Positions 1 to 64,000 of a stretch of DNA of 64,000 nt are shown here, piece by piece. A model generated the notes under the pieces. It had not been told where the DNA came from. It worked only from the letters and a program-made list of their open reading frames with translations, and searched no databases. Source of the stretch: Pseudomonas lutea (lineage in GTDB: Bacteria; Pseudomonadota; Gammaproteobacteria; Pseudomonadales; Pseudomonadaceae); contig NZ_JRMB01000003.1 in NCBI RefSeq assembly GCF_000759445.1, forward strand, positions 124,001 to 188,000, in the 5' to 3' direction. Each line of letters begins with the position of its first letter. The first letter of the stretch is position 1. Position numbers and translations under genes: made by a program.

Positions 1-2
1 CC

Positions 3-1274
3 GTCACGGGCTCCGATGCCAACGTTTACCCGCCGATGAGCACGCAGCTCGAAGCGCAGGGCATCCAGTTGATGCAAGGTTATGACCCCTCGCACCTGGA
101 GCCGGCACCGGATCTGGTCGTGGTCGGCAACGCCATGTCTCGCGGCAATCCTACCGTCGAATATGTGCTGAACAAAGGTATGCCCTACGTCTCCGGCCCG
201 CAGTGGCTCGCGGACCACGTGCTTCGTGGGCGCTGGGTGCTCGCCGTCGCAGGCACCCACGGCAAAACCACCACCAGCAGCATGCTCGCCTGGGTGCTGG
301 AACACGCCGGCATGGCCCCGGGCTTTTTGATTGGCGGCGTGCCGCAGAACTTCGAAGTCTCGGCGCGACTCGGCGACACGCCGTTTTTCGTCGTCGAAGC
401 GGACGAATACGACAGCGCCTTCTTCGACAAACGCTCCAAGTTTGTCCACTACGGCCCGCGTACCGCGATCCTCAACAACCTTGAGTTCGATCACGCCGAC
501 ATCTTCCCGGACCTGCCTGCCATCGAACGGCAATTCCACCATCTGGTGCGCACTATTCCGAGCGAAGGCCTGGTCATTCACCCCACCACCGAGCCCGCGC
601 TTGAACGCGTCATTCAGATGGGCTGCTGGACACCGGTGCAAACCACCGGGGAGGGCGGTCAGTGGCAGGCGAAACTGCTCAGCGACGACGGCTCGAGATT
701 TGAGGTGTTGTTTGAAGGTGCCCCCCAAGGCGTCGTTGACTGGGGCATGACCGGACAGCACAACGTGGCGAACGCGCTGGCAACTCTGGCCGCAGCCCGT
801 CACGTTGGCGTGGTGCCGCGGCAGGGCGTCGAAGCGTTGAGCGCCTTCAAAAGCGTGAAGCGGCGCATGGAGAAAGTCGCCGAAGTGCGCGGTATCACCA
901 TTTATGACGACTTTGCGCATCATCCGACGGCCATTGCCACCACGCTGGATGGGCTGCGTAAAAAAGTCGGCCAGGCGCGAATCATCGCCATTGTTGAGCC
1001 GCGCTCCAACTCCATGAAGCTGGGCGCCCACCGCGACGGCCTGCCGGAGAGCGTGGTTCAGGCCGATCAGGTGTATTGGTATGCGCCGGCCAATCTGGGC
1101 TGGGACCTGGCCGCCACCGCCGCCGCCTGCACCATTCCCTCCCAGGTCTGCGACAGCCTCGAAGGCATCATCGAGCAGGTCAAGCGTCAGGCCGAGCCGG
1201 GCACGCATGTGGTCATCATGAGCAACGGCGGTTTTGGCGGCCTGCATGGCAAGCTTGCCGAGGCGCTGCAATGA
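3..1274 (+). CDS. mpl: UDP-N-acetylmuramate:L-alanyl-gamma-D-glutamyl-meso-diaminopimelate ligase (5' end outside window)
   Basis: Mpl joins the recycled tripeptide L-Ala-D-Glu-mDAP to UDP-MurNAc in the cytoplasm, returning old wall material to peptidoglycan synthesis. The frame is open from the first bases of the window, so the start lies upstream. About 424 residues are visible. The ATP loop GTHGKTTT lies near residue 84, followed by the Mur-ligase central motif [11 protein letters not shown] and the C-terminal motif [11 protein letters not shown]. The last codons overlap the ubiX start (ATGA), so the two are probably cotranscribed. MurC is the closest alternative, but the [11 protein letters not shown] segment and the ubiX neighbour favour Mpl. 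Confidence 0.95.
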
Positions 1275-1900
1275 GCGGCCCGGAACGCATTACGCTGGCC
1301 ATGACCGGCGCGTCCGGTGCGCAATATGGTTTGCGTCTGCTGGACTGCCTGGTGCGCGAAGACCGTGAGGTGCACTTCCTTATTTCCAAGGCCGCGCAGC
1401 TGGTCATGGCCACCGAAACCGACGTCAGCCTGCCGCCCAAACCGCAGATGATGCAGGCGTTCCTCACCGAATACACCGGGGCGGAAGCGGGGCAGATTCG
1501 GGTCTACGGCAAAGAAGACTGGATGTCGCCCGTGGCGTCCGGCTCCGGTTCCCCCAGTGCGATGGTCGTGGTTCCGTGCTCGACCGGGACGCTGTCGGCG
1601 ATTGCCACCGGCGCCTGCAATAATCTGATTGAGCGTGCGGCGGACGTGACGCTGAAAGAGCGTCGGCAGCTGATCATCGTTCCCCGAGAAGCGCCGTTTT
1701 CAAGCATCCATCTGGAGCACATGCTCAAGCTGTCGAACATGGGCGTGGTCATACTGCCGGCCTCGCCGGGCTTCTATCATCAGCCGCAGACCATTGATGA
1801 CCTGGTGGACTTTGTTGTCGCGCGGATTCTCAACTTGCTAAACATTCCTCAAGACATGCTGCCGCGATGGGGCGAGCACCACTATGGCGCTGACGAGTAA
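1271..1900 (+). CDS. ubiX: Flavin prenyltransferase UbiX
   Basis: UbiX attaches a dimethylallyl group to FMN to make the prenylated flavin cofactor of the decarboxylase UbiD in ubiquinone synthesis. The 209-residue protein opens with the flavoprotein motif TGASGAQYG (residues 12-20) and has the conserved [13 protein letters not shown] segment in the middle and [11 protein letters not shown] near the end. Length matches the family. The ATG overlaps the mpl stop by four bases, which indicates translational coupling; an in-frame open stretch upstream lies inside mpl and is not coding. Confidence 0.95.
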
Positions 1901-1909
1901 GTGAGGCGG

Positions 1910-2197
1910 ATGAACAAGCTGGTTGTGGTCATGCTCGGGCTGCTGCTAACGACGGGCTGCTCGACTGTGCGAACCCTCGACGCCAATCAGCCCGGCGCGC
2001 CGATCGTCTATGCCGGCACGCGGCTTGACCTGTATGCCATGGAGGGCGGCTGCTGTGAAAAGGATCGCTTCGGAGCCGAGGCACCGAAATACCCAATGCT
2101 CGACCTGCCCGGTAGCGCGCTGCTCGATACGTTGTTGCTGCCGCTGTCCATCCTCACCGCGCTGGGCGTAGGATTCCAGGCATCGGGCGGGATGTAA
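1910..2197 (+). CDS. YceK/YidQ-type small lipoprotein
   Basis: A 95-residue protein with a lipoprotein signal: short basic N-terminus, hydrophobic stretch and lipobox LLTTGC (Cys near residue 17). The mature part has the pattern of the YceK/YidQ (DUF1375) family, with YAGTRLDL, a Cys-Cys pair and a hydrophobic LDLPGSALLDTLLLPLSI segment. The ATG at 1910 is preferred because AGTGAGG lies just upstream; a GTG three codons earlier is possible. It begins 9 bp after ubiX and may share its transcript. Molecular function is unknown; outer-membrane attachment is inferred from the lipobox. Confidence 0.8.
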   Translation: MNKLVVVMLGLLLTTGCSTVRTLDANQPGAPIVYAGTRLDLYAMEGGCCEKDRFGAEAPKYPMLDLPGSALLDTLLLPLSILTALGVGFQASGGM

Positions 2198-2255
2198 TTT
2201 CCGATCCCTATGTGCGAGCCAGCAGCGCCGCAGATATTCCTGTCGAGAGGTCCAT

Positions 2256-2347
2256 TGTGGGAGTGAGCTTGCTCGCGAAGACGGCATTTCAGGCGCTAAA
2301 GATGTAGCGGATGTCTCGGCCTCTTCGCGAGCAAGCTCACTCCCACA
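2256..2347. repeat. REP doublet, class gtgagcttgctcgcgaag
   Basis: Two facing copies of a REP-type sequence. The left arm (2256-2280) and right arm (2333-2347 onward from cttcgcg at 2333) are inverted complements separated by about 50 bp. It lies between the convergent lipoprotein and oxidoreductase genes, a usual place for such elements, and could form a long mRNA hairpin. It is the only copy of this class in the window. Confidence 0.85.
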
Positions 2348-2411
2348 GGTTTCGACCGTCATCGATCGCGGGGCGAGATCAGTCTCTCTGCTCTTTCGGC
2401 GGCCGTTGATG

Positions 2412-3053
2412 CTATTTGCCCAAGCGTCGCAAATCATCCGAATCAACCAGCCGCGTACCGTCCTGTTCTTCCAGCGCGAGTCGCCAGAGGGCCCGTGCGA
2501 GATTGCAGGCCTCGATGCCGCCGTATTTGCCGGGAATCAGTTTGGCGATGGGCGCGGCCAGTTGCTCCACCAGGCGCTGGTCCTGGCGCTCGCCGATCAG
2601 CAGCGAAGGGCGGGCGATGGTCAGTTGCGGCCAGTTCTGAAGCTTTAGCGCTTCTTCCATCTCGCCTTTGACGCGACTGTAGAAAATGCTCGATTTCGGG
2701 TCCGCGTTTACCGCGCTGACGACCAGCAGATGCCGCGCACCCAGCTCCCGGGCGCGCTTGCCGAATGCCACGACCATGTCCAGATCGACCGCACGGAAGG
2801 CTTCCTGCGATCCCGCCTGCTTGATCGTACTGCCCAGGCAACAGAAGGCGATATCGACGGGACCTTCCAGGCCAGGCAGCAGATGTTGAAGCTCGCCCAC
2901 CGGGTTCTCCAGCCGTGGGTGTTCGGCCAATGGACGACGGCTAGGTGCGAGCACGCGGCTTACGGTCGGTTCGTTGAGCAGGCGGTCGAGCAAATGCTCG
3001 CCGGTCAGTCCGGTGGCTCCGGCAAGCAAGATGTGCTGAGGCGTCAAGTACAT
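2412..3053 (-). CDS. NAD(P)-binding oxidoreductase, atypical short-chain dehydrogenase/HTATIP2-like
   Basis: A 213-residue Rossmann-fold protein. The dinucleotide motif GATGLTG is at residues 12-18 and a YSRVK sequence near residue 130 supplies the Tyr and Lys of the YxxxK pair. Family relatives are atypical SDRs of the HTATIP2/YwnB kind; the substrate is unknown. The ATG at 3053 follows a good ribosome site (GGGAGAAAG); a start ten codons further upstream is less likely. The gene stands alone on the minus strand between REP elements. Confidence 0.8.
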
Positions 3054-3245
3054 GATCTTTCTCCCTTGATACGCCACAAGCATAGGCGCTGTACCGGAAC
3101 AGACTGCAAGCGAAGCGGGAGGGTTTCACAAAAACACATGAAATGTTCATGCGCCTCGGCCCTTCAGGCGAGCTCAGCGATGTTCACACGGGTCGGCATT
3201 CAGCGCAGTGCAGCCCCATGATCCTTCGTGTGATGGACACAAACT

Positions 3246-3334
3246 TGTAGGAGCCGGCTTGCTGGCGAACCCGATCAGGCATTCACCCCTGCAGCGTCTG
3301 AACGCCTGCATTCGCCAGCAAGCCGGCTCCTACA
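3246..3334. repeat. REP doublet, class gtaggagccggcttgctggcgaa
   Basis: Inverted pair: left arm 3246-3269, right arm 3311-3334, perfect complements over about 23 bp. It occupies the 348-bp gap between the oxidoreductase start and the end of the MORN-C13 gene. The rest of the gap shows no gene-like signal. Confidence 0.88.
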
Positions 3335-3402
3335 AATGTCATTGCCGCCAAGTGAAGGTTCTGCGTCGCCGGGGTGGCCATGCCGGTGCTCGTAGGCCGG
3401 CG

Positions 3403-5097
3403 TCAGCGCCGCACTGTGTTCAACGCGCGCTCTGCCTGGCTTTTGCGCAACTGGCGCCAATGGGCGATGACGCCTTTGGGTGCCCACATCTGCGGCTCGG
3501 AGGCTTCGAAGCTCTCGTCCGTCTCGCGCTGGGCGACAATGCCCCGCGCTTCGTTGAAGGCCTGCACCAGATCGTCGGTTTCAACCAACGCCTTGGCGAA
3601 CAGCGCCTCGCCGAAATAGGTGAAATCCGCCTCTTCGGAGCAGCCAAAAGACACCCGGTCTTCGCGGGAAGCGGTGATCACCATCGTGCGCTCGTCCTTG
3701 ATCGCCGGGATAAAACCACCCGAATAGCAGGCGGAAATCACCACCACCTTGTCGCGATTCTTCAGCGGCGCCAGCACCCCGGCCATCTCGTCTGCAGGCA
3801 GATCGGACAATTCCAGACGCGGCTGATCCAGCACCAACTCGTGCTCATGAGTGCCGTGGCTGGTCAGGTAAATGAAGATCAAATCTTCCGGTCCGCTGCG
3901 CTTGGCCAGCGTCTGCACCGCGCGGCTGATGGTTTCGCGCGTTGCCAGCGGGCGGTCGGCCATGTGGTCACGATGGTTGACCAGCGTGATCTGACCAAAC
4001 GCACCGAAGCGCGTCGCCAGCAGCTTATTGACGTAATCGGCTTCGCGCAGGAAGACGCTTTGCTTGCCATCGCCACCCACCACCAGGCTGTAAAGCTCGA
4101 TGGCCGGCGTTGAAGCAGGCACGCCGGCAAGCGCCTTCTCGACGAGGGCGCCCTGAGCGAGCAAGCCGGTTTCCAGCGGATCCGGCAACAGCTTGCCAGC
4201 GCCATCACGTACACGCTGACCGTTCGACCACGTCCCGCTCTGCACGTCCCCCTCGGCCGTCGTCAGCACGCCGCTGCCTTGATAGTTGTCGTTCTCGAAC
4301 TGGCCGACATAAACGCTGCCGTCCGGAAGCCGCAAGCTGCCTGCGCCTGCGAAACGCCAGTTCTTGAATTCCCCTTGATAGCGCGTGCCATCGGAGCCGA
4401 TCAGTTCGCCCTTGCCGGTGAAAGCGCCGTCCTTAAACTGCCCCGACCAGACATCACCGTCGGCATTTTCGTAGCGGCCACGGCCGTTCAGCTGATTGTT
4501 ATGGAAGCCACCGACGTACTGATCGCCATCGGCACTGTTGAAATTGCCCGTGCCCTCCAGCTGGCCATCGACGAACTTGCCGCTGAACTGGTTGCCCGCC
4601 GAATCGCTGCGCTGGCCTTCGCCGTTGGGTTTGCCGTGGGCGAACTGGCCCTGGTACTCACTGCCGTCGTCCAGTTCCAGATGGCCGGCGCCGTCGTACA
4701 GGTCAGCCTTGAATTCGCCGCGATAGCTCATGCCGTGCTCTTTCAGCGTGCCTTCGCCGTCGCGTCGGCCCAGCTTGTAGCCGCCGACGTAGCTGCCCGC
4801 GCTGGTCGTGAGCGCGCCCTGACCGTGAAAGAGACCGTCCTGAAAACCGCCCCGGTACACGTCGCCGTTGCTCGCATGCCATTCACCCTGGCCGTTCCAT
4901 TGCCCGTTTTTGAATTCCCCGGCGTACCAGCTGCCATTGGGGTAATCGATCCGGCCTTTGCCTTGCAGCACGCCGTTGATGACGTCGCCACGATAGCGGC
5001 CGCCGTCAGGCAGGCGCGCGTCAGGCGGCAACAGCGATTCGCCGTCGCTGCACGCGGTAAGAAGGAGGGTCAGGGCCAAAGGAGCAAGCGCGCGCAT
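3403..5097 (-). CDS. Lipoprotein with MORN repeats and a C-terminal caspase-like C13 peptidase domain
   Basis: A 564-residue protein. Residues 1-16 form a lipoprotein signal (LLLTAC, Cys16). Residues about 34-300 are some eleven MORN repeats with the pattern YxGxFxxGxxxGxG. Residues about 330-530 resemble the C13/caspase-like fold: His414 in TSHGT and Cys457 in ISACYSGGF form the expected catalytic dyad, followed by ITASREDRVSFG. C13 members include legumain and the GPI transamidase subunit, so a protease or transpeptidase activity is inferred. The lipobox suggests exposure to the periplasm. MORN repeats usually bind lipids or proteins. Substrate and role are unknown. It follows the MaoC gene on the same strand after a 160-bp gap holding a palindrome. 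Confidence 0.85.
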   Translation of the reverse strand: MRALAPLALTLLLTACSDGESLLPPDARLPDGGRYRGDVINGVLQGKGRIDYPNGSWYAGEFKNGQWNGQGEWHASNGDVYRGGFQDGLFHGQGALTTSAGSYVGGYKLGRRDGEGTLKEHGMSYRGEFKADLYDGAGHLELDDGSEYQGQFAHGKPNGEGQRSDSAGNQFSGKFVDGQLEGTGNFNSADGDQYVGGFHNNQLNGRGRYENADGDVWSGQFKDGAFTGKGELIGSDGTRYQGEFKNWRFAGAGSLRLPDGSVYVGQFENDNYQGSGVLTTAEGDVQSGTWSNGQRVRDGAGKLLPDPLETGLLAQGALVEKALAGVPASTPAIELYSLVVGGDGKQSVFLREADYVNKLLATRFGAFGQITLVNHRDHMADRPLATRETISRAVQTLAKRSGPEDLIFIYLTSHGTHEHELVLDQPRLELSDLPADEMAGVLAPLKNRDKVVVISACYSGGFIPAIKDERTMVITASREDRVSFGCSEEADFTYFGEALFAKALVETDDLVQAFNEARGIVAQRETDESFEASEPQMWAPKGVIAHWRQLRKSQAERALNTVRR

Positions 5098-5197
5098 GGT
5101 AAATCCCGAAAAAAAGATGTTTCGGCGTGATCTGATCGCGTACCTGTATCGAGTCGCTCACACAGCCGCAGCGAGTATGCCGCAGCGAGGAACGCTC

Positions 5198-5225
5198 ATG
5201 AAACAGTCTGTTACGACTGTTTCAT
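5198..5225. promoter_or_regulatory. 28-bp perfect palindrome
   Basis: An 11-bp arm at 5198-5208 (atgaaacagtc) is exactly complementary to 5215-5225, with a 6-base centre. It sits about 100 bp upstream of the MORN-C13 start and 33 bp after the MaoC stop, both minus-strand genes. No T-run follows on either strand, so a regulator binding site or mRNA structure fits better than a terminator. The sequence matches none of the REP classes here. Confidence 0.45.
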
Positions 5226-5257
5226 GTTTTGCGGGCGCTTGGGCGCGAGCGGCGGCG

Positions 5258-5713
5258 TTACACAAAGCAGAGCGAAAGCGGTTCAGCAACGAACGCAGGC
5301 TTGTCCTGGCCTTCGATTTCAAGCGTTGCGCTGGCTTTGAGCAGCCATTGCCCCGGCTTCTTCTCCGTCACCTGCACCAGGCTGACTTTTAGACGAACGC
5401 GCGAATTCACTTTCACCGGCTGAATGAAACGCACGCTGTCCAGGCCATAGTTGATCGCCATCTGCATGCCCTCGGGCACGACCAGCAGCGACTCCATCAA
5501 CCTGGGCATCAGCGACAGCGATAGAAAACCATGGGCGATGGTCGAACCAAAAGGTGTCTGCGCCGCTTTGACCGGATCGACATGAATGAACTGAAAGTCT
5601 CCGGTGGCCTCGGCGAACAGATTGATCCGCGCCTGATCGATGGTCAGCCAGTCGGAATGTCCGAGATCCTTGCCTTCGTAATGTTTGAGTTCCGTAGCGG
5701 GCACGTAGGGCAT
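5258..5713 (-). CDS. MaoC-like (R)-specific enoyl-CoA hydratase family protein
   Basis: A 151-residue single hot-dog-fold protein of the MaoC/NodN type. Central residues carry the hydratase-2 signature: a DxxxxH stretch (IHVDPVKA...) followed by FGSTIAHGFLSLSL. Members hydrate trans-2-enoyl-CoA or act on related thioesters in the cytoplasm; the natural substrate here is unknown. The ATG follows AAGGAA at good spacing. It is upstream of the MORN-C13 gene on the same strand and divergent from lrgA. Confidence 0.88.
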   Translation of the reverse strand: MPYVPATELKHYEGKDLGHSDWLTIDQARINLFAEATGDFQFIHVDPVKAAQTPFGSTIAHGFLSLSLMPRLMESLLVVPEGMQMAINYGLDSVRFIQPVKVNSRVRLKVSLVQVTEKKPGQWLLKASATLEIEGQDKPAFVAEPLSLCFV

Positions 5714-5872
5714 TAAGGCGTTCCTTGTTCGTTGTTGTATTTATAAATGATCGTCAGGGCGGGCAATCGGGGCCCGTGAATGCCCTGATTGAAGATCAGC
5801 ACGCGCCATGCCTTGGGTCAATCAGCCCTCGACTGGCGAATACCAGCCCATAGGCAGCGCGGGCGGCGTGCT

Positions 5873-5878
5873 TATAAT
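5873..5878 (+). promoter_or_regulatory. Possible sigma-70 -10 box for lrgA-lrgB
   Basis: An exact TATAAT lies 28 bp before the lrgA start and would give a leader of about 20 bases containing the CTGGAG ribosome site. No good -35 hexamer is visible 17 bp upstream, so an activator may be needed. Confidence 0.4.
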
Positions 5879-5905
5879 GGCGCGCGAACCTGCTGGAGAT
5901 TTTTC

Positions 5906-6268
5906 ATGTTGCTAAGAGGCCTGACCTGGCTTGTGCTGTTCCAACTGATCGGAACCGCACTCAACCACCTGTTTCTGTCGATACTGCCCGGCCCGATCAT
6001 CGGTCTGGTGCTGTTGATGATTTACCTGATGACCCGAGGCGAAGTCAGTGAACCCATCAGCCTGGCGGCCAGCAGCCTGTTGCGTTACCTGCCGTTGCTG
6101 CTCGTACCGCCCGCAGTGGGCGTGATGGTCTACGCCGACCAGATCGCCGAGGATTTCTGGGCGATTGTCGGCTCGCTGGTCATTTCGCTGATGGTCTCGC
6201 TGACCTTTGCCGGCTGGTTGATGCAGAAACTCATTGACCGCCAGGCCAGACGCCGGGAGCTCTCATGA
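5906..6268 (+). CDS. lrgA: CidA/LrgA family membrane protein
   Basis: A 120-residue, four-helix inner-membrane protein with the family segment SILPGPIIGLVLL and the later LLFVPP-like LLLVPPAVGVM. CidA/LrgA proteins are holin-like and have been linked to murein hydrolase control, pyruvate-dependent physiology and programmed lysis. The ATG at 5906 has CTGGAG 8-9 bases upstream; earlier in-frame codons do not read like this family. The stop overlaps the lrgB start (ATGA), so the pair is one transcription unit. CidA and LrgA cannot be separated from sequence alone. Confidence 0.9.
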   Translation: MLLRGLTWLVLFQLIGTALNHLFLSILPGPIIGLVLLMIYLMTRGEVSEPISLAASSLLRYLPLLLVPPAVGVMVYADQIAEDFWAIVGSLVISLMVSLTFAGWLMQKLIDRQARRRELS

Positions 6269-6981
6269 GTCTGGACTGGCATGGCGCCTGGCTGTCGGTG
6301 ATTCATCATCCGCTGTTCGGCATCGCTATCACGCTGGGCGCCTATCAACTGGTGCTGGCCGGCTACGAGAAAACCCGCTGGGTCTTTCTGCAGCCCGTGC
6401 TCATCTCGATGCTGGTGGTGATTGGCGTGCTGGTGGGCTGCGGACTTTCCTATGTGGAGTACCGCAAAAGCACTGAAATCCTCAGCATTCTGCTGGGCCC
6501 GGCGACGGTCGCACTGGCCGTGCCGCTTTATCTGAATCTGCGGCGGATACGCCAGCTGTTCTGGCCGGTCTTGACTACGCTGGTGGTGGGCGGCGTACTG
6601 GCCACCGGGCTGTGCGTTGGCCTGGGCTGGCTGCTGGGCGCCGATCACATGATCCTGATGACCATGGCGCCGAAGTCCGTTACCTCGCCCATTGCCATGC
6701 TGGTGGCCGAGCAGATTGGCGGGGTCGCCGCGCTGGCCGCGGTTTTTGTGTTGATAACCGGGGTGATCGGCGGCATATTCGGCCCCGGTTTGCTGACCCT
6801 GGCGCAGGTGACCAGCCCGGAGGCCAGAGGCATGGCCCTGGGGCTGACCGCCCACGCCGTGGGGACTTCAGCGGCTCTGCAGGAAAGTGAGGAATGCGGC
6901 GCCTTTGCGGCGCTGGCGATGAGTTTGATGGGTGTCGCCACGGCCTTGTTCCTGCCGTTGGCGGTGTCTCTGGTTGCTTGA
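6265..6981 (+). CDS. lrgB: LrgB/CidB family membrane protein
   Basis: A 238-residue inner-membrane protein with several hydrophobic helices and the LrgB hallmark MAPKSVTSPIAM around residues 133-144, followed by TGVIGGIFGPGLL and a conserved GTSAALQ region. LrgB is the partner of LrgA and is predicted to modulate the same export or transport activity. It overlaps lrgA by four bases and is 10 bp from the next gene. Confidence 0.92.
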   Translation: MSLDWHGAWLSVIHHPLFGIAITLGAYQLVLAGYEKTRWVFLQPVLISMLVVIGVLVGCGLSYVEYRKSTEILSILLGPATVALAVPLYLNLRRIRQLFWPVLTTLVVGGVLATGLCVGLGWLLGADHMILMTMAPKSVTSPIAMLVAEQIGGVAALAAVFVLITGVIGGIFGPGLLTLAQVTSPEARGMALGLTAHAVGTSAALQESEECGAFAALAMSLMGVATALFLPLAVSLVA

Positions 6982-6991
6982 GGATGGATTT

Positions 6992-7582
6992 ATGTCGTTG
7001 CCGTTGTTTCCACTCAATGCCGTGCTGTTCCCCGGGTGCGTGCTGGATCTGCAGATATTCGAGGCGCGCTACCTCGACATGATTGGCCGCTGCATGAAGC
7101 AGGGCGAAGGCTTTGGCGTGGTCTGTATCACCGAAGGCAGCGAGACGGGCGAGGTACCGGACGGTTTCTCGATGATCGGCTGCGAAGCGCGGGTCACCGA
7201 TTTCGAGAAGCAGGACAACGGCCTGCTCGGGATTCGCGTCGTGGGCGCTCGGCGCTTTCGGGTCAAGGACTACAGCACCCAGCGCGATAACCTGTTGATC
7301 GGTGAGGTCGAGTGGCTCGATGACCCGCAGGAGCAACCGTTGCAGGAGGAGGACGACGACCTGGTCGCGCTGCTTGCCGCATTGGCCGAGCACCCGATGG
7401 TGGCAGCCCTGAACATGGGCCTGACGGCCAGCGGTCAGCATTCGTTGGCCAATCAACTGGCCTACCTGCTGCCGTTTGCCGAAGAAGACAAAATCGAGTT
7501 GCTGGAGATCGAAGACGCCGAAGAGCGGCTCGACGCGATTCAGGACCTGCTGGACGAGATGCAGGGCGACATGCAGGCCTGA
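6992..7582 (+). CDS. Lon N-terminal (substrate-binding) domain protein
   Basis: A 196-residue soluble protein made only of the LON substrate-binding (PUA-like) domain: LPLFPLNAVLFPG at the start, LQIFEARYLDMI, then GFGVVCI. No AAA+ or protease domain follows, so it is not Lon. Stand-alone members are widespread in proteobacteria and have no settled role; protein binding or an adaptor function is inferred. The ATG at 6992 follows AGGATGG and lies 10 bp after lrgB, suggesting cotranscription. Confidence 0.88.
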   Translation: MSLPLFPLNAVLFPGCVLDLQIFEARYLDMIGRCMKQGEGFGVVCITEGSETGEVPDGFSMIGCEARVTDFEKQDNGLLGIRVVGARRFRVKDYSTQRDNLLIGEVEWLDDPQEQPLQEEDDDLVALLAALAEHPMVAALNMGLTASGQHSLANQLAYLLPFAEEDKIELLEIEDAEERLDAIQDLLDEMQGDMQA

Positions 7583-7595
7583 CGCCGTGTCAGGC
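7577..7595 (+). terminator. Weak hairpin at the end of the Lon-domain gene
   Basis: A perfect 7-bp stem (gcctgac/gtcaggc) with a 5-base loop starts at the stop codon and is followed by only GTTTA. It separates this gene from a convergent one. The short T-tract makes a true terminator uncertain. Confidence 0.35.
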
Positions 7596-7652
7596 GTTTA
7601 CCTGAAGGGAGCGCGGCGTGAAGCTGCCCATCGCCCCTTGGCTCAGGGCGTC

Positions 7653-8969
7653 TCAATACTGATAGCGGATCAATCCGTGAGGGAATGAGTGCAAGCCGAA
7701 GCCACCAAACAGCGCGACCATCGCCGGCAGCACTAGCCACCACACCTTGATCGGCAGCGCTTCCAGTGGCTTTTTGTTCTGCACGAAGGCAAGGCTCGCC
7801 GCGCAGGTGAAGAACGCCAGCAACATGCCCGCCGTCACATCCGTCGGCCAATGCACGCCCAGATACACCCGTGACATGGCGATCGCCAATGCCGGGATTG
7901 CGCCCAGCAACAGCCAGGTCAGTCGCAGTCGCACCGGTTGCCCGCGACCCGCAAGCACCGCCAGTGCCATGAACAGCGCAAACGATGCCGAGGCATGCCC
8001 GCTGGGCATGCTGTAGGTGGCCAGTGGTTCGGTCAGGACCTCTGGCCGGGCGCGAGCGAAGGTGTATTTCATGCTCTGATTGATCAGCGCAGCGCCCAAG
8101 GCTGTGCCCACAACGAATATCGCGTGGCGCCACCGGCGTGTGACAAGGAGCAGCACCGTCAGCAGAGCGGCCGCGCAGAACTGCGTCCGGAAGTCTCCCA
8201 ACCCCGTCACCATCACCACAAAGTTCTCGGCAGCCGCACTCCGGCTTGCCTGCACCACCGTCATGATGCCCTGGTCGAAATCGGCGAGGTACGGCCAGCC
8301 GAGAAACACACAGCCCAGCAGGATGAACGCCGTCAGCGCGATGAGTTTGGTCGCGTACGGTTTGTGCCTCAGGCTGGCCTGGACACTGATGCCCAGCAGG
8401 AGCGCCAGGCCTCCGCCGACCACGGCCGCTTGTGGCCAGAAATTTTCGGGCAACGGCAGGCGGATGGCCGCACCGGTGGCCCAGCCCGGCAGGATGTAGA
8501 CCACTGACCAACCGGCAGCGGCGATCAGGCTGACACCGGCAAAGCGCACAAATGGCATGTCGCACATGCCGGCGACCATGGGCAGCATCGGCCGCAGCGG
8601 GCCGATAAAGCGGCCGACCAGCAGGCTGGCGATCCCGTAGCGCTGGAAGTAGGTTTCGGCGCCGCCGATCCATTCCGGATGATTGCGAAGGCCGGGCAAC
8701 TGGCGGATGTTCTGATGAAAGCGCCTGCCCAGAAAGTACGACACCAGATCGCCCAGGATGCCGCCCAGAAAACCCAACAGCAGCGCTTCACTGAGCGGCA
8801 GCACACCGCTGCCGGCCAAGGCGGCGATGGCGAAAAGCAAGACGGTGCCAGGGACAACGATGCCGGCGATGGCCAGGCATTCAATGAACGCGACGATGAA
8901 AACCGCCGCGCCCAGCCATGAGGGATTGGCGCCTAGCCAGGAGGTGATGCTGTCGAGCCAAGCGCCCAT
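7653..8969 (-). CDS. DedA-PAP2 fusion: membrane transporter/lipid phosphatase
   Basis: A 438-residue inner-membrane protein of two joined domains. Residues about 10-190 are DedA-like (SNARE-associated family) with GRFIGPLRPMLPMVAG at 119-134. Residues about 260-410 are a PAP2 acid phosphatase with all three motifs: KYTFARARP (301-309), PSGH (322-325) and SRVYLGVHWPTD (366-377). DedA proteins are implicated in lipid-carrier transport, and PAP2 enzymes hydrolyse undecaprenyl or other lipid phosphates, so a role in carrier recycling is inferred. The ATG at 8969 with GGAA upstream is preferred; codons further upstream would run into mpg. The start lies 5 bp after the mpg stop. Confidence 0.88.
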   Translation of the reverse strand: MGAWLDSITSWLGANPSWLGAAVFIVAFIECLAIAGIVVPGTVLLFAIAALAGSGVLPLSEALLLGFLGGILGDLVSYFLGRRFHQNIRQLPGLRNHPEWIGGAETYFQRYGIASLLVGRFIGPLRPMLPMVAGMCDMPFVRFAGVSLIAAAGWSVVYILPGWATGAAIRLPLPENFWPQAAVVGGGLALLLGISVQASLRHKPYATKLIALTAFILLGCVFLGWPYLADFDQGIMTVVQASRSAAAENFVVMVTGLGDFRTQFCAAALLTVLLLVTRRWRHAIFVVGTALGAALINQSMKYTFARARPEVLTEPLATYSMPSGHASASFALFMALAVLAGRGQPVRLRLTWLLLGAIPALAIAMSRVYLGVHWPTDVTAGMLLAFFTCAASLAFVQNKKPLEALPIKVWWLVLPAMVALFGGFGLHSFPHGLIRYQY

Positions 8970-8973
8970 GAAT

Positions 8974-9669
8974 TTAGTTTCCTTGCTCGATGAGGATGTA
9001 GTCGCGTCCTTCGACTTGACCGCGTCTGACCGGGTTCCGTGTGCAGAACCTTGCATAAGCGGCGTCAACGAATCGGTACATCAGGTGTTCGTCGCGACCG
9101 GCAGGAATGCCGAGGCGCGTCGTCTGGATAATGCGTGGCGGCCGCTGACCGACGTCTTCGACAAACAGTTGCTCTTCATCGAAGCGCTTGGCGTCCCACA
9201 TCGGCACTTTCAGGCCCAGCGCTTTGCACAGCAAGGTTTGCCCTGCGCACAGCCGCTCGGGCGGGCGCACGTTGCCACTGGCGTCAGGGTTGTTGAGGAG
9301 CATCTGGGCCAGGGCGTTTTCATCGGATACGGCATCGACCCACGGGTAGCCCGATTTGATCAACACGGCATTGCCCGGACCTTCGGCACTGAAGTTGATC
9401 GAGTCGCCGCCGCGGGCGTAATACATATAAATGTGCCCGCCCTCCAGAAACAGCGCCTTGCGTTTCTCCGTGTAGCCGAGGGAAGAGTGGCTGCCCTTTT
9501 CAGAAACGTAATACGCTTCCGTCTCAATGATCCGCGCCGACAACCACAAATCGCCGACCTTGTGCCGTATGACCTTGCCGAGCAGGTCGCGGGCAAGCGT
9601 CTGCGCATCACGATGGAAGAAACTGTCCGGCAGCGCGCGGGCTGTTGGGGTGGGCGTAGAGTCGGGCAT
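8974..9669 (-). CDS. mpg: DNA-3-methyladenine glycosylase (AAG/MPG family)
   Basis: A 231-residue base-excision repair enzyme that removes alkylated purines such as 3-methyladenine. It has the family sequences ARDLLGK, RIIETEAY (with the catalytic Glu), a MYYARGG tract and the RPPERLCAGQ region near residue 138. Length fits the AAG family. The ATG at 9669 is chosen; a TTG two codons upstream is possible, and neither has a strong ribosome site. It is upstream of the DedA-PAP2 gene on the same strand. Confidence 0.92.
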   Translation of the reverse strand: MPDSTPTPTARALPDSFFHRDAQTLARDLLGKVIRHKVGDLWLSARIIETEAYYVSEKGSHSSLGYTEKRKALFLEGGHIYMYYARGGDSINFSAEGPGNAVLIKSGYPWVDAVSDENALAQMLLNNPDASGNVRPPERLCAGQTLLCKALGLKVPMWDAKRFDEEQLFVEDVGQRPPRIIQTTRLGIPAGRDEHLMYRFVDAAYARFCTRNPVRRGQVEGRDYILIEQGN

Positions 9670-9750
9670 GGACAAAGGCGGTCAGTGAATGGACCGCGAT
9701 CATATCAACATCGGCCTTAATTGGAGCTGAATGGCTGAGGGCAGGCTGAG

Positions 9751-10809
9751 GAATCAGTGCGGGCCAACGGCCGATGTGTAGGAGCGCGCTTGCCCGCGAA
9801 AAACAGTGCCAGCACCCAATCCGTCACTGGCTCGCCGCCAATGCCCGATGGAGCAGGTACAGCCGACACATCTTCGCTACGCAGCATGCATCCGGCACAT
9901 CTTCGGCGGCAGCAAGATTTTTCGCGGGCAAGCGCGCTCCTACAGCCGACCGTTTTCATTCAGCAGCACCTCCTGCAGATGACCGAGTCGTTCATTCAGC
10001 AGCACACCCTGCGAATCACAGGGCAATCCCCATGCTGCTGGATGAGTGCGGGCTTACGGTCGACATGTAGGAGCGCGCTTGCCCGCGAAAAACAGTGCCA
10101 GCACCCAATCCGTTACTGGCTCGCCGCCAATGCCCGAGGGAGCAGGTACAGCCGACACATCTTTGCTACGCAGCATGCAGCCGACACATCTTGGGCGGCA
10201 GCAAGATTTTTCGCGGGCAAGCGCGCTCCTACAGCTGACCGCTTTCATTCAGCAGCACCTCCTGCAGATGACCGAGTCGTTCATTCAGCAGCACACCCTG
10301 CGAATTACCGGGCAATCCCGATGCGGCTGGATGAGTGCGGGCTTACGGTCGACATGTAGGAGCGCGCTTGCCCGCGAAAGGTAGTGCCAGCACCCGATTC
10401 GTCATTGGCTCGCCGCCAATGCCCGATGGAGCAGGTACAGCCGACACATCTTTGCTACGCAGCATGCGGCCGACACATCTTCGGCGGCAGCAAGATTTTT
10501 CGCGGGCAAGCGCGCTCCTACAGCCGACCGTTTTCATTCAGCAGCACCTCCTGCAGATGACCGAGTCGTTCATTCAGCAGCACACCCTGCGAATTACCGG
10601 GCAATCCCCATGCGGCTGGATGAGTGCGGGCTAGCGGCCGACATGTAGGAGCGCGCTTGCCCGCGAAAAACAGTGGCAGCACCCAATCCGTCATTGGCTC
10701 GCCGCCAATGCCCGATGGAGCAGGTACAGCCGACACATCTTTGCTACGCAGCATGCGGCCGACAAATCTTCGGCGGCAGCAAGTTTTTTCGCGGGCAAGC
10801 GCGCTCCTG
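9751..10809. repeat. Tandem array, 289-bp unit, about 3.7 copies, each with a REP doublet
   Basis: The REP left arm tgtaggagcgcgcttgcccg recurs at 9777, 10066, 10355 and 10644, an exact 289-bp period. Each unit holds the left arm, a 110-bp linker, the inverted right arm and a second linker with the words ttcattcagcagcacc and agatgaccgagtcg. The last unit stops after its right arm at about 10809. Copies differ by scattered substitutions only. Open frames crossing the array repeat peptides such as CRSALARE on both strands and are by-products of the palindromes. This fills most of the gap between mpg and proA. Confidence 0.92.
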
Positions 10810-10928
10810 CGCCTAAACCCCCAGCCAGCATCAGGGCCTTGCCTGTGTTGGGAGACGTTCAACTCATGAAAAACCGCCTTATTCCGACCATCCGCCCGTC
10901 GCCGCTGTCGTTCGGCACGCCCGACAGC

Positions 10929-10934
10929 TATAAT
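10929..10934 (+). promoter_or_regulatory. Likely -10 box for proA
   Basis: TATAAT lies 35 bp before the proA ATG, with a weak CTGTCG 18 bp upstream as a possible -35. It would place the start of transcription near 10941, just after the repeat array ends. Confidence 0.45.
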
Positions 10935-10969
10935 CCGCCGCTTTCCCATTTGCCAAGACCCCCGAGACC

Positions 10970-12244
10970 ATGACTGAGTCCGTTCTTGACTACATGACCC
11001 GTCTGGGTCGCGCCGCACGCGAAGCCTCGCGCGTCATCGGCCGCGCCAGCACTGCGCAGAAGAACCGCGCCCTGGCAGCCACGGCTGCCGCGCTGGATGC
11101 TTCTCGCGCCGAGCTGACCGCTGCCAACGAGCAGGATCTCGCTGCCGGCCGCGCCAATGGTCTCGAACCCGCTCTGCTCGAACGTCTCTCCCTGACCCCG
11201 GCACGTATCGACAGCATGATCGCCGGCCTGCGTCAGGTCGCCAGCCTGCCGGACCCCATCGGTACCCTGCGGGACATGAACTTCCAGCCATCAGGCATTC
11301 AGGTCGGCAAAATGCGCGTGCCGCTGGGCGTGGTGGGCATCATCTACGAGTCGCGCCCCAACGTGACCATCGACGCCGCCAGCCTCTGTCTCAAATCCGG
11401 CAACGCCACCATTCTGCGGGGCGGCTCCGAGGCCATTCATTCCAACCGCGCCATCGCCGCCTGCATCCAGCGCGGCCTGGACGAAGCCGGTTTGCCGGCT
11501 GCCGTCGTGCAAGTCGTCGAAACCACCGACCGCGCTGCCGTGGGTGCGCTGATCACCATGCCGGAGTACGTGGACGTCATCGTCCCGCGTGGCGGCAAGG
11601 GCCTGATCGAGCGCGTCAGCCGCGACGCCAGAGTCCCGGTCATTAAACACCTGGACGGCATTTGCCACGTCTATGTCAGTGCCCACGCCGACCTGGCCGC
11701 CGCCCAGCGCATCAGCTTCAACGCCAAGACCTACCGGTACGGCATCTGCGGCGCGATGGAAACCCTGCTGGTAGATCAGGCAGTCGCTGTGGATTTCCTG
11801 CCGTCAATGGCCGCGCAATTTCGCGAGAAAGGCGTTGAGTTGCGCGGTTGCGAACGCACCCGCGAACTGATCGACGCTTTGCCGGCCACCGAAGAAGACT
11901 GGCACACCGAATACCTGGCGCCGATTCTCTCGATCCGCATCGTCACGGGGCTGGATCAGGCCATCGAGCACATCAACCACTACGGTTCGCACCACAGCGA
12001 CGCGATTATCTCGGACTCTCAAGCCCAGACCCGCCGGTTCATGGCCGAGGTCGACTCGAGTTCAGTGATGGTCAATGCACCTACAAGCTTCGCCGACGGC
12101 TTCGAGTACGGCCTGGGCGCCGAAATCGGCATCTCGACCGACAAGATTCACGCGCGCGGCCCGGTTGGCCTCGAAGGCCTGACCTGCGAGAAATACATCG
12201 TCGTTGGCGATGGCACTCAGCTGCGCGGACAGGGGCCGGTCTGA
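10970..12244 (+). CDS. proA: Gamma-glutamyl phosphate reductase
   Basis: ProA reduces gamma-glutamyl phosphate to glutamate semialdehyde with NADPH, the second step of proline synthesis, in the cytoplasm. The 424-residue protein has the aldehyde-dehydrogenase-like fold with [18 protein letters not shown] and the catalytic Cys260 in [12 protein letters not shown]. The C-terminal [17 protein letters not shown] is typical. proB is not next to it. It leads a forward series ending at lipA. Confidence 0.96.
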
Positions 12245-12287
12245 CTTGGCCGACGTCGGTCAGCCTTCGGGCAACAGCGCGCAGGCA

Positions 12288-12971
12288 ATGGCTCAATCGG
12301 CTGCAGTCCCGCTGAACACAGCCAGTGCGCCTAAGCGTGTCGGGATACTGGGCGGCACATTTGACCCGGTGCATATTGGCCACTTGCGTGGCGCACTGGA
12401 AGTCGCTGCGTTGCTGGAGCTCGATGAGCTGCGCCTGACGCCCAGTGCGCGGCCGCCGCATCGCGACACGCCCAGCGTCTCGGCGCAGGACCGGCTGGCC
12501 ATGGTGCAGTGCGCAGTTGATGGAGTGCCGCCGCTGACGGTCGACGATCGCGAGCTGTTGCGCGACAAGCCGTCGTACACGATCGACACGCTGGAATCGA
12601 TGCGCGCCGAACTGGCCGCCGATGACCAGCTATTTTTATTGCTCGGGTGGGACGCCTTTTGCGGGCTGCCCTCATGGCATCGTTGGGAAGAATTGCTGGA
12701 GCACTGCCACATCGTGGTGCTGCAACGCCCGGACGCCGACAGCGAGTCCCCCGATGCGATGCGTAACCTGCTCGCGGGACGCGCCGTCAGTGATCCAAAG
12801 GCCCTCAAGGGGCCGGGCGGAAAGATTACGTTCGTCTGGCAGACGCCGCTTTCGGTGTCTGCCACCCAGATCCGTCAACTGCTGGCCAGCGGTAAGTCGG
12901 TACGTTTTCTGGTGCCAGACGCGGTACTGGCCTACATAGAGGCGCACGGGCTTTACCGGGCGCTGAACTGA
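12288..12971 (+). CDS. nadD: Nicotinate-nucleotide adenylyltransferase
   Basis: NadD converts nicotinate mononucleotide and ATP to deamido-NAD, an essential step of NAD synthesis. The 227-residue protein has the nucleotidyltransferase motif [12 protein letters not shown] (residues 22-33) and the C-terminal SVSATQIR motif. The ATG at 12288 gives a 15-residue leader before the fold; a TTG nearer the proA stop would add more. It starts 43 bp after proA and is followed by rsfS. Confidence 0.94.
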
Positions 12972-13038
12972 AGGTGTGTTTCGACGCAGCCAAGCGCGCG
13001 AAGAAGCACCCAAACATACGAGTTGAAAAGAGTTTTAT

Positions 13039-13458
13039 ATGACTGAAAAAGCTGCTGTAAACCCAATCATCGAAGTGATCAAAGCTGCACTGGAAGACGT
13101 CAAGGCCCAGGATATCCAGGTGCTGGACGTGCGCGACAAGCAGAGCATCACCGATTACATGGTCATCGCCACCGGTACCTCCAATCGCCAGATCAACGCC
13201 ATGCTCGACAAGGTGCGTGAAGAGGTCAAGAAGCAGGGTCTCAAGCCGCTGGGCGAAGAAGGCAAGGGCGACAGCGACTGGGTGCTGCTGGACCTGGACA
13301 TCGCCATCGTTCACATGATGACCGCGTCTGCCCGTCAGTTTTACGACCTTGAGCGCCTGTGGGCCGGTGCCGAGCAAAGCCGTTCGGCCAGCGCCGCACA
13401 CCACAGCCCGGAAAATGCCCACGAGCATTTCGACAAGCTGAACAAAGGCCAGGCATAA
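13039..13458 (+). CDS. rsfS: Ribosomal silencing factor
   Basis: RsfS binds ribosomal protein L14 on the large subunit and blocks subunit joining under starvation. The 139-residue protein has the family features VLDVRDKQSITDYMVIATGTSNRQ, shown here in part around residues 33-56, then GDSDWVLLDLDIAIVH and FYDLERLW. A C-terminal tail of about 25 residues follows the usual domain. It lies 9 bp before rlmH, the common arrangement. Confidence 0.95.
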   Translation: MTEKAAVNPIIEVIKAALEDVKAQDIQVLDVRDKQSITDYMVIATGTSNRQINAMLDKVREEVKKQGLKPLGEEGKGDSDWVLLDLDIAIVHMMTASARQFYDLERLWAGAEQSRSASAAHHSPENAHEHFDKLNKGQA

Positions 13459-13467
13459 GGCTTCCTC

Positions 13468-13935
13468 GTGCGTCTGCGACTGATCGCTGTTGGTTCCCGC
13501 ATGCCCAAGTGGGTGGAAGAAGGCTGGCACGAATATGCCAAGCGTCTACCGTCCGAGTTGGCGCTGGAACTGGTGGAAATTCCGCTCAACACCCGTGGCA
13601 AGAACGCCGACGTGGCACGCCTCATCCGTCAGGAAGGCGAGGCCATGCTGGCGAAAGTGCAGCCGGGTGAGCGGATCGTCACGCTTGAGGTGCACGGCAA
13701 GCCATGGAGCACCGAGCAACTGGCGGGCGAGCTTGATCGCTGGCGCCTGGATTCGCGCACGGTCAACCTGATGGTGGGCGGTCCGGAAGGGCTGGCCCCG
13801 GAAGTCTGTGCCCGGGCCGAGCAGCGCTGGTCGTTATCGCCGTTGACCTTGCCGCACCCGTTGGTGCGCATTCTCATCGGTGAGCAGATTTATCGTGCCT
13901 GGACCGTGCTGTCCGGTCACCCTTATCACAAGTAG
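13468..13935 (+). CDS. rlmH: 23S rRNA pseudouridine-1915 N3-methyltransferase
   Basis: RlmH is a SPOUT methyltransferase that methylates pseudouridine 1915 in helix 69 of 23S rRNA on the assembled ribosome. The 155-residue protein starts [12 protein letters not shown] from a GTG codon and has the AdoMet knot motif [11 protein letters not shown] and the C-terminal [16 protein letters not shown]. No ATG start fits. It is 9 bp after rsfS and 31 bp before mrdA. Confidence 0.96.
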
Positions 13936-13966
13936 CGCCGCTGCCTTCACTGTGAACCTGCCCTAA

Positions 13967-15865
13967 ATGTCTCAGCCGATCCGCCTGAAAGACCACGAAA
14001 AGGACGCACGCCTGGTGCGCAGCCGAGTCGTGGTCGGTGCAGTCGCGGTCGTCGTGCTGATCTGCGTATTGGTTGCGCGGCTGTATTTCCTTCAGGTCAT
14101 CCAGTACGACTACCACTCGACGCTGTCGGAGAACAACCGCGTTCACGTGCAGCCGATCCCGCCGAGCCGCGGGTTGATCTACGACCGTAACGGCGTAGTG
14201 ATCGCCGACAACCGGCCCAGCTTCAGCCTGAGCATGACGCGCGAGCGTTCCGGTGACTGGACGCAGGTGCTGGACACCATCGTCCAGGTGCTTGAACTGA
14301 CGCCTGACGACCGGATCATTTTTGAAAAGCGCATGAAGCAGGGGCGACGACCGTTCGAGCCAGTCCCGATCCTGTTCGAGCTCACCGAAGAACAGATCGC
14401 CCGTATTGCCGTTAACCAGTTCCGCCTGCCGGGCGTCGAAGTGGTCGCGCAGCTGGTTCGTCATTACCCTCAAGGCGAGCACTTCGCGCATTCGGTGGGG
14501 TATATGGGCCGAATCAACGAGAAAGAGCTGAAGAGTCTCGATCCGGTGAACTACAGCGGCACTCACCACATGGGCAAGACCGGCATCGAGCGCTTCTACG
14601 AGCCCGAGCTGCACGGCCAGGTGGGCTACGAAGAGGTCGAAACCAACGCCCGCGGCCGCGTCCTGCGCGTGCTTAAACGGACGGATCCAGTACCCGGCAA
14701 GGACATCGTCCTGAGCCTCGACATTCAGCTGCAGGAAGCGGCCGAAGCTGCACTGGCAGGGCGTCGCGGCGCGGTGGTGGCGCTGGACCCGAACACCGGC
14801 GAGGTGCTGGCGATGGTCAGCCAGCCAAGCTTCGACCCGAACCTGTTCGTCACGGGCATCAGCTTCAAAGCGTATTCCGAATTGCGCGATTCGGTTGATC
14901 GGCCGCTGTTCAACCGCATTTTGCGGGGGCTCTACCCGCCGGGCTCGACCATCAAACCCGCCGTGGCCATCGCAGGTCTCGACACGGGCGTGGTGACGGC
15001 GAGCACGCGGGTCTTCGACCCCGGCTACTACATGCTGCCCAACTACGATCACAAATACCGCAACTGGAACCGCACAGGCGATGGCTGGGTGGACCTGGAC
15101 ACGGCCATCATGCGTTCTAACGACACCTACTTCTACGACCTGGCGCACAAGGTCGGGATCGACCGGCTTTCGGCGTACCTGAACAAGTTCGGCATCGGCC
15201 AAAAGGTCTCGCTGGACATGTTTGAAGAGTCACCCGGTTTGATGCCTTCCCGCGACTGGAAGCGCGTCACCCGCCGCCAGGCATGGTTCCCCGGCGAGAC
15301 GCTGATTCTGGGCATCGGCCAGGGCTACATGCAGGCCACACCGTTGCAACTGGCCCAGGCCACTGCGCTGGTGGCGAACAAAGGGAAATGGAATCGTCCC
15401 CATCTGGCCAAGACCGTTGAAGGGCAGAAGCCTGTGGACGAAAACCCGATGCCGGACATCGTGCTGCGTGATCCGTCTGACTGGGGCAAGGTCAACCACG
15501 GCATGCAACAGGTCATGCATGGCGCGCGCGGTACCGCCCGCAAGGCTGCCATCGGCGCGCAGTACCGCATTGCCGGGAAGAGTGGCACGGCGCAGGTCGT
15601 CGCGATTCGGCAGGGCGAGAAGTACGACCGCTCGAAGGTCCAGGAACGCCATCGCGACCATGCCTTGTTCGTCGGCTTCGCGCCGGCCGACAGCCCGAAG
15701 ATCGTCGTTGCGGTCATGATCGAGAACGGTGAGTCGGGCTCGGGCGTGGCTGCGCCAGTGGTGCGGCAGGTCATGGACGCCTGGCTGCTCGACCCCCAGG
15801 GGCACTTGAAACCCGAATACGCCAGCAATGCACAGCCTCCGGAGACCGCGGCCCGTGAAGAGTAA
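13967..15865 (+). CDS. mrdA: Penicillin-binding protein 2, elongasome transpeptidase
   Basis: PBP2 crosslinks peptidoglycan during rod elongation, working with RodA in the inner membrane. The 632-residue protein has one N-terminal membrane helix (residues about 24-44), a dimerisation region with PPSRGLIYDRNG, and the transpeptidase domain with Ser327 in PGSTIK, SND at 384-386 and KSG at 538-540. The last codons overlap the rodA GTG start, the expected coupling of the pair. Confidence 0.96.
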   Translation: MSQPIRLKDHEKDARLVRSRVVVGAVAVVVLICVLVARLYFLQVIQYDYHSTLSENNRVHVQPIPPSRGLIYDRNGVVIADNRPSFSLSMTRERSGDWTQVLDTIVQVLELTPDDRIIFEKRMKQGRRPFEPVPILFELTEEQIARIAVNQFRLPGVEVVAQLVRHYPQGEHFAHSVGYMGRINEKELKSLDPVNYSGTHHMGKTGIERFYEPELHGQVGYEEVETNARGRVLRVLKRTDPVPGKDIVLSLDIQLQEAAEAALAGRRGAVVALDPNTGEVLAMVSQPSFDPNLFVTGISFKAYSELRDSVDRPLFNRILRGLYPPGSTIKPAVAIAGLDTGVVTASTRVFDPGYYMLPNYDHKYRNWNRTGDGWVDLDTAIMRSNDTYFYDLAHKVGIDRLSAYLNKFGIGQKVSLDMFEESPGLMPSRDWKRVTRRQAWFPGETLILGIGQGYMQATPLQLAQATALVANKGKWNRPHLAKTVEGQKPVDENPMPDIVLRDPSDWGKVNHGMQQVMHGARGTARKAAIGAQYRIAGKSGTAQVVAIRQGEKYDRSKVQERHRDHALFVGFAPADSPKIVVAVMIENGESGSGVAAPVVRQVMDAWLLDPQGHLKPEYASNAQPPETAAREE

Positions 15866-17000
15866 TTTCGACCGCATCCTGTCCAGCGAAGATGTGATGC
15901 GCCGTCGCGCCACGTTCCTTCAGAAAATCCACGTTGATGGCCCGCTGCTGATCCTGCTGCTGACGTTGGCGGCGGGCAGTCTGTTCGTGCTGTATTCGGC
16001 CAGCGGCAAAAGCTGGGACCTGCTGATCAAGCAAGCCACTTCTTTCGGTATCGGCCTGGTGTCGATGTTCGTCATCGCGCAGCTCGAACCCAGATTCATG
16101 GCCCGCTGGGTGCCCGCCGCCTATGTGATCGGCGTATTGCTGCTGGTGGCGGTAGACGTCATGGGGCACAACGCCATGGGCGCCACGCGCTGGATCAACA
16201 TTCCCGGGGTCATTCGCTTCCAGCCGTCGGAATTCATGAAGATCATCATGCCAGCGACCATCGCCTGGTACCTGTCCAAGCGCACCTTGCCGCCGCACCT
16301 CAAGCATGTGGCGGTCAGCCTCGGCCTGATCGGGCTGCCGTTCATTCTGATCGTGCGCCAGCCGGACCTCGGCACCTCGCTGCTGATTCTGGCGTCAGGC
16401 ACATTTGTGTTGTTCATGGCCGGCCTGCGCTGGCGCTGGATCATCGGCGTGGTGGCCGCGGCGGTGCCAGTCGCGGTTGCGATGTGGTTTTTCTTCATGC
16501 ACGACTACCAGAAGCAGCGGATCCTGACGTTCCTCGACCCGGAGAGCGACCCGCTCGGCACCGGCTGGAACATCATTCAGTCCAAGGCGGCGATCGGCTC
16601 TGGCGGCGTGTTCGGCAAGGGCTGGCTCATGGGCACCCAGTCGCACCTGGACTTCCTGCCTGAAAGCCATACCGACTTCATCATTGCCGTGCTTGGCGAG
16701 GAGTTCGGTCTGGTAGGCATTTGCGCGCTGCTGCTTATCTACCTGTTGTTGATCGGTCGCGGGCTGGTCATCACCGCCCAGGCGCAGACCCTCTACGGCA
16801 AGCTGCTCGCGGGCAGCCTGACCATGACCTTTTTTGTTTACGTTTTCGTCAATATCGGTATGGTCAGCGGTCTGCTGCCGGTGGTAGGCGTGCCGTTGCC
16901 CTTCATTAGCTACGGCGGAACTTCGCTGGTGACGCTGCTGTCAGCGTTTGGTGTTTTGATGTCGATCCACACGCATCGCAAATGGATCGCTCAGGTTTGA
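15855..17000 (+). CDS. rodA: RodA peptidoglycan glycosyltransferase (SEDS family)
   Basis: RodA polymerises lipid II into glycan strands as the partner of PBP2. The 381-residue protein has about ten membrane helices and the SEDS segments QPSEFMKI, QPDLGTSLLI and the C-terminal PVVGVPLPFISYGGTS. The GTG at 15855, overlapping mrdA by 11 bases, gives VKSNFDRILSSEDVMRRR and is preferred over an ATG further inside mrdA. Confidence 0.95.
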   Translation: MKSNFDRILSSEDVMRRRATFLQKIHVDGPLLILLLTLAAGSLFVLYSASGKSWDLLIKQATSFGIGLVSMFVIAQLEPRFMARWVPAAYVIGVLLLVAVDVMGHNAMGATRWINIPGVIRFQPSEFMKIIMPATIAWYLSKRTLPPHLKHVAVSLGLIGLPFILIVRQPDLGTSLLILASGTFVLFMAGLRWRWIIGVVAAAVPVAVAMWFFFMHDYQKQRILTFLDPESDPLGTGWNIIQSKAAIGSGGVFGKGWLMGTQSHLDFLPESHTDFIIAVLGEEFGLVGICALLLIYLLLIGRGLVITAQAQTLYGKLLAGSLTMTFFVYVFVNIGMVSGLLPVVGVPLPFISYGGTSLVTLLSAFGVLMSIHTHRKWIAQV

Positions 17001-17017
17001 TTAAGGTGAAGAACTCA

Positions 17018-18028
17018 ATGCAAGTAGTGCGTGGCTGGGCTGCTCGATATGCGCCGCTGGTCGGTCTGATGGGCATCTTCGGCTCAGTGCAGGAATCACT
17101 TGCCGGTGACTATGACGGCTCTCCTCAAGTCGCCCAGTTCGTCAGTGAAATGACCCGCGATTATGGTTTTGCGGGCGAGCAACTGATCGATGTTTTTCGC
17201 GATGTCCAGCGTAAGCAGGCGATCCTCGATGCGATTTCGAGGCCGGCCGAGCGGGTCAAACCGTGGAAGGATTACCGGCCAATGTTCCTTACCGACGCAC
17301 GAGTGGCGCGCGGCGTGGACTTCTGGCGCCAGCACGAAGCGGCCCTGACGCGCGCCGAGCAAGAGTACGGCGTGCCGGCTCAGGTGATCGTCTCGATCAT
17401 CGGCGTTGAGACATTTTTCGGCCGCAATACCGGTAATTACCGGGTAATGGACGCATTGTCGACCCTGGCGTTCGACTATCCCCAGCGCGCCGATTTCTTT
17501 CGCAAGGAACTGCGCGAGTTCCTGCTGCTGTCGCGTGAGCAGCAGGTCGATCCGCTGACCCTCAAAGGCTCGTACGCTGGTGCCATGGGCTTGCCCCAGT
17601 TCATGCCAAGCAGTTTTCGCGCCTACGCCGTGGACTTCGACGGCGACGGCCACATCAATATCTGGAATGACCCGGACGATGCGATTGGCAGCGTGGCCAG
17701 CTATTTCAAACGTCACGGCTGGGTGGCCGGCGAGCCGGTTGTCAGTCGCGCGGACGTGCGCGGCGAGCGCGTCGATGAGGGCTTGAGCCCCGGCATCGAT
17801 CCGGTGAAAAACGTCGGGGAGTTGCGAGCGTTGGGCTGGGCGAGTCATGATGCACTGCGCGATGACATGCCGGTCACGGCGTTTCGCCTCGATGGCGACA
17901 AAGGCCCCGAGTACTGGATGGGCCTGAAGAATTTTTACGCGATCACGCGTTACAACCGCAGCGTGATGTACGCCATGGCCGTGCATCAGCTGTCTGAAAT
18001 GCTTGTTAAAGCCCGGGACGTCAAGTAA
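17018..18028 (+). CDS. mltB: Membrane-bound lytic murein transglycosylase B
   Basis: MltB cleaves glycan strands to leave 1,6-anhydro-MurNAc ends. The 336-residue protein has an N-terminal export signal and the MltB catalytic Glu131 in IGVETFFGRNTG, followed by SYAGAMGLPQFMPSSFR and FDGDGHINIW. The signal (MGIFGSVQESLAG) has no clear lipobox, so it may be released rather than lipid-anchored, as in soluble SltB-type proteins. The ATG at 17018 follows AAGGTGAAG. Its stop overlaps the rlpA start. Confidence 0.93.
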   Translation: MQVVRGWAARYAPLVGLMGIFGSVQESLAGDYDGSPQVAQFVSEMTRDYGFAGEQLIDVFRDVQRKQAILDAISRPAERVKPWKDYRPMFLTDARVARGVDFWRQHEAALTRAEQEYGVPAQVIVSIIGVETFFGRNTGNYRVMDALSTLAFDYPQRADFFRKELREFLLLSREQQVDPLTLKGSYAGAMGLPQFMPSSFRAYAVDFDGDGHINIWNDPDDAIGSVASYFKRHGWVAGEPVVSRADVRGERVDEGLSPGIDPVKNVGELRALGWASHDALRDDMPVTAFRLDGDKGPEYWMGLKNFYAITRYNRSVMYAMAVHQLSEMLVKARDVK

Positions 18029-19068
18029 TGCGGTCACTGCCGATGCAACAACCATTGAAGCTGATGGCCTTCGCGGCACTGACCCTGCTGGTCGTCAGTT
18101 GCTCAACCAGCCGCCCGACGACCACTCAGAAGCAAGGCAACGTGATTCGTTCGCAGCCGGGGCTGGACATCAACCGAGCACACAAAGACGGCGCGCCCTG
18201 GTGGGACGTCGATGTCTCGCGCATCCCCGACGCCGTTCCGACCCTGCACACGGGGCCTTACAAGGCCAACCCCTACACGGTGCTGGGCAAGACGTACTTT
18301 CCGCTCAGTGATTCCCGGACCTATGCCCAGACCGGAACGGCTTCCTGGTATGGCACTAAATTCCACGGTCAGAACACCGCCAACGGTGAGGTCTATGACC
18401 TCTACGGCATGAGTGCGGCACACAAGACCCTGCCGCTGCCCAGCTATGTCCGCGTGACCAACCTGGACAACAACCGCACGGTGATTCTGCGCGTCAACGA
18501 CCGCGGCCCGTTCTATTCGGATCGCATCATCGACTTGTCCTATGCCGCTGCGAAGAAGCTCGGTTATGCCGAAACCGGCACCGCGCGGGTGAAAGTCGAG
18601 GGCATAGACCCTTCTCAGTACTGGGCTCAGCGCGGCAAGCCGGCGCCGCTGATGCTTGATCAGCCGCAGGTGGCCAGCAACACGCCGCCGCGCCAGGTTC
18701 AACCGGCGGCCCCGGTGATCACCGCTTCGGCGGGTACGATCGAACAATGGACACCGCCGCCTCAGCAGCACGCTGCGCCGGTAACGCCCGTGCCGATTGA
18801 CGCAAAAAAAAACGCTTCAGGACCAGCGTCTGGGCTGTTTCTCCAAGTGGGAGCCTTCGCCAACCCGGACGCTGCGGAACTCCTGAGGTCGAAATTGAGC
18901 GGGATGGTCAGGGCGCCGGTGTTCGTGAGTTCGATCGCACGCAATCAACAGACGCTTTATCGCGTGCGGATGGGACCGGTCGACACGCCGGGTGAAGCCC
19001 AGCAGCTGCAAAACAGCGTGAGGTCGGCCAATCTCGGCTCTCCAAGCGTTGTGACGTCGGACCAGTAA
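18028..19068 (+). CDS. rlpA: RlpA septal-ring lytic transglycosylase lipoprotein
   Basis: RlpA cleaves denuded glycan strands at the septum and binds them through a SPOR domain. The 346-residue protein has a lipobox VVSC (Cys25), a double-psi beta-barrel (about 95-195) with GTASWYG and VRVNDRGPF-like VNDRGPFYSDRIIDLS, a Pro/Gln-rich linker and a C-terminal SPOR domain (about 268-344) starting GLFLQVGAF. A run of nine A at 18804-18812 codes for DAKKN between the two domains. The start shares one base with the mltB stop. Confidence 0.94.
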   Translation: MRSLPMQQPLKLMAFAALTLLVVSCSTSRPTTTQKQGNVIRSQPGLDINRAHKDGAPWWDVDVSRIPDAVPTLHTGPYKANPYTVLGKTYFPLSDSRTYAQTGTASWYGTKFHGQNTANGEVYDLYGMSAAHKTLPLPSYVRVTNLDNNRTVILRVNDRGPFYSDRIIDLSYAAAKKLGYAETGTARVKVEGIDPSQYWAQRGKPAPLMLDQPQVASNTPPRQVQPAAPVITASAGTIEQWTPPPQQHAAPVTPVPIDAKKNASGPASGLFLQVGAFANPDAAELLRSKLSGMVRAPVFVSSIARNQQTLYRVRMGPVDTPGEAQQLQNSVRSANLGSPSVVTSDQ

Positions 19069-19261
19069 CGCTTTATCAGCGACTCGCGCCCCGCATCTGG
19101 GGCCGATTTCGTTACCTGACCGACGACTTGCCGCCCGCGCTTGACGTTGTCAGCAGCTTTTCACGGCACGTTCTGTAGAATGTTAGCCCGTTTGCCGGGG
19201 TAGCCCGGCACCCGCTTTGCCCGCAAGGGCATGTTTGCCCATTAGCATTTTCGAGAGACGG

Positions 19262-20422
19262 ATGAACATCACCAGCTTTGCAAAACGCCTTTGCCTGCTT
19301 ATCCCGCTATTCACCGCGCCTGCCGTGTTTGCGGCAGAACAGATGACGCCATCGCCACCGCAACTGGCTGCCAAGGCTTATGTGCTGATGGATGCCAACA
19401 GTGGCAACGTTCTGGTCGAAAACAATGGCGACCAGCGCCTGCCACCGGCCAGTCTGACCAAGCTGATGACCGCTTACATCGCCACGCTGGAAATCCGCCG
19501 CGGCCAGATCGGTGAAAACGACCCGGTGACCGTGAGCGAGAACGCCTGGCGTACCGGCGGTTCGCGGATGTTCATCAAAGTCGGCAGCCAGGTCACGGTC
19601 AGTGACTTGCTGCACGGCATCATCATTCAGTCCGGCAACGATGCCAGCGTCGCGCTCTCCGAGCACATCGCCGGCAGCGAAGACGCGTTCGCCGACCTGA
19701 TGAACAAGACCGCTGCCGACCTGGGCATGGTCAACAGCCACTTCATGAACCCGACCGGCCTGCCGAACCCCGATCACTACGCCACAGCCCATGACATGGC
19801 CCTGCTGGCGCGCGCGATCATCCATGAAGACCCGGCTCACTACGCGATCTACTCGCAGAAAGAGTTCTTCTGGAACGGCATCAAACAGCCGAACCGCAAC
19901 CTGCTGTTGTGGCGTGACAAGACCGTCGACGGTCTGAAAACCGGTCACACCGAAGAAGCCGGCTACTGCATGGTGTCCTCGGCCGTTCGTGACGGCATGC
20001 GTCTGATCGCCGTTGTGTTTGGTACCAACAGCGAGCAGGCTCGCGCTGCCGAAACGCAGAAGCTGCTGACCTACGGTTTCCGTTTCTTCGAAACCCAGAC
20101 CTTCTATCAGAAAGGCACCGAGCTGGCTCAGGCGCCTGTCTGGAAAGGCACCGAGCGTCAAGTCAAGGCCGGTCTAGCTGAAGACCTGACCATGACCATG
20201 CCTAAAGGCGAGCTGAAGAAGCTGGCAGCCAGCATGACCATGAATCCACAGCTGGTTGCACCGATCGCCAAGGGCGACGTCATCGGCAAGGTTGATGTGA
20301 AACTGGACGACAAAGTCGTACACAGCGCCAACCTGATCGCTCTGGACGGCGTCGAGGAGGGTGGTATCTTCCGTCGCCTGTGGGATAGCATCCGCCTGTT
20401 CTTCTACGGTCTGTTCAACTGA
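19262..20422 (+). CDS. dacA: D-alanyl-D-alanine carboxypeptidase, PBP5/6 type
   Basis: This enzyme trims the terminal D-Ala from pentapeptides in the periplasm. The 386-residue protein has a signal peptide ending AVFA, then Ser64 and Lys67 in PASLTKLM, SGN at 124-126 and KTG at 226-228. The C-terminal beta domain ends in an amphipathic helix rich in Arg, Leu and Phe for membrane attachment. The ATG at 19262 follows GAGAGACGG. P. aeruginosa calls the syntenic gene dacC. Confidence 0.95.
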   Translation: MNITSFAKRLCLLIPLFTAPAVFAAEQMTPSPPQLAAKAYVLMDANSGNVLVENNGDQRLPPASLTKLMTAYIATLEIRRGQIGENDPVTVSENAWRTGGSRMFIKVGSQVTVSDLLHGIIIQSGNDASVALSEHIAGSEDAFADLMNKTAADLGMVNSHFMNPTGLPNPDHYATAHDMALLARAIIHEDPAHYAIYSQKEFFWNGIKQPNRNLLLWRDKTVDGLKTGHTEEAGYCMVSSAVRDGMRLIAVVFGTNSEQARAAETQKLLTYGFRFFETQTFYQKGTELAQAPVWKGTERQVKAGLAEDLTMTMPKGELKKLAASMTMNPQLVAPIAKGDVIGKVDVKLDDKVVHSANLIALDGVEEGGIFRRLWDSIRLFFYGLFN

Positions 20423-20458
20423 TCAACCCTTGATCGCTCGCTGACCGTTGCTCCGTAC

Positions 20459-20485
20459 GCCCCCGTCGCCGAACGCGCCGGGGGC
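20459..20485 (+). terminator. Possible intrinsic terminator after dacA
   Basis: A 7-bp GC stem (gcccccg at 20459, cgggggc at 20479) with a 13-base loop, followed by CTGTCCGTTTT. The T-tract is broken, so partial termination before ybeD is the most one can say. Confidence 0.4.
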
Positions 20486-20520
20486 CTGTCCGTTTTCCGG
20501 CTTACGAGGCCGTTACCGCC

Positions 20521-20796
20521 ATGACAGATTCCGAAGTAAAAGCGCCAAAAATCGAATTTCCCTGCGCCGACTATCCCATCAAGATCATCGGTGACACGGG
20601 TGTGGGCTTCAAAGACAAGGTCATCGAGATCGTCGAGAAGCACGCGACCGTGGACATGAAATCCCTGGCCGAGCGCCAGAGCAGCAACGGCAAGTACACC
20701 ACCGTCCAGCTGCACATCATTGCCACTGGGCAAGATCAGCTCTATGACATCAACAGTGAATTGCGCGCCACCGGCTTCGTCCATATGGTGTTGTGA
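20521..20796 (+). CDS. ybeD: YbeD/DUF493 family protein
   Basis: A 91-residue protein of the DUF493 family, an alpha-beta ACT-like fold that lies between dacA and lipB in many gammaproteobacteria. Visible features are [14 protein letters not shown] and the final [18 protein letters not shown]. Its neighbours suggest a link to lipoate or wall metabolism, but its biochemical role is unproven. The stop overlaps the lipB start. Confidence 0.93.
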
Positions 20797-21443
20797 TGGG
20801 CGCGGTTCTGGGCGTTCGTGACCTCGGACTGGCCGACTACGAGCCCACCTGGCAGGCCATGAAGCGCTTCACCGACGGCCGCACGCGCGAGACCGCCGAT
20901 GAGGTCTGGCTGGTGCAGCACCCACCGGTGTTCACTCAGGGGCAGTCCGGTAAACCCGAGCACTTGCTGCTGCCGGGAGATATCCCGGTCGTGCAGGTCG
21001 ATCGCGGCGGCCAAGTGACTTATCATGGTCCCGGCCAACTGGTTGCCTATCTGCTGCTGGACGTGCGCCGTCTGGGCTTTGGGGTTCGAGAACTGGTCAC
21101 CCGGATCGAGCGCAGCCTGATCGACCTGCTGGCAGGTTATGGGGTCGATGCCGCAGCCAAGGCTGATGCACCAGGGGTTTATGTAGACGGCGCCAAGATC
21201 GCCTCGCTGGGGCTGCGCATTCGCAACGGCTGTTCATTTCACGGCCTTGCGCTGAACGTCGATATGGATCTGGACCCTTTTAAACGGATTAATCCCTGCG
21301 GGTATGCGGGGCTGGCAATGACCCAGCTGCGTGAACAGGCAGGTCCGATTGAATTTGCCGAGGTTAGTGCCCGGCTGCGTGCGCAGCTCGTCAAACACCT
21401 CGACTACGCTGAGCAGACGACCCTAACGGGCGGAATCGATTGA
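20796..21443 (+). CDS. lipB: Octanoyl-[acyl-carrier-protein]:protein N-octanoyltransferase
   Basis: LipB moves octanoate from acyl carrier protein to the lipoyl domains of 2-oxoacid dehydrogenases. The 215-residue protein has [25 protein letters not shown], the Lys in [11 protein letters not shown] and the catalytic Cys168 in [13 protein letters not shown]. The ATG at 20796 overlaps the ybeD stop; a GTG one codon earlier is an alternative. lipA begins one base after the stop. Confidence 0.96.
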
Positions 21444-21444
21444 T

Positions 21445-22506
21445 ATGACTACTGCGTATGAGGCAGCTGACACTGCCGTGAATACAGAGAATGCCGTACA
21501 AACCCTGATCCCGACGGTGAACGTTGCCACGCCTGAGCGTGTGGCGCGTCCTAAGGTGGAAGCCGGCGTGAAGCTGCGCGGCGCGGAAAAAGTCGCGCGC
21601 ATCCCGGTGAAGATCATCCCGACGGTGGACCTGCCGAAGAAGCCGGACTGGATTCGCGTGCGCATCCCGGTTTCGCCTGAGGTCGACCGCATCAAGGCGC
21701 TGTTGCGCAAGCACAAGCTGCACAGCGTTTGTGAAGAAGCTTCCTGCCCGAACCTGGGCGAATGCTTCTCCGGCGGCACTGCGACGTTCATGATCATGGG
21801 CGACATCTGCACCCGTCGCTGCCCATTCTGCGACGTCGGTCATGGCCGTCCGAAAGCGCTGGATGTTGACGAGCCGAAGAACCTCGCCGTTGCCATCGCT
21901 GACCTGAAACTCAAGTACGTAGTGATCACCTCCGTCGACCGTGACGACCTGCGCGACGGCGGTGCTCAGCATTTCGCCGACTGCATCCGCGAGATTCGCG
22001 CGCTGTCCCCGAATGTGCAGCTGGAAACCCTGGTGCCGGACTACCGCGGCCGCATGGACATCGCGCTGGAGATCACCGCTGCGACGCCGCCAGACGTGTT
22101 TAACCACAATCTTGAAACCGTGCCGCGTCTGTACAAGGCCGCACGTCCGGGTTCGGACTACCAGTGGTCGCTGACTCTGCTCAAGCGTTTCAAGGAAATG
22201 GTCCCGCACGTGCCGACAAAGTCCGGTTTGATGCTTGGATTGGGCGAGACCGACGAAGAAGTGATCGAAGTCATGCAGCGCATGCGCGAGCACAACATCG
22301 ACATGCTGACGCTGGGTCAGTACCTGCAGCCGTCCCGCAATCACTTGCCGGTTCAGCGCTTCGTACACCCGGACACCTTCGCCTGGTTCGCCGAAGAAGG
22401 TTACAAGATGGGTTTCAAAAACGTAGCCTCCGGCCCTCTGGTCCGCTCGTCGTACCACGCAGACGAGCAGGCCAAGCTGGTGAAGTCGTTGCTCACCGCG
22501 AGCTGA
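21445..22506 (+). CDS. lipA: Lipoyl synthase (radical SAM)
   Basis: LipA inserts two sulfur atoms into protein-bound octanoyl groups. The 353-residue protein has the auxiliary cluster cysteines C96, C101 and C107 ([12 protein letters not shown]) and the radical SAM cluster C122, C126 and C129 (CTRRCPFC). The C-terminal RSSYHAD motif supplies the serine cluster ligand. The N-terminus is longer than the E. coli protein. A strong terminator follows. Confidence 0.97.
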
Positions 22507-22531
22507 TCACTGCTTTTTTTATGCGATATGG

Positions 22532-22565
22532 AAAAAGGGCCGGATAGAAATATCCGGCCTTTTTT
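22532..22565 (+). terminator. Intrinsic terminator after lipA
   Basis: The nine-bp stem ggccggata/tatccggcc with a GAAA loop is extended by a G-U pair and five A-T pairs and ends in T6. This is a classic terminator closing the forward block from proA to lipA; the A-rich 5' side could let it work in both directions. Confidence 0.9.
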
Positions 22566-22623
22566 ATGCGTTACGTTCACGGCGGTGTGGCGAACATGCA
22601 TCGCCCTAACGGCATACGCATTC

Positions 22624-22711
22624 TGTAGGAGCCGGCTTGCTGGCAAATGCGGTTTGCCAGTCGAGCCCGTCGTCATTCATCGGACGCGTTCGCCAGCAAG
22701 CCGGCTCCTAC
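22624..22711. repeat. REP doublet, class gccggcttgctggc
   Basis: Left arm from 22624 and inverted right arm 22689-22711, with one base difference near the inner end (tggcaaa against tggcgaa). It lies downstream of the lipA terminator. No gene is seen between 22566 and 22991. Confidence 0.85.
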
Positions 22712-22827
22712 GGGTGTGTGTTTCCGCGCTCGAATGCATCGTTGCATTCGGAGACTCACGACCCGCATCGGTAATCTTCCCCCGCCACACGGTTTGTGCC
22801 ATGCACTGCCTCAACGACGCCGCAAGG

Positions 22828-22916
22828 TGTAGGAGCGCGCTTGCCCGCGAATGGCCGGTACAGCCGACACATCTTTGGAGGCCTGCCAATTTTTCGCGGG
22901 CAAGCGCGCTCCTACA
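22828..22916. repeat. REP doublet, class gcgcgcttgcccgc
   Basis: Left arm from 22828 and right arm 22891-22916, perfect complements over about 24 bp. It is 116 bp from a doublet of another class, so two REP families were placed side by side between convergent genes. Confidence 0.87.
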
Positions 22917-22991
22917 GTTGATCGCTATTGGCAAACCACCCACCGTGAGGGGAGGGCTGTATCGGGCTGGAGGGCGTCGCTGAACGCTGCG

Positions 22992-24329
22992 TCACGGCTT
23001 GCGCAGATGCTCCAGCAGTTCCTGCGTCGGATAACCGTCCGCGGGCCAGCCAAAGGATTGCTGCGCGCTGCGAATCGCCTTGCGCGTGTTGGCGCCGATG
23101 ATCCCGTCAGGGGCGCCTGCGTCGTACTGTCGGGCCGAGAGCAGCGTCTGCAGCTCGATGCGTTCGGATCGGCTCAACGGACGATCGCCCCGCGGCCAAT
23201 CTCCTTGCACGTAACCACCGCCCGTAAAACGCTCCGACAACAGCCCGATTGCCAGCGCATAGGACGAAGAGTTGTTGTACTTGAGGATGGCGCGGAAGTT
23301 ATCCATCACCAGAAATGCCGGGCCTTTATAGCCCGCAGGCAGCAACAGGGCCGCCTGTTGCTGCAAGAGATTGGTCGGCAGCGCTGACCCGTTTGGCAAT
23401 TTCAGCCCCAGTTGTTGCCATTCGCCGATGGGTTTTCGGGTTGAGGCATCCGCGAGTGCGTAATCAAAACCCTGCGCCAGTTGCACCTCAAACCCCCAGG
23501 GCTGGCCTTTCTGCCAGCCTGAGCTTTGCAGGTAGTGAGCGGTGGACGCGAGGGCATCGGCCGGGGAGTTCCAGATGTCCCGGCGACCGTCTCCGTCGAA
23601 GTCGACGGCGTGGGTGTTGTAAGTGGTGGGGATGAACTGGGTCTGGCCCATCGCCCCGGCCCAGGAACCCAGCATGCTCGGCGCATCGATATCGCCATGC
23701 TGGATGATCTGCAAGGCGGCGATCAATTGGTCCTGCGCGAACTGTGGGCGACGTCCCTCATAGGCGAGCGTTGCCAGGGAGCGAATCACCGACTGCGTGC
23801 CCTGGAACTGGCCAAAGCTGCTCTCCATGCCCCATACGGCCACCAGTGCCTGACGATCAACACCGTAGCGCTGCTCGATAGCGCTCAGCGAGTCAGCGTA
23901 TTGGCTTAGCAGCGCCTGCCCCTTGCGCACACGCACTGCTGACATCGCGCCGTCCAGGTATTCCCACACGGGGCGGCTGAATTCAGGTTGGCTGCGATCG
24001 GCCTTGACCACGCTCATGTCAGGGGTGACGCCGATGAAGGCTTTATCGAACACGTCCGGCCGCACGCCGGCGCTCAGCGCCTGAGCGCGGAACTGGCTTT
24101 GCCATTCACTGAAACTCATGGCCGGCTGGATTTCGAAATTGCCGTCATCAGGTTGCGCGACGGCACCTGAGGGCGCGGGCAGGCTCTTGACGATTTGTGC
24201 CGCGGGCGCGGACTGAAGAGGGGTGGCAACTGCAGCGGTAGGCTGCTCGGCACAGGCCACCAGCGCGAAGAGGCTGGAAGCGGCGATCAACTGGCGAAGG
24301 TGCCAGCGACGGGGAAAGCTTGGGAGCAT
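22992..24329 (-). CDS. MltB-family lytic murein transglycosylase with peptidoglycan-binding domain
   Basis: A 445-residue lipoprotein (lipobox LVAC, Cys26). Residues about 80-370 form the MltB-type SLT domain with the catalytic Glu in VWGMESSFGQFQGT, then SWAGAMGQTQFIPTTY and FDGDGRRDIW. The C-terminal 60 residues are a PG_binding_1 domain ending YPTQELLEHLRK. It cleaves glycan strands at the inner face of the outer membrane. The ATG at 24329 is chosen although no clear ribosome site is present; a GTG four codons earlier is the alternative. It is a second, divergent paralogue of the mltB gene at 17018. Confidence 0.9.
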   Translation of the reverse strand: MLPSFPRRWHLRQLIAASSLFALVACAEQPTAAVATPLQSAPAAQIVKSLPAPSGAVAQPDDGNFEIQPAMSFSEWQSQFRAQALSAGVRPDVFDKAFIGVTPDMSVVKADRSQPEFSRPVWEYLDGAMSAVRVRKGQALLSQYADSLSAIEQRYGVDRQALVAVWGMESSFGQFQGTQSVIRSLATLAYEGRRPQFAQDQLIAALQIIQHGDIDAPSMLGSWAGAMGQTQFIPTTYNTHAVDFDGDGRRDIWNSPADALASTAHYLQSSGWQKGQPWGFEVQLAQGFDYALADASTRKPIGEWQQLGLKLPNGSALPTNLLQQQAALLLPAGYKGPAFLVMDNFRAILKYNNSSSYALAIGLLSERFTGGGYVQGDWPRGDRPLSRSERIELQTLLSARQYDAGAPDGIIGANTRKAIRSAQQSFGWPADGYPTQELLEHLRKP

Positions 24330-24416
24330 TCTGGGGTCCACAGGTATAAACCGTAAGGTGCAGACCTTAACATGCCGGCCCAGTCGATGGGGGGCCAGAC
24401 AGGTAACGCAGTGTTT

Positions 24417-24575
24417 TCAAGCCGCCATAACGGAAGAAGCCTCCCAGCTTTTAGACTGGAAGGCTTCGCGGCGGTAGCTGCCTTTGCCCTTGCCGGGTTG
24501 TTCCTGACGGCTGCGGAACAATGGCTGGGCGATGATGGATTTGGCCTTGTTCGGCCGCTTTTTGGCTTTGCTCAT
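24417..24575 (-). CDS. arfA: Alternative ribosome-rescue factor A
   Basis: ArfA frees ribosomes stalled on mRNA without a stop codon by recruiting release factor 2, as a backup to tmRNA. The 52-residue protein has the family core: PLFRSRQEQ (18-26), KGKGSY (29-34) and WEAS (44-47), in a Lys/Arg-rich context. It starts at the ATG at 24575 with GCGAGAA upstream. The 3' third of the reading frame contains a strong hairpin, as in E. coli arfA, where cleavage yields nonstop mRNA whose product is destroyed by tmRNA unless tmRNA fails. The family call rests on these motifs; the gene is short and easily missed. Confidence 0.88.
   Translation of the reverse strand: MSKAKKRPNKAKSIIAQPLFRSRQEQPGKGKGSYRREAFQSKSWEASSVMAA
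24436..24467 (-). promoter_or_regulatory. Regulatory hairpin inside arfA
   Basis: On the minus strand a 12-base arm (24467-24456) pairs with 24447-24436, all Watson-Crick except one G-U, around an 8-base loop. It begins at codon 37, just after KGKGSYRR. In E. coli an equivalent stem is cut by RNase III or ends transcription, leaving arfA mRNA without a stop codon. No long T-run follows, so cleavage fits better than termination here. Confidence 0.75.
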
Positions 24576-24702
24576 GGCGTTCTCGCTCAAGTAGTGAAGT
24601 GAAGCGGGGGAGATAATCTGCCAGACCGGGGCGGGTGTCCAATTGACCTGAGCTATCAAGTATTTGCTCGTGTCGCTATGCCGGCTTATTCACGATTCAA
24701 AC

Positions 24703-24790
24703 TGTAGGAGCCGGCTTGCTGGCGAACGCGACCTTTCAGGTACACCTGAGTGAGGCAAGAAGCCGTTTCGCCAGCAAGCCGGCTCCTACA
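24703..24790. repeat. REP doublet, class gccggcttgctggcgaa
   Basis: Left arm from 24703 and right arm ending at 24790 are inverted complements. It lies between the holA end and the arfA start on the minus strand, where it may act as an mRNA 3' barrier for holA. Confidence 0.86.
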
Positions 24791-24851
24791 GGAAGGTGGA
24801 GGGCCTGAAGATAGCAGGTCTGGCGGATTTGGCAGGTAGTCCCGTGGGCCA

Positions 24852-25889
24852 CTATTCCGAGGGCAGAGCCAACCGCTGGCCTGCCATCAGCAGGGCCAGC
24901 CGGCTTAGGCTACTCCAGACTGAGCCCGCCGCCTGGCCTTTGATTTGAGCGTCGATGTGTTGAGCGTCCATCAACAGTTGACCCCAGCGTCGCGCGGAGT
25001 GGCGTTGCAGGGCTTTGCTCATCAACGGCTTGCGCTTGTCCCAGATGGGCGGACGCGCCTGACTGAATGCTTTGTCCAATGGGATACCCTGGCTGAACTG
25101 CAATGCCAGATTGGCCAGCACACGCAGCTCACGGGACAGCGCCCAGAGAATGACCGGAGGTTCGACGCCTTCGCCGCGCAGGCCTTCAAGCATCCGCAGC
25201 GCGTGAGCCGCTTCGCCATTGAGGATGGCGTCAGTCAGACCGAAAACATCGAAGCGCGCGCTGTCAGCCACTGCTGCCTGTACGGTTTCGACAGTGATCT
25301 GGCCTTCGTCAGCCATCAGCTTGAGCTTTTCGATTTCCTGCGCGGCCGCCAGCAGGTTACCTTCGACCCGCGCGGCGATGAGTTCGATGGCGTCCGGCGT
25401 CGCGGCCAGGCCGGCCTGCGAGAGCCGCTGACGAATCCATTGCGGCAGCTGGCTGGCATCCACCGGCCAGATCTGCACGAACTGGGTCTGCGGGCCTTCG
25501 ACCAGCGCCTTGCCCCACTTGGTTTTCTGCGCCGAACCGTCCAGCTTGGGCAGGCTGATCAGCAGCAGCGTGTCTTCGGCGGGGCGACCGCAGTATTCCA
25601 GAAGCGCTGCCGCGCCTTTGTCCCCGGGCTTGCCGGAAGGCAGACGTAACTCCAGCAGTCGGCGCTCAGCAAACAGCGACATGCTCGCACCCGCCTGGAG
25701 CAGCGTGCCCCAGTCGAAGCTAGAGTCAGCGCTGAACACCTGGCGTTCGTCAAAGCCCTGCTGACGTGCAGCCGCGCGAATGGCATCGCACGCTTCCTGG
25801 CACTGGAGAGGGTCATCGCCGCTGACGATGTAGACAGGCGCTAGCGCACCCTGGAGGTGTTTTGAAAGTTGGGCGGGGGCGAGTTTCAT
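24852..25889 (-). CDS. holA: DNA polymerase III delta subunit
   Basis: The delta subunit opens the beta sliding clamp within the clamp loader. The 345-residue protein starts MKLAPAQLSKHLQG, has the family phrase PVYIVSGDDPLQCQEA near residue 18 and the later VEGNLLAAAQEIEKL. Length equals the family norm. It follows lptE by 42 bp in the conserved order leuS-lptE-holA. Confidence 0.95.
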   Translation of the reverse strand: MKLAPAQLSKHLQGALAPVYIVSGDDPLQCQEACDAIRAAARQQGFDERQVFSADSSFDWGTLLQAGASMSLFAERRLLELRLPSGKPGDKGAAALLEYCGRPAEDTLLLISLPKLDGSAQKTKWGKALVEGPQTQFVQIWPVDASQLPQWIRQRLSQAGLAATPDAIELIAARVEGNLLAAAQEIEKLKLMADEGQITVETVQAAVADSARFDVFGLTDAILNGEAAHALRMLEGLRGEGVEPPVILWALSRELRVLANLALQFSQGIPLDKAFSQARPPIWDKRKPLMSKALQRHSARRWGQLLMDAQHIDAQIKGQAAGSVWSSLSRLALLMAGQRLALPSE

Positions 25890-25931
25890 GATTCAGAAAA
25901 GATCAGGGCCGGCGAACCGGCCCCGATGCCG

Positions 25932-26537
25932 TCACTTGGACGGGATTTCGATGGGCGACTGCTGCGGCGTCTCGTCGCGAATCCGTTGGGCGGCGGCTTC
26001 GGCATCGGCCTGCGCACGGGCAGCGGCGTCGGCCTTGGCTTGCAATTCGTCGAGGCGCTCAGGTGTCAGCTGTTGCAGGCGGGCCAACAGTTTCTGCACG
26101 AGGTCGTTGCGCATTTCCTTGCGGATCTGCGTGGCTTCCTGGTCTGAGCCGATCAGGTTGTTGCCGTCATGCACAAAAACCTTTTGCGCCTGAACCGTGT
26201 CATCGAGCAACAGCACATCCTTGCTGCCGTGAATTTCATACTTCAGCACGGTGGTCAGCTCGTATTCGGCCGAACGGCCCGAACCGGCATAGCTCGCGGT
26301 GCGCTGGGTTTCGTCTTCGCGGGCGATGAACAGCTTGTATTGCGCGCCGGTGTAGACATGCACGCCGCTGCTGGTCAGGGTCTGACGCAGCTGAGTGACG
26401 ACGTCGCCGTAGGCATCACGGGCGCTGACGTCCAGCTCCTTGATCGACACGGCGTTGGTACCGGTGCCGCGCAACTGGAAACCGCAGGCGCTCAGCAAAA
26501 CCGCGAGTCCCATCACCAGCAGATTGCGTTTGATCAT
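25932..26537 (-). CDS. lptE: LPS-assembly lipoprotein LptE
   Basis: LptE plugs the LptD barrel and guides lipopolysaccharide into the outer leaflet. The 201-residue lipoprotein has the lipobox LLSAC (Cys18) followed by GFQLRG, the hallmark of the family. The C-terminal 40 residues are Ala/Gln-rich and longer than in E. coli. The ATG follows GGGAG. It lies 85 bp after leuS, with a hairpin in the gap. Confidence 0.94.
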   Translation of the reverse strand: MIKRNLLVMGLAVLLSACGFQLRGTGTNAVSIKELDVSARDAYGDVVTQLRQTLTSSGVHVYTGAQYKLFIAREDETQRTASYAGSGRSAEYELTTVLKYEIHGSKDVLLLDDTVQAQKVFVHDGNNLIGSDQEATQIRKEMRNDLVQKLLARLQQLTPERLDELQAKADAAARAQADAEAAAQRIRDETPQQSPIEIPSK

Positions 26538-26560
26538 CTTGTTGCTCCCTTGAATCCGTT

Positions 26561-26582
26561 AGAGCGCGGCATCCCGCGCTCT
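26561..26582. other. Intercistronic hairpin between leuS and lptE
   Basis: A perfect 9-bp stem (agagcgcgg/ccgcgctct) with a CATC loop lies 24 bp before the lptE start. No T-run follows on the minus strand, so it is more likely an mRNA processing or stability element than a terminator. Confidence 0.4.
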
Positions 26583-26622
26583 TGAAATAGGTTCGGCACC
26601 CGCTCGCAGGTGCCCGATTGCG

Positions 26623-29530
<2,908 letters not shown>

Positions 29531-29902
29531 ATGGCAGAGCTGCGGCATGAAGTAGAGAACCCTGATGTGTATGACCGTTTGATTGATCGTCTGGGCCTGG
29601 CTCTGGATACGGCGAAAACAGCTGTGCGGCTTCGAAACGAATCCCCCGCCGAGCTTGAGTTGCGCGGATTGAGTCACGCCGAGTTTGAGTTGATCGAGGC
29701 TTATCTGGGCAGAAGCGAAGTCGTCTTCAAAGAAGGCTCTGCGACTGTCACGAGGGAGGCTTTCAGTCCCTCGACGGAGCCTTCCGAGCCAATGCGAGGG
29801 CCACATCCAAAAGCCAATGTCATCTGGCTCAAGGATCAGCGCCGAGCCAAGGTGTCGGCTAAGTTGAGTCGCTACAGTTCCACCAAACATTTCAAGCGTT
29901 AA
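29531..29902 (+). CDS. Hypothetical protein
   Basis: A 123-residue open frame with a good ribosome site (GAGGTGAACGG) before the ATG. The protein is soluble, with an acidic helical first half (AELRHEVENPDVYDRLIDRL, then HAEFELIEAYLG) and a basic C-terminus. I do not recognise a domain. An overlapping minus-strand frame exists but reads less like a protein and lacks a clear start. The gene precedes the ElyC-like gene by 85 bp. Confidence 0.55.
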   Translation: MAELRHEVENPDVYDRLIDRLGLALDTAKTAVRLRNESPAELELRGLSHAEFELIEAYLGRSEVVFKEGSATVTREAFSPSTEPSEPMRGPHPKANVIWLKDQRRAKVSAKLSRYSSTKHFKR

Positions 29903-29964
29903 CTTCTGCGGGGGCTGACCCCGGCCAATCGAGCATTGCTGCTTCGCGTCATTGCTTCTAGGCT

Positions 29965-29988
29965 TCGGGCATCTTTGGAGATGCCCGA
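29965..29988 (+). promoter_or_regulatory. Hairpin over the ribosome site of the ElyC-like gene
   Basis: A 10-bp perfect stem (tcgggcatct at 29965, agatgcccga at 29979) with a TTGG loop covers half of the GGAG ribosome site and the A of the ATG at 29988. This should reduce translation unless it is opened. Confidence 0.5.
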
Positions 29989-30749
29989 TGCCCTTTCGTT
30001 ATTTCATCAAAAATCTGCTCCTTCCTCCGGGCATTTTCCTGCTCCTGTTAGTGCTTGCCTGGTGGTTGAGAAATCGCCGCCCGATGTTGGCGCGCGTGAT
30101 GTTCGTGCTTGGTGTGGGCGGCATGACGGGGATGAGTCTGCCAGTCGTGGTGGAGTGGACGGCGAGGGGGATTGAGAGCGTCCCGCCACTGCCGCAGAGC
30201 GAATGGGCAACGCTGGCGCAGCGCGCTGATGCGATCGTAATTCTTGGGTCGGGCCGCGAGCGCAATGCCCCAAGCTGGGGTGCTGACATCCCGACCGGCG
30301 TTGCGCTGGAACGCATGCGCTATGCCGCGCGTTTATCGAAGGCGTCCGGTTTGCCGGTGCTCACCACCGGCGGCCTGCATTATGGTGAGCCGCCGAGCGA
30401 GGCAGCGATTATGGCCGACTCGTTGCGCGACGACTTCGGCGTGAACGTCCGCTGGCAGGAAGGAGAAAGCCGCACGACTTGGGAAAACGCCAACATGACG
30501 GCGGCAATTTTACTCCCCCAAGGCATCAAGCGCGTGGTGGTGGTGACCCAGGCATGGCACATGCCGCGTTCAGTCTGGAGTTTCGAGAAAGCCGGTTTTA
30601 ACGTGGTCGCAGCGCCGGTCGGATTCTTGAGCGTGGACAACGCCCGCCCATTCGGCGGCTGGATGCCCGAGGCGAAAGCGGTGTGGCAGAACGGCCAGTT
30701 GATCAACGAAGTGGCGGGGCTGGTCGGGTACAAGTTGTTTTACCGGTGA
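29988..30749 (+). CDS. YdcF/ElyC/SanA family membrane protein
   Basis: A 253-residue protein of the DUF218 family. Two N-terminal membrane helices (about 8-25 and 32-55) are followed by the DUF218 fold: ADAIVILGSGRERNA, VLTTGG near residue 122, GESRTTWENA and VVVVTQAWHMPRS. E. coli ElyC affects undecaprenyl-linked envelope synthesis and SanA affects barrier function; a similar envelope role is inferred. The ATG at 29988 is chosen for the GGAG upstream, but the same bases lie in a hairpin; a TTG twelve codons earlier is the alternative. Confidence 0.85.
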   Translation: MPFRYFIKNLLLPPGIFLLLLVLAWWLRNRRPMLARVMFVLGVGGMTGMSLPVVVEWTARGIESVPPLPQSEWATLAQRADAIVILGSGRERNAPSWGADIPTGVALERMRYAARLSKASGLPVLTTGGLHYGEPPSEAAIMADSLRDDFGVNVRWQEGESRTTWENANMTAAILLPQGIKRVVVVTQAWHMPRSVWSFEKAGFNVVAAPVGFLSVDNARPFGGWMPEAKAVWQNGQLINEVAGLVGYKLFYR

Positions 30750-30768
30750 CCTAGCGGGCTGGTTCGCC

Positions 30769-31600
30769 TGTAGGCGCGCGTGAGAGTCCCGCGAGGCAAC
30801 CCGGCTTTCCGAGATGGAACTGACACACCCGAATCTGTAGGAGCCGGCTTGCTGGCGAATGCGTCAGGCAGGCGCTGCAACGGTGACTGGCCAATCTGGT
30901 TCGCCAGCAAGCCGGCTCCTACAGATCGAGTAGGCACGGAGAATGTCGGAGACGTTAAATCGAGGCAGGCACGGAAGATGTCGGAGACGTTAGATCGAGG
31001 CAGGCACGGAGAATATCGAAGACATTAGATCGAGGAGGCACGGAAAATGTCGGAGACGTTAAATCGAGGCAGGCAAGCTAGATGTCGGGGACGTTGTCTG
31101 TAGGCGCGCGTGGGTGTCCCGCGAGCCGACCCAGCGCTTTCCGAGATGGAACTGACACACCCGAATCTGTAGGAGCCGGCTTGCTGGCGAATGGGTCAGG
31201 CCAGGCGCTGCAACGGTGACTGGCCAATCTGGTTCGCCAGCAAGCCGGCTCCTACAGATCGAGTAGGCGCGGAGAATATCGAAGACATTAGATCGAGGCA
31301 GGCAGGGTAGATGTTGAAGACATTGTCCGTAGTCGCGTGGCGTGTCCCGCGAGGCAACCCGGCTTTCCGAGATGGAACTGACACACCCGAATCTGTAGGA
31401 GCCGGCTTGCTGGCGAATGCGTCAGGCAGGCGCTGCAACGGTGACTGGCCAATCTGGTTCGCCAGCAAGCCGGCTCCTACAGAACGAGGCAGGCACGGAA
31501 AATGTCGGAGACGTTAGATCGAGGCAGGCACGGAAAATGTCGGAGACGTTAGATTGAGGCAGGCATGGACAATCTCCCCAATCAGAAATCGACGAGGCCC
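30769..31600. repeat. Tandem array: three REP doublets plus 35-bp direct repeats
   Basis: Three copies of a block that begins (t)gtaggcgcgcgtg at 30769, 31099 and 31328 and contains the words gaggcaacccggctttccga and a REP doublet (30836-30923, 31168-31256, 31394-31481). Between blocks lies a 35-bp unit with the core atcgaggcaggcacgga and tgtcggagacgtta, starting at 30959, 30994, 31029 and 31063 and again after the second and third doublets. The 330- and 229-bp spacings differ because the number of 35-bp units differs. No coding signal is seen. Confidence 0.9.
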
Positions 31601-31649
31601 CGGCAGCCTCCGGGTTTGGAAACCGCCAGGTCGCATCAACGTTCGGGTA

Positions 31650-33170
31650 TTACACCGCCTTCGCAATCCTGCCGGCAAAAAATGCCCAGCCCACCAGCAG
31701 CAACGACAGGATGATCAGTGGCCATGAGCGCCAGTGCAGGTAGGGCGTCAGGTTTTGCATCGGGGTGACTTCGCCGTACATCACGGCGCGCTCGAACTGC
31801 GGCACCGTCGTGGTGATCTCGCCAAACGGGTCGATCAGCGCGCTGACGCCGTTGTTGGTGGCGCGGATCATCCAGCGGCCGGCCTCCAGCGCGCGCATCT
31901 GCGCCATCTGCAAATGCTGCAGCGGGCCGATCGAGGTGCCAAACCAGGTGTCGTTGCTCACCGTCAGCAACAGGTCGCTTTGCGCGGCGAGCCCTGCTGC
32001 AAATTCGGGATAGACCACTTCGTAGCAGATGTACGGCGCGATCTCATAACCCTTCGCCTGCAACAACGCCTGCCCGGAAGGGCCGCGCGCGAAGTCGGAC
32101 ATCGGCAGGTTGAAGAATGTGATCAATCCGCGCAACAGATCCTGCAGCGGAACGTATTCGCCAAACGGCACCAGCTTCTGTTTCAGGTAAGTGCCGTCGC
32201 CTTCACCTGTTACGGTAATGGCGTTGTAGTAACGGAATTCCCCGTGAGTGCCCTTTTCCCGCAACGGCACGCCGGTGATCAGCGCCGAGTCGCGATCAGC
32301 CGCGAACTTGCCCATCACCGACAGATACCCCTCAACCGACTCCTTCAGCACCGGCACCGCCGTTTCCGGCCAGACGATCAGATCAGCCCGCTTCGAGGTA
32401 AACGTCATGTCCCGGTACAGCGCAAGTTGCGCATTCAGCGCCGCCGGATCCCATTTCATGCTTTGCTCGACGTTGCCCTGCATGGCCGCAACGCTCAACG
32501 GCTTGCCGGAAGGCTCGGTCCAGGCGTGATTTTTCAGCGCCAGTCCCACAACCCATGGTGCGAGCAGCAGCACAATGCCCGCCGCCATTAAAGGCAGGCG
32601 TGTGCGCAAACGAGGCAGGTTGCACAGCAATGCGGCGGTCAGCGCGAGCGCGAAGGAAAGCAGCCACATGCCGCCCACGGGCGCGAGACCTTTGAGCGGC
32701 CCGTCCAACTGGCTGTAGCCGGAATAGAGCCAAGGGAACCCCGTGAGGAACCAGCCACGGAACATCTCCTGACCGAACCACAATGCAGCGAACGCCAGTG
32801 CATCGGCCAGAGGGGCTTCGTTGCGGCGGATCCACCGGGCCCAGATCCACGCCGGCAAGGCAAAAAAGAACGCCACCGAAGCGCAGAACAGCACCATCAG
32901 GAACACTGCCAGCCAGACCGGTGCTTCGCCGTAGGTGTGAATGCTGACGTAAATCCAGCTGGTGCCGCCGCCGAACAGGCCGAACCCGTATGACCAGCCA
33001 CGCCACAGGGCCTGGCGTGGTGTGAGGTCGCGTAGCCCGAGGTAGAAAAGCACCAGCGCGACAATCGCCAGCGGCCAGATATCGAAGGGTGCCAGGGCCA
33101 GGGTAATCAACGCGCCGGCCACCATGGCCAGCAGGTTACCGGGCCAGCCGGGGCGGGTGATCCAGCGCAT
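31650..33170 (-). CDS. lnt: Apolipoprotein N-acyltransferase
   Basis: Lnt adds the third acyl chain to lipoproteins in the inner membrane so that they can be sorted. The 506-residue protein has about seven membrane helices and a periplasmic nitrilase domain with the catalytic triad in VWPETAVPV (Glu), KLVPFGEYVPL (Lys) and PYICYEVVYPE (Cys). The ATG follows AAGGAA. It is 27 bp after corC and probably in one operon with corC, ybeY and phoH. Confidence 0.96.
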   Translation of the reverse strand: MRWITRPGWPGNLLAMVAGALITLALAPFDIWPLAIVALVLFYLGLRDLTPRQALWRGWSYGFGLFGGGTSWIYVSIHTYGEAPVWLAVFLMVLFCASVAFFFALPAWIWARWIRRNEAPLADALAFAALWFGQEMFRGWFLTGFPWLYSGYSQLDGPLKGLAPVGGMWLLSFALALTAALLCNLPRLRTRLPLMAAGIVLLLAPWVVGLALKNHAWTEPSGKPLSVAAMQGNVEQSMKWDPAALNAQLALYRDMTFTSKRADLIVWPETAVPVLKESVEGYLSVMGKFAADRDSALITGVPLREKGTHGEFRYYNAITVTGEGDGTYLKQKLVPFGEYVPLQDLLRGLITFFNLPMSDFARGPSGQALLQAKGYEIAPYICYEVVYPEFAAGLAAQSDLLLTVSNDTWFGTSIGPLQHLQMAQMRALEAGRWMIRATNNGVSALIDPFGEITTTVPQFERAVMYGEVTPMQNLTPYLHWRSWPLIILSLLLVGWAFFAGRIAKAV

Positions 33171-33197
33171 TTACATTCCTTAAAACGGGTAAAGGCC

Positions 33198-34040
33198 CTA
33201 CGAGCGGTTGATCGGGCTCAGGCGCAGCAGGTGAATACGACGGCTGTCGGCATTCAGGATGCGAAAACGGTACGCGCCGATTTCGGTGATCTCGTTACGC
33301 TTGGGCAAATGCCCGAACGCGTTCATCACCAGGCCGCCAACGGTATCGAACTCGTCGTCGGAGAAGCCGCTGTCAAAGAACTCGTTGAAGCTCTCGATGG
33401 GCGTCAGTGCCTTGACCAGGAAGTCACCGCTTGGCAGCGGCTTGATGTAGCTGTCTTCCTCGACGTCATGCTCGTCTTCGATGTCGCCGACGATTTGCTC
33501 AAGCACGTCTTCAATGGTCACCAGGCCGGCGACGCCGCCATACTCGTCGATGACGATAGCCATGTGATTATGATTGGCACGGAATTCCCGCAGCAGCACG
33601 TTCAGACGCTTGGATTCCGGGACGAAGGTCGCCGGGCGCAGCAGGCTCTTGACGTCGCCGCTGCCGCCGTCTTCTTTCAGAATCAGCGGTAGCAGGTCTT
33701 TGGCGAGCAGGACACCAAGCACGTCATCGTGGCTTTCACCGATGACCGGATAGCGAGAGTGCGCGGAATCGATCACCGCAGGCAGGAACTCGCGGGGCGT
33801 CTGGCTGGCCTTGATGCTGATCATCTGCGAGCGCGGCACCATGATGTCGCGCACCTGCAGGTCGGCGACCTGAATGGCGCCTTCGACGATGGCCAGCGCT
33901 TCACTGTCCAGCAGTTTGTTCTGGTGGGCTTCGCGCAGCAGCTCCAGCAGCTCCTGGCGGTTTTTCGGCTCATGGGCAAATGCCTGGGTCAGTTTGCCCA
34001 ACCATGACTTTTGCCCGTTGCTCGATCGGTCTTCGCTCAT
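33198..34040 (-). CDS. corC: CorC/HlyC-type CBS-domain protein
   Basis: A 280-residue soluble protein with two CBS domains (about 65-190; VRDIMVPRSQM, VIDEYGGVAGLVTIEDVLEQIVGDI) and a C-terminal CorC_HlyC domain (about 205-280) with FDTVGGLVMNAFGHLPKRNE. CorC has been linked to Mg2+/Co2+ efflux, while the ybeY-lnt linkage suggests envelope or metal homeostasis. It starts 5 bp after the ybeY stop. Confidence 0.93.
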   Translation of the reverse strand: MSEDRSSNGQKSWLGKLTQAFAHEPKNRQELLELLREAHQNKLLDSEALAIVEGAIQVADLQVRDIMVPRSQMISIKASQTPREFLPAVIDSAHSRYPVIGESHDDVLGVLLAKDLLPLILKEDGGSGDVKSLLRPATFVPESKRLNVLLREFRANHNHMAIVIDEYGGVAGLVTIEDVLEQIVGDIEDEHDVEEDSYIKPLPSGDFLVKALTPIESFNEFFDSGFSDDEFDTVGGLVMNAFGHLPKRNEITEIGAYRFRILNADSRRIHLLRLSPINRS

Positions 34041-34045
34041 AGCCC

Positions 34046-34546
34046 TTACTCGTGGTCCTTGGCTGATGTTTCTAAAAGAGGGGTGTCGCCAACTTCATCG
34101 TCGGCGTAGGGGTCCGGATAGCCAAGCTCTGCAAGCAACTCTCGTTCCAGCGCTTCCATCTCGTCGGCTTCTTCATCGTCGATGTGATCGTAGCCCAGCA
34201 AATGAAGGCAGCCGTGAATCACCAGATGCGCCCAGTGGGCGTCCGGCGATTTACCTTGCTCGGCGGCTTCACGCGCGACAACGGGAACGCAGATGACCAG
34301 ATCACCCAGCAACGGAATATCCAGCAACTCGTCAGGGACGTCAGCGGGAAACGACAACACGTTGGTGGCGTAATCCTTGTGCCGCCAAGTGTGATTGAGC
34401 TCCCGGCCTTCGGCTTCATCGACGAGGCGAATGGTCATCTCGGAATCAGCAGAACGCTGGCGCAGGCCCATTTCACACCAGAGGCGGAACTGGGCTTCGC
34501 TCGGAGCGCTTGCCTGACTCGCGACTTGCAGATCCAGCTCAAGCAT
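34046..34546 (-). CDS. ybeY: Endoribonuclease YbeY
   Basis: YbeY is a zinc-dependent endoribonuclease for 16S rRNA 3' maturation and ribosome quality control. The 166-residue protein has the metal motif [11 protein letters not shown] (three His) near residue 115 and NVLSFP earlier. The ATG at 34546, inside the end of phoH, gives [11 protein letters not shown]; longer upstream readings belong to phoH DNA in another frame. Confidence 0.95.
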
Positions 34547-35555
34547 CGCGGCGTGGTTCCCGGGAGTCCTGAGCGGTGGTCGGATGATCGGTGCGTTCTT
34601 CGTAGCGCTCGTAAGCCTCGACGATGCGCTGCACCAGCGGGTGGCGAACGACGTCTTTGGGCTTGAAGTGGGTAAAGCTGATTCCCGGCACTTCCTTGAG
34701 CACTTCAATGACGTGGTTCAGGCCGGACTTGGTGCCGCGTGGCAGGTCGATCTGGGTGATGTCACCGGTGATCACTGCCGTGGAGCCGAAGCCGATCCGC
34801 GTCAGGAACATCTTCATCTGCTCGACGGTGGTGTTCTGGCTCTCGTCGAGAATGATGAAGCTGTTGTTCAGCGTGCGACCGCGCATGTAGGCCAGCGGTG
34901 CAACCTCGATGACCTGTTTCTCGATCAACTTGGCAACGTATTCAAAGCCGAGCATCTCGTACAGCGCGTCGTACAGCGGGCGCAGGTACGGGTCGATCTT
35001 CTGCGACAGGTCGCCGGGCAGGAAGCCGAGTTTTTCGCCCGCCTCAACGGCAGGACGCACCAGCAGGATGCGGCGAATGGTTTCGCGCTCGAGCGCATCC
35101 ACTGCAGCGGCGACGGCCAGATACGTCTTGCCGGTACCGGCCGGGCCGATGCCGAAGTTGATATCGTTGGCGAGGATTTCTTTCACGTACCGTTGCTGAT
35201 TCAAGCCGCGCGGGCGAATCATGCCTTTTTTGGTACGCAAGGCCACGCCGACCTCGGCCGCAGGATGGTTGTCCAGCTCTTCGACACCGGATTCCTGCAG
35301 GAACAGATGGACCATGTCCGGTGACAGTTCGGTCGCTTTCGTTTCCCGATACAGCCGGCGCAACAGGTTCTCTGCCGAAATGGATTTTTTGCGATCGCCA
35401 ATGATCTCGAACTGGGCTCCGCGATTGCGGATCTCGATGTCCAGGCGCTGTTCGATCAAGCGAAGATGCTCGTCGAATTGCCCGCACAGATTGGCGAAGC
35501 GATGGGCCTCGATAGGTTCAAGGCTGAAGCGATGTGGTTCGATAGGTGCGTTCAA
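34539..35555 (-). CDS. PhoH-like ATPase (YbeZ type)
   Basis: A 338-residue cytoplasmic ATPase with the Walker [12 protein letters not shown] near residue 135 and Walker B region [10 protein letters not shown], the latter typical of PhoH/YbeZ. YbeZ interacts with YbeY in rRNA processing. The TTG at 35555 is proposed because it gives [16 protein letters not shown], which I recall as the conserved start in Pseudomonas; an ATG 26 codons upstream adds unconserved sequence. Its end overlaps ybeY by eight bases. Confidence 0.9.
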
Positions 35556-35815
35556 AGTGGTTTTGGGCCGCCCGACGGCAATGTGAAGTGACGTGAAGGA
35601 TAACCCCTGCAGGCAACGTCTGAAAGGGCTCACTTACTAACGGGTAAATGAGCGGTTCAGGGACGCTGGAGGGCACCCTGTAACAGACAGTTCGCCAGGG
35701 CTGCGAGCTTGGTCACACGCCGGGGCAGCCGACGTATGGCTGCCTTCTCGCGGGGTCTGATGCCCGGCGCTGCCTGCAGGATTCATGCGTGACGTCTACA
35801 TGGGGGCGTATTCGC

Positions 35816-37144
35816 CTATTGCAACAACGACCCGCGGAGCGAGTGAGGTTGGGCGCTGTCGATGTACACGTCAGCAAACTGGCCAATCAACCGGGGGTTA
35901 TCGCAACGGAAGTTGACGATGCGGTTGTTCTCGGTGCGGCCCTGCAATTCGCCCGGGTCCTTTTTCGAATAGTCGGTGACCAGAATCCGCTGCACGGTGC
36001 CGGCCATCCTGCGGCTGATCTCCAGGCCTTGCCGATTGATCAGGTCCTGCAACTGCTTGAGGCGTTCTTTCTTCACCTCTTCCGGGGTGTCGTCAGGCAG
36101 GTCTGCAGCCGGGGTGCCCGGGCGCGCGCTGTAAACGAAGGAGTAGGAGAAATCCATGCCGACGTCTTCCACCAGCTTCATGGTCTGCAGGTGATCCTTC
36201 TCGGTTTCGCCCGGGAAGCCGACGATGAAGTCGGAGCTGATGCAGATATCCGGCACCGCTGCGCGCAGCTTGCGCAGACGCGACTTGTATTCAAGGACGG
36301 TGTGGTTGCGTTTCATCGCTGCCAGAATTCGGTCGGAGCCAGACTGCACGGGCAGGTGCAGGTGCTTGACCAACTCCGGCACGTCGGCGTGAGCCTGAAT
36401 AAGGCTGTCGGAGAACTCCAATGGGTGCGAGGTGGTGTAGCGAATGCGGTCGATGCCGTCGATGGCTGCGACCACGCGGATCAGTTCGGCAAGGTCCGCC
36501 AGCCGACCGTCGTGGGTCGTGCCGCGGTAGCCGTTGACGTTCTGGCCCAGCAGGGTCACTTCGCGCACGCCGTTTTCAGCCAGGTGGAAAACCTCGCTGA
36601 TGACGTCGTCGAACGGCCGGCTGACTTCTTCGCCGCGGGTGTAAGGCACCACGCAGAAGGTGCAGTACTTGCTGCAGCCTTCCATGACCGACACATACGC
36701 AGTCGGGCCATCGACGCGGGGCTCGGGCAGGTGGTCGAACTTTTCGATTTCCGGGAACGACACATCGACCTGCGGCAGGCGCGTGATGCGTGCCGCGTCG
36801 ATCATTTCCGGGAGGCGGTGAAGGGTCTGCGGACCGAAGACTACGTCAACGTAGGGCGCGCGATCGCGGATGGCCGCGCCTTCCTGGCTCGCCACGCAGC
36901 CCCCGACGGCAATGACCATCTCGGGGTTCGCCAGCTTGAGTTCACGCCAGCGGCCAAGCTGGGAGTACACGCGGTCCTGCGCCCGCTCACGGATCGAGCA
37001 GGTGTTGAGCAGGATGACGTCGGCGTCTTCTGCCCGTGCGGTGACTTCCAGTGCTTGATGTTCGCCCAGCAGATCGACCATGCGCGAGCTGTCGTACTCG
37101 TTCATCTGGCAACCGTGGGTTTCGATGTAAAGCTTCTTGGCCAT
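35816..37144 (-). CDS. miaB: tRNA-2-methylthio-N6-dimethylallyladenosine synthase
   Basis: MiaB adds the methylthio group to i6A37 of tRNAs reading UNN codons. The 442-residue protein starts with the auxiliary cluster cysteines in [21 protein letters not shown] and [10 protein letters not shown], has the radical [18 protein letters not shown] and ends in a TRAM domain (about 375-440). It is 260 bp upstream of phoH on the same strand. The gap 35556-35815 holds nothing clear. Confidence 0.96.
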
Positions 37145-37273
37145 GCGGGTTCATCAGGTGATTCAAAGAACCGCGCATTATAGGGATGCGGGCCCCGGGT
37201 TCCTAGCGTCGTCTAACGAGCGGCATGCTATAGTTCGCGCCCTTTTCAAAACGCTGATCACTGCCTGCCTGTT

Positions 37274-37600
37274 ATGACCAAACGCGAAGCTCCAATCTAC
37301 AAGGTGATTTTTCTCAACCAGGGACAGGTGTTCGAAATGTACGCCAAACAGATCTATCAGAGTGATCTGTGGGGTTTTCTGGAAGTGGAAGAATTCGTCT
37401 TCGGCGAGCGCACGACCGTGGTAGTCGACCCCAGCGAAGAGAAGCTCAAAGCTCAATTTGATGGCGTGGTGCGCAGCTTTGTCCCGATGCACTCGATTGT
37501 GCGCATCGATGAAGTGGAGCGAATGGGCACAGCGAAAATCAGCGAAGCGCGCCACACCGGTAACGTCATGCCGTTCCCGATGCCGATGCCGGACAAGTAA
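37274..37600 (+). CDS. DUF1820 family protein
   Basis: A 108-residue protein of the DUF1820 family, typical of Pseudomonas and relatives, with IYKVIFLNQGQVFEMYAKQI near the start and FVPMHSIVRIDEVERMG towards the end. Function is unknown. It is divergent from miaB and convergent with the Sel1 gene. Confidence 0.88.
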   Translation: MTKREAPIYKVIFLNQGQVFEMYAKQIYQSDLWGFLEVEEFVFGERTTVVVDPSEEKLKAQFDGVVRSFVPMHSIVRIDEVERMGTAKISEARHTGNVMPFPMPMPDK

Positions 37601-37624
37601 CCGGCTTCAGAGAGCTGATTGCGC

Positions 37625-38194
37625 TCAGGGCTTGGTGGCGCTGTCGGCAGGGAAGGGCGCAAATGGCGTGCGTCCTTCAGCGGTTTGCAACTCCAGCAGG
37701 TATTTGCGGAAGATCTGCCCCAGCACCTGCGTAGCGACGTCCAGGTCTTCGCGCTTCATTTGCGCAGACACTTCGTCTGCTTGATCCAGCGCATCTTCCG
37801 AACCGTTGACCGCCGCCATCTTCAGCACGATGTACGCCTGAATGTTATTGGCCTGCACGCCTTCGCCCCGGAAAAACATCAAGCCGAGCTGATACTGCGC
37901 CTGGGCGTGGCCTTGCAAGGATGCCTGCTCGAAGTAATTGAGGGCCTGGGGTAAATCGCGCGGCGCGTTTTTACCCTCGTAGTAAAACTCCCCCAACTCG
38001 TATTGCGCCTGCGCATCCCCGCCCTGAGCCGCCTGCTGGCAGGCCGACAACGCTGCTGGCAGGTTGTCTGGCTGGGCATTGAGGGTGCAACGACCCACCG
38101 CTGGGATCAACAACGAGTTGCCACCTGCATTTGCCAGCAGGGGATGAAGAAGCAACAGGCAGCCCAATGCAAGGGTGCGGCCGGTGCGGTTCAT
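37625..38194 (-). CDS. Sel1-repeat (SLR) periplasmic protein
   Basis: A 189-residue protein with a signal peptide (residues 1-23, ending ANA) and two to three Sel1-like repeats: AALSACQQAAQGGDAQAQYELG, followed by PQALNYFEQASLQGHAQAQYQLG. Such repeats mediate protein binding in the envelope. The ATG at 38194 is chosen because the signal peptide starts there. The gene is 24 bp from the convergent DUF1820 gene. Confidence 0.85.
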   Translation of the reverse strand: MNRTGRTLALGCLLLLHPLLANAGGNSLLIPAVGRCTLNAQPDNLPAALSACQQAAQGGDAQAQYELGEFYYEGKNAPRDLPQALNYFEQASLQGHAQAQYQLGLMFFRGEGVQANNIQAYIVLKMAAVNGSEDALDQADEVSAQMKREDLDVATQVLGQIFRKYLLELQTAEGRTPFAPFPADSATKP

Positions 38195-38355
38195 GGAAGT
38201 CGATTTACCTCTGAAAAAGGTGCGGGCATGCCCGTCCAGCGAGATGTGCTGGCTGCGCATTATGAAATAAGCGGGGGCCACCTTACAAAGTCTTTACTGA
38301 TTTTCTGCTGCGCGGGCTTCATCGGCCTGCTTTCAGGGAGGTTAGCCATGAGTGC

Positions 38356-38379
38356 CCGGGCGGCATCCGTTCCGCCCGG
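38356..38379. terminator. GC-rich hairpin after hemL
   Basis: A perfect 8-bp stem ccgggcgg/ccgcccgg with an 8-base loop lies 6 bp after the hemL stop on the minus strand. The following bases are not T-rich, so it may be a weak or Rho-assisted end. Confidence 0.4.
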
Positions 38380-38385
38380 TCTGCG

Positions 38386-39669
38386 TTATTTCAGTTGGGC
38401 GAACGCTTTCTCGGCAGCATCCAGCGTCAATTGCAGCTCGGCATCGCCGTGGGCAATCGAGGTGAAACCGGCTTCGAATGCGCTTGGCGCCAGGTACACG
38501 CCGCCTTCCAGCATGAGGTGGAAGAACTGCTTGAAGCGGCTGGCGTCGCTGGTCATCACGTCCTGGAACGTCACGATCTCTTTGGCATCGCTGAAGTACA
38601 AGCCGAACATGCCGCCCGCCTGGGTGGTCACGAACGGGATGCCGGCTGCGTCGGCCCGCTGTTGCAGGCCTTCGAGCAGGCGCGTGGTGAACGCGCTCAG
38701 TTCGTCGTGGAAACCCGGACGGCTGATCAGGCGCAGCGTGGTCAGACCCGCCGCCATCGCCAACGGGTTACCCGACAGCGTACCGGCCTGATACACAGGA
38801 CCCAGCGGCGCGATGTGCGACATGATTTCGCGCTTGCCGCCGAAGCAACCGACCGGCATGCCGCCGCCGATGATCTTGCCGAAGGTGCTCAGGTCTGGCG
38901 TTACGCCGTAGTAAGCCTGCGCACCGCCAAGGGCAACGCGGAAGCCGGTCATGACTTCGTCGAAAATCAGCACCACGCCATGTTCGTCACACGCTTCGCG
39001 CAGGCCCTGCAGAAAGCCCGGCGCAGGCGGTACACAGTTCATGTTGCCCGCAACCGGCTCAACGATAATGCACGCCACCTCCTGACCGACGTCGGCGAGC
39101 ATGGTCTTGACCGCCTCGATGTCGTTGAACGGCAGGGTCAGCGTGTGCTTGGCGAAGGCTGCGGGAACACCCGGCGAACTCGGCACGCCCAGGGTCAGCG
39201 CGCCCGAACCGGCCTTTACCAGCAAGCTGTCAGAGTGCCCGTGATAGCAGCCCTCGAACTTGATGATGCTGTCGCGACCGGTAAAGCCGCGCGCCAGACG
39301 GATCGCGCTCATGGTGGCTTCGGTACCGGAGCTGACCATGCGGACCATCTCCATCGACGGCACGATCGAGCAGACCAGGTCGGCCATCTCGGTTTCCATC
39401 TCGGTCGGAGCGCCATACGACAGACCGTGCTCCAGTTGCTTGCGCACGGCATCCAATACGTCCGGGTGGCTGTGGCCCAGAATCATCGGGCCCCACGAGC
39501 CGACGTAGTCAACGTAACGCTTGTCGTCTTCATCAGTGACGTAGGCGCCGACGGCGTGCTTGAAGAACAGGGGCGTGCCGCCGACGCTTTTGAAAGCGCG
39601 GACCGGAGAATTGACGCCGCCAGGGATGTGTTTCTGGGCGTTGGCGAATAGCGTTTCGGAGCGGGACAT
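38386..39669 (-). CDS. hemL: Glutamate-1-semialdehyde 2,1-aminomutase
   Basis: HemL makes 5-aminolevulinate for haem and other tetrapyrroles, using pyridoxal phosphate. The 427-residue protein starts [21 protein letters not shown] at 39669, with the PLP-binding [18 protein letters not shown] and the active lysine in [12 protein letters not shown]. Longer in-frame DNA upstream lies in thiE and is not part of it. Confidence 0.96.
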
Positions 39670-39725
39670 AATGAGGTCTCTGTTTGAATCGGAATGAGTG
39701 AGTGCGCAACCGGCCTGAAGCAGAA

Positions 39726-40352
39726 TCAGGCGGGCTTGAACAAATCGTTGAAAGCGCGGGCGCGGCGGGTGACTTCCTGGGTCGACTCGGCCCCAAACAG
39801 CCCATGCACGACGGCGAGCAAATCGGCGCCGTGGGCGACGAGTGGGGCGGCGTTTTCCAGCGTAATCCCGCCGATCACCGCGATCGGCAATTTGATGCGC
39901 TTGCGCGCCTGGCTGAGCAGGTCGAGGCTGCACGTGGGCGCGCCGGGTTTGGTCTGGGAATTGAAAAAGCGGCCGAAGGCGACATACGTGGCGCCATCCG
40001 CCCTAGCCTTGTCGGCCAGCTCAAGCTGCGCGTGGCAGGTCGCACCCACGACTGCCTTGTGCCCCAGCAAGGCGCGGGCATCCGGCAGCGATCCGTCGGT
40101 TTGCCCCAGGTGTACGCCGACGCCTAGGCGTGCGGCTACTTCGGCGTCGTCATTGATGATCAGGCGGGTTTTGTAGCGCTCGCAGAGTTTGAGCAGCGCC
40201 GAGGCCTCGCGCAGACGGCGGGTCTCGTCACAGGATTTGTCCCGGTACTGCAGCAGGGTCACACCGCCATCCAGGGCAGCTTCGACGTAAGACAGGAATT
40301 TGCCGGCCAACAGCTGGCTGTCGGTCACGGCATACAAGCCACGTAGTCTCAT
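39726..40352 (-). CDS. thiE: Thiamine-phosphate synthase
   Basis: ThiE joins hydroxymethylpyrimidine pyrophosphate to thiazole phosphate. The 208-residue TIM barrel has [31 protein letters not shown] and the phosphate loop [12 protein letters not shown] at 40352 with GAGGCAC upstream; a TTG directly before it is possible. It is 24 bp after thiD. Confidence 0.95.
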
Positions 40353-40376
40353 CAAGGGTGCCTCTTATTCGTGGCG

Positions 40377-41174
40377 TTACGAGCAGAAATCCAGCGGCAG
40401 GCGACGGGGAACAAATTGCCCCCGACCCAGCTGTTCGGCATCGCGCAGGGTGCGCCAGGTGTAATCCAGCGCCAGTTGCACAGCACCGATCAGGTCCTGA
40501 CCGTGGGCCAGCCTTCCCGCCAGCGCACTGGCCAGCGTGCAGCCGGAACCGTGGTAGCTGCCCGGCAGACGCTGACAGGTAAAGGTGCGCGACTGACCGC
40601 CGCGGATGTACAGGCGGTTATGCACTTCGTGCTCATCGCCGTGCCCGCCGGTGATCAGCAAATGCTCGCAGAATGGCAGTAGCTTCTCGGCGCATTCATC
40701 CGCCGTACCCTCGGGCAGCTCGGCGAGAATGCGCGCCTCGGGCAGGTTCGGTGTGGCGATGGTTGCCAGAGGCAGCAGGCGCTCGCGCATCGCGTAGCCC
40801 ACTTCATCCTTGCCCAGTCGACCGCCGCCACCGGCGCGCAATACCGGATCGCAGACCATCGGCAAGTGCGGATGGGCCGTCAGCAGATCGACGACGGTGT
40901 CGACCATCTCCAGCGAACCCAGCATGCCCAGCTTCACCGCCGCAACGGTGGAGTCGTTGAGCACGGCATTGGCCTGCGCCAACACCCATTCACGGTCCAG
41001 CACACGGAAGTCAGTGACATTCACGGTGTCTTGAACGGTCAGGGCGGTCACTGCAGGAGCAGCGTGACAGCCCTGAGCGAGCAGGGCTTCGATATCTGCC
41101 TGCAAGCCGGCGCCGCCACTGGGGTCGTGGCCGGAGAGACAGAGGACAACAGGGCGGGAGCTATAGATATTCAT
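40377..41174 (-). CDS. thiD: Hydroxymethylpyrimidine/phosphomethylpyrimidine kinase
   Basis: ThiD phosphorylates hydroxymethylpyrimidine twice for thiamine synthesis. The 265-residue ribokinase-like protein has SGHDPSGGAGLQADI near the start, VCDPVLRAGGGGRLG, and the C-terminal anion hole GSYHGSGCTLASAL. ATG at 41174 (MNIYSSRPVV). No TPP riboswitch is visible in the 33 bp before the repeat array, so the gene is probably unregulated by that route or starts further upstream. Confidence 0.94.
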   Translation of the reverse strand: MNIYSSRPVVLCLSGHDPSGGAGLQADIEALLAQGCHAAPAVTALTVQDTVNVTDFRVLDREWVLAQANAVLNDSTVAAVKLGMLGSLEMVDTVVDLLTAHPHLPMVCDPVLRAGGGGRLGKDEVGYAMRERLLPLATIATPNLPEARILAELPEGTADECAEKLLPFCEHLLITGGHGDEHEVHNRLYIRGGQSRTFTCQRLPGSYHGSGCTLASALAGRLAHGQDLIGAVQLALDYTWRTLRDAEQLGRGQFVPRRLPLDFCS

Positions 41175-41206
41175 GGTGCGCGAGCTTACCACTAAAGTTT
41201 TTGCCG

Positions 41207-42741
41207 GTGGGACCGGCTTCAGCGGGGAAGAGGCCGGTGCAAACACAATCATTTTGCGGCAGTACGCATGCTCTTGGTAGGACCGGCTTCAGCCGGGAAG
41301 AGGCCGGTGCGTTCACCGTTGATTTTGCAGCGAGACATCTGACGCCTTCCCGGCTAAAGCCGGTCCTACCAAGTGCATCGCGTCCAGCCTGTACCACGAG
41401 GCAATTTCCTGGCTAACAGCATTCCACTGTGTGCATGCGGTGTTCAGTAGGACCGGCTTCAGCCGGGAAGAGGCCGGTGCGTTCACTGTTGATTTTGCAG
41501 CGAGACATCTGACGCCTTCCCGGCTAAAGCCGGTCCTACCAAGTGCATTGCGTCCAGCCTGTACTACGAGGCAATTTCCTGGCTAACAGCATTCCACTGT
41601 GTGCATGCGGTGTTCAGTAGGACCAGCTTCAGCCGGGAAGAGGCCCGTGCGTTCACCATTGATTTGCAGCGAAACATCTGACGCCTTCCCGGCTAAAGCC
41701 AGTCCCACCAAGTGCATCGCGTCCAGCCTATACCACGAGGCAATTTCCTGGCTAACAGCATTCCACTGTGTGCATGCGGTGTTCAGTAGGACCGGCTTCA
41801 GCCGGGAAGAGGCCGGTGCGTTCACCGTTGATTTTGCAGCGAGACATCTGACGCCTTCCCGGCTAAAGCCGGTCCTACCAAGTGCATTGCGTCCAGCCTG
41901 TACCACGAGGCAATTTCCTGGCTAACAGCATTCCACTGTGTGCATGCGGTGTTCGGTAGGACCGGCTTCAGCCGGGAAGAGGCCGGTGCGTTCACCATTG
42001 ATTTGCAGCGAAACATCTGACGCCTTCCCGGCTAAAGCCCGTCCTACCAAGTGCATCGCGTCCAGCCTGTACCACGAGGCAATTTCCTGGCTAACAGCAT
42101 TCTTCTGTGTGCATGCGGTGTTCAGTAGGACCGGCTTCAGCCGGGAAGAGGCCGGTGCGTTCACCATTGATTTTGCAGCGAGAATCTGACGCCTTCCCGG
42201 CTAAAGCCGGTCCTACCAAGTGCATTGCGTCCAGCCTGTACCACGAGGCAATTTCCTGGCTAACAGCATTCCACTGTGTGCATGCGGTGTTCAGTAGGAC
42301 CGGCTTCAGCCGGGAAGAGGCCGGTGCGTTCACCGATGATTTTGCAGCGAGACATCTGACGCCTTCCCGGCTGAAGCCGGTCCTACCAAGTGCATCGCGT
42401 CCAGCCTGTACCACGAGGCAATTTCCTGGCTAACAGCATTCCACTGTGTGCATGCGGTGTTCAGTAGGACCGGCTTCAGCCGGGAAGAGGCCCGTGCGTT
42501 CACCATTGATTTTGCAGCGAGAATCTGACGCCTTCCCGGCTAAAGCCGGTCCTACCAAGTGCATCGCGACCAGCCTGTACCACGAGGCAATTTCCTGGCT
42601 AACAGCATTCCACTGTGTGCATGCGGTGTTCAGTAGGACCGGCTTCAGCCGGGAAGAGGCCGGTGCGTTCACCATTGATTTTGCAGCGAGACATCTGACG
42701 CCTTCCCGGCTAAAGCCGGTCCTACCAAGTGCATCGCGTTC
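41207..42741. repeat. Nine-copy tandem array, 169/170-bp unit, each with a REP doublet
   Basis: The word taggaccggcttcagccggg starts units at 41278, 41448, 41618, 41787, 41957, 42126, 42295, 42465 and 42634; a degenerate leader lies at 41207. Each unit has a left arm, a 55-bp linker with ttcacc and cagcga, an inverted right arm cttcccggctaaagccggtc, then a 75-bp spacer with aatttcctggctaacagc and gtgtgcatgcggtgttc. Single-base deletions account for 169 against 170. Frames of about 108 codons on both strands are artefacts. It fills the gap between thiD and ladS. The 230 bp after it contain no gene-like signal. Confidence 0.95.
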
Positions 42742-42969
42742 AACCTGACATGTGAACGAGCCCATCCTGCACAGTGCACAGATTTAGATGGTGTCATCGA
42801 GCTATCAGTCGTTATCCTGTGGCGCTTGATCCGTTCCGCCAAATGAGTACCTGCAAGTGCGTTGCCCGCTGAGCCAATCGACAGATACAAAGGTCATTCG
42901 CAGAGCTGCGAACCCGTCCCACGATTCCACGGTGCCTTGTGGCAGTCATCCGTGTCAGGGCGGTGTCGC

Positions 42970-44931
42970 GTGCGTCTGTTTCTGACCTTCATTCTCTGTC
43001 TGCTGCCCGTATTGGCCAGCGCTGTTGACTTCGATGAAAACACCCGCAGCTTGGCACTGGGTCCCGAGACGCAGGTGTTTGAAGACCCGACGGGCGATGC
43101 AACCATCCAAGAGGTCTCCTCGCCAGACGGCTTGAAACGTTTTCGGCCGCTCACCGGGCAATCGCTCAACGCCGGCTATTCGCGTTCGGCGTTCTGGCTC
43201 AAGGTGCGTCTGACCTACCGTCCCGCCAACCCGCTGGCCTCGGCTGACTGGCTGCTGGAAATGGCTTACCCGCCCATGGACCACGTTGATCTGTACCTGG
43301 GCGACGACGACGCCCGGCCGACCCTGGCGTGGAACACCGGCGACATGCTGCCGTTCTCCAGCCGGCAGATTAAGCAGAACAATTATGTGTTCGATCTGAA
43401 CCTCAATGCCCACGAGACCAAGACCGTCTACCTGCGCGTCGCCAGCCATGGTTCGGTTCAGGCGCCGCTCAACCTGTGGGCCAGCCACGCTTATATAGAA
43501 GAGCAACCGTCGCGGCTGTACATCTTGGGCATGATCTACGGCGTGCTGGCGGTGATGCTGGTCTACAACCTGTTCATCTACCTCAGCGTGCGCGACACCG
43601 CCTATCTGCACTACATCCTCTACATCACTTTTTTTGGCCTGTATCAGGTATCGGTGAACGGCGCAGGAATCGAATATTTCTGGCCGGATAACCCATGGTG
43701 GGCCAATACCTCGACGACCTTTCTGATTGCCGGCGCCATCCTGTTTGCCAGCCAGTTCACCCGCAAATTCCTGCAGACGCCCAGCCTGAGCCGCTGGCTG
43801 GACGTACCGTTGCTGCTGATGATGGTCTGCGCGGCGGTGATCATGGCGCTTGCGTTGACCATGGATTACGGCATCGCCCTGCGGCTGGTCACCGGACTGG
43901 TATTGCTGTTCACCCCGGTTGTGCTGCTGATCGGCCTGGCGGCGTGGTTCAAGGGCCGGCGCGTGGCGCGCTACTTTATTTTCGGCTGGTCGGCGTTTCT
44001 GATTGGCGGGGTGGTCAACGCAACGATGCTGCTGGGGCATTTGCCCAACACCTTCTGGACGATGTACGCCAGCCAGATCGGCTCTGTCATTGAGGTGGCT
44101 TTGCTGTCGCTGGCGTTGGCCGACCGCATCAATGCCATGCGCGAGCGCGAAGCGCACATCCTGGAGGAGTCGCGCCATGGGCTTGAAACCCTCAACCAGC
44201 AGTTGGCGGTGAGCAACCGCTTGAAGGACGAATTTCTTGCCACGCTCACCCATGAACTGCGTACGCCCATGAACGGGGTGATCGGCTCGCTGGAGTTGAT
44301 GCAGATGGACGTCGCCGAGAGCGAGATTGAGCTGTATCGCCAGACCGCCGCGGATTCGGCGCAGAACATGATGGGCATCGTTAACGGCATCCTTACGCTG
44401 ACCGAACTGCAAGCGGGCCGAATCACCGTGCGCACTGAACCGTTCAGCCTGCGCCATCTGCTGTTCCAGCTTCGCAGCCGCTTTGAACCGCTGGCGCGCG
44501 GCAAGGCGCTGGGAATGAGCGTGGAGCTTGACGAGATGTTGCCGGACAGCCTGGAGGGCGACGGCGTGAAGCTGCGCCAGTGCCTGGAGTGCCTGCTGGA
44601 CAACGCGATCAAATTCACCAAAACCGGGGCCGTGAAGGTCCGGGTTAACGGCCAAAGCGCAGACGCCGGGCACATAAGGCTGGTGATCGACGTGATCGAC
44701 ACCGGCATAGGCTTCAGTCGGCTGGATGAAGAGACGTTGTACGCCAATTTCTTCCAGGTCGACGGCTCGACGACCCGCGAATACGGCGGACTGGGCATCG
44801 GCCTGGCCATTTGCCGACAACTGATCGAATTGCAGGGCGGGCGCTTGAGCCATCAGTCCGAGCCTGGCAACGGCAGCCAGTTCCGCTTGAGCCTGGACAT
44901 CAAACGCGCAGATTCCGCGCCGGTCGTGTAG
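42970..44931 (+). CDS. ladS: LadS-like sensor histidine kinase, no receiver domain
   Basis: A 653-residue membrane kinase. A signal peptide (1-20) precedes a 7TMR-DISMED2 sensor (about 30-160), a seven-helix 7TM-DISM region (about 180-380), a coiled linker, HisKA with His428 in THELRTPMN, and an HATPase domain with Asn545, DTGIGF (Asp577) and GGLGIGLAI. The next-to-thiD position and architecture identify LadS, which in P. aeruginosa feeds GacS/GacA and the small RNAs RsmY/Z. The P. aeruginosa protein has a C-terminal receiver; here the frame stops about 25 residues after the ATPase. GTG at 42970 gives the signal peptide and has AGGG upstream. Confidence 0.88.
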   Translation: MRLFLTFILCLLPVLASAVDFDENTRSLALGPETQVFEDPTGDATIQEVSSPDGLKRFRPLTGQSLNAGYSRSAFWLKVRLTYRPANPLASADWLLEMAYPPMDHVDLYLGDDDARPTLAWNTGDMLPFSSRQIKQNNYVFDLNLNAHETKTVYLRVASHGSVQAPLNLWASHAYIEEQPSRLYILGMIYGVLAVMLVYNLFIYLSVRDTAYLHYILYITFFGLYQVSVNGAGIEYFWPDNPWWANTSTTFLIAGAILFASQFTRKFLQTPSLSRWLDVPLLLMMVCAAVIMALALTMDYGIALRLVTGLVLLFTPVVLLIGLAAWFKGRRVARYFIFGWSAFLIGGVVNATMLLGHLPNTFWTMYASQIGSVIEVALLSLALADRINAMREREAHILEESRHGLETLNQQLAVSNRLKDEFLATLTHELRTPMNGVIGSLELMQMDVAESEIELYRQTAADSAQNMMGIVNGILTLTELQAGRITVRTEPFSLRHLLFQLRSRFEPLARGKALGMSVELDEMLPDSLEGDGVKLRQCLECLLDNAIKFTKTGAVKVRVNGQSADAGHIRLVIDVIDTGIGFSRLDEETLYANFFQVDGSTTREYGGLGIGLAICRQLIELQGGRLSHQSEPGNGSQFRLSLDIKRADSAPVV

Positions 44932-44993
44932 ATCGCTTGGCAGGGATTGCCGGCCAGCACTTAATACGCAACCACTGAGCGAACGCTGCCGGG

Positions 44994-45371
44994 TGTAGGA
45001 GCGCGCTTGCCCGCGAAAAATCTTGCTGCCGCCAGAGATGCGTCGGCTGCATCTGATACGGGCGGGGCGAGCGGTGGTGTGTCAGTGACGCATTGGGTGT
45101 TGCCGCCATTCTTCGCGGGCAAGCGCGCTCCTACAGTGGGTGCGTGCATGGCTTGCGCTCCCGGGTGGCCTGTCGAATGCGACAGTCTTGTTTAGCTGGA
45201 TGGGCGAATGCCCCCAGTTGTAGGAGCGCGCTTGCCCGCGAAAAATCTTGCTGCCGCCAGAGATGTGTCGGCTGTATCTGATGCGTGCGTGCGTGCGTGC
45301 GTGCGAGCGGTGGTGTGTCAGTGACTCATTGGGTGTTGCGGCCATTTTTCGCGGGCAAGCGCGCTCCTACA
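44994..45371. repeat. Tandem pair of REP doublets, 225-bp unit
   Basis: Doublets of the gcgcgcttgcccgc class at 44994-45135 and 45219-45371 share their inner sequence (cttgctgccgccagagatg and agcggtggtgtgtcagtga), so the pair arose by duplication. The second copy contains a run of about five TGCG units at 45283-45304. The pair starts 63 bp after the ladS stop and fills most of the 572-bp gap before the acyl-CoA dehydrogenase gene. Confidence 0.88.
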
Positions 45372-45503
45372 GTGGATGTGCGCACGGCAACGCAGCGAAA
45401 GCGCCGTGATTTCGTCGGGTTTGGCGCTGTCGTTGTGGCGGGGCGCGTGATTCACTAGAGCTTCCGCACGATCGCCGCGTGCTGCCCGGACCGGAGTCGC
45501 CTC

Positions 45504-47162
45504 ATGGACCAGCGCATCAACCTGCATCAATTTGCCGAGACCCATGAGGTCACCAATCAGCCGCCTTCGCTGGACGGCATCAACCTTTACCGCATCGACC
45601 TGCCGCTGCAAGAATGGTCGCAGCGCTTCGGTGCGGGTTGGGCGCAGGACCAGATCGACGCCTACGGCGCATTGGCCGGCGGCCCGTTGATGGAAGCGGG
45701 GTTCCTCGCCAATCAGAACAAACCCGTATTCGCCAGTCATGACCGTTATGGGCATCGCATCGATCTGGTTGAGTTCCACCCTGCCTACCATCAACTGATG
45801 CAGACGGCGATCGAACACGGCATTCCTTCGTTGCCCTGGACTGATCCTCGTGAGGGCGCTCATGTAGCCCGCGCCGCCATGAGTTACCTGCACACCCAGG
45901 CCGAAGCGGGCAGCGGTTGTCCCCTGACGATGACCTTCGCCAGCGTGCCTGCGTTGCGCCTTCAGCCTGATCTGGCCGAAACGTGGTTGCCGAAGATCCT
46001 TGCCACCCAATACGACCCTCGCAATGTCGGCATCGCCCACAAGGCCGGTGCAACCATCGGCATGGCCATGACCGAAAAGCAGGGTGGCACCGATGTGCGC
46101 GCCAACACCACGCGCGCGTATCCGGTCGGCCAGCCGGGCCCCGGCCAGGCCTATGAACTGGTCGGGCACAAATGGTTTTGCTCGGCGCCGATGTGCGATG
46201 CCTTTCTCACCCTGGCCCAGACCGATAAGGGCCTGACATGCTTCCTGCTGCCGCGCCATCGCCCGGACGACACCCGCAACGAGTTCTACATACAGCGGCT
46301 GAAGAACAAACTGGGCAATTGGTCCAACGCGTCCAGCGAAGTGGAGTTTCGCGGCGCTTTGGCCTGGATGGTCGGCGAGGAAGGGCGCGGCGTACCGACC
46401 ATTATCGAAATGGTGGCGATGACCCGCTTCGATTGCATGACCGGCTCCAGCGCGCTCATGCGTCAGGCCCTGACCCAGGCCGCGCACCACTGCGCCCATC
46501 GCAGCATCGGCGGTCGCGTCCTCAGCGAACAGCCGCTCATGCAAAACGTGCTCGCCGACCTGGCGCTGGAGAGCGAAGCCGCCCTGGCGCTGACCTTGCG
46601 TATGGGACGTTCGCTGGAGCGCCTGGATGACGGCCATGAAGCCCGTTTCGCACGGCTGGTGACGGCAGTGGGCAAATACTGGATCTGCAAGCGAGCGCCA
46701 GCGATGATCAACGAAGCGGCCGAGTGCATGGGCGGCGCGGGGTATGTCGAGGACACGATCCTGCCGCGCCTGTATCGGGAAGCGCCGGTCAATTCGACGT
46801 GGGAAGGTTCCGGCAACGTGCAATGCCTGGACGTCTTGCGCGCGCTGTCCAAAGAGCCTGGTGTGCTCGATGCTTTGTTTGACGAACTCGGCGATGGGCA
46901 TGGCGACAAGCGTCTGGCTGCGCATATTCAGCAACTGAAGGCAGCGTTCCAGGACACCAGCGATATCCAGTACCGCGCCCGGCAACTCACTGAAGACATC
47001 GCCGTCGCGCTTCAGGCGAAACTGCTGCTGGAAGCAGGCAATGAGGTGGTCAGCGACGGCTTCATCGCCGGCCGCCTGGACCAGCCGGGTCGGGTCTACG
47101 GTGCCTTGCCGCGTGGGGTCGATGTGCAAGCGCTGGTCGCGAGGTCCTCACCGCAGGCATAA
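45504..47162 (+). CDS. Acyl-CoA dehydrogenase, AidB-like
   Basis: A 552-residue FAD flavoprotein of the AidB branch. It has GIAHKAGATIGMAMTEKQGGTDV (MTEKQGGTD is the flavin-contact motif, near residue 190), HKWFCSAP, and the C-terminal ECMGGAGYVEDTILPRLYREAPVNSTWEGSGN (quoted here in part) that characterises AidB. AidB in E. coli is induced by alkylation and binds DNA; whether this protein does so is unknown, and isovaleryl-CoA dehydrogenase-like activity is also possible. Confidence 0.88.
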   Translation: MDQRINLHQFAETHEVTNQPPSLDGINLYRIDLPLQEWSQRFGAGWAQDQIDAYGALAGGPLMEAGFLANQNKPVFASHDRYGHRIDLVEFHPAYHQLMQTAIEHGIPSLPWTDPREGAHVARAAMSYLHTQAEAGSGCPLTMTFASVPALRLQPDLAETWLPKILATQYDPRNVGIAHKAGATIGMAMTEKQGGTDVRANTTRAYPVGQPGPGQAYELVGHKWFCSAPMCDAFLTLAQTDKGLTCFLLPRHRPDDTRNEFYIQRLKNKLGNWSNASSEVEFRGALAWMVGEEGRGVPTIIEMVAMTRFDCMTGSSALMRQALTQAAHHCAHRSIGGRVLSEQPLMQNVLADLALESEAALALTLRMGRSLERLDDGHEARFARLVTAVGKYWICKRAPAMINEAAECMGGAGYVEDTILPRLYREAPVNSTWEGSGNVQCLDVLRALSKEPGVLDALFDELGDGHGDKRLAAHIQQLKAAFQDTSDIQYRARQLTEDIAVALQAKLLLEAGNEVVSDGFIAGRLDQPGRVYGALPRGVDVQALVARSSPQA

Positions 47163-47255
47163 CGCGTCCATTACCGCACGTGCCGCAGCCAGATCGTGCC
47201 TTCGTCATCTGTTGCAGGCAAGATGTGCGCTTGCAAGATCAGAAGGGTATGCATC

Positions 47256-48719
47256 GTGACTGAAGCTTTTATCGTCGTAGAAACTGCCGAACAAGCCGTC
47301 GACCGGCTCGCCGAGCTGCACGCACGGGCAACCAATGCCTTGAGCCAGGCGCTCAAGCGCTACTTGAAAGACCGCGTTGAACCCGATGCCGCCGAGCGTC
47401 TGATGTTCCGCTATCCGGAAATCCGCCTGACTTACCACTGCCATGGCGAAGTCCCACTCACCACGCGCGCTTATGCCAAGGTGCAACTGCCTGGCACCTA
47501 CAGCGTCACCGTTACCCACCCGGCGGCGTTCCGCAAATACCTGCTCGAACAGCTTGTGCCCCTGATGAACGACTTCACCGTGACGGTAGAAGTGGGCGTG
47601 AGCGAGCAAAATATTCCTTATCCGTACGTGGTTGAGCAGGGCGATGAGCTGGCCGGCACGGGTGTGACGGCTGCGACGCTGGCACGGGTGTTCCCGAGCA
47701 CCGATCTGTCGGCTGCCACCGATGGTATCGCTGACGGCCTGTACGACTGGGCCAATACCGATCCGCTGCCGCTCGCGCTGTTCGACGCCGCCCGTGTCGA
47801 TTTCTCGCTGCGCCGTCTGGTGCACTACACCGGCAGCGACTGGCGCCACGTCCAGCCGTGGATTCTGCTGACCAACTACCACCGCTACGTTGACCAGTTC
47901 ATCGTTCATGGGCTGGAAAGACTGCGCGATGATCCGCGTTTCGTGAAGATGGTCCTGCCGGGCAACGTCATCGTCGACAAGAGCATGGATTACGGCGAAG
48001 CCCAGGCCATCGTCTCCAGCGTGGTCTGGCACCGTTATCAAATGCCGGCTTACCACCTGATTGCCGAAGACGGGCATGGCGTGACGCTGGTCAACATCGG
48101 CGTCGGCCCGTCCAACGCCAAGAACATCACTGATCACCTCGCCGTGCTGCGTCCGCATTGCTGGCTGATGATCGGGCACTGCGGCGGTCTGCGTCAGTCG
48201 CAAACCATCGGCGACTATGTGCTCGCCCACGCGTACATGCGCCGCGACGGCATTCTTGATCGCGTTCTGCCGCCCAATATCCCGATTCCGGCGCTGGCCG
48301 AGGTGCAGTTGGCGCTGCAGGAATCAGCCGCGCAAGTCACTGGCGAGCGTGGCGAGGACCTGAAGAAGCGTCTGCGTACCGGCACCGTGCTGACTTACGA
48401 CGACCGCAACTGGGAATTGCGCTGGGCGCAGGAGCGGCCGTTGATCAACCTGTCTCGCGCCGTGGCGGTGGACATGGAAAGCGGCACCATCGCCGCGCAG
48501 GGTTACCGCTTGCGCGTGCCGTATGGGACGCTGCTGTGCGTGTCCGACAAACCGTTGCACAGCGAGATCAAACTGCCGGGTTCGGCCAACGCGTTTTATG
48601 AGCGTGCCGTGACTCAGCATTTGAAGATCGGCATTGCCGCGCTGGATCTGATGCGCACGCAGCTCAACTCGCTGCACTCGCGCAAGCTGCGCAGCTTCGA
48701 CGAACCACCGTTCCGTTAA
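47256..48719 (+). CDS. amn: AMP nucleosidase
   Basis: Amn splits AMP into adenine and ribose-5-phosphate, helping to control the adenylate pool. The 487-residue protein has an N-terminal AMN domain (RYPEIRLTYHCHGEVP, ARVDFSLRRLVHYTGSD) and a C-terminal nucleoside phosphorylase fold (INIGVGPSNAKNITDHLAVLRP shown in part, MIGHCGGLR, DMESGTIAAQGYR). The GTG at 47256 follows AAGGGT and gives a length close to E. coli Amn. Confidence 0.95.
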   Translation: MTEAFIVVETAEQAVDRLAELHARATNALSQALKRYLKDRVEPDAAERLMFRYPEIRLTYHCHGEVPLTTRAYAKVQLPGTYSVTVTHPAAFRKYLLEQLVPLMNDFTVTVEVGVSEQNIPYPYVVEQGDELAGTGVTAATLARVFPSTDLSAATDGIADGLYDWANTDPLPLALFDAARVDFSLRRLVHYTGSDWRHVQPWILLTNYHRYVDQFIVHGLERLRDDPRFVKMVLPGNVIVDKSMDYGEAQAIVSSVVWHRYQMPAYHLIAEDGHGVTLVNIGVGPSNAKNITDHLAVLRPHCWLMIGHCGGLRQSQTIGDYVLAHAYMRRDGILDRVLPPNIPIPALAEVQLALQESAAQVTGERGEDLKKRLRTGTVLTYDDRNWELRWAQERPLINLSRAVAVDMESGTIAAQGYRLRVPYGTLLCVSDKPLHSEIKLPGSANAFYERAVTQHLKIGIAALDLMRTQLNSLHSRKLRSFDEPPFR

Positions 48720-48736
48720 GGCGCTAGGCGTTGAGC

Positions 48737-48762
48737 GAAAGGGCCACTAAAGTGGCCCTTTC
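48737..48762 (+). terminator. Intrinsic terminator after amn
   Basis: An 11-bp perfect stem gaaagggccac/gtggccctttc with a TAAA loop, followed by TGTTTTTA. It separates amn from rluE. Confidence 0.88.
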
Positions 48763-48810
48763 TGTTTTTAGTGGTCTTTTCCGTTTCCGTCACTTGTTTA
48801 CCGGTTTCCC

Positions 48811-49443
48811 ATGTCCCGTAATTCACGTCCCGATTCCCGCCGTCCCTCACCTGATCGCACGGGCGCACCCCGGCGTGTCGCCAAGACGCCGCCTGCCGAA
48901 CCTCGGCTGGTGCTGTTCAACAAGCCGTTCGACGTGCTGACCCAGTTCAGCGATGGCGAAGGCCGGGCGACGCTGAAGGATTTCATCGATATCCCCGGCA
49001 TCTACCCCGCAGGGCGTCTGGACCGCGACAGCGAAGGCTTGCTGCTGCTGACCAACGACGGTCAGTTGCAGGCGCGCATCGCCGATCCCAAACACAAGCT
49101 GGCCAAAACCTACTGGGTGCAGGTCGAGGGCGAGCCGACGGACGAGCAGTTGCAAGCGCTGCGTGACGGGGTCGAGCTGAACGACGGCCCGACCCTGCCT
49201 GCACAGGCCCGGCAACTGGACGAACCACAGCTCTGGCCACGTGATCCGCCGGTGCGCTTCCGCAAAAGCGTGCCGACGAGCTGGCTCGAATTGGTCATCA
49301 AGGAAGGACGAAACCGGCAGGTGCGTCGGATGACGGCGGCGGTCGGGCTGCCGACGCTGCGACTGGTGCGTGTGCGCATTGGGGATTGGAGTATTGAGGG
49401 TCTGGATCAGGGTCAGTGGAAGGAAGTGCCGGCGAAGCTTTGA
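48811..49443 (+). CDS. rluE: 23S rRNA pseudouridine synthase RluE
   Basis: A 210-residue RsuA-family synthase; RluE modifies U2457 of 23S rRNA. An Arg/Pro-rich N-terminus of about 30 residues precedes [12 protein letters not shown], the catalytic Asp in [19 protein letters not shown] and the C-terminal [21 protein letters not shown]. No S4 domain is visible, as expected for RluE. A strong terminator lies before it. Confidence 0.92.
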
Positions 49444-49474
49444 TTTCTAACTGGGTAATTAGGGGGCTGGCACG

Positions 49475-50262
49475 CTCTTTCGCGGGCAAGCGCGCTCCTA
49501 CAGTGGGTCCGTGCATGGCTGACGTTGCTGGGCGGCTTCATCACCGCGAACGTCCGGTTCCGCTGGCTGGATGACGCTACAAATCCTGCTGGCTGAGCGA
49601 ATGCGGACAGGTGTAGGAGCGCGCTTGCCCGCGAAAAAAGGTGCTGGCGCCGGAGAGGTGTCGGGTGTACCTGCTGTATGCGGGCGATTGGTGGTGTGGC
49701 AGTGTCGAATGGGGTGCCGCCGACATTTTTCGCGGGCAAGCGCGCTCCTACAATGGGTCCGTGCATGGCTGACGTTGCTGGGCGGCTTCATCACCGCGAA
49801 CGTCCGGTTCCGCTGGCTGGATGACGCTACAAATCCTGCTGGCTGAGCGAATGCGGACAGGTGTAGGAGCGCGCTTGCCCGCGAAAAATGGTGCTGGCGC
49901 CGGGGAGGTGTCGGGTGTACCTGCTGCATGCGGACGATTGGTGGTGTGGCAGTGTCGAATGGGGTGCCGCCGACATTTTTCGCGGGCAAGCGCGCTCCTA
50001 CAGTGGGTCCTTGCCCGGCTGACGTTGCTGTGCGGTCCACATAATCGCGACCGTCCGGTTCTGCTGGCTGGATGACGCTACAAATGCCTCTGACTGGGCG
50101 AATGCGGACAGGTGTAGGAGCGCGCTTGCCCGCGAAAAATGGTGCTGGCGCCGGAGAGGTGTCGGGTGTACCTGCTGCATATGGGGGATTGATGGTGTGT
50201 CAGCGCGGAATTGGGTGCTTGCTCTATCTTTCGCGGGCAAGCGCGCTCCTTCAGTGGGTGCA
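49475..50262. repeat. Tandem array, 250-bp unit, about 3.3 copies, each with a REP doublet
   Basis: Left arms (gtgtaggagcgcgcttgccc) start at 49611, 49861 and 50112; a free right arm at 49478 begins the array and another at about 50229 ends it. Units share gtgctggcgccggagaggtg, gttccgctggctggatgacg and agcgaatgcggacag. The first two units are almost identical; the third has diverged more. It fills the gap between rluE and the DUF2788 gene. Confidence 0.92.
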
Positions 50263-50303
50263 TGCAGGCTGCGCGAGCTGGGCTTTTGGTCGCAGCTTTG
50301 TCG

Positions 50304-50498
50304 CTACAGATACGCAATCACCACACTCTTGATCACAAACGCCAGAATCCCCAGGCCCAACACGCCGAAGAGAAGAAAGGTGCCGAAACGTCCGGCTTTG
50401 GACTTCTTCGCCAAGTCCCAGACGATGAAACCCATGAACCCGACCAGCCCGGTGATCAGGAGCGTCATCATCCATTCTTCGAACGCTGCCGGATCCAT
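50304..50498 (-). CDS. DUF2788 small membrane protein
   Basis: A 64-residue inner-membrane protein with two hydrophobic helices (about 10-28 and 42-62) joined by the basic loop WDLAKKSKAGRFG, the features of DUF2788. Function is unknown. It starts 24 bp after the Lrp-type regulator and is likely cotranscribed with it. Confidence 0.85.
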   Translation of the reverse strand: MDPAAFEEWMMTLLITGLVGFMGFIVWDLAKKSKAGRFGTFLLFGVLGLGILAFVIKSVVIAYL

Positions 50499-50522
50499 GC
50501 ACGACTCCTTGCCAGACGCGGG

Positions 50523-51002
50523 TTAGCCGCGCAGGTGAACCAGCGGCAGTTCGGTGCTCGCCAGTACCTGGTTCAGCACAAAGCTCGAGCGCACGCTGGT
50601 CACTCCATCGATACGCGTCAGATGGCCGAGCAGGAATTTCTGGTAATGGTCCATGTCCGGCACGACCACCTTGAGCTGGTAATCGGCGTCGATCCCGGTC
50701 ACCAGGCTGCACTCCAGCACTTGCGGGAGGTTGAGGATGTGCTGCTCGAAGTTCTCGAAGCGATCGGGCGTGTGACGGTCCATGCCGATGAGCACGTACG
50801 CAGTCAGGCTTAGCCCCAGCTTTTTGCGGTCCAGCAGCGCGACCTGGCGCACGATATAGCCGTCGTCCTCCAGTTGCTTCACGCGTCGCGAGCAGGGCGA
50901 GGGTGACAGGCCGATGCGCTCGGCCAGCTCCTGATTGGAGATCCGCGCGTCCCGCTGCAGTTCGGCCAAAATACTCAGGTCATATCTGTCGAGCTTGCTC
51001 AC
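50523..51002 (-). CDS. Lrp/AsnC family transcriptional regulator
   Basis: A 159-residue regulator with an N-terminal winged helix (LDRYDLSILAELQRDARIS, NQELAERIGLSPSPCSRRVKQLE) and a C-terminal RAM/ACT-like ligand domain (about 70-155; VLECSLVTGIDADYQLKVV). Lrp-type proteins bind amino acids and control amino-acid genes. GTG start with AAGG upstream. No amino-acid enzyme is adjacent, so the target is unknown. Confidence 0.9.
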   Translation of the reverse strand: MSKLDRYDLSILAELQRDARISNQELAERIGLSPSPCSRRVKQLEDDGYIVRQVALLDRKKLGLSLTAYVLIGMDRHTPDRFENFEQHILNLPQVLECSLVTGIDADYQLKVVVPDMDHYQKFLLGHLTRIDGVTSVRSSFVLNQVLASTELPLVHLRG

Positions 51003-51290
51003 GTTGAGGGCCTTTAATGAATGGATTGCGCTGGATTATCTATCTGAGGCGAATTATTGCGCAAGCGGTGTTTTCATCAGCAACATTCGCAATCCTGTGT
51101 CGTCTGCCGAAGCCTATTCTTTTAACCAGAATCACTGCCCGGACATAGCGTCCAGCGCGGCCCGCCCAATCAGGCCAGCCGCGGCCTCCAGCCCGACAGG
51201 GTTGATCAGGCCACCGGGCTACGCACTGTCCAGAAGACGATGCGAGGTGAGCCGGCGTCAAAAGCGTCGAGCCAGGACGAAGTATTCGAG

Positions 51291-51316
51291 AGAGGGCCAT
51301 TGAGCCCTCTTTTTTT
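51291..51316 (+). terminator. Orphan intrinsic terminator
   Basis: A 7-bp stem agagggc/gccctct with a CATTGA loop and a run of seven T on the plus strand. No recognised plus-strand gene lies between 51003 and this point, so it probably ends a short RNA or small peptide gene. See the finding for 51100-51316. Confidence 0.8.
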
Positions 51317-51446
51317 GCGCCCGAAATTCAGCACTGAACGGCGCTAGCGCTTCTAGGGTTTCGTTCGCCACGCTGATAGAGTGCGGCGAACGGCGCACCC
51401 GACCCGCAGTCCTATCCATAGGTATCCGCGCCGCAGTGAGGAAAGC

Positions 51447-52631
<1,185 letters not shown>

Positions 52632-52661
52632 CAGCGCGGGTCTGTAACCGCATATGCCTGA

Positions 52662-52755
52662 GTGGGACCGGCTTCAGCCGGGAAGAGGCCGGTTTGAACG
52701 CCATCAAATTTGCGGCGTGACAACCGACGCCTTCCCGGCTAAAGCCGGTCCCACA
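52662..52755. repeat. REP doublet, class gaccggcttcagccgggaag
   Basis: Left arm from 52662 and right arm ending 52755, the same class as the nine-copy array at 41 kb but as a single unit with a different linker (tgaacgccatcaaatttgcgg). It lies between convergent genes. Confidence 0.87.
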
Positions 52756-52764
52756 AAGGCGTTG

Positions 52765-53682
52765 TCAGCTCAAAATCGGGCCGCCTTGGTGTGCGCCATC
52801 GCGGTTCACGACTTCCTGCGGATCGGCATGCACCAGCACTTCGGCTTTGGGAAATGCCTCCTGAATCGCCGTTTCAACCCGCTCGCACAAGTCATGCGCC
52901 ACCGACAGCGTCAACGTGCCCGGCAGTTCCAGGTGCAGTTGCACGAACCAATGGTTGCCCGAGATCCGAGTGCGCAGGTCGTGCGCGCCGAGCACGCCTG
53001 GTACGCCCTCAGCCAGTTCGAGCATCTTTGCGCTGACGTCCACCGGCAACTCCGCGTCCATCAGCACCGACACGGTCTCGCGGGCGATGGAGATCGCGCT
53101 CCACAGAATGTAAAACGCGATGGCCAGACCGAAATACGCGTCCAGCTGGGAATAGCCGTAGTACGCCAGCCCCAGCGCCAGCATGATGCTGAAGTTGAGC
53201 AGCAGGTCCGAACGATAGTGCAGCGAGTCCGCGCGAATTGCCGCCGAGCCTGTGGCTTTCACCACGCGGTGCTGCAGCGCCAGCAGCGCGATCGTCAGGC
53301 CAATCGAAAGCACCATCACCAGCAAGCCCAGCCCCGGATCACCGAGCGGATGTGGGTGTTGAATGCGGTCGATCGCCTGAAAGCCGATCAGAAACGCACT
53401 CACCGCGATGAACAACGCCTGCGCCATGCCTGACAACGCTTCGGCTTTGCCGTGACCATAACGGTGATCGTCATCGGCCGGGCGCAATGCGTAGTGCACC
53501 GCCAGCAGATTGAGAAATGACGCCGCGCCATCAAGCAAGGAGTCTGTAAGGCCGGCCAGCAAGCTGACCGAACCGCTGAGCCACCACGCCACCGCTTTGG
53601 CGACAATCAGAATGCTCGCCACCGCCAGCGACGCGCGGGTGGCCAGACGCAATAAGCGGGCGTGTTCGGGGCTGGTGCTCAT
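52765..53682 (-). CDS. Cation diffusion facilitator, FieF-like
   Basis: A 305-residue inner-membrane efflux protein for Fe2+/Zn2+ driven by protons. It has six helices with the metal-site residues in TDSLLDGAAS (Asp pair) and HYRSDLLLN (His/Asp), DHRYGHGKAEAL between helices, and a cytoplasmic domain (about 210-295) with VHADPQEVV. Which metal it moves is not settled by sequence. It is 18 bp or more from the lipoprotein gene upstream. Confidence 0.92.
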   Translation of the reverse strand: MSTSPEHARLLRLATRASLAVASILIVAKAVAWWLSGSVSLLAGLTDSLLDGAASFLNLLAVHYALRPADDDHRYGHGKAEALSGMAQALFIAVSAFLIGFQAIDRIQHPHPLGDPGLGLLVMVLSIGLTIALLALQHRVVKATGSAAIRADSLHYRSDLLLNFSIMLALGLAYYGYSQLDAYFGLAIAFYILWSAISIARETVSVLMDAELPVDVSAKMLELAEGVPGVLGAHDLRTRISGNHWFVQLHLELPGTLTLSVAHDLCERVETAIQEAFPKAEVLVHADPQEVVNRDGAHQGGPILS

Positions 53683-53706
53683 GGCGCTTCCTTCAAATCA
53701 AAAAAC

Positions 53707-54132
53707 TCAAGCCGACGGCACGAGGCCCAGAGCGGCAAGCTGCTGGGTACTGCCTTTGTGCTGAATCAGGCGCGGGTCGTCCAATGGCAGCGAGCGGCCA
53801 AGTTCAGTCTGGATAATGGCCTGCAGTTTGAGATTGTCGACCGTGCCGTCAGTGCGAACCGCCGGCGCCAGCTTCTGCGGATCGACCTGCGCTTGTTTGC
53901 CGCCTGGCAGGTAGATCGCGCCCGTAGCGAAGTCCACGCCGAAAGCGATTACGCCGGGGATGATGTAGAACAGCAGGCCGATGGCGTCGAGGATGACAAT
54001 AGCCGGGTCCATCCGGCCGCTGCCCTGAATCTGGCCACGACGTTCAGGGTAAAAAATACTGCCGCAGGCAGTCAGTTGCGTCAGCAGACTGGCAACCAGA
54101 ACACCGCCAATCAAACGGGAAGGAATGCGCAT
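53707..54132 (-). CDS. Uncharacterised lipoprotein
   Basis: A 141-residue protein with a lipobox LTAC (Cys near 24) followed by GSIFYPERRGQIQGSGRMDPAIVILDAIGLLFYIIPG; a second hydrophobic stretch spans residues about 47-68. The C-terminal 50 residues are polar. ATG at 54132 follows GAGGAGAT. Related Pseudomonas proteins have been mislabelled as polyribonucleotide nucleotidyltransferase; nothing here supports that. Function unknown. Confidence 0.75.
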   Translation of the reverse strand: MRIPSRLIGGVLVASLLTQLTACGSIFYPERRGQIQGSGRMDPAIVILDAIGLLFYIIPGVIAFGVDFATGAIYLPGGKQAQVDPQKLAPAVRTDGTVDNLKLQAIIQTELGRSLPLDDPRLIQHKGSTQQLAALGLVPSA

Positions 54133-54421
54133 GGGGATCTCCTCAGAAGAAGTCGCAACTATACAAGGCAAACGCCTAAGCAATAAGAGTATCCGTAGGG
54201 GGAGGGAGTTCGGTGGGGGGCATGTGCTCAGGCTTGGTGTAGGTTTGGGCATGACTGCCCAGCCAACGCATGGACATCGAATGGTCGTTGAAGCTAAGTC
54301 TCCACTCTGCTGTTTTGTCGATGGTCGCGCCCTTGGGGCACGTTGCTCCAGCCAAGCGCGCTAACCGATGATGGCGGGCGCCACTCGACTGGAAAGGCAA
54401 GGACGAAGTCCCCTTGTAGGT

Positions 54422-54449
54422 TTGACGTGGGTACGTTCTGTGATAAATT
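54422..54449 (+). promoter_or_regulatory. Candidate sigma-70 promoter upstream of a possible sRNA
   Basis: TTGACG (54422) and TAAATT (54444) are 16 bp apart. Transcription would start near 54456. The -35 is a 5/6 match to consensus; the -10 is weaker. Confidence 0.4.
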
Positions 54450-54455
54450 CGCGTC

Positions 54456-54542
54456 GCTGCCCTAGCTGCTCCACTCCCGGGCTTTTGAAACGGTGATGAG
54501 ACTAGGTTAAGTTGTGGCCCCGCTTGCGGGGCTTCCTCGTTT
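54456..54542 (+). ncRNA. Candidate small RNA
   Basis: About 85 bases between a possible promoter and a terminator-like hairpin. cctag (54461) pairs with ctagg (54502), enclosing the C-rich word ctccactcccggg. A second hairpin, ggcccc...ggggc at 54517-54532 with a CTTG loop, is followed by TTCCTCGTTTC. No reading frame fits. I do not recognise an Rfam family. The 534-bp gap between the lipoprotein gene and hrpB is otherwise unexplained. Confidence 0.4.
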
Positions 54543-54666
54543 CTGGCATTTGAGATTCCTCATTTCTACGGTTCTCCACGACATCCTCCCTGGCGTCTAG
54601 ATCTCTCCACCTGCCGAGGAGCACCAATAGTCGCGCATATACTCCCAGGCCCATCTCGGAGCCCAC

Positions 54667-57198
54667 ATGAATTCACTGCCCATCGATGCCGTCCTGCCCG
54701 CTTTGCGTCAGGCCCTTGCCGACCGCAACGAGGCGGTGCTCGAAGCGCCGCCGGGCGCGGGCAAAACCACGCGCGTGCCGCTGGCGCTGCTGCATGAGGA
54801 CTGGCTGGCGGGGCAGACCATCCTGATGCTTGAGCCGCGGCGTCTGGCTGCGCGTGCTGCTGCTGAAAGATTAGCGAGCGAGCTGGGGGAGCGCGTCGGC
54901 GAGACCGTGGGTTACCGGATTCGCCTGGACAGCAAAGTCGGCCCGGATACCCGCATTGAAGTGGTCACCGAGGGGATTCTCACCCGGCGCTTGCAGGATG
55001 ACCCTTCGCTGGAAGGCGTCGGGCTGCTTATATTCGACGAGTTTCATGAACGAAGTCTCGACGCTGATCTGGCGCTGGCCCTGACCCTCAACGGTCGCGC
55101 GCTGTTTCGTGACGAGCAGCCGCTGAAGATTTTGCTGATGTCGGCAACCCTCGAAGGCGAGCGCTTGTCCGTGTTGCTCGACGACGCGCCGGTCATCAGC
55201 AGCGAAGGCCGTATGTTTCCGGTGACGATGCAGTGGGGGCGGCCGTTCCAGCCGGGGGAGTTCATCGAGCCGCGCGTGGTGCAAACCGTGCTTGATGCGC
55301 TGGGCAACGAATCCGGCAGCGTGCTGGTATTTCTGCCCGGGCAGGCGGAGATCCGTCGCGTCAATCAGCAATTGGCTGATGCGATTGGCGAGCGCAGTGA
55401 CGTGATGTTGTGCCCGTTGCACGGCGAACTCGATCTGAGCGCCCAGCGTGCGGCAATCGAGCCCGCCCCCACAGGCAAACGCAAAGTCGTGCTGGCCACC
55501 AATATCGCCGAAACCAGCCTGACCATCGACGGCGTTCGGGTGGTGGTCGACGCGGGGCTGGCGCGGGTGCCACGCTTCGATCCCGGCAGCGGCATGACGC
55601 GTCTTGATACGCAGCGGATATCCCGGGCCAGCGCGACTCAACGCGCGGGCCGGGCAGGGCGGCTTGAACCGGGTGTGTGCTATCGATTGTGGTCCGAGGC
55701 GCAGCACGATCAACTGGCGGCGTACGGCGCGGCCGAGATCCTTCAGGCCGATCTGGCCGGCCTGGCCTTGCAGCTCGCGCGATGGGGTGTCGAGCCGGCG
55801 CACTTGATCTGGCTGGACCTGCCGCCGGCGGCTGCCTATGCCCAGGCCCAGGACCTGCTGGCGCGACTGGGCGCTTTAACGCGGGAGCCGGGCGGCGCAT
55901 GGAAAATCACTGCCCACGGCCAGTCGATGGCGCAGGTGCCTGCCCATCCTCGCATCGCCCATTTGTTGTTGCGTGGTCATGAGCTTGGCTTGGGCGCGCT
56001 GGCCTGTGATGTGGCTTCGCTGTTGGGCGAGCGCGATATTCTGCGCGGCGCCGGTGCTGATCTACACAGCCGGCTGACCTTGCTGGCGGGCGCCGAGCGA
56101 GCCGCGAGAGGCGCCCAGGGCGGGGTGCAACGGGCGCGACAGTTATCGAGGCAATATCGCGGGTATCTAAGGGGGGCGGCATGCAAAGCGGTCACTGACC
56201 CTGATCATCCTCGCTGGCTCGGCGCGCTGCTGGCGCTGGCGTATCCCGATCGCGTTGCGCAACAACGCAGGCCTGGCGGCGCGGAGTATCGGCTCGCCAA
56301 TGGCCGCGCCGCCTTGTTTGCCGAACCCGACGCGCTGATGAAACAGCCATGGTTGGTGATTGCTGACCTGGGCAGTCGGCAGGGCCAGCGCGAGGAGCGG
56401 ATTTACCTGGCGGCCGAGTTCGAGCCTGCATTGTTTGAAAGCGTGCTGGCCGAGCAGGTGACGGTGTTCGATCAGCTGGATTGGGATGAGCGCGAAGGCG
56501 TGTTCCGCGCTGAGCGTCAGCGCAAGGCTGGCGAGCTGATTATTAGCCGTGAGCCGTTGACCGGTCTGGATGATTCAGCGCGCGGTCAGGCCTTGCTGGC
56601 GTTGGTGCGACGCAAAGGCCTGGAGCTGCTGCCGTGGACGCCGGAGTTGCGCCAATGGCAAGCCCGCGTCGGTCTGCTGCGTCAGCTGGATCTCCAAAAG
56701 CTGAGCGAAAGCGAGTGGCCTGATGTCAGCAATGACGCGTTGCTGGCAACGCTGGAGCATTGGCTATTGCCGTATCTGGGCAAGGTCACGCGGTTGAGCC
56801 ACTTTGGCAATCTGGACCTGTCGTCGATCTTGCATAACCTGCTGCCGTGGCCCTTGCCGCAGCGGCTCGAAGAGTGGGCGCCGCACCATTTGACCGTTCC
56901 TTCGGGATCCTCCGTGCGCCTTGACTACAGCGAGTCACCGCCTGTGCTTGCGGTGCGCCTGCAGGAACTGTTCGGCCTGGCCGACACCCCGCGCATCGCC
57001 AATGGCCGGCAGAGCGTCAAACTGCACCTGCTGTCCCCGGCGCGCCGCCCAGTGCAAGTGACCCAAGACCTCGCCAATTTCTGGCGCAGCACCTATGCCG
57101 AAGTGAAGAAGGATTTGAAGGGCCGGTATCCGAAGCACTATTGGCCGGACGATCCGTTGATCGCCGAGCCGACCGCGCGGGTGAAACCGAGGAAATGA
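54667..57198 (+). CDS. hrpB: ATP-dependent helicase HrpB
   Basis: An 843-residue DEAH/RHA-family helicase. Walker A PPGAGKTT (about 28-35), DEFHERS (Walker B type), MSATLEG and the C-terminal helicase motifs ATNIAETSLTIDGV and QRAGRAGR are present, followed by the HrpB-specific C-terminal region. HrpB is conserved in proteobacteria; its RNA or DNA substrate in the cell is poorly known. The name is unrelated to type III secretion HrpB. Confidence 0.94.
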   Translation: MNSLPIDAVLPALRQALADRNEAVLEAPPGAGKTTRVPLALLHEDWLAGQTILMLEPRRLAARAAAERLASELGERVGETVGYRIRLDSKVGPDTRIEVVTEGILTRRLQDDPSLEGVGLLIFDEFHERSLDADLALALTLNGRALFRDEQPLKILLMSATLEGERLSVLLDDAPVISSEGRMFPVTMQWGRPFQPGEFIEPRVVQTVLDALGNESGSVLVFLPGQAEIRRVNQQLADAIGERSDVMLCPLHGELDLSAQRAAIEPAPTGKRKVVLATNIAETSLTIDGVRVVVDAGLARVPRFDPGSGMTRLDTQRISRASATQRAGRAGRLEPGVCYRLWSEAQHDQLAAYGAAEILQADLAGLALQLARWGVEPAHLIWLDLPPAAAYAQAQDLLARLGALTREPGGAWKITAHGQSMAQVPAHPRIAHLLLRGHELGLGALACDVASLLGERDILRGAGADLHSRLTLLAGAERAARGAQGGVQRARQLSRQYRGYLRGAACKAVTDPDHPRWLGALLALAYPDRVAQQRRPGGAEYRLANGRAALFAEPDALMKQPWLVIADLGSRQGQREERIYLAAEFEPALFESVLAEQVTVFDQLDWDEREGVFRAERQRKAGELIISREPLTGLDDSARGQALLALVRRKGLELLPWTPELRQWQARVGLLRQLDLQKLSESEWPDVSNDALLATLEHWLLPYLGKVTRLSHFGNLDLSSILHNLLPWPLPQRLEEWAPHHLTVPSGSSVRLDYSESPPVLAVRLQELFGLADTPRIANGRQSVKLHLLSPARRPVQVTQDLANFWRSTYAEVKKDLKGRYPKHYWPDDPLIAEPTARVKPRK

Positions 57199-57283
57199 AC
57201 GGGCTGCGCCTTGGCATGACAACGAGCGAATGGAAAAAAACTTCACACGCAAGATGAGGTAAATGCTGCTTCAACTCGTGTAA

Positions 57284-57302
57284 TAATAACGAATCGCATT
57301 TG
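57284..57302 (+). promoter_or_regulatory. Possible Fur box of the TonB receptor gene
   Basis: The AT-rich stretch ataataacgaatcgcattt resembles the Fur consensus of GATAAT-type hexamers and is partly palindromic. It lies about 28-46 bp before the receptor GTG in an otherwise GC-rich context, where iron repression is expected. Confidence 0.5.
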
Positions 57303-57329
57303 CGTTGGTTTTATTTACGGAGTCAGCTC

Positions 57330-59459
57330 GTGGTCAAGCGCTTTAACCGGATTCATGCATCAGTCCTGCTGTGCTCCGCTCTACCTGGTCTTGCAACGGC
57401 TGCTCAGACGGTTACCGAACTGGCGCCCAGTGTCATCCAGTCCACACGCGATGCAGCTGACGGCTCGGGAAGCTACACGGTTTCTGAAGGGAGTACGGCC
57501 AGCAAGACCTCCACCCAGAATCGGGATGAAGCCCAAACGGTCAACACGGTCACTGCGCAAACCCTGGACGACTATCAGGTCAAAGACCTGAATGACGCCA
57601 TGCGCTTCGTTAGTGGTGTGTCCCAGACGAATACGTTGGGGGGCACGAAGGATGCTGTGATCAAGCGCGGATTTGGCAGCAACGACGACAACTCCATCTT
57701 GCGGGACGGGGTCCGCTCGGCGATTGGCCGCAATCTCGGCGCCACCACCGATCACGTGGAAGTGTTGAAGGGCCCTGCGTCGCTGATGTATGGCGCGCTG
57801 GAGCCGGGCGGGCTGATCAACGTGATCAGCAAGCAACCGCAGTTCACCCAAAGCACGACATTGACGGGCTCTGGTTTCAGTGAAGGCGGCGGGACGCTTG
57901 GGGTGGACACCACCGGACCGCTGGGTGATACCAATCTGGCTTACCGGCTGGTTGCCGAGCGCTCCCACGAGGACTACTGGCGGAATTATGGTGTTGATGA
58001 GCACACGCTTATCGCGCCATCGATCGCCTGGGTCGGCGACCGCGCCAGTTTCTCGCTTGCCTACACCTACAACGATTACGCGAGTCCCTTTGACCGCGGC
58101 ACCGTATTTGTCAAAGGCCGCCCGGCCGACATCAGTTACCGCGATCGCCTGGATGAGCGCTGGGCCAAGACCGTCGGCATCAGCCAAAGCACCACCGCAA
58201 AGTTTGAGTACCAGCTCAATGACGACTGGCGAAGCCGGTTGACCTACGGCTGGACGGAGGATCGTTACAGTCTGGCGATTGCCCAGCCCAGCACCTTGAA
58301 CGGCAGCAACCTGCGCCGGATCGCCAATGGCGGGCACTATGACTATGAGAGCCGCTATACCGCGCTGGACTTCATAGGCGATCAGCAGTTGCTCGGCCAG
58401 CGGCACGAGATCGTCGTCGGGGTGGACAACGAGTCGCTGGATAAATACCGCGGTAAAACCTACCGCAACGCCAACAGCTCCGCCGGCAACCTCAACATCC
58501 AGAACCCCACCTACGGCAATCTGGCTGAGCCTTCGACCGTCAGCGCAGCGCAGAGCAACGCCGAAAATAACCTGGTCACGACCTCGGCGTACTTCAAGGA
58601 CAACTGGCACCTCAATGACCGCTGGATTTTGGTCTTTGGTGGTCGTCAGGAACACTGGGATCAATACAGCGATCAGGGGCTGGGCAGTTCCTACGCACCG
58701 GGTGCCGATTCCAATGGCGATAAATTTCTGCCCTTTGGCGGGATCGTTTATCAGCCGGCCGACAACGTCGCGCTCTACGCAAACTACAGCCGTTCCTTCG
58801 TGCCGAATGATGCCGACGATGCCGGCAACAGCTTCAAGCCTACCGAAGGTCGCAGCTACGAAGTCGGTATCAAATACAGCCCGGTCCAGGCCCTCAACGT
58901 GAACCTGGCCGTGTACGACATCGTCAAGAAAAACCTGGTAAACAGCGTGCTGCAGAGCAACGGCGACAGCATTGACGAGGCGGTAGGGAAGGCCCGCTCG
59001 CGAGGGGTCGAGCTGGATGTGACCGGAGAGATAGCGCGTAACTGGAGCATCATCGGCACCTACGCCTATGACCACACGGAGGTGCTGAAAAACGCAGAAT
59101 CCCCCGAGCAGGAAGGCAACCGTTTGCCCAATGCGCCGATGCACACCGCGAGCCTGTACCTCAGTCACCAACTCGGGCTGCCTGCCGAAACCGGCAAGTG
59201 GCATGTCGGTGCAGGTGCCCGATACGTCGGAGAGCGGCCGGGCGACGACGCCAATAGCTTCTGGCTGGACAGCTACACGACGGCCGATGCCTTTGTGCGC
59301 TGGGATTTACCCACCCATGACTACAAGACCAGTCTGCAGCTGAACATCGACAACCTGTTCAACAAGGAATACTACCCGGCCACCACGGGCAGCAGCACGC
59401 TCCAGGTGGAAGAGGGTGCGCTCCGAACCGCGCGACTTACGGCCAGCGTTACGTTCTGA
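57330..59459 (+). CDS. TonB-dependent siderophore receptor
   Basis: A 709-residue outer-membrane receptor. After a signal peptide (1-25, ending ATAA) comes a plug domain (about 70-190; VNTVTAQTLDDYQVKDLNDA, IKRGFGSNDDNSILRDGV, VEVLKGPASLMYGALEPGG) and a 22-strand barrel ending in ASVTF with the terminal Phe. There is no N-terminal signalling domain, so no sigma/anti-sigma surface signalling is expected. It resembles ferrichrome/hydroxamate receptors, but the ligand is not certain. GTG at 57330 follows GGAG; a TTG ten codons earlier is less likely. Confidence 0.9.
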   Translation: MVKRFNRIHASVLLCSALPGLATAAQTVTELAPSVIQSTRDAADGSGSYTVSEGSTASKTSTQNRDEAQTVNTVTAQTLDDYQVKDLNDAMRFVSGVSQTNTLGGTKDAVIKRGFGSNDDNSILRDGVRSAIGRNLGATTDHVEVLKGPASLMYGALEPGGLINVISKQPQFTQSTTLTGSGFSEGGGTLGVDTTGPLGDTNLAYRLVAERSHEDYWRNYGVDEHTLIAPSIAWVGDRASFSLAYTYNDYASPFDRGTVFVKGRPADISYRDRLDERWAKTVGISQSTTAKFEYQLNDDWRSRLTYGWTEDRYSLAIAQPSTLNGSNLRRIANGGHYDYESRYTALDFIGDQQLLGQRHEIVVGVDNESLDKYRGKTYRNANSSAGNLNIQNPTYGNLAEPSTVSAAQSNAENNLVTTSAYFKDNWHLNDRWILVFGGRQEHWDQYSDQGLGSSYAPGADSNGDKFLPFGGIVYQPADNVALYANYSRSFVPNDADDAGNSFKPTEGRSYEVGIKYSPVQALNVNLAVYDIVKKNLVNSVLQSNGDSIDEAVGKARSRGVELDVTGEIARNWSIIGTYAYDHTEVLKNAESPEQEGNRLPNAPMHTASLYLSHQLGLPAETGKWHVGAGARYVGERPGDDANSFWLDSYTTADAFVRWDLPTHDYKTSLQLNIDNLFNKEYYPATTGSSTLQVEEGALRTARLTASVTF

Positions 59460-59552
59460 TTGCAGCGACCGGTGCCGGGGAATCCGGCACCGGTCGGTCA
59501 GGATCAAGTGCCCCTCTCATGCGCCCGCAAACAGGGCCCTACAACGGTGTTT

Positions 59553-60647
59553 CTATTCCGTCTTCGCTGGCACTCTGAACCGCGCAATCACCGGCATGTG
59601 ATCAGAAATCAACAGCGTGTCCGCCTGCCTCACCCGCGCTTCAATCTTCTTCAATTCAGGGCTGTAGAACACAAAGTCCTGCGTCCGGTCCGGACCGCTG
59701 AGGGTTGGGTCGTTGGGGAAGCGGGTGTACCACTTGCGCCGGTCCTCGCCGTTCACCTCGTCGTTGCTCGGGATCATCGGGAAGCTTTCCCACAAGCCCT
59801 GAAGCTCACTCACCGCCGAATACGGTGCGCGTTGTTCAACGGCCAGTCGCTGATATTGCCCCAGCGGCAGCAAGTTGAAGTCGCCGCCGGTGATCCACAA
59901 CGTGCCGTTTTGCTCGAAGGATTGTTGCAACTGACGCACCGCCGCCACCTGTCGCTGTTGCACGTCGCTGCCTGACGCAACGCCGCTCAGGTGCGTGTTG
60001 GTCACGGCCAGGCGTCGGTCATCGCTGAGGGGGAGGTAACTGACCAGCAGCGCAGGTTGGGGTTGAAACAGTCGGCTGATGAAATTGCCGGAGGAGGAGG
60101 GCAGGTGCAGGCGTTCGGCGCTGTCGAGTTGATACCGGCTCAGCGTCGCCAGCTTGCGTCCGACGCTGCCGAAGATGTGCCGGTCCGGTACAAAGTCCGA
60201 CTTCCAGTAAAACGCTTCGGTGCTGCACGGGTAGAGATCCGCGACGCGCGCCTGGAGCAGGGCGAGTTGGTTGCCGTAGTCGGTGTTCTTCGCGCCGTCG
60301 TCAACTTCCTGCAACAGCAAAACGTCCGGTTGCTCGTCACGAATGACCCGCGCCACCTCGTCGAGGTTATAGGCCAGGTCTTCCGGCGTGGGGCGTTCGT
60401 CCGGGCCGTTGCCATCGGGCAGGTCGTACCAGAACACGTATCGCTTGCCGGCCAGGTATTGAATATTCCAGGTCATCACCTTGAGCGTCTGACCTGCCGC
60501 CAGTACCGGTGGCTTTGCATCCATTGCGTTGCAGGACACCGCCACGTTCTCCCGTCGGGCAGGATGCCAGGTCAGGTCATACAGCAGAATCCCGGACAGC
60601 CCGACGAATACCGCGACGTACAGGAGATAGCGCACCGGACGAGCCAT
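59553..60647 (-). CDS. Endonuclease/exonuclease/phosphatase (EEP) family protein
   Basis: A 364-residue protein with one N-terminal membrane helix (about 7-25) and an EEP fold facing the periplasm: TWNIQYL, LLQEVD, THLSG, GDFNLLP, and SDHMPV near the end provide the metal and catalytic residues. Members act on DNA, phosphoinositides or sphingomyelin; the membrane anchor favours a lipid or extracellular phosphate ester. The start overlaps nothing and lies 9 bp after the YciC-like stop, so the two may be cotranscribed. Confidence 0.85.
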   Translation of the reverse strand: MARPVRYLLYVAVFVGLSGILLYDLTWHPARRENVAVSCNAMDAKPPVLAAGQTLKVMTWNIQYLAGKRYVFWYDLPDGNGPDERPTPEDLAYNLDEVARVIRDEQPDVLLLQEVDDGAKNTDYGNQLALLQARVADLYPCSTEAFYWKSDFVPDRHIFGSVGRKLATLSRYQLDSAERLHLPSSSGNFISRLFQPQPALLVSYLPLSDDRRLAVTNTHLSGVASGSDVQQRQVAAVRQLQQSFEQNGTLWITGGDFNLLPLGQYQRLAVEQRAPYSAVSELQGLWESFPMIPSNDEVNGEDRRKWYTRFPNDPTLSGPDRTQDFVFYSPELKKIEARVRQADTLLISDHMPVIARFRVPAKTE

Positions 60648-60656
60648 TGTCGTGCC

Positions 60657-61310
60657 TCAGGTTGACCGGGCAGGGGTGTCGATGAGCATGAACAGCCGGA
60701 ACATCACCACGCTGATGAACAACTGCAAGAAGCTGGAAATGCTGTCCACCGCGATCGACAGCATCGGGCTTTGCTGGTCCGGCAATACGTAATAGCTCAG
60801 GGCTTCCAGCAGCGACAGCGGAATGTAAACGCACAACACGCAGGTGAAAATGCGCAGCACGTGGCCCTGGGTCATCCTGAAGCTTTCACGCATTGCCTCA
60901 AGCGGGCCCATGCCACGCAGCACCAGCAGGTACTCCGACAGCACCAGTTTGATCATCACCCACACGCCCGGCAGGATGAACAGCGACATGCCGGCCATAA
61001 TCAACAGCGTGCTCAACGCGGTCAGCACTGCGAACATGGGCCACAGGCGCAGCGCCGCCGCGAACAGATTCGCCTTGGGCGGCTCTTCGCCGCGGGTTTT
61101 GGCGTCCAGAAAGAGAATCAGTGCGCCGGTGTAGAGGGGGTAAAACAGCAAACCGACCAGCAATTGCACGGTCCCTGGGCCTTGGCCGAAGCCGATTAGC
61201 TGCTTGGTCAGTGCCTCCAGAATCACCAGCGGCAGGCACAGCGTAAGAATGCTGCCGAAGTTGCGTCGGAAGAAGTACAGCGAGTCTTGCAGAATGGTCA
61301 GCGGATTCAT
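60657..61310 (-). CDS. YciC-like (UPF0259) membrane protein
   Basis: A 217-residue inner-membrane protein with about five to six helices, starting MNPLTILQDSLYFFRRNFG. ILPGVWVMIKLVLSEYLLVL and GPLEAMRESFRMTQGH are characteristic of the YciC/UPF0259 group, which has no known activity. It lies upstream of the EEP gene. Confidence 0.8.
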   Translation of the reverse strand: MNPLTILQDSLYFFRRNFGSILTLCLPLVILEALTKQLIGFGQGPGTVQLLVGLLFYPLYTGALILFLDAKTRGEEPPKANLFAAALRLWPMFAVLTALSTLLIMAGMSLFILPGVWVMIKLVLSEYLLVLRGMGPLEAMRESFRMTQGHVLRIFTCVLCVYIPLSLLEALSYYVLPDQQSPMLSIAVDSISSFLQLFISVVMFRLFMLIDTPARST

Positions 61311-61499
61311 GAACGGATCACAGGGCTAAGCAGGCCAACACTGTAACGTAGACCCGCAGAACGGGCCAACCGGCGGGATGAGGCGGGTGTTCTTAACTTT
61401 TTTTACATCCTATTGAATCCCCCTTGAAGGCCCCCATTACTGGATGCGTACGAGCAATGGCTCGAAACAGAATTCCTACGGCAATCTAACGAGGTCGCC

Positions 61500-62327
61500 A
61501 TGAACAGCGAAGAACAAACCCTGATCGACGGCTTGTTTGGCAAACTCAAACAAGCGGAAACCGAATCGGCCCCCCGTGACGCGCAGGCCGAAGCGCTGAT
61601 CAAGGAGCACTTGACTCGCCAGCCTGCCGCGCCTTACTACATGGCGCAGTCGATTCTGGTGCAGGAAGTCGCGATCAAGCAGCTGGAAACTCAGAGCCGT
61701 CAGCGCGACGAGCAGATCCAGCAATTGCAGGCGGAATTGCAGCGTCTGCGATCTGCAGCGCCAGCCGCGCCGTCCAACAGCGGCGGCGGGTTCCTGTCGA
61801 GCATCTTCGGCGGCGGCTCGCGTGAACCGCAGGCTCAGCAGCCGGCTTCGTCTTTCTCCCGGCCATCGAGCCCGCAGCCTTCCACTGGCGGCTGGCGTGA
61901 CAGCGGTCCTGCAAGCCCGCCGCCCTACAACGCGCCGCAGCAGAATTACGCTCAGCCACAGCAAAACTATGCCCAACCGCAACAGGCCCCGGCTGCACCG
62001 GTCGGCAGTGGCTTTCTGGGCGGCGCGCTGAAAACCGCAGCAGGCGTGGCCGGTGGTGTGATGCTGGCCGAGGGCATCAGCAGCCTGTTCCACCACAACA
62101 GCCAACCGCAGGAAATCGTCGAGATCATCCAGGAACAGCCGGCATTGCCTGCCGCCGAGCATGATCAAGGCGGCAGCGGTGGTTGGGGTGATGATCAGCA
62201 GCGCGTGACGGGAAATGACAACACCGGCAATGATGCCTGGGGCAGTGATCCAAACGGGTTTGCCGACACCGATTACGGCGGCGACACAGGTGGTGGCATG
62301 TTTGATGACGACGATTCGTTCGTCTGA
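61500..62327 (+). CDS. DUF2076 family protein
   Basis: A 275-residue protein. Residues 1-90 are helical (EEQTLIDGLFGKLKQAE, PYYMAQSILVQEVAI, and a coiled coil QLETQSRQRDEQIQQLQAEL) and match DUF2076. A Ser/Pro/Gln linker with repeated AQPQQNY follows, then a Gly/Ala hydrophobic stretch (about 175-200) and an acidic, Gly-rich tail ending DDDDSFV. Members sit in the envelope or cytoplasm with unknown role. Confidence 0.85.
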   Translation: MNSEEQTLIDGLFGKLKQAETESAPRDAQAEALIKEHLTRQPAAPYYMAQSILVQEVAIKQLETQSRQRDEQIQQLQAELQRLRSAAPAAPSNSGGGFLSSIFGGGSREPQAQQPASSFSRPSSPQPSTGGWRDSGPASPPPYNAPQQNYAQPQQNYAQPQQAPAAPVGSGFLGGALKTAAGVAGGVMLAEGISSLFHHNSQPQEIVEIIQEQPALPAAEHDQGGSGGWGDDQQRVTGNDNTGNDAWGSDPNGFADTDYGGDTGGGMFDDDDSFV

Positions 62328-62382
62328 TGTCGTAGGCGCAAACCCCACCGCACTGTAGGAAACGCGGTGGGTCAGCAGTCCC

Positions 62383-62471
62383 TGTAGGAGCGCTTGCCCG
62401 CGAAGAATTTGTTCTGACGACAGATATGTATCGGATGTACCGGCCTCTTCGCGGGCAAGCGCGCTCCTACA
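62383..62471. repeat. REP doublet with a 2-bp deletion
   Basis: The right arm is a full gcgcgcttgcccgc-class REP; the left arm reads gagcgcttgcccgcg, lacking one cg step. The pair lies between the DUF2076 and NYN genes. Confidence 0.82.
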
Positions 62472-62630
62472 CCGTTCTGTGATGAATCGCGACTGCGGGG
62501 TGTCAGGAATACAGATCGTGTCCCCCAGTCACCTCCGCACCCAATCCTTCAATCCCTCCCTCAAACTGGCATACTGAGCGCCGGTCCGGTTTTCGGCCCC
62601 TGTCGCTTGTCAGCGCATTGAGGAATTTGG

Positions 62631-63110
62631 GTGAGAAGAATCGCGGTCTTCGCCGACGTACAAAACCTGTATTACACAGTACGTCAGGCTCACGGTTGCC
62701 ACTTCAACTACGCCGCCCTGTGGGCCGACATCAGCCAGCGTGGCGAGATCGTCGAGGCGTATGCCTATGCCATTGACCGTGGCGACAGCAAACAACAGCA
62801 ATTCCAGCAGATCCTGCGCAACCTCGGTTTCACCGTCAAACTCAAGCCTTACATCCAGCGCAGCGACGGCTCGGCGAAAGGCGACTGGGACGTGGGCATC
62901 ACCATCGACATCATGGACGTCGCGCCGAATGTGGACGAGGTGGTGCTGGCGTCGGGCGATGGTGATTTCGACCTGCTGCTGGAGCGCATCATCAGTAAGC
63001 ACGGCGTCGAAGCGATCGCCTACGGCGTGCCCGGGTTGACCGCGAATTCGTTGATCCGCGCCGCCAGCCGGTATGTGCCGATTGAAGGCGGGTTGCTGCT
63101 CAGAGCCTGA
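62631..63110 (+). CDS. NYN-domain protein (LabA/DUF88 family)
   Basis: A 159-residue PIN-like nuclease-fold protein. The acidic residues expected at the active site are present: Asp9 and Asn12 (FADVQNL), Asp85/Asp87 (KGDWDVGI) and Asp110-Asp114 (SGDGDFD). NYN proteins are usually RNases or RNA-processing partners. The GTG start follows TTGAGGAA. It stands alone between REP elements; RNA cleavage is inferred from the fold only. Confidence 0.88.
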   Translation: MRRIAVFADVQNLYYTVRQAHGCHFNYAALWADISQRGEIVEAYAYAIDRGDSKQQQFQQILRNLGFTVKLKPYIQRSDGSAKGDWDVGITIDIMDVAPNVDEVVLASGDGDFDLLLERIISKHGVEAIAYGVPGLTANSLIRAASRYVPIEGGLLLRA

Positions 63111-63130
63111 TTGCCCATGCTGACCAAGGT

Positions 63131-63575
63131 TGATTGAAAGCACGTTATTCGCGAGACGTGACCGCAAAAGCTGACAAACACCGCCGAACCTGTAGGAGCC
63201 GGCTTGCTGGCGAACCCGGTCCGGCTCATGATCACGGGTCGACTGCTCCACCGCGTTCGCCACCGTCGTAACCTCCGACAGCTCCTACAGTGGTGCGCCA
63301 CCAAGGCGATCAGGGACGTGCCACGGAGGCGATCAGGGACGTGCCACGGAGGCGATCAGGGGCGTGCCACCAGGACGATTTCCGAGGTTGAGCCGCGTGG
63401 CCAGCCGGTCTGCGCTGATTGAAAGCACGGTGTTCGCGAGACGTGACCGCAAAATGACAAACACCGCCGAACCCGTAGGAGCCGGCTTGCTGGCGAACCC
63501 GGTCCGGCTCATGATCACGGGTCGACTGCTCCACCGCGTTCGCCACCGTCGTAACCTCCGACAGCTCCTACAGGG
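63131..63575. repeat. Two direct copies (285 bp apart) of a damaged REP doublet block
   Basis: A block of about 160 bp starting tgattgaaagcac (63131 and 63416) and containing a REP left arm (63191; 63475) is present twice. In both copies the right arm reads ttcgccaccgtcgtaacctcc then gacagctcctaca, so its middle is replaced. Between them lie three 23-bp repeats. No gene is visible from 63111 to 63666. Confidence 0.88.
63305..63373. repeat. Three tandem 23-bp repeats
   Basis: Units starting ggcgatcagggacgtgccac at 63305, 63328 and 63351; the third has two substitutions near its end. They lie between the two copies of the damaged REP block. Confidence 0.85.
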
Positions 63576-63666
63576 GTGTGTCGTGTTCGCCGAAAGGGTG
63601 TTCACTGCTGCATTGATCCAGCGCTAATCCCTAAAACGCTAAACCCGCTATTTTGAAGGTCATTCC

Positions 63667-64000
63667 ATGCAAGAACGCATCGCCGTCATCGACTTCGAAA
63701 CCACCGGCATTTCCCCCAGCAGCTACTGCCGCGCCACGGAAATCGCTGTGGTCATCGTCGAGCAGGGCGTGATAGTCGAGCGTTATCAGAGCCTGATGAA
63801 CGCCGGCGTGCGCATCCCGTCGTTTATCGAATCCCTCACCGGGATCAGCAACAGCATGCTACGCACGGCGCCACCGGCCGAACGCGTGATGAACGAAGTC
63901 GCCGAGTTCGTCGGTCTGACGCCGCTGGTGGCGCACAACGCCTCATTCGACCAAAAGTTCTGGGATTTTGAGCTGTCGCGCATCAAGCGCAATCGCGTGC
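63667..64000 (+). CDS. DEDDh 3'-5' exonuclease, epsilon-like (3' end outside window)
   Basis: The first 111 residues of a DnaQ-type exonuclease: VIDFETTG supplies Asp9 and Glu11, SLTGISNSML and VAHNASFD follow the family pattern. Such proteins trim DNA or RNA; whether this is a DNA polymerase III epsilon paralogue or an exonuclease-helicase fusion cannot be seen because the gene leaves the window. ATG at 63667. Confidence 0.88.
   Translation, partial: MQERIAVIDFETTGISPSSYCRATEIAVVIVEQGVIVERYQSLMNAGVRIPSFIESLTGISNSMLRTAPPAERVMNEVAEFVGLTPLVAHNASFDQKFWDFELSRIKRNRV

Follow-up and report, generated by a model that had tools for sequence, protein, structure and literature searches.

The gene arfA of Pseudomonas lutea, a reading frame of 52 codons with a hairpin close to its 3′ end, raises the question of whether the ribosome-rescue circuit described for Escherichia coli arfA is kept in Pseudomonas and, if so, by what device the stop codon would be lost from the message. 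The gene occupies positions 24417..24575 on the minus strand of the window, the 64,000-nt stretch of DNA analyzed here, and consists of 52 sense codons followed by a TGA stop. Its product matches Pfam ArfA (PF03889) over residues 9-38 (24462..24551, minus strand) with 35.9 bits (cut-off, 25.5), shows 100% identity to the nearest named ArfA proteins, those of Pseudomonas sp. CFBP 13711 and P. graminis, and is the only ArfA copy in the genome; a search of the product against NCBIfam profiles gave no match. The coordinates and the gene assignment of the initial annotation, which left the strand unstated, thus hold. The three motifs listed there as the ArfA signature, PLFRSR, KGKGSY and WEAS, are all found in the translation; the first two lie in the Pfam-matched core. 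Among the matches listed, WEAS is found in 109/120 homologues of the enteric type, 112/120 of the Pseudomonas type and 0/40 from Halomonadaceae, and, because it lies outside the Pfam match and is absent from all 40 of the latter, it is probably better read as part of an RNA motif than as a signature of the protein.

According to RNAfold, codons 37-47 fold into a hairpin of 13 uninterrupted base pairs closed by a loop of 6 nt (minus strand; 5′ arm of 13 nt in codons 37-41, 24455..24467; loop, 24449..24454; 3′ arm of 13 nt, which holds the WEA codons, 24436..24448). A hairpin of 12 bp beginning at codon 37 had been noticed earlier; its first codon is confirmed and its length is corrected to 13 bp. 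The 41-nt hairpin has a folding energy of -23.2 kcal/mol (z -5.0), and none of 200 dinucleotide shuffles is as stable; when the whole 101-nt stretch is folded, z is only -2.2 and 2/200 shuffles are as stable. Judged against synonymous recodings of the same peptide, 176 of 20,000 of which are at least as stable, the stem of the window taken alone is less striking, at about the 1% level. A chance hairpin is ruled out by its conservation across the arfA genes of Pseudomonadaceae.

ArfA is present in 241 of the 249 Pseudomonas genomes sampled, and 140 loci were fetched from these 241. Two of them, L094 and L099, were missed by the motif pattern and stand outside the counts given below; L099 keeps the stem and an LAA end, and L094 has a broken stem and an AAA end. 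The latter is a diverged arfA, with PLF changed and WEAS lost, which is perhaps decaying. A further 80 named loci were added, and, as these are the best 80 of 358 by score, close relatives are over-represented; the sets of 199 genes and 183 3′ ends used below consist of distinct, not independent, sequences. Changes were counted on a 136-taxon tree derived from the neighboring mltB gene, with 5 of 141 long loci left out.

At least 10 uninterrupted stem pairs are found in 196/199 distinct Pseudomonadaceae arfA genes, and a stem mismatch occurs in 14/199, in 2 of these at the end pair only. Codons 37, 38, 39, 45 and 46 show no third-base change at all on the 136-taxon tree, against 2-31 changes each (median 7) in the 21 codons upstream of the stem; the onset of the constraint is not sharp, since the low end of this range (2 changes) adjoins the stem. 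The hairpin measures 23, 26, 29 or 32 nt among the relatives, with a constant stem and a variable loop, a variation that fits an RNA element better than a protein-binding DNA site of set spacing. Taken together, these observations show that the hairpin, late in the reading frame, is maintained by selection acting on RNA. An alignment across Pseudomonas had been proposed as a check for a conserved stem with compensatory changes; the conservation is borne out, and the compensatory changes turn out to be few. Such changes as there are tend to preserve the pairing, as in CAG/CTG to CAA/TTG; three loci combine Gln-to-Arg with Trp-to-Arg, by which the pair is kept and the tryptophan lost. In the class of the commonest length (26 distinct hairpins), 98.5% of the cells are paired, and both the covariation score and the count of double-sided cells exceed those of 500/500 shuffles; the number of pairs with a double-sided change is not above the shuffles in this set, 106/500 of which reach the observed value. 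As 7 of the 13 stem pairs never vary and the best pair has undergone a double-sided change once or so on the tree, compensatory change in the stem is thin.

The bases just past the stem are held by selection too. In the 12-nt tail (TTCCGTTATGGC, 24424..24435, minus strand), T is found at positions 6 and 7 in 199/199 genes and at position 9 in 190/199, and C at position 4 in 187/199. The codon at tail positions 5-7 is NTT throughout, despite 10 residue changes on the tree, and the T-richness of the tail exceeds that of synonymous recodings both over all genes (mean score 2.17 vs 1.14) and in P. lutea itself (2.09 vs 0.61). These data bear on the proposal that the 13-bp stem is a substrate of RNase III, as its counterpart is in E. 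coli. Cleavage there would yield the short ArfA form of 36-44 residues given in the initial annotation, a size that requires the break to fall inside the stem. The E. coli arfA message is indeed cut by RNase III within its stem (PMC3989581, PMC10107115), and the Pseudomonas stem is perfect, with both arms nearly fixed in sequence. It is, however, only 13 bp long and not in the E. coli position, and the P. aeruginosa arfA hairpin is described in a review as shorter than known RNase III substrates (PMC13159725); moreover, a cut in the stem alone would leave the fixed UU 6-7 nt past it unexplained. We regard such cleavage as a possible but doubtful account. If the RNA instead ended 7-9 nt beyond the stem, the truncated ArfA would have about 48-49 residues; with termination about 7 nt downstream of the stem, the P. 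lutea product would stop near codon 49 and be short of Met-Ala-Ala only. A non-stop RNA end just past the stem fits the conserved tail as well.

The residues that such an end would remove form a further conserved feature of the gene. The protein of P. lutea closes with SVMAA after WEAS (Met-Ala-Ala codons at 24420..24428, minus strand), and a tail of 5 residues after WEAS is found in 181/199 genes. Among distinct 3′ ends, 160/183 encode -AA as the last two residues, with LAA in 103 and MAA in 35 of them; the 23 ends of other kinds include LVA (6/183) and -AC after a longer tail (8/183). As a background, only 5/254 ORFs of at least 150 residues in 400 kb of the P. lutea genome end in -AA. The two Ala codons have undergone 38 and 26 third-base changes on the tree and only 10 and 5 amino-acid changes, and -AA is therefore kept as protein and not as RNA. 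It is retained in several lengthened tails (L034, L035, L037, L053, L063 and L076), and the tree shows no fewer than 12 gains or losses of it. The fold also contains an outer stem in which CCGCC, upstream of the hairpin, pairs with GGCGG at the final codons; this was considered as the cause of the -AA end and dropped, since each of the four bases occurs at the third position of the Ala codons. In eight loci (L039, L042-L046, L048 and L081), an 18-residue tail ends in Ala-Cys, as in E. coli ArfA.

The tag encoded by the tmRNA of P. lutea, ANDETYGEQALAA, ends in LAA, as do 29/29 tags recovered from relatives (1 of 30 loci yielded no tag); weak extra matches to RF00023 are found elsewhere in the P. 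lutea genome. Among the matches listed, an -AA end occurs in 112/120 ArfA homologues of the Pseudomonas type and in 2/120 of the enteric type. In E. coli, two C-terminal aspartates stabilize full-length ArfA (PMC3989581). By analogy with this effect, and with a conserved (L/M)AA standing at the extreme C-terminus, we infer that the Pseudomonas ArfA end is a putative built-in SsrA-like degron. A literature search found no report of an SsrA-like ArfA end, and an earlier mention in Schaub 2012 or Garza-Sanchez 2011 is possible; the tag-like end is the addition made here, and the idea of the circuit itself is older.

A related end occurs in a second family, named from the listed homologues as Halomonadaceae, in which ArfA was found in 20/61 sampled genomes. 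Here, the longest stem runs across the stop codon in 14 of the 18 loci in which the core was found, the 5′ arm being drawn from the final codons and the 3′ arm from the 3′ UTR; 11 of these 14 stems have at least 13 bp, a length reached in 3/300 windows of 150 nt taken at random from the P. lutea genome. The idea that Halomonadaceae arfA genes are hairpin-less was refuted once the 3′-UTR sequence was included. Among the matches listed, 35/40 homologues end in QAA and 2/40 in QVA, and the -AA is encoded in the hairpin loop (L142-L144 and L286-L301). In Halomonadaceae too, an -AA end is thus preceded or spanned by a device, here a different one. The fixation of this end outside Pseudomonas can also be taken in favor of a different explanation, according to which -AA is not a degron and is either needed for the folding or function of ArfA or a relic of ancestry. 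Shared descent does play a part, since the end is fixed in Halomonadaceae as well, but the third-base changes at the Ala codons mean that ancestry alone would not keep it. A requirement for function is at odds with a truncated product that would lack the end, and the survival of -AA when the tail is lengthened also argues against a non-degron role. This explanation appears unlikely, and the putative degron is retained in what follows.

How the RNA might come to end past the stem was approached with a terminator score d of the d'Aubenton-Carafa type. The P. lutea stem is GC-rich over its 13 bp, but T makes up 4 of the initial 8 bases of the tail, short of a U-rich tract, and d is -6.5, below the threshold; the hairpin and tail of arfA were not called in a terminator scan of the window. 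A canonical strong terminator is not claimed, as the tail fails the strict test. Over 225 loci, the median d is -2.5 and 65/225 are above 0; among distant arfA genes, d is above 23 in L150, L152 and L156, 6.7 in L155 and 4.7 in L154, and the E. coli arfA hairpin scores -20.5. Within the P. lutea genome, 1/508 coding windows is above -6.5 and none above 0, and 17/252 stretches after genes exceed 0, the scored ends, where present, having a median of 32.7. A low d leaves termination possible, because E. coli arfA scores low though its stem has been described as a terminator. By eye, the stems of L150 and L152 share AGCCTCC, GGAGGCTT and TTTATGG with the Pseudomonas element, a similarity in sequence which suggests that the latter may have descended from a terminator.

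A C is kept at tail position 4 where a synonymous T would improve the U-tract. This would be accounted for if another endonuclease, such as RNase E, cut the tail past the stem and left a hairpin-capped non-stop mRNA. The RNase E motif is RNWUU, and it is present at tail positions 3-7 in 141/199 genes, with an invariant UU; the remaining 58 tails, that of P. lutea among them, lack it. Cleavage of this kind seems quite improbable.

The neighborhood of the gene is simple, with holA upstream (24852..25889, minus strand; TIGR01128, 282 bits) and a lytic transglycosylase gene of the mltB family downstream (22992..24341, minus strand; PF13406, TIGR02283). The eight sampled Pseudomonas genomes in which ArfA was not found have no Pfam ArfA match either; in six of them (L266 and L268-L272), holA and mltB are adjacent and arfA is missing between them, so these neighbors do not need arfA, and in the other two the contig is too short to judge the adjacency. 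That the hairpin serves mRNA protection or the control of mltB, whose match begins 50-99 nt past arfA in 105/136 loci, with full-length ArfA as the working protein, is most improbable, given that the six genomes without arfA and its hairpin still keep mltB and that, in other lineages, the site directly ahead of the stop codon is occupied again, by different devices. Between holA and arfA, there is also a perfect 25-nt inverted pair (24702-24726 / 24767-24791), whose core, GCCAGCAAGCCGGCTCCTAC, is present 14 times in the window, against a chance expectation of none; 12 of these copies face each other in pairs, as REP-type doublets. The sole Rfam match of the window at gathering score lies at 51057-51311 (RF00629, Pseudomonas sRNA P24, 240.5 bits).

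Since the hairpin is conserved in 196/199 genes and the third bases of five stem codons never change on the tree, and the gene is a genuine arfA, the conclusion that the rescue circuit is kept in Pseudomonas, proposed in the initial annotation, is well supported and likely to be right. The reading that joins hairpin-driven loss of the stop codon, removal of the product by tmRNA and ClpXP, and an encoded SsrA-like end, such that only truncated ArfA is stable, is in our opinion probable, with moderate confidence. In this scheme, the hairpin would make most arfA mRNA lose its stop codon, the RNA most likely ending a few bases past the stem through partial transcription termination, possibly with the help of a nuclease. 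At the non-stop end, tmRNA would normally add its LAA-ending tag to the product, which would then be destroyed. Were tmRNA absent or overloaded, the ribosome would be freed by ArfB or by pre-existing ArfA, and the truncated ArfA of about 48 residues, devoid of a degron, would remain stable and function together with RF2. From messages with an intact stop codon, full-length ArfA would be made, whose LAA or MAA end resembles the tmRNA tag and may direct it to ClpXP. Two of the three outcomes would thus share the same kind of degron, and the third alone would be stable. If this is true, a backup rescue factor has copied the tag end of the system that it backs up, and every product made while tmRNA works bears the same degron.

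A further, highly speculative possibility, which we consider improbable, is that ArfA of Pseudomonas and Halomonadaceae acts as a sensor of the ClpXP load, its own SsrA-like end queuing with the tagged proteins. When many ribosomes are non-stop, tagged proteins would crowd the protease and ArfA would be spared, so that backup rescue would rise before tmRNA itself fails; the hairpin would then set the amounts of full-length and truncated ArfA.

Several elements of this circuit have counterparts in systems already described. The stem-loop of E. coli arfA spans nt 146-206 (PMC10070815) and has been described as a terminator and an RNase III site in one (PMC10107115). The arfA genes of E. coli and Pseudomonas have in common the core, a hairpin before the stop codon, the use of the WEAS codons as one arm, and a full-length protein whose C-terminal end looks unstable. 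They differ in the arrangement of these parts: the Pseudomonas stem lies at nt 109-140 with the WEA codons in the 3′ arm, whereas the E. coli WEAS codons (nt 151-162) sit in the 5′ arm, so that the same segment pairs upstream in Pseudomonas and downstream, in a longer stem, in E. coli. Of the features of the E. coli type, a hairpin upstream of the stop codon is thus present in P. lutea, and the long stem in the E. coli position and the long hydrophobic C-terminal tail are not, as only 5 residues follow WEAS; the tail is usually of 5 residues ending in -LAA or -MAA in Pseudomonas and a hydrophobic one of 17 residues ending in GAC in E. coli. The layout, with 13 bp at nt 109-140 instead of a stem at nt 146-206 and WEAS in the opposite arm, is consequently not the same as in E. 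coli, contrary to what had been assumed at the outset. The putative device for stop-codon removal in arfA thus takes different forms in different lineages: hairpins that pair upstream, hairpins that pair downstream and strong terminators are found, as well as, in Halomonadaceae, a hairpin across the stop codon.

Within Pseudomonas, the hairpin and the circuit were already predicted for arfA of P. aeruginosa (PA3990), according to a 2026 review that cites Schaub et al. 2012 (PMC13159725). The passages of this review considered here call the C-terminus hydrophobic and mention neither an SsrA-like end nor the conserved tail or tree-based conservation. In Bacillus subtilis, brfA also encodes a short rescue factor, with an in-frame hairpin device that removes the stop codon and control by trans-translation, but it is described as evolutionarily unrelated, and its device, demonstrated by experiment, is a standard terminator carrying a distinct run of T (PMC6881298). 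With the SsrA (tmRNA) tag itself, the ArfA end shares the C-terminal LAA, and natural ArfA ends include, in 6/183 cases, LVA, a variant that is used as a degron (PMC9382460); it differs from the tag in being encoded by the gene and in lacking the preceding AND... part.
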